From Methanocorpusculum sp. (GTDB taxonomy: Archaea; Halobacteriota; Methanomicrobia; Methanomicrobiales; Methanocorpusculaceae), in the NCBI GenBank assembly GCA_017622255.1, contig JAGARL010000192.1, positions 1-10,009 on the forward strand: 10,009 nt of DNA, written 5' to 3'. Under the pieces are notes generated by a model that saw only the letters and a list, made by a program, of their open reading frames with translations, made no database searches and had not been told where the DNA came from. Positions within the stretch are counted from its first letter, which is position 1; every line of letters starts with the position of its first letter. Shown piece after piece: positions 1-10,009 of the stretch. Made by a program: the position numbers and the translations under genes.

Positions 1-1
1 A

Positions 2-361
2 GATGTTAACTCGGATATGTACAGAATTGTCGGATGCGCACTTGCCGTGTATAATCACTTAAAGCCCGGATACCTGGAAGCGGTATATGAGAAGTCGTTG
101 GAGAAGGAACTGCTTCGCGAAGGTTTTGCGGTTCGGCGTCAGGTCAAACTCCCGGTTTGCTACAAGGGAGAACTTCTCGACACGCACTTCACTGCGGACA
201 TGATGGTAAGTGACACGGTTCTGGTGGAACTGAAAGCGGTCTCGAACCTCGCAAAGATTCACGAGCGGCAGGTTGAGAGTTATCTGAAGACGACCGGGAT
301 GCCGGTTGGTCTTCTGGTGAATTTTGGAAATATGCGGAGGTTAGAGTGGCGCGTGGTCTGA
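2..361 (+). CDS. GxxExxY protein, copy 1 (5' end outside window)
   Basis: Member of the GxxExxY family, placed in the PD-(D/E)XK nuclease-like superfamily; no biochemical role is established. The naming motif reads GYLEAVY. The nuclease-like core is FTADMMV followed by VELKA, giving the Asp and Glu-x-Lys of a PD-(D/E)XK site, then a conserved HERQ and a C-terminal NFGNMRRLEWRV block. An ATG lies at 17, but the frame is open to the window edge and the residues before it (DVNSD) align with ADNSD near the N-terminus of copy 2 at 3754-4143. The true start is therefore probably upstream of the window. The two copies match at about 72 of 119 aligned residues, counted by eye. This copy ends at WRVV and lacks the FEKEVRG tail of copy 2; its stop lies in the first strand of a structured repeat. 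Family call is firm, function unknown. Confidence 0.88.
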   Translation, partial: DVNSDMYRIVGCALAVYNHLKPGYLEAVYEKSLEKELLREGFAVRRQVKLPVCYKGELLDTHFTADMMVSDTVLVELKAVSNLAKIHERQVESYLKTTGMPVGLLVNFGNMRRLEWRVV

Positions 362-437
362 GGCGAAAGCCGAGAGGATTGACCGAAGGTCAAGACTCAA
401 GGCATGAGCAAGTCTGTAAGACTTGCGAAAGCCTCAG
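358..437 (+). repeat. Structured hairpin module, copy A
   Basis: An 80-nt element closed by a 7-bp stem CTGAGGC (358-364) with GCCTCAG (431-437); it includes the stop codon of the preceding gene. Inside are a hairpin TTGACC-GAA-GGTCAA (379-393), the conserved ACTCAAG-N3-TGAGCAAG core (395-412), and a perfect 8-bp hairpin GCAAGTCT-GTA-AGACTTGC (408-426) ending in CTTGCGA. Copies in the 4.4-4.6 kb region keep the same layout with different stem sequences. Seen directly; its function and whether it is transcribed are unknown. Confidence 0.7.
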
Positions 438-471
438 GACACAAGCCTTGAGCAAGCCTTAGGCTTGCGAC
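438..471 (+). repeat. Structured hairpin module, partial copy A'
   Basis: Immediately after copy A comes a shorter version with CAAG-CCT-TGAGCAAG (442-456) and a hairpin GCAAGCC-TTA-GGCTTGC (452-468), again ending CTTGCGA. The upstream hairpin is reduced to CCT-C-AGG at 432-438, shared with the closing strand of copy A. A small palindrome GGAGA-GTTT-TCTCC follows at 472-485 and could end a transcript, although no long T-run follows it. Confidence 0.6.
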
Positions 472-527
472 GGAGAGTTTTCTCCCAATAAACCCGTATT
501 ATGCCATATTTATCCTGCAAAATAACG

Positions 528-545
528 CGGGAAATCTTTAAATAT
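528..545 (+). promoter_or_regulatory. TATA/BRE promoter of the surface protein gene
   Basis: CTTTAAATAT (536-545) is a good archaeal TATA box, preceded by a purine-rich BRE-like CGGGAAAT. Initiation about 25 nt downstream would give a leader of roughly 20-25 nt, leaving room for the ribosome-binding site at 579-585. Confidence 0.6.
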
Positions 546-578
546 TTTCCGGTAAAAATACCACTTATTCACTCAAAA

Positions 579-585
579 AGGTGAT
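579..585 (+). promoter_or_regulatory. Ribosome-binding site that decides the surface protein start
   Basis: AGGTGAT complements the archaeal 16S 3' end (AUCACCUCC). It overlaps the in-frame GTG at 581 and ATG at 584, so these cannot use it. It sits 4 nt before the in-frame GTG at 590, which is the better start. Confidence 0.65.
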
Positions 586-589
586 GACT

Positions 590-2920
590 GTGAGAACAAA
601 CAATTTCGACTCGAAAAACGCCCCCCCCCGTGGAACTCTCCGCCGTGCTGTCCGGGCGATGTTTTGCTTAGTGATTATTACCGCGTGCCTCGCAGGTGCG
701 GCGAGTGCGGCGGATATCTGGGACGGAACAGTCAATACTGCCTGGTATGATGACAGTTCCAAAGAAGCGTTTACTCTCACTACAGCAGAAGATCTTGCGG
801 GTCTTGCAAAGCTGGTAAACGACGGAACTACTTTTGATGGAAAAACTGTAACGCTCGCTGCAGACATTGACCTCAATAACCTGGAATGGACGCCGATTGG
901 GAACTCATCCAGTAATTCTGAACCACGCTTCCAAGGAACGTTTGATGGCGGATATCACACAATTAGCGGTCTCAATATTACAGAAACTGACTCAAATGTG
1001 GGATTATTTGGTACTGTCTATAATGGTCAGATTAAAAATCTTCATGTTGACGGAAATATCAATGTAATCAACCCATCTTGTGATTCAATTCTTCATGCTG
1101 GCGGTGTTGCCGGTTATTTCTTTGGTTTAGGAAGTATTGTAAACACCACCTCTTCAGTAGACATCACTATTTCATATGAGGAAAATGCGGTAGTTGCAGG
1201 AGGTATTGCTGGCTACTTCTCCGGAAGAAATTTCGTGAACTGTTCATCTTCGGGGGACATTCAGGTGACTTCGGGGCGTGCTGGAGTTAATGTTTATATC
1301 GGCGGTATTATAGGGCACTTCTACGGAAATAGTTACTCTCCAATTGTTGAGAGATGCTATTCTACTGGGGATATCACCGTCAATGCTAATGGAGGATACA
1401 CGGTTGGCGGAATTGTTGGCTACACCAGTGTGGCTCGGGTTACAATCTCTCAGTGCTACTCTACCTGCAACATTACTACAAATGCTGAGAATTATGATAG
1501 GGATGGTTATATTGGTGTCGGGGGTATTCTCGGACAAGCCAACTGGGGAACAAACATTAGTGATTGTTTCACCACCGGTAACTTAAGAAATACTGTTACC
1601 GGAAAATACTTTAGTGCTGTATCTCTTGGCGGTATTTTAGGCTTGGACTCCTCATCGGCATCTCATATCATGAATTGTTATGCAGTTGGAAATGTAATCA
1701 ACGAAGGTTATGACACTGCAGATGAAAATTCAAAGAAGATGGAGGTAAATGCAGCCGGAATTAGCGGACGTATCTATGCTACGGATGCAACTGTCAGTGG
1801 CAGTTATGCTTTAAACCAAAAGATTACTACGCTTGGTAATGCTACTGTTAATAATTCGGCCCGGGTTGTTGGGGATTACATTGGAGGTTCGCTCTCTAAC
1901 TACGGATGGGTTGGCACAAAGGTAAACGATACCACTGTAACATCAGATGATGTCAGCAGCGTTCACGGAAAAGATGTTGGTCTTGCCTGGAATACTCTCT
2001 TCCCCGAATGGGATACTTCCATCTGGCAGTTGGGAACTGCGGAAAACTATAAACTCCCGATTCTGGCAGGGCTGCCCGCTCCGTCAGCTGATGCAATCCA
2101 TCTCAAGGTGGAGACCGTTACTGTCACGTTCCATAAGGTAGATGGAATAGGAGCTACCTCTGATGTTACAGTAACCAGCGGCAGTACGGTGAGTGCTCCT
2201 GCTGTTTCCTATGTTGGATACACTCTTGAAGGATGGTATACTGAAGATACACACACAAACAAATATGAGTTCGAAACGGAAGTAACCACAGACCTCAACC
2301 TCTACGCAAACTGGACTCCCAATACCTACACCGTTAAGTTCCACAACAACACCGGAACTGGAAGTATGGAGAATCAGCCGTTTGTTTATGACGTATCACA
2401 GAATCTGTGTGCCAATACTTTCGTTAAAACCGGACATCAGTTTGCCGGATGGGCAGAAACCCCAGACGGAGCAGTAAAGTATACAGATACTGTATCTGTT
2501 CAGAACCTGAGTGCTGTAAATAATAGTGAGGTCACGCTCTACGCAAACTGGACGGCTAACACTACTACTGTTATCTTCAATGCTAACGGCGGAGGAGACA
2601 GTGGAACTATGGAAAATCAGGTGTTTAAGTATGGAATTGCGCAGAACCTTCTGCCGAACAACTTCACCAACACCAGCGGTTACAAATTTGTACAATGGAA
2701 CACCACTGAAGGCAAAACCTACTCGGACGGGGCAGAATTTACGTCTAACCTTGTAGAAAACAGTGCGGAAATCATCCTCTATGCAGAATGGGCACGCTAC
2801 TACAATGTAACATTCGAAACCAACGGGGGAAGTACTGTCCCCTTACAGGAAGTGAAAAACGGAACCCTTGTAACAGCTCCGGGCACTCCAACAAAGAGCA
2901 GTTCCACCTTTAGCGGATAG
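590..2920 (+). CDS. Large secreted surface protein with GLUG and InlB-type repeats, cut by an in-frame TAG
   Basis: Predicted exported cell-surface protein, probably adhesive. From the GTG at 590, residues 1-40 form a signal peptide: Arg-rich start, hydrophobic core (MFCLVIITACLAGA) and AXA-like cleavage before ADIWDG. Residues about 60-130 form the TAEDLAGLAKLVN...FQGTFDGGYHTISGL segment that typically precedes GLUG repeats. Residues about 135-440 carry repeated GGI-x-G-x and SxSxGDI/CYSTGDI units of GLUG type. From about 507 come InlB/Listeria-Bacteroides-type repeats ending in LYANWT or LYAEWA. Many N-x-S/T sequons are present. Codon 777 is TAG, and the same frame then continues uninterrupted for 268 more codons to a sorting tail, so this is the front three quarters of a 1045-residue protein. 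A run of nine C's lies in codons 11-14. The order of parts and export are clear; ligand and exact role are not. Confidence 0.82.
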   Translation: MRTNNFDSKNAPPRGTLRRAVRAMFCLVIITACLAGAASAADIWDGTVNTAWYDDSSKEAFTLTTAEDLAGLAKLVNDGTTFDGKTVTLAADIDLNNLEWTPIGNSSSNSEPRFQGTFDGGYHTISGLNITETDSNVGLFGTVYNGQIKNLHVDGNINVINPSCDSILHAGGVAGYFFGLGSIVNTTSSVDITISYEENAVVAGGIAGYFSGRNFVNCSSSGDIQVTSGRAGVNVYIGGIIGHFYGNSYSPIVERCYSTGDITVNANGGYTVGGIVGYTSVARVTISQCYSTCNITTNAENYDRDGYIGVGGILGQANWGTNISDCFTTGNLRNTVTGKYFSAVSLGGILGLDSSSASHIMNCYAVGNVINEGYDTADENSKKMEVNAAGISGRIYATDATVSGSYALNQKITTLGNATVNNSARVVGDYIGGSLSNYGWVGTKVNDTTVTSDDVSSVHGKDVGLAWNTLFPEWDTSIWQLGTAENYKLPILAGLPAPSADAIHLKVETVTVTFHKVDGIGATSDVTVTSGSTVSAPAVSYVGYTLEGWYTEDTHTNKYEFETEVTTDLNLYANWTPNTYTVKFHNNTGTGSMENQPFVYDVSQNLCANTFVKTGHQFAGWAETPDGAVKYTDTVSVQNLSAVNNSEVTLYANWTANTTTVIFNANGGGDSGTMENQVFKYGIAQNLLPNNFTNTSGYKFVQWNTTEGKTYSDGAEFTSNLVENSAEIILYAEWARYYNVTFETNGGSTVPLQEVKNGTLVTAPGTPTKSSSTFSG
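621..629 (+). repeat. Homopolymer C9 tract inside the signal-peptide coding region
   Basis: Nine consecutive C's encode parts of Ala-Pro-Pro-Arg near the start of the surface protein. Loss or gain of one C would shift the frame within the first 15 codons and abolish the product. This layout is typical of slipped-strand phase-variable surface genes in bacteria. Here it is an inference from position and length only. Confidence 0.5.
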
Positions 2921-3004
2921 TACAAGGACAACGGATTCTCCTCTCCATGGAATTTCGGCACAGACGTCGTAACTGCTGACATCACACTCTACGCCAAGTG
3001 GACC
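2108..3004 (+). repeat. Four tandem InlB/Listeria-Bacteroides-type repeats
   Basis: Four units of about 70-80 residues lie at roughly 2108-2317, 2318-2557, 2558-2794 and 2795-3004. Each begins with a (T)V-T/K/I-F strand, has an aromatic motif in the middle and ends LYA-[NEK]-W-[TA]. The central motifs are LEGWY, FAGWA, FVQWN and FSG-amber-Y. The first three have Trp at the position of the TAG in the fourth. These beta-grasp-like repeats are common in bacterial and methanogen surface proteins. Confidence 0.75.
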
Positions 3005-3727
3005 TCCAGCGGAAACACCGGAGGAGGCACTGGCGGAGGAGGCAGCAGTGGAGGAAGCACCACCCCGTCTGTAACGCCGAGTGAACCGACTGAACCGGAA
3101 GTAACCCCGACCGAACCAACCGAACCGGATGTCCCGGCTGAACCGGTCGTCATCCCGCCGTCCGAAACGGTTGTTGAAGAGACACAGGAAATTGTCCCGG
3201 CAAACATCATAACCCCCACAAACGGCGTCCCGCTGGCTCTTGTTGAACTCGTGGATACCAACGCCCTGCAGACCGTAGCCGTCCCGGCAAACGTTGTAGA
3301 GGAGAAACCCGGCGCATCCGTTCAGGTCGTTGAAGGAAACGCCGAAGAGGTCATCCTCGTAGAAAGCGTCAAAGCCGAAGATGTTCACCTCATCGTCGAA
3401 GTATCGGTTGTGGACACAGAAGGAAACAAGGTAACCGTTGACGAACCGGGACACTTCATCTTAGCAGCTGACGTCCCGGACGGAAAGAAACTCGTCGTCG
3501 GACACTACAAGAACGATGTCTGGGTTGACTGTACTGTAGAAGACCTCGGAAACGGTCAGTACAAAGTACACTACAACGGACTGTCTCCGTTCGCAGCTGT
3601 CTTCATTGAAGAACACGAAGAAAGCCCGTTCGCCGCTGAAGAAGAACCAACCGCCCCGGCAAGCCCGGCCCCGCTCCTCGGACTCCTCGCAGGACTTGCC
3701 TGTGCTGCAGTTCTTCGCAGAAAGTAA
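2921..3727 (+). pseudogene. C-terminal part of the same surface protein, downstream of the TAG
   Basis: The frame continues without any shift. It completes the fourth repeat (YKDNGFSSPWNFGT to LYAKWT), then a glycine/serine linker (3005-3060), a Pro-Thr-Glu repeat stretch such as TEPEVTPTEPTEP (3061-3160), and a compact acidic domain of about 150 residues (VVEETQEIVPANII to LSPFAAVFIEE). The tail, PASPAPLLGLLAGLACAAVLRRK, has a small-residue/proline motif, a short membrane segment and a basic end: the pattern of an archaeosortase sorting signal. Without readthrough or reversion this half is not made and the protein would lose its anchor. An in-frame GTG at 3251 could start a short product, but it falls inside the acidic domain with no ribosome-binding site that I can see, so I do not treat it as a separate gene. 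Confidence 0.75.
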
Positions 3728-3736
3728 CGGCTGAAG

Positions 3737-3762
3737 AAAAAAAAAACGGGGAATCATCCCCG
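3737..3762 (-). terminator. Terminator of GxxExxY copy 2
   Basis: Read on the minus strand: CGGGGA-TGAT-TCCCCG hairpin followed directly by ten T's. The TGA stop codon of the gene lies in the hairpin loop. The surface gene converges from the other side and ends only 9 nt before the T-run. Confidence 0.75.
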
Positions 3763-3786
3763 AACCTCTTTTTCAAACACTCTCCA
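3747..3786 (+). repeat. 40-bp inverted repeat, left arm
   Basis: Matches the reverse complement of 4712-4751 at 38 of 40 positions. It spans the terminator hairpin and the last codons of GxxExxY copy 2. The arms enclose about 0.9 kb containing that gene and the two candidate RNAs. Confidence 0.85.
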
Positions 3787-4143
3787 CTCCAACCTCCGCA
3801 GATTTCCAAAATTCAGCAGAAGCCCTTCGGAAATCCCGGTACTTTTCAGATAACTTGCAAGCTGTCTCTCGTGCATCGGATTCAGCGAGGAGACGGCTTT
3901 GAGTTCTAAGAGAATGCAGTCATTCACCACCATGTCCGCGAAGAAGTCCTTCTTCAACTCCACACCTTTGTAGAAAACCGGAATCTTAACCTGACGCTTC
4001 ACCTCGAAGCCTGCCTGCACGAGCTCCCACTCGAGAGCAGCCTCATAGACCGATTCCAGGTAGCCCGGCTTTAACGTGTTGTATGTCTCAAATGCGCACC
4101 GAAGAACTTTCAGCGAGTCCGAATTGTCAGCAAATCTTTTCAT
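3754..4143 (-). CDS. GxxExxY protein, copy 2
   Basis: A full-length 129-residue GxxExxY protein, the usual size for the family. The motif is GYLESVY (residues 27-33). The PD-(D/E)XK-like signature is FFADMVV (D70) and LELKA (E80, K82), followed by HERQ (91-94) and the NFGNLRRLEWRV block (111-122). No signal peptide or membrane segment is visible, so it should be cytoplasmic. It starts at an ATG with no clear Shine-Dalgarno sequence and converges on the surface protein gene. Its terminator overlaps its own stop codon. Upstream lies no minus-strand gene but the 5' end of candidate RNA 1, transcribed divergently. It is about 60% identical to copy 1. The nuclease-like fold is family knowledge; activity and target are unknown. 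Confidence 0.9.
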   Translation of the reverse strand: MKRFADNSDSLKVLRCAFETYNTLKPGYLESVYEAALEWELVQAGFEVKRQVKIPVFYKGVELKKDFFADMVVNDCILLELKAVSSLNPMHERQLASYLKSTGISEGLLLNFGNLRRLEWRVFEKEVRG

Positions 4144-4149
4144 AAATTA
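4136..4149 (+). promoter_or_regulatory. TATA-like box for candidate RNA 1
   Basis: The sequence TTTTCATAAATTAC is AT-rich and ends about 15 nt before the first strand of the closing stem at 4163, placing a likely start close to the base of the structure. It overlaps the start codon of the divergent GxxExxY gene, so composition alone could explain it. Confidence 0.35.
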
Positions 4150-4162
4150 CACTCTGAAGCCC

Positions 4163-4486
4163 CCGCAGAACCGTGGGCGGCTTACACGGCCCAGGTGTGA
4201 ACCGCGAGACGATATCCCTGGCGGGATGAGAGCCGTCAGGCGAACAGACCGACGGGGTTATTCTCTCGCGGATGCACGCCTGTGCCCCGCCCTGTCCCAC
4301 ATATCAGAGAGCCGGAAAACAAAAAAGACGAGTGCGCCGAAGTCCGCATGTCGAAGACCGAGGACGAAGGAGCGGTCGGAAGCAGGCCTGCAGAACACGC
4401 GACAGGCGAGGGTGCGACAGCACCCAAGCCAGGAGCAAGGCTCGAAGAGACTTGCGACAGCGTGTGAAGCGGCTCTGCGGTTTTTT
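4163..4486 (+). ncRNA. Candidate structured RNA 1 (unassigned)
   Basis: GC-rich stretch (63% in 4401-4460) with no credible gene on either strand. Its ends pair: CCGCAGAACCG (4163-4173) with CGGCTCTGCGG (4470-4480), 10 of 11 positions, followed at once by TTTTTT. Internal pairings include TGGGC/GCCCA (4174-4178, 4189-4193), a perfect 8-bp CCGCGAGA/TCTCGCGG (4202-4209, 4264-4271) enclosing ATCCC-TGGC-GGGAT and CCGTC/GACGG, then GCAC-GCCT-GTGC (4274-4285), GTC-GAA-GAC (4350-4358), and the repeat module at 4395-4465. I could not find the conserved cores of RNase P RNA (GGAAAGUC) or SRP RNA (helix 8), nor a group II intron domain. The RNA nature is inferred from structure, promoter spacing and T-run. 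Confidence 0.5.
4395..4465 (+). repeat. Structured hairpin module, copy C
   Basis: Closed by ACACGC (4395-4400) with GCGTGT (4460-4465). First hairpin is GGGTGC-GACA-GCACCC (4410-4425). The core CAAG-CCA-GGAGCAAG follows, and then the second hairpin GCAAGGCTC-GAA-GAGACTTGC (4435-4455, one mismatch), ending CTTGCGA. Positions 4433-4457 are identical to 4594-4618 in copy B (25 of 25), while the flanking stems differ in sequence but still pair. Confidence 0.75.
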
Positions 4487-4512
4487 GTCGGCGAGTCGGT
4501 CTAACACCAAAC

Positions 4513-4526
4513 CCGAATCCTTTTAA
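4513..4526 (+). promoter_or_regulatory. TATA-like box for candidate RNA 2
   Basis: CGAATCCTTTTAATG resembles a BRE plus TATA box in otherwise GC-rich surroundings. Initiation about 25 nt downstream would fall near the first strand of the 9-bp stem of copy B. Confidence 0.4.
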
Positions 4527-4533
4527 TGACCTC

Positions 4534-4631
4534 CCCGCCGGGAAAAGCCGCCGCGACAGCGAGCAGCGCGAGGCGCGAAGCGACTCAAGCGGTGAGCAAG
4601 GCTCGAAGAGACTTGCGAGCGGCCCGGCGGG
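4534..4631 (+). repeat. Structured hairpin module, copy B
   Basis: Closed by a perfect 9-bp stem CCCGCCGGG (4534-4542) with CCCGGCGGG (4623-4631), extended by CCGC/GCGG (4548-4551, 4619-4622). Inside are CGC-GAA-GCG (4574-4582), the core ACTCAAG-CGG-TGAGCAAG (4583-4600), and GCAAGGCTC-GAA-GAGACTTGC (4596-4616) ending CTTGCGA. Confidence 0.75.
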
Positions 4632-4712
4632 CTTGAAGAATGAGCTTCACCGAGAGAACACAACAAACAGCCGGGGGCGTGCGACGGCGTTTCGTCACTC
4701 TCTAATTTTTTT
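4534..4712 (+). ncRNA. Candidate structured RNA 2 (unassigned)
   Basis: This second GC-rich, gene-free stretch consists of repeat copy B (4534-4631) and a tail ending in a bulged hairpin GTGCGACG-GCGTT-TCGTCAC (about 4679-4697), followed by seven T's (4706-4712). A TATA-like box sits at the right distance upstream. Together with candidate RNA 1 it forms a tandem pair, each holding one copy of the module in its 3' half. Transcription is inferred, not shown. Confidence 0.4.
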
Positions 4713-4744
4713 GGAGCGTGTTTGAAAAAGAGGTTGGGGGATGA
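4712..4744 (+). pseudogene. 3' tail fragment of a third GxxExxY gene
   Basis: The plus strand reads WSVFEKEVGG-stop, nearly identical to the WRVFEKEVRG-stop end of copy 2, in opposite orientation. Just upstream in frame is a TAA at 4703-4705, and the preceding sequence shows no family similarity. Only the last ten codons of a gene therefore survive. It is followed by the same GGGGA-TGAT-TCCCC hairpin terminator, again with the stop in the loop. Confidence 0.75.
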
Positions 4745-4751
4745 TTCCCCG
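4712..4751 (-). repeat. 40-bp inverted repeat, right arm
   Basis: Reverse complement of 3747-3786 with two mismatches. Because the match includes coding sequence and terminator, it most simply reflects a duplicated GxxExxY 3' end in inverted orientation. Confidence 0.85.
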
Positions 4752-4756
4752 GTTTT
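4737..4756 (+). terminator. Relict terminator of the GxxExxY tail fragment
   Basis: GGGGA-TGAT-TCCCC hairpin followed by GGTTTT. It is homologous to the terminator of copy 2, but its T-run is shortened. Confidence 0.55.
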
Positions 4757-4785
4757 CGGATTCCCCGGTGTTGTTTATCTCAGGA

Positions 4786-4896
4786 TTATGCCCTTCTCTT
4801 TACGGCAAAGATGATAATTCCTGCGATGAGCAATACTGCCAGGATTCCGCCGATTATCAGCAGCGGTGAGACCGGGAAGGCGAGGCCTCCGGAATC
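4786..4896 (-). pseudogene. C-terminal anchor fragment of another surface protein
   Basis: The minus strand reads DSGGLAFPVSPLLIIGG, then a strongly hydrophobic stretch (ILAVLLIAGIIIFAV) and KRRA-stop: 36 residues with proline/serine motif, membrane segment and basic end, typical of the tail of an archaeosortase substrate. The codon before it is TAG, and the sequence further upstream (the T-rich terminator region of the HIT gene) has no similarity to a surface protein. There is no start codon. I read it as the surviving 3' end of a deleted gene. It converges with the GxxExxY tail fragment, as the intact surface gene does with GxxExxY copy 2. Confidence 0.65.
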
Positions 4897-4918
4897 CTAT
4901 AAGCACTCAACAAACCTG

Positions 4919-4935
4919 CAAAAAAAAGAAAATAA
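4919..4935 (-). terminator. T-tract terminator after the archaeosortase-HIT operon
   Basis: Directly after the HIT stop codon the minus strand has a T-rich run (ATTATTTTCTTTTTTTTGC) without a strong hairpin, the usual archaeal oligo-T termination signal. Confidence 0.6.
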
Positions 4936-4936
4936 T

Positions 4937-5302
4937 TTACGGATAACTCTGCATCCGCGGAATAACCCCGCGTACGCCGCCCCGCGGATTTTCCACATCC
5001 CCGGCGTACCGGGGAATCAGATGCACATGCACATGAAAAATCGTCTGGCCGGCGGCTTCTCCGCAGTTAACCCCGATATTGTACCCGTCCGGGGAAAACC
5101 GCACGTCCAGCATCTGCTTTGCCTCGGAAATCAGAGAAAAAACCGCCGCCTGTTCCTCGGCGCATAAATCAAACCAGGTCTCTGCATGCCGGCGCGGAAT
5201 AATTAAAAGGTGTCCGGGAGAGACCGGAAACGCATCGAACTTCGCATACGCAAGCTCGTTTCCGAGAACCTCTCCTTCTGCATCGCAGAACGGACAGCTC
5301 AT
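4937..5302 (-). CDS. HIT family hydrolase
   Basis: A 121-residue histidine-triad protein, a cytoplasmic nucleotide hydrolase or transferase acting on nucleoside phosphoramidate or dinucleotide substrates (family knowledge). The triad HVHVHLIP is at residues 90-97 with H90, H92 and H94, preceded by YNIGVNCGEAAGQT, which supplies the conserved Asn, Gly and Gln. The N-terminal CPFC (3-6) followed by the PVSPGHLLIIPRRH region (26-39) is the standard Hint/HIT layout, and length is normal. Its ATG overlaps the archaeosortase TGA as ATGA, so the two are very likely translationally coupled. The precise substrate cannot be read from sequence, and a functional link to protein sorting is only suggested by the operon. 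Confidence 0.92.
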   Translation of the reverse strand: MSCPFCDAEGEVLGNELAYAKFDAFPVSPGHLLIIPRRHAETWFDLCAEEQAAVFSLISEAKQMLDVRFSPDGYNIGVNCGEAAGQTIFHVHVHLIPRYAGDVENPRGGVRGVIPRMQSYP

Positions 5303-6147
5303 CTCCTTCTCACCAAGGCTTTTACATCCGTCACATACACATCGACGATGTCGCGGATACTGGAAATCAGACCCGGTGCGAACTTAAACATCAGGAACGC
5401 AATCAGGATGATTAAGAGAAACGCTCCGCCCTCGCACATCACATTATGCGACCAGAAATAGCTGGCAAAGCCTGGAATGGTCGGGTGTGTTACAATATTT
5501 TCCAGCCAGGGGAACCACTGCCCGAAGTATGCCATAATCACAAACACATTCCGGAAAATGTTCACCACATAAATCGGCACTGCTACCAGAAGGATTAATC
5601 CCAGCTTCTTTTTCCAGGATGTCTGCGTCAGGAAAATAACTCCGATTAAAATCGCAATAGCGGTAATTCCCGTACAGCCGAGCACAATTACATCGCGGTA
5701 TCCGTGGTCGAATCCCGGAATCAGCCAGAGGGACTCAAACATATTCCAGGCCGCCATCTTAAACGGATAATCAATCAGATGGAAAAACTGCTGAACCCAG
5801 TACACAACCGTTCCAATCAGCCAGTTTCCAAGCGGCTCAAAAATGGCAAACGGCGCATAAATAATTGCGGCAACCCCTGCCCCTCTCGTGAAGTTCTTCA
5901 CCGGTTCATTTTCTGCAAGCAGGCGGCGTATTGTAATATAGAGCAGCGGCAGACAGAGAATAATCAGTACCGGGTAGAACACATTTCCTTCATGGAACAT
6001 CAGTTCGGGAAGCATGCACAAGAATCCTGCAACAAGTGCCGACCAGGCGGCAATTCCCAGATATTTCTGGAATCTGCCCGGAACAAAGAACAGCACAAAG
6101 CATATTAGTGCTGTTACAAAGCAGATGACTTTCAGAACTTCAAGCAT
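5299..6147 (-). CDS. Exosortase/archaeosortase family transpeptidase
   Basis: Polytopic membrane protein with 7-8 hydrophobic segments that carries the archaeosortase catalytic triad. Numbering from the GTG at 6171, the Cys is C166 in VLGCTGITA, the Arg R207 in NIFRNVFVIMAY and the His H242 in SHNVMCEGGA. Family members cleave C-terminal sorting signals of secreted proteins and transfer them to a lipid anchor at the outer face of the membrane. Two starts are possible: ATG at 6147, used here because TATA-like ACTATAATG lies about 30 nt upstream as for a leaderless mRNA, or in-frame GTG at 6171, adding eight residues. A HIT gene follows with a 4-nt overlap. Likely substrates are surface proteins such as the one at 590-3727; the subfamily (ArtA or other) cannot be fixed here. 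Confidence 0.88.
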   Translation of the reverse strand: MLEVLKVICFVTALICFVLFFVPGRFQKYLGIAAWSALVAGFLCMLPELMFHEGNVFYPVLIILCLPLLYITIRRLLAENEPVKNFTRGAGVAAIIYAPFAIFEPLGNWLIGTVVYWVQQFFHLIDYPFKMAAWNMFESLWLIPGFDHGYRDVIVLGCTGITAIAILIGVIFLTQTSWKKKLGLILLVAVPIYVVNIFRNVFVIMAYFGQWFPWLENIVTHPTIPGFASYFWSHNVMCEGGAFLLIILIAFLMFKFAPGLISSIRDIVDVYVTDVKALVRRR

Positions 6148-6203
6148 AATCAGATAACTGTTTTCCCTCACACATTATAGTCTTTATTCAATGGGTACAG
6201 CGC

Positions 6204-6215
6204 AAATACTATTAA
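6204..6215 (+). promoter_or_regulatory. Weak TATA-like box for transcription factor S
   Basis: AAATACTATTAA lies 25-36 nt before the ATG, consistent with a leaderless or very short-leader transcript. No Shine-Dalgarno sequence is seen. The 90-nt divergent gap also holds the promoter of the archaeosortase operon. Confidence 0.4.
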
Positions 6216-6239
6216 GCACGAAGAACAACCTTATATTCT

Positions 6240-6560
6240 ATGATGTTCTGTCCAGAATGCGGTAAGCTCATGAAATCCAAGGACGGCAAACTCACCTGCT
6301 CCAAGTGCGGATATGCAGAAGAAATTACTGCAAAAGAAAAAGAGCAGATGAAGAAAGTCGCCTACATGCAGGAAAATGATATCTTAATCGTTGACGGAGA
6401 CGAAAACCTCGGAACCAAACCAACCTTAGCAGTTACCTGTCCAAACTGCGGTCACGACCTTGCGGAGTGGTGGCTCAGACAGATTCGCAGTGCTGATGAA
6501 TCCGAAGTCAGATTCTTCCGCTGTACGAAATGCCGCCACACCTGGCGTGAGTACGACTAA
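6240..6560 (+). CDS. tfs: Transcription factor S (archaeal TFIIS-like RNA cleavage factor)
   Basis: A 106-residue protein with two zinc ribbons. The N-terminal one has C4, C7, C20 and C23, and the C-terminal one has C67, C70, C95 and C98. Between the last pairs is the catalytic hairpin QIRSADESEV with the acidic D86-E87, which enters the RNA polymerase secondary channel and stimulates cleavage of backtracked transcripts (established for TFS/TFIIS). Length and spacing are normal for an active TFS, not a TFS-like inhibitor, because the acidic pair is intact. There are two consecutive ATG codons; either could be used, and the first is given. It is followed by a strong terminator and then the TATA-binding protein gene under its own promoter. 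Confidence 0.95.
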   Translation: MMFCPECGKLMKSKDGKLTCSKCGYAEEITAKEKEQMKKVAYMQENDILIVDGDENLGTKPTLAVTCPNCGHDLAEWWLRQIRSADESEVRFFRCTKCRHTWREYD

Positions 6561-6574
6561 ACTCATCATACCGC

Positions 6575-6606
6575 GAATGCCGATGCGGCATTCACCCTGC
6601 TTTTTT
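6575..6606 (+). terminator. Hairpin plus T-run terminator after transcription factor S
   Basis: Perfect 8-bp stem GAATGCCG-ATG-CGGCATTC (6575-6593), followed by ACCCTGC and six T's. Confidence 0.75.
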
Positions 6607-6620
6607 CGTCCCGGACAAAC

Positions 6621-6657
6621 CGAGTATTTATATAGATGTGTGTTGTACTTATAACAT
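6621..6657 (+). promoter_or_regulatory. Consensus promoter of the TATA-binding protein gene, leaderless
   Basis: TTTATATA (6627-6634) is a near-ideal archaeal TATA box. Its centre is about 28 nt from the ATG at 6658, so transcription should start at or next to the start codon, and no ribosome-binding site is present. The product binds this same element class, so self-repression is possible but not shown. Confidence 0.75.
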
Positions 6658-7218
6658 ATGTCAACTTTTCCCGCCGAGTCCCTGAAAATCGAGAATGTTG
6701 TCGCTTCCACCAAGCTCAGTGATTCTCTGGACCTCGTTTCTCTTGCAGCACAAATCCCCGGTGCGGAGTACAACAAGAAGCGGTTCCCGGGCGTTGTTTT
6801 ACGGATGCAGGATCCAAAAATTGCAGCCCTGGTGTTCGGTTCCGGAAAAGTTGTTTTAACAGGGGCTAAGAGTATCCCAAGTCTTGCAGACGGTCTTTCT
6901 GCTCTCGTGAAGATGATGAAGGACTTGAACGTGAATATCACCGACAATCCGACCTACAGTATCCAGAATATTGTAACGTCCGCAGACCTTGGCGCCCGCA
7001 TTAACTTAAATAAAATCGCCATGAGTTTAACCCTCGACAAAATCGAGTATGAGCCGGAACAGTTCCCGGGACTTGTCTACCGCTTGGATGACCCGAAGGT
7101 TGTGGTTCTGCTCTTCGGTTCGGGAAAGCTGATTATCACCGGCGGAAAGGTGCACGAGGATGCAGAGCGTGCCGTTGACAAAATCTATCAGGACTTACAG
7201 AACCTGAAGATGCTCTAA
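6658..7218 (+). CDS. tbp: TATA-binding protein (TBP)
   Basis: A 186-residue archaeal TBP made of two similar halves (about 8-96 and 99-186). Each half has the stirrup motif (RFPGVVLRM, QFPGLVYRL) and the strand motif (VFGSGKVVLTGAK, LFGSGKLIITGGK). The four DNA-kinking phenylalanines are F43, F60, F136 and F153. Its role is to bind the TATA box and recruit TFB and RNA polymerase. Length is normal and no acidic C-terminal tail is present; the protein ends in QNLKML. It is transcribed alone, from its own leaderless promoter to a T-tract. Neighbouring TFS makes this a small cluster of general transcription genes. Confidence 0.97.
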   Translation: MSTFPAESLKIENVVASTKLSDSLDLVSLAAQIPGAEYNKKRFPGVVLRMQDPKIAALVFGSGKVVLTGAKSIPSLADGLSALVKMMKDLNVNITDNPTYSIQNIVTSADLGARINLNKIAMSLTLDKIEYEPEQFPGLVYRLDDPKVVVLLFGSGKLIITGGKVHEDAERAVDKIYQDLQNLKML

Positions 7219-7221
7219 TTC

Positions 7222-7239
7222 TTTTTTTCAAAAAAAAAA
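7222..7239. terminator. Back-to-back T-tracts between TBP and the convergent PEBP-like gene
   Basis: Seven T's (7222-7228) serve the plus strand, and ten A's (7230-7239), read as T's on the minus strand, serve the PEBP-like gene. The two tracts share about 18 nt between convergent stop codons. Confidence 0.65.
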
Positions 7240-7704
7240 TTATCCGTGGTAGAAGCACTCAAGGCTTCCGTATGCCACGGTGTTTCCGTCACGCAGTGCT
7301 TTGATGACATCGTCCATGGTTGATTCCGGCGAGAGGACGAGGCGGTCGTTTCTGCCGAAGACCTGAATCAGAAGTTTGTCGCGAACGCCGAGTCCCGGAG
7401 ACGGTCCATGCCAGCGGTGCTCGCCAAAGTCGTTTACTCCCTGTACTGCCGGGAAGGGGAACTTTGGCGCAGGGCCTTCCTCATAGCCCGGCGGGACGTG
7501 CCCGACTGACGGGATATTCCAGATTACCCAGATGCATTTGTTTTTCTCCTCTCCCGACTTATTCTGTACAATAACTGCCAGGTATTGTAAATCGGCTGGA
7601 ACGCCTTCCAGCTGAATCCTTGGAGAGATGTTTCCGCCGTTTAAGGTGCTTGACGGGGTGATGCCGTTTACGCCAAGGTTAATAGTGATAGAATCCATAC
7701 TCAT
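7240..7704 (-). CDS. YbhB/YbcL-family (PEBP-like) protein
   Basis: A 154-residue phosphatidylethanolamine-binding-protein-like fold, cytoplasmic with no signal peptide. Recognisable family blocks are ISPRIQLEGVP (26-36), LAVIV (42-46), WVIWNIP (59-65), and GVNDFGEHRWHGPSPGLG (89-106). Biochemical roles in prokaryotes are mostly unknown. The ligand-pocket signature is altered: the usual D-x-D-A-P after the LAVIV strand reads QNKSG, the His of HW is Ile (IW), and the GPxPPxGxHxY box lacks its His. The fold is probably kept but anion binding may be lost or changed. Two starts are possible, ATG at 7704 or at 7698. It is divergent from the RNase HI-TrmO gene across only 43 nt. Confidence 0.85.
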   Translation of the reverse strand: MSMDSITINLGVNGITPSSTLNGGNISPRIQLEGVPADLQYLAVIVQNKSGEEKNKCIWVIWNIPSVGHVPPGYEEGPAPKFPFPAVQGVNDFGEHRWHGPSPGLGVRDKLLIQVFGRNDRLVLSPESTMDDVIKALRDGNTVAYGSLECFYHG

Positions 7705-7747
7705 ACATCAGCAGGAAACATTAATAGGTTATGGATAGAGGCAAAAA
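7705..7747. promoter_or_regulatory. Compact divergent promoter region
   Basis: This 43-nt gap contains a single symmetric AT-rich core, CATTAATAGG (about 7719-7728), that could act as TATA box in either direction. On the plus side GAGG (7738-7741) is a ribosome-binding site 6 nt before the ATG at 7748. Confidence 0.4.
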
Positions 7748-8605
7748 ATGAGAAAACTGACAATATATACTGACGGCGCATCCCGCGGCAATCCGGGACT
7801 TGCGGCCTGCGCATGGCTGATTCTGGACGGATGCGAGGTGCTGGAAGCAGAGTCTGCCGGGGTTGGCGAGAACTCCAATAATGTTGCCGAGTACACGGCA
7901 TTAATCAATGCCCTGCGTTCCGCAAAGAAATACTGTGTCCCTGAGGAGACAGAAATAGAGGCCTTTTCCGACAGCGAACTGATGGTCCGCCAGCTTTCCG
8001 GACAGTATGCAGTCCGTGCGCCGGCCCTCAAGCCGCTGTATGCCGAGGTGAAGCGTCTTGCAGGAACCTATGCCGCCGTTTCCCACACGCATGTCCGCCG
8101 TGAAAATCCCTATATCAGCTCCTGCGACTGGATGTGCAACCAGGCGCTTGATATGCTGAGAAAACGCGAGGAGGAAAAGAAGGCTGTGCCGCGGCCTGTC
8201 TGTTCACCGATTGGCATCGTGCACTCGCCCTACAAGGAAAAAGGTTCTGCCCCGCGGCAGGGAAGAATTGCCAACGATATCAGCGAGCTGGAGATTTTCC
8301 CGCAGTTTGCAGAAGGCCTGGACGGGCTTTTCCCGGGCGATGATATTTTTGTTATCTGCTGGTTTGACCGCTCGGACAGAGATGTGCTTAAAGTTCCCTC
8401 ACGCCGCGACCCGACCGGAGAGCCGCGGGGAGTCTTTTCCACCCGCAGCCCTGCCCGCCCGAATCCAATTTCCCTGACACTGGTAAAGCTTCTGGAAATC
8501 CGCAAAACAACGCTTATGGTCCGCGGCCTTGAGATGCTGGATGGAACGCCGGTGCTGGATATCAAACCGTATTTCGCGGATATCGACTCTCCGGATTCAG
8601 CCTAA
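7748..8605 (+). CDS. RNase HI - TrmO (TsaA/UPF0066) fusion protein
   Basis: A 285-residue two-domain protein. Residues 1-138 are an RNase HI: YTDGASRGNPG with D9, NNVAEYTAL with E48, FSDSELM with D75 and CDWMCNQAL with D127 supply all four catalytic acids for cutting RNA in RNA-DNA hybrids. A short charged linker (KREEEKKAVPRP) leads to a TrmO domain (about 153-285) with IGIVHSPYK, APRQGR, LEIFPQFAEGL, the hallmark RGVFSTRSPARPNP (217-230) and LDGTPVLDIKPY. TrmO uses S-adenosylmethionine to N6-methylate t6A37 in certain tRNAs. Both domains look intact, so this is a true fusion and not a read-through of a lost stop. An SD-like GAGG supports the start. The domain calls are sure; a combined function is unknown. 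Confidence 0.93.
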   Translation: MRKLTIYTDGASRGNPGLAACAWLILDGCEVLEAESAGVGENSNNVAEYTALINALRSAKKYCVPEETEIEAFSDSELMVRQLSGQYAVRAPALKPLYAEVKRLAGTYAAVSHTHVRRENPYISSCDWMCNQALDMLRKREEEKKAVPRPVCSPIGIVHSPYKEKGSAPRQGRIANDISELEIFPQFAEGLDGLFPGDDIFVICWFDRSDRDVLKVPSRRDPTGEPRGVFSTRSPARPNPISLTLVKLLEIRKTTLMVRGLEMLDGTPVLDIKPYFADIDSPDSA

Positions 8606-8642
8606 TGTTTATTGGACGGCGGAAACATACAGATAAGTACTC

Positions 8643-9848
8643 ATGGATGCGATTCGAAAACAGCTGATTCTGCTTCTCTGCTCAACAGCTCTGCTTCTCG
8701 CATCCCCGTTTATTGACCACCGGCTGCTGGCGCTTATCGGCGTACTCTTTGCGGCGGTGATGTATTTTGTTGGAAACATCCGCTATTTTGCGATTGGAAC
8801 TGCGGTTCTTGCCCTGCTGTACGGATTTTCCATCATCCCGGTTTCCGCGTTTGCCGGTCCGCTGGTGATGGTGCTGTTCGGCGAGGTTATGCGCATGCTG
8901 TCTGTTCGGACAGGGCATTCGCTTGCGGTGTTTGGTTTGGCCTCCGCCGCGGCACTGATTTTTGCGATGATTTATACGCAGGAGTTCGAACCATTGGTCG
9001 GTTCTCTGGCGATTCTGGTTCTGCTGATGCTCCGGAGCATTCTCGGCGAGCGCGAGGACGGTTCGATGCTGAGTCTGGTCGGCGTCTCGATGACGATTGT
9101 CCTCTTTGAGGATTTGGAGTTCTTTGTCGACCTGCGCCTGCTGGCGTTTGCGATCCTGCTCTGTGCGGCGTTCGGCTACTTCGCATACCGGGCAAAAACG
9201 ATTGATTTGACCGGCGTGTTTTCCGCGGTTCTCTTTGGTGTGCTGCTGATTTCCTTTACGGATACGGTTTCCTGGTTTGTTGTCCTGCTGGTCTTTTTCA
9301 TCCTCGGCTCGGCATTTACGAAGTTCAAGTATTCGGAAAAGGAGTTCTTAGGTGTCGCGCAGGGCAAGCATGGAAAACGCGGATACAAGAATGCGTTTGC
9401 GAATGCGGGAGTCGGGGTTGCGGCAGCAATTCTCTACGGAATTACCGGTGATATGCTCTACACGGCAGTTTTCCTCGGCTCTGTCGCTACCGCGACCGCG
9501 GACACGATGGCGAGCGAAATTGGCGTAACCGGCGGCACTCCGCGGATGATTACGACGCTGAAACGCTGTCCGCCGGGAACAAACGGCGGTGTTACGCTCA
9601 CCGGAGAGATTGCCTGTGCTGTCGGGGCGCTGATTATCGGAGGACTCGGGTTCCTCTTTGGTATTGCTCCATGGTATATCTGCCTGCTTGCGGCGCTTGC
9701 CGGCGTTATCGGAACAAATCTGGATTCGCTCTACGGCGCTCTGCTGGAAAACCGCGGAGTGTTTGGAAATTCTGGAACAAATCTGCTGGCAACGCTGTCT
9801 GGAGGACTCGCGGCGGCGGGGCTGTATCTGCTGGTTTCCCTGCTGTAA
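8643..9848 (+). CDS. DUF92 family integral membrane protein
   Basis: A 401-residue protein with about 10-12 hydrophobic segments. The DUF92 (PF01940) core occupies residues about 180-400: GKRGYKNAFANAG (244-256), ATADTMASEIG (284-294), PGTNGGVTLTG (311-321) and DSLYGALLEN (361-370). This family includes the plant phytyl-phosphate kinase VTE6 and is related to CDP-alcohol/polyprenol kinases, so an isoprenoid-phosphate kinase role at the membrane is plausible for lipid metabolism, but it is inferred. The first 170 residues are additional membrane segments, a length seen in archaeal members. It starts 37 nt after the RNase HI-TrmO stop with no clear ribosome-binding site; TGTTTATTGG about 32 nt upstream could be a weak TATA for a leaderless transcript. 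It converges on methionine aminopeptidase with 10 nt between the stops. Confidence 0.88.
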   Translation: MDAIRKQLILLLCSTALLLASPFIDHRLLALIGVLFAAVMYFVGNIRYFAIGTAVLALLYGFSIIPVSAFAGPLVMVLFGEVMRMLSVRTGHSLAVFGLASAAALIFAMIYTQEFEPLVGSLAILVLLMLRSILGEREDGSMLSLVGVSMTIVLFEDLEFFVDLRLLAFAILLCAAFGYFAYRAKTIDLTGVFSAVLFGVLLISFTDTVSWFVVLLVFFILGSAFTKFKYSEKEFLGVAQGKHGKRGYKNAFANAGVGVAAAILYGITGDMLYTAVFLGSVATATADTMASEIGVTGGTPRMITTLKRCPPGTNGGVTLTGEIACAVGALIIGGLGFLFGIAPWYICLLAALAGVIGTNLDSLYGALLENRGVFGNSGTNLLATLSGGLAAAGLYLLVSLL

Positions 9849-9858
9849 AAAAAGTATT

Positions 9859-10008
9859 TTAGAGAGTTGTTACAATCGGCTCGTCTTCTGTTACGATTAC
9901 GGTGTGCTCGAACTGTGCGACAAAGCTTCCGGCAACATCAGATAAGACATGGTAGTCATAGAGATTGCCCTGCTTTAAAAGCGTCGGGATTGCAAGCTCT
10001 GCCTTCGG
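9859..10008 (-). CDS. map: Methionine aminopeptidase type II, C-terminal end (start outside window)
   Basis: The last 49 codons of an archaeal methionine aminopeptidase, which removes the initiator Met from new proteins. The visible part reads PKAELAIPTL, then VAGSFVAQFEHTVIVTEDEPIVTTL-stop. AQFEHTVIV contains the conserved metal-ligand Glu near the C-terminus of type II enzymes, and the IVTT ending is the usual archaeal terminus. The other metal ligands lie outside the window. It converges with the DUF92 gene. Confidence 0.92.
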   Translation of the reverse strand, partial: PKAELAIPTLLKQGNLYDYHVLSDVAGSFVAQFEHTVIVTEDEPIVTTL

Positions 10009-10009
10009 G

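Follow-up and report, generated by a model that had tools for sequence, protein, structure and literature searches.

A short structured repeat with four copies in the DNA analysed here, a 10,009 nt stretch of Methanocorpusculum sp. (contig JAGARL010000192.1; hereafter the window), is probably a non-autonomous mobile element of ~46–62 nt that consists of two hairpins and inserts into small loops of hairpins already present. Comparison of genomic sequences revealed unit boundaries, pairs of filled and empty sites, a preference for loops, nesting, tandem arrays, and covarying stems. The acting form of the element is probably folded single-stranded DNA; the insertion data point to DNA over RNA, short of proof. 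Some enzyme presumably recognizes the two-hairpin structure, and the "empty" hairpin would be the older state. If this is true, a two-hairpin element that nests in itself resides in an archaeal genome and selects its targets by structure, not by sequence. Neither a Y1 transposase nor, as far as is evident, a reverse transcriptase would then move it. With dozens of sites, both filled and empty, a prokaryote would thereby allow tests of how organellar double-hairpin elements and transposase-less REPs spread.

The features of the window are given below; R1 is a covariance model of the repeat, R2 a model of a structured leader, and alpha and beta are labels coined here, given according to which of the two window genes a gene resembles.

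17..361, + strand: GxxExxY gene, alpha type (PD-(D/E)XK nuclease; TIGR04256 129.2 bits, PF13366 128.8 bits)
353..470 (start about 353), + strand: copy A', the outer unit (R1 match only at 437-470, 27.1 bits); by sequence inspection, hairpin 1 (GTG-GT-CTGAGGC-GAAA...GCCTCAG-GA-CAC) is split by copy A and followed by the linker TTGA and by hairpin 2 (GCAAGCC-TTA-GGCTTGC-GA)
369..428, + strand: copy A, complete unit inside the GAAA loop of A' (R1 51.0 bits)
3754..4143, - strand: GxxExxY gene, beta type, convergent with alpha (TIGR04256 128.2 bits, PF13366 124.1 bits)
4175..4292, - strand: structured leader upstream of the beta gene (R2 98.4 bits; itself among the 22 sequences used to build R2)
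4395..4465, + strand: host hairpin of copy C, ACACGC-GACA-GCGTGT (empty version on G019 contig 13, L182)
4405..4457, + strand: copy C, complete unit (R1 40.3 bits)
4534..4631, + strand: hairpin-rich stretch CCCGCCGGG...CCCGGCGGG around copy B, probably host structure
4567..4618, + strand: copy B, complete unit (R1 32.9 bits)

The two hairpins of the unit stand side by side, with a GA/AA internal loop in hairpin 1 and GA at both flanks of hairpin 2, which leaves room for tandem G.A pairs. The consensus reads GGCGAG...NKGAGC...GCGA, and the commonest apical loop is C-GAA-G (52 of 160 loops in distinct cores of at least 40 nt), a loop type of unusual stability in DNA. The GA motifs are constant across copies while the stems covary. 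Double covarying cells numbered 114 against 24.8 ± 4.0 in shuffles, at 13 of 15 pairs, and in the copies of G019 both-sided changes occurred in 44 cells against 11.5 in shuffles, at 10 of 15 pairs; the alignments behind these counts, A3 and A4, had been fitted to the model and favour it. Compensatory changes were found in both hairpins, in agreement with the covarying stems that a first-pass annotation of this DNA had reported. Copies A and C folded far better than shuffled sequences (z -7.5 and -6.0), and this was not so for A' (z -1.9) and B (z -1.8). No terminal inverted repeats were seen in the unit. Binding of L7Ae to a kink-turn was considered: the GA pairs would be compatible with it, but a canonical C-stem was not seen.

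R1 was built from 10 copies, with all window copies left out; it was limited to this subset because MAFFT alone misaligned hairpin 1. The model recovered all four of the repeat stretches noted in the first pass, and its use on relatives disclosed further copies in 18 of 25 Methanocorpusculum genomes (at most 150 candidates per genome scored, so that copy numbers are lower bounds). Five genomes have at least 25–49 matches each. Matches were absent from samples of 29 other genera of the order (up to 50 candidates scored per genome), and one weak match appeared in a phylum sample (up to 20). By these sequence searches the repeat appears nearly restricted to one genus of gut methanogens. The exact motif CAAGN4GAGCAAGN3-12CTTGCGA has 12 matches in the window's genome, 4 of them inside the window, and the reversed pattern has none in that genome. 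The repeat is mostly intergenic, with 4 of 35 copies in G019 inside mechanical ORFs of at least 150 aa, and tandem runs comprise 2–7 R1 matches. In the L052 and L048 runs, successive matches lie 3–4 nt apart without unique spacers, which led us to reject a CRISPR array. A comparison of the window and six other loci with Rfam gave three sub-threshold matches, none on the repeats, consistent with the earlier statement that no named family was known for this pattern. Viral contigs held no match for one repeat pattern, no text was found that combines loop-insertion and REP phrases, and, in the literature on Methanocorpusculum palindromic repeats, the accessible part of the M. labreanum text concerns CRISPR.

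The unit proved smaller than first described, comprising the two hairpins only. The outer closing stems, previously taken as parts of the repeat, belong to the receiving hairpin for copies A and C: the closing stem of C forms an empty host hairpin in G019, and that of A lies in an outer unit resembling A' at L021, 3' of a GxxExxY gene, where hairpin 1 is uninterrupted and hairpin 2 holds other nested copies. The closing stem of B likely also derives from its receiving hairpin; a clean empty site for this host was not found, and weak empty-like matches occurred at L102 (best E 1.6e-4). Similarly, A and A' had been listed as neighbours and are instead one nested pair, with A inside hairpin 1 of A' and its junction within the hairpin loop, 1 nt off the 3' arm. 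The fixed CAAG followed by exactly three bases did not hold beyond the first examples, as other copies have CTCGAG, ACTAAG or CCATTGAG there. Of the earlier interpretation, a structured family without an Rfam match is supported; the closing stems as components of the repeat, and any general link with GxxExxY genes, are not.

We compared filled sites with empty-like partners, which were available for 40 of 99 distinct flank pairs, 27 of them without a tandem flag. In these 27 pairs the insert was longer than the core by 1 nt in 16, by 2 nt in 6 and by 3 nt in 2, and shorter by 1 nt in 3; overlaps of 1–2 nt were present at some junctions. The empty junction lay inside a hairpin loop at 16 of 28 sites, compared with 200 of 728 shifted positions. 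This set consisted of the 27 pairs and four sites that had been flagged as tandem but were retained by hand (L115, L003, window C, L118), minus duplicate contexts, and its site families are partly related. With relatives removed, joining the flanks of excised units restored a hairpin loop at 30 of 57 sites, compared with 462 of 1653 shifted positions (27.9%; p = 7e-5); with folding as used, the other 27 had no loop at the junction. The 57 sites are what remained of 88 distinct ones (core of at least 40 nt) after removal of 24 tandem-like sites and 7 relatives. When the extra base was counted to the unit, the junction was 1 nt from the 3' arm at 13 of 30 sites (68 of 462 in the control, p 1.5e-4); when it was left out, the junction was 2 nt from the arm at 11 of 30 (63 of 462).

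Units are also nested at L013, L019, L024 and L021, as with A in A'. Presence and absence between genomes with closely similar flanks was observed, for example at L015 (filled) and L166 (empty), and a core of 50 nt recurs unchanged in two genomes, at two hairpins whose flanks are unlike. Identical cores at unlike sites number two, with the flanks of the second looking partly alike, which is too little to demonstrate current activity. The assemblies are MAGs, which are error-prone at repeats. According to the proposed mechanism, the unit would insert with no target-site duplication or one of only 1–2 nt, preferably landing one nt ahead of the 3' arm of the target loop. Its targets would include the repeat's own hairpins, giving rise to nesting, the hairpin-rich non-coding DNA of GxxExxY elements, and further palindromes between genes.

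In a search for the mover, none of the 25 genus genomes gave a match to Y1_Tnp (PF01797); with the identical search, 6 of 16 genomes from elsewhere in the order did, as did 5 of 14 controls. We regard it as highly improbable, and disfavoured already, that the repeats are REP-type elements mobilised by a Y1 (HUH, RAYT/TnpA-REP) transposase. Their size, their intergenic hairpins and their tandem and dispersed copies would suit it, and REPs inserted in palindromes are on record (PMC3733652, accessible text), but the transposase is missing and inspection by eye showed the unit to have no GT[AG]G foot, which defines REPs in the accessible text of PMC6006769. TnpB (above cut-off in 1 of 25 genus genomes) and reverse transcriptase (in 6 of 25, absent from the window's genome) were rejected as movers. 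The lack of a candidate in the families searched (Y1, reverse transcriptase, TnpB) would be expected if no unit-specific enzyme existed and replication template switching copied hairpins into other hairpins; the hairpins on both sides and the short overlaps at some junctions agree with this. Such an origin seems unlikely to us in view of the two unit ends, found again at many sites, and the preferred 1-nt loop position, which together suggest specific recognition. We consider it very unlikely that the unit is a functional structured RNA, or an element of RNA processing, retained for its structure and copied by ordinary duplication: covariation and the copy runs in similar surroundings (G021, G015, G003, G012) speak for it, but duplication would not be expected to give loop targeting, nesting, or the sharp unit ends observed at many sites.

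The GxxExxY protein, a PD-(D/E)XK nuclease, could itself act as an enzyme of the Cas4/lambda-exonuclease kind that recognizes GA-flanked hairpins and opens or cuts their loops so that the unit inserts, a role we consider improbable. Of the 35 copies in 1.05 Mb of a relative, 7 have a GxxExxY gene no more than 600 bp away, where 0.44 were expected, but the abundance of target hairpins in GxxExxY elements also explains this enrichment. The GA-hairpin-GA motif occurs on one strand of the GxxExxY leaders (antisense in 20 of 22, sense in 0 of 22, and in 4.5% of mononucleotide shuffles), and in Foldseek the protein's model came out similar to SSO0001 (E 3e-4) and, less closely, to lambda exonuclease (E 1e-2). 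Copy numbers of repeat and gene are rank-correlated across the genus (0.57, p 0.003), which is weak evidence because five genomes carry the correlation; it is gone without the five leader genomes (0.16, p 0.49) and in the 12 genomes whose completeness is 90% or more (0.21, p 0.52). Furthermore, in G011, G023, G024 and G001, only 69–76% complete, no GxxExxY match accompanies the repeats, which number at least 23, 20, 11 and 3, and the near-complete G004 and G008 carry GxxExxY genes without the repeat. Quite unlikely, in our estimation, is the wider proposal that the alpha/beta pair acts on GA-flanked folded strands as a transposition machinery without a classical transposase, moving repeats into loops and also moving the restriction-modification cassettes that have convergent alpha and beta genes at their borders.

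Returning to the two-hairpin mobile element, its nearest kinds are bacterial REPs and organellar double-hairpin elements. The latter, in the accessible text of PMC10085805, PMC2800124 and PMC2670323, are short, mostly intergenic elements of two hairpins in Allomyces, Schizosaccharomyces and sponges; their frequencies vary between close species, a lack of duplications was noted in Allomyces, and Volvox palindromes, with a mean of 50 nt, are inserted in one another. Likened by description only, our repeat shares with them two consecutive hairpins, a length of about 50 nt, and insertion polymorphism without long target duplication. It differs in residing in methanogen genomes, not an organelle, in its covarying stems with constant GA motifs, and in loop insertion measured at dozens of sites. 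REP families (GTAG, CGTC) form short intergenic hairpins in clusters and dimers, some inside palindromes, and the CGTC families seem to be without a dedicated transposase (PMC3733652, accessible text). The repeat likewise has many intergenic hairpin copies; unlike REPs, it has two hairpins per unit, nests in itself, and by eye lacks a GTAG or CGTC foot. MITEs and IS200/IS605-derived miniature elements are also small and non-autonomous, but the repeat differs from them in that it shows no terminal inverted repeats, has no known parent element, and occurs without Y1_Tnp. IS200/IS605 insertion leaves little or no target duplication.

Within the window all copies have one orientation and flank GxxExxY genes, as noted in the first pass. 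Neither holds generally: in the 1.05 Mb of the relative, orientations with respect to GxxExxY genes are mixed, and a regularity suspected at first was dropped; 28 of the 35 copies there are farther than 600 bp from such a gene. No text was found on "PDDEXK_3", and viral contigs gave no match for the window's alpha protein. A sequence search of solved structures with the beta protein returned one match (E 0.5), taken as chance. The alpha gene has lost its 5' end and leader at the contig start. The GA-flanked hairpin of the beta leader is on the + strand, and covariation is part of the evidence for this leader's structure. As a separate observation, restriction cassettes are bordered by GxxExxY genes in convergent pairs that have structured leaders, and such pairs seem to be a carrier of restriction systems that has not been described so far.

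All four repeat stretches named by the first-pass annotation (copies A, A', C and B) were located in the window and recovered by R1, a covariance model of the unit (48 positions, 15 pairs) built from ten simple copies that all lie outside the window. The unit consists of two hairpins with the consensus, 5' to 3', GGC-GA-GAGCC-GAA-GGCTC-AA-GCC, NKGA, GCAAGCC-N-GGCTTGC, GA; near-constant within it are the GA/AA pairs, the GA flanking hairpin 2 on both sides, and the basal GC of hairpin 2, while C-GAA-G was found in 52 of 160 apical loops. The motif CAAGN4GAGCAAGN3-12CTTGCGA matched 12 times in the window's genome, four of them inside the window, and the reversed pattern gave no match. In a structure-fitted alignment of 61 distinct copies, 94.0% of cells were paired and both sides had changed at 13 of 15 pairs, amounting to 114 cells versus 24.8 ± 4.0 in shuffles (0/500 as high) and at most 21 in slid versions of the structure; the 32 distinct copies of genome G019 alone gave 44 such cells versus 11.5. 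The covariation claimed at the outset holds in that both-side changes in paired bases exceed shuffles; fitting both alignments to the model builds in part of the excess.

Applied to 25 genomes of the genus, Methanocorpusculum, as the first-pass annotation had suggested, R1 retrieved copies from 18, and the Rfam comparison also proposed there returned no match on the repeats. Copy numbers are lower bounds, at most 150 candidates having been scored per genome: at least 49 in G002, 38 in both G010 and G007, 35 in G019, 25 in the window's genome (G000), and 2–28 in the thirteen others. Within a 120-genome sample of the order, matches were confined to 13 genomes and 1 of 30 genera, that of the window. 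Outside the genus, scoring 20 candidates in each of 294 genomes sampled across the phylum yielded a single weak match, in G235 (E 2e-4).

Sequence comparison demonstrates a unit with boundaries, its presence or absence at a site, its preference for loops, and its nesting. Flanks of 129 R1 matches (99 distinct) were compared against fetched loci, and 40 of the 99 had an empty-like partner, 13 of which were flagged as tandem. In the 27 others, the net insert equalled the core plus 1 nt (16 cases), 2 nt (6) or 3 nt (2), or the core minus 1 nt (3); the extra base or bases at the junction duplicate a neighbour in some cases (T, TT, CA) and not in others. When empty contexts were folded with DNA parameters, 16 of 28 had the junction within a hairpin loop, compared with 200 of 728 shifted positions; several contexts have a common GGCGATTAGCC/GGCTAATCGCC loop and are not independent. 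Excised flanks with relatives removed placed 30 of 57 junctions in loops (shifted positions: 462 of 1653; p 7e-5), the remaining 27 having no loop. The preferred position was one nt before the 3' arm if the extra base is counted to the unit (13/30 vs 68/462, p 1.5e-4), or two nt before it if not (11/30 vs 63/462). Units lie inside other units' hairpins at four loci (L013, L019, L021, L024). An identical 50-nt core occurs at two hairpins in two genomes with unlike flanks, and a second identical core occurs twice on one contig with flanks partly alike. Runs of 7, 4, 3 and 2 copies, spaced 50–54 nt in similar surroundings, were present in G021, G015, G003 and G012 (loci L052, L048, L050 and L049, respectively), near-identical within the first two; at the two loci with ORFs listed, the adjacent gene is one we take to be flippase-like.

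The outer "closing stems", counted initially as part of the repeat, do not belong to it in copies A and C. In A', copy A (369–428) occupies the GAAA loop of hairpin 1, and L021 has a similar outer unit whose hairpin 1 is unbroken (TGAGGC-GAAA-GCCTCA), other copies being nested in its hairpin 2. Copy C (4405–4457) sits in ACACGC-GACA-GCGTGT, a hairpin that is empty in G019 (L182). Because of this unbroken hairpin and this empty one, both closing stems are assigned to the receiving hairpins, and their apparent "covariation" is that of unrelated target hairpins. A larger stretch rich in hairpins surrounds copy B, for which the fetched loci offered no clean empty site. A second hairpin family, CCCGCC...GGCTAATCGCC...GGCGGGGCAATCA, is a repeated target, located up- or downstream of GxxExxY (PD-(D/E)XK nuclease) genes at L017, L009, L020 and L022.

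The inferred mechanism is that a putative structure-recognising enzyme inserts a folded DNA strand into an exposed loop. Y1 transposases were detected in none of the 25 genus genomes, and reverse transcriptases in six. In its behaviour the repeat resembles organellar double-hairpin elements and palindrome-inserted REPs. By foot sequence or transposase it does not classify as a REP. Searches of open-licence PubMed Central papers turned up no earlier description of the repeat.

On six complete G019 contigs (1.05 Mb, chosen for matches in earlier searches), R1 with an E cut-off of 0.05 gave 35 copies. Seven of these were within 600 bp of one of nine GxxExxY genes versus 0.44 expected, and 10 were within 3 kb versus 1.5 expected. 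Four incomplete genomes contain 3–23 repeats with no GxxExxY match, and two near-complete ones contain GxxExxY and no repeat; the rank correlation between the two was 0.57 over 25 genomes but 0.21 among the 12 with completeness of 90% or more. GxxExxY elements are most simply read as hairpin-rich targets of the repeat.

GxxExxY copies have about 0.9 kb in common, from about -410/-530 to +385 relative to the gene start, and mostly unlike flanks. Upstream of the gene lies a leader, modelled as R2:

4175–4292, minus strand: structured covarying leader of the window's beta-type gene, with a GA-flanked hairpin on the antisense strand only.

In 22 leader sequences, aligned with MAFFT and not fitted to the stem (the structure was named after inspection of that alignment), a long stem with compensatory change was paired in 93.5% of cells, with 73 both-side-changed cells, whereas shuffles gave 25.1 and slid versions no more than 9. 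Of the five measures, two were weaker, pairs with double change (12 vs 9.6, reached by 9/500 shuffles) and further pair types (17 vs 21.3, reached by all shuffles), because many changes represent two stem versions inherited as blocks. The GA-hairpin-GA motif is on the antisense strand of 20/22 leaders and the sense strand of 0/22 (4.5% in mononucleotide shuffles). R2 matches came from 5 of the 25 genus genomes; when 61 genomes of the order were sampled, 1 of the 23 genera represented had matches. The window's genome has two leader matches with no GxxExxY match on the same contig, contig 110:6830–6949 (+) and contig 287:11–125 (-), the latter extending to the contig end.

Neighbouring GxxExxY genes within 10 kb of each other, fragments of one gene left out, were convergent in 16 of 18 pairs from the five leader genomes (one divergent, one same-strand), and 13 of the 16 combine an alpha-like with a beta-like gene, types named after the window's pair:

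17–361 (+) and 3754–4143 (-): convergent GxxExxY pair, of the mostly alpha/beta kind also seen at L200–L211, L115, L112–L113 and L108.
581–2920 (+), stop at 2918–2920: surface-protein gene with Listeria-Bacteroides repeats, the cargo between the two.
3251–3727 (+): further ORF.

Cargo measures 1–9 kb and often includes restriction-modification genes. PADLOC and Pfam scans, of ten cargo proteins each, revealed in 8 of the 16 cassettes MmeI-type enzymes, DpnI, type I and C5 methyltransferases, and an HSDR_N protein; three more cassettes have candidate ORFs, likened to the DpnI or MmeI ones by their first residues. L018 and L020, from two genomes, have a DpnI cassette in common over about 3.3 kb, and their compared outer flanks do not match. 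Convergent pairs with their cargo look like an undescribed mobile defence cassette. A 45-nt inverted repeat (3742–3786/4712–4756, 93% complementary) is also present in the window, and its second arm looks like what remains of a further GxxExxY gene at its 3' end. For the alpha protein, the predicted fold runs helix-strand-strand-strand-helix-strand (pLDDT 91 in the best of five models, 65–78 in the others), and the model is nearest to SSO0001, a Cas4, and lambda exonuclease.
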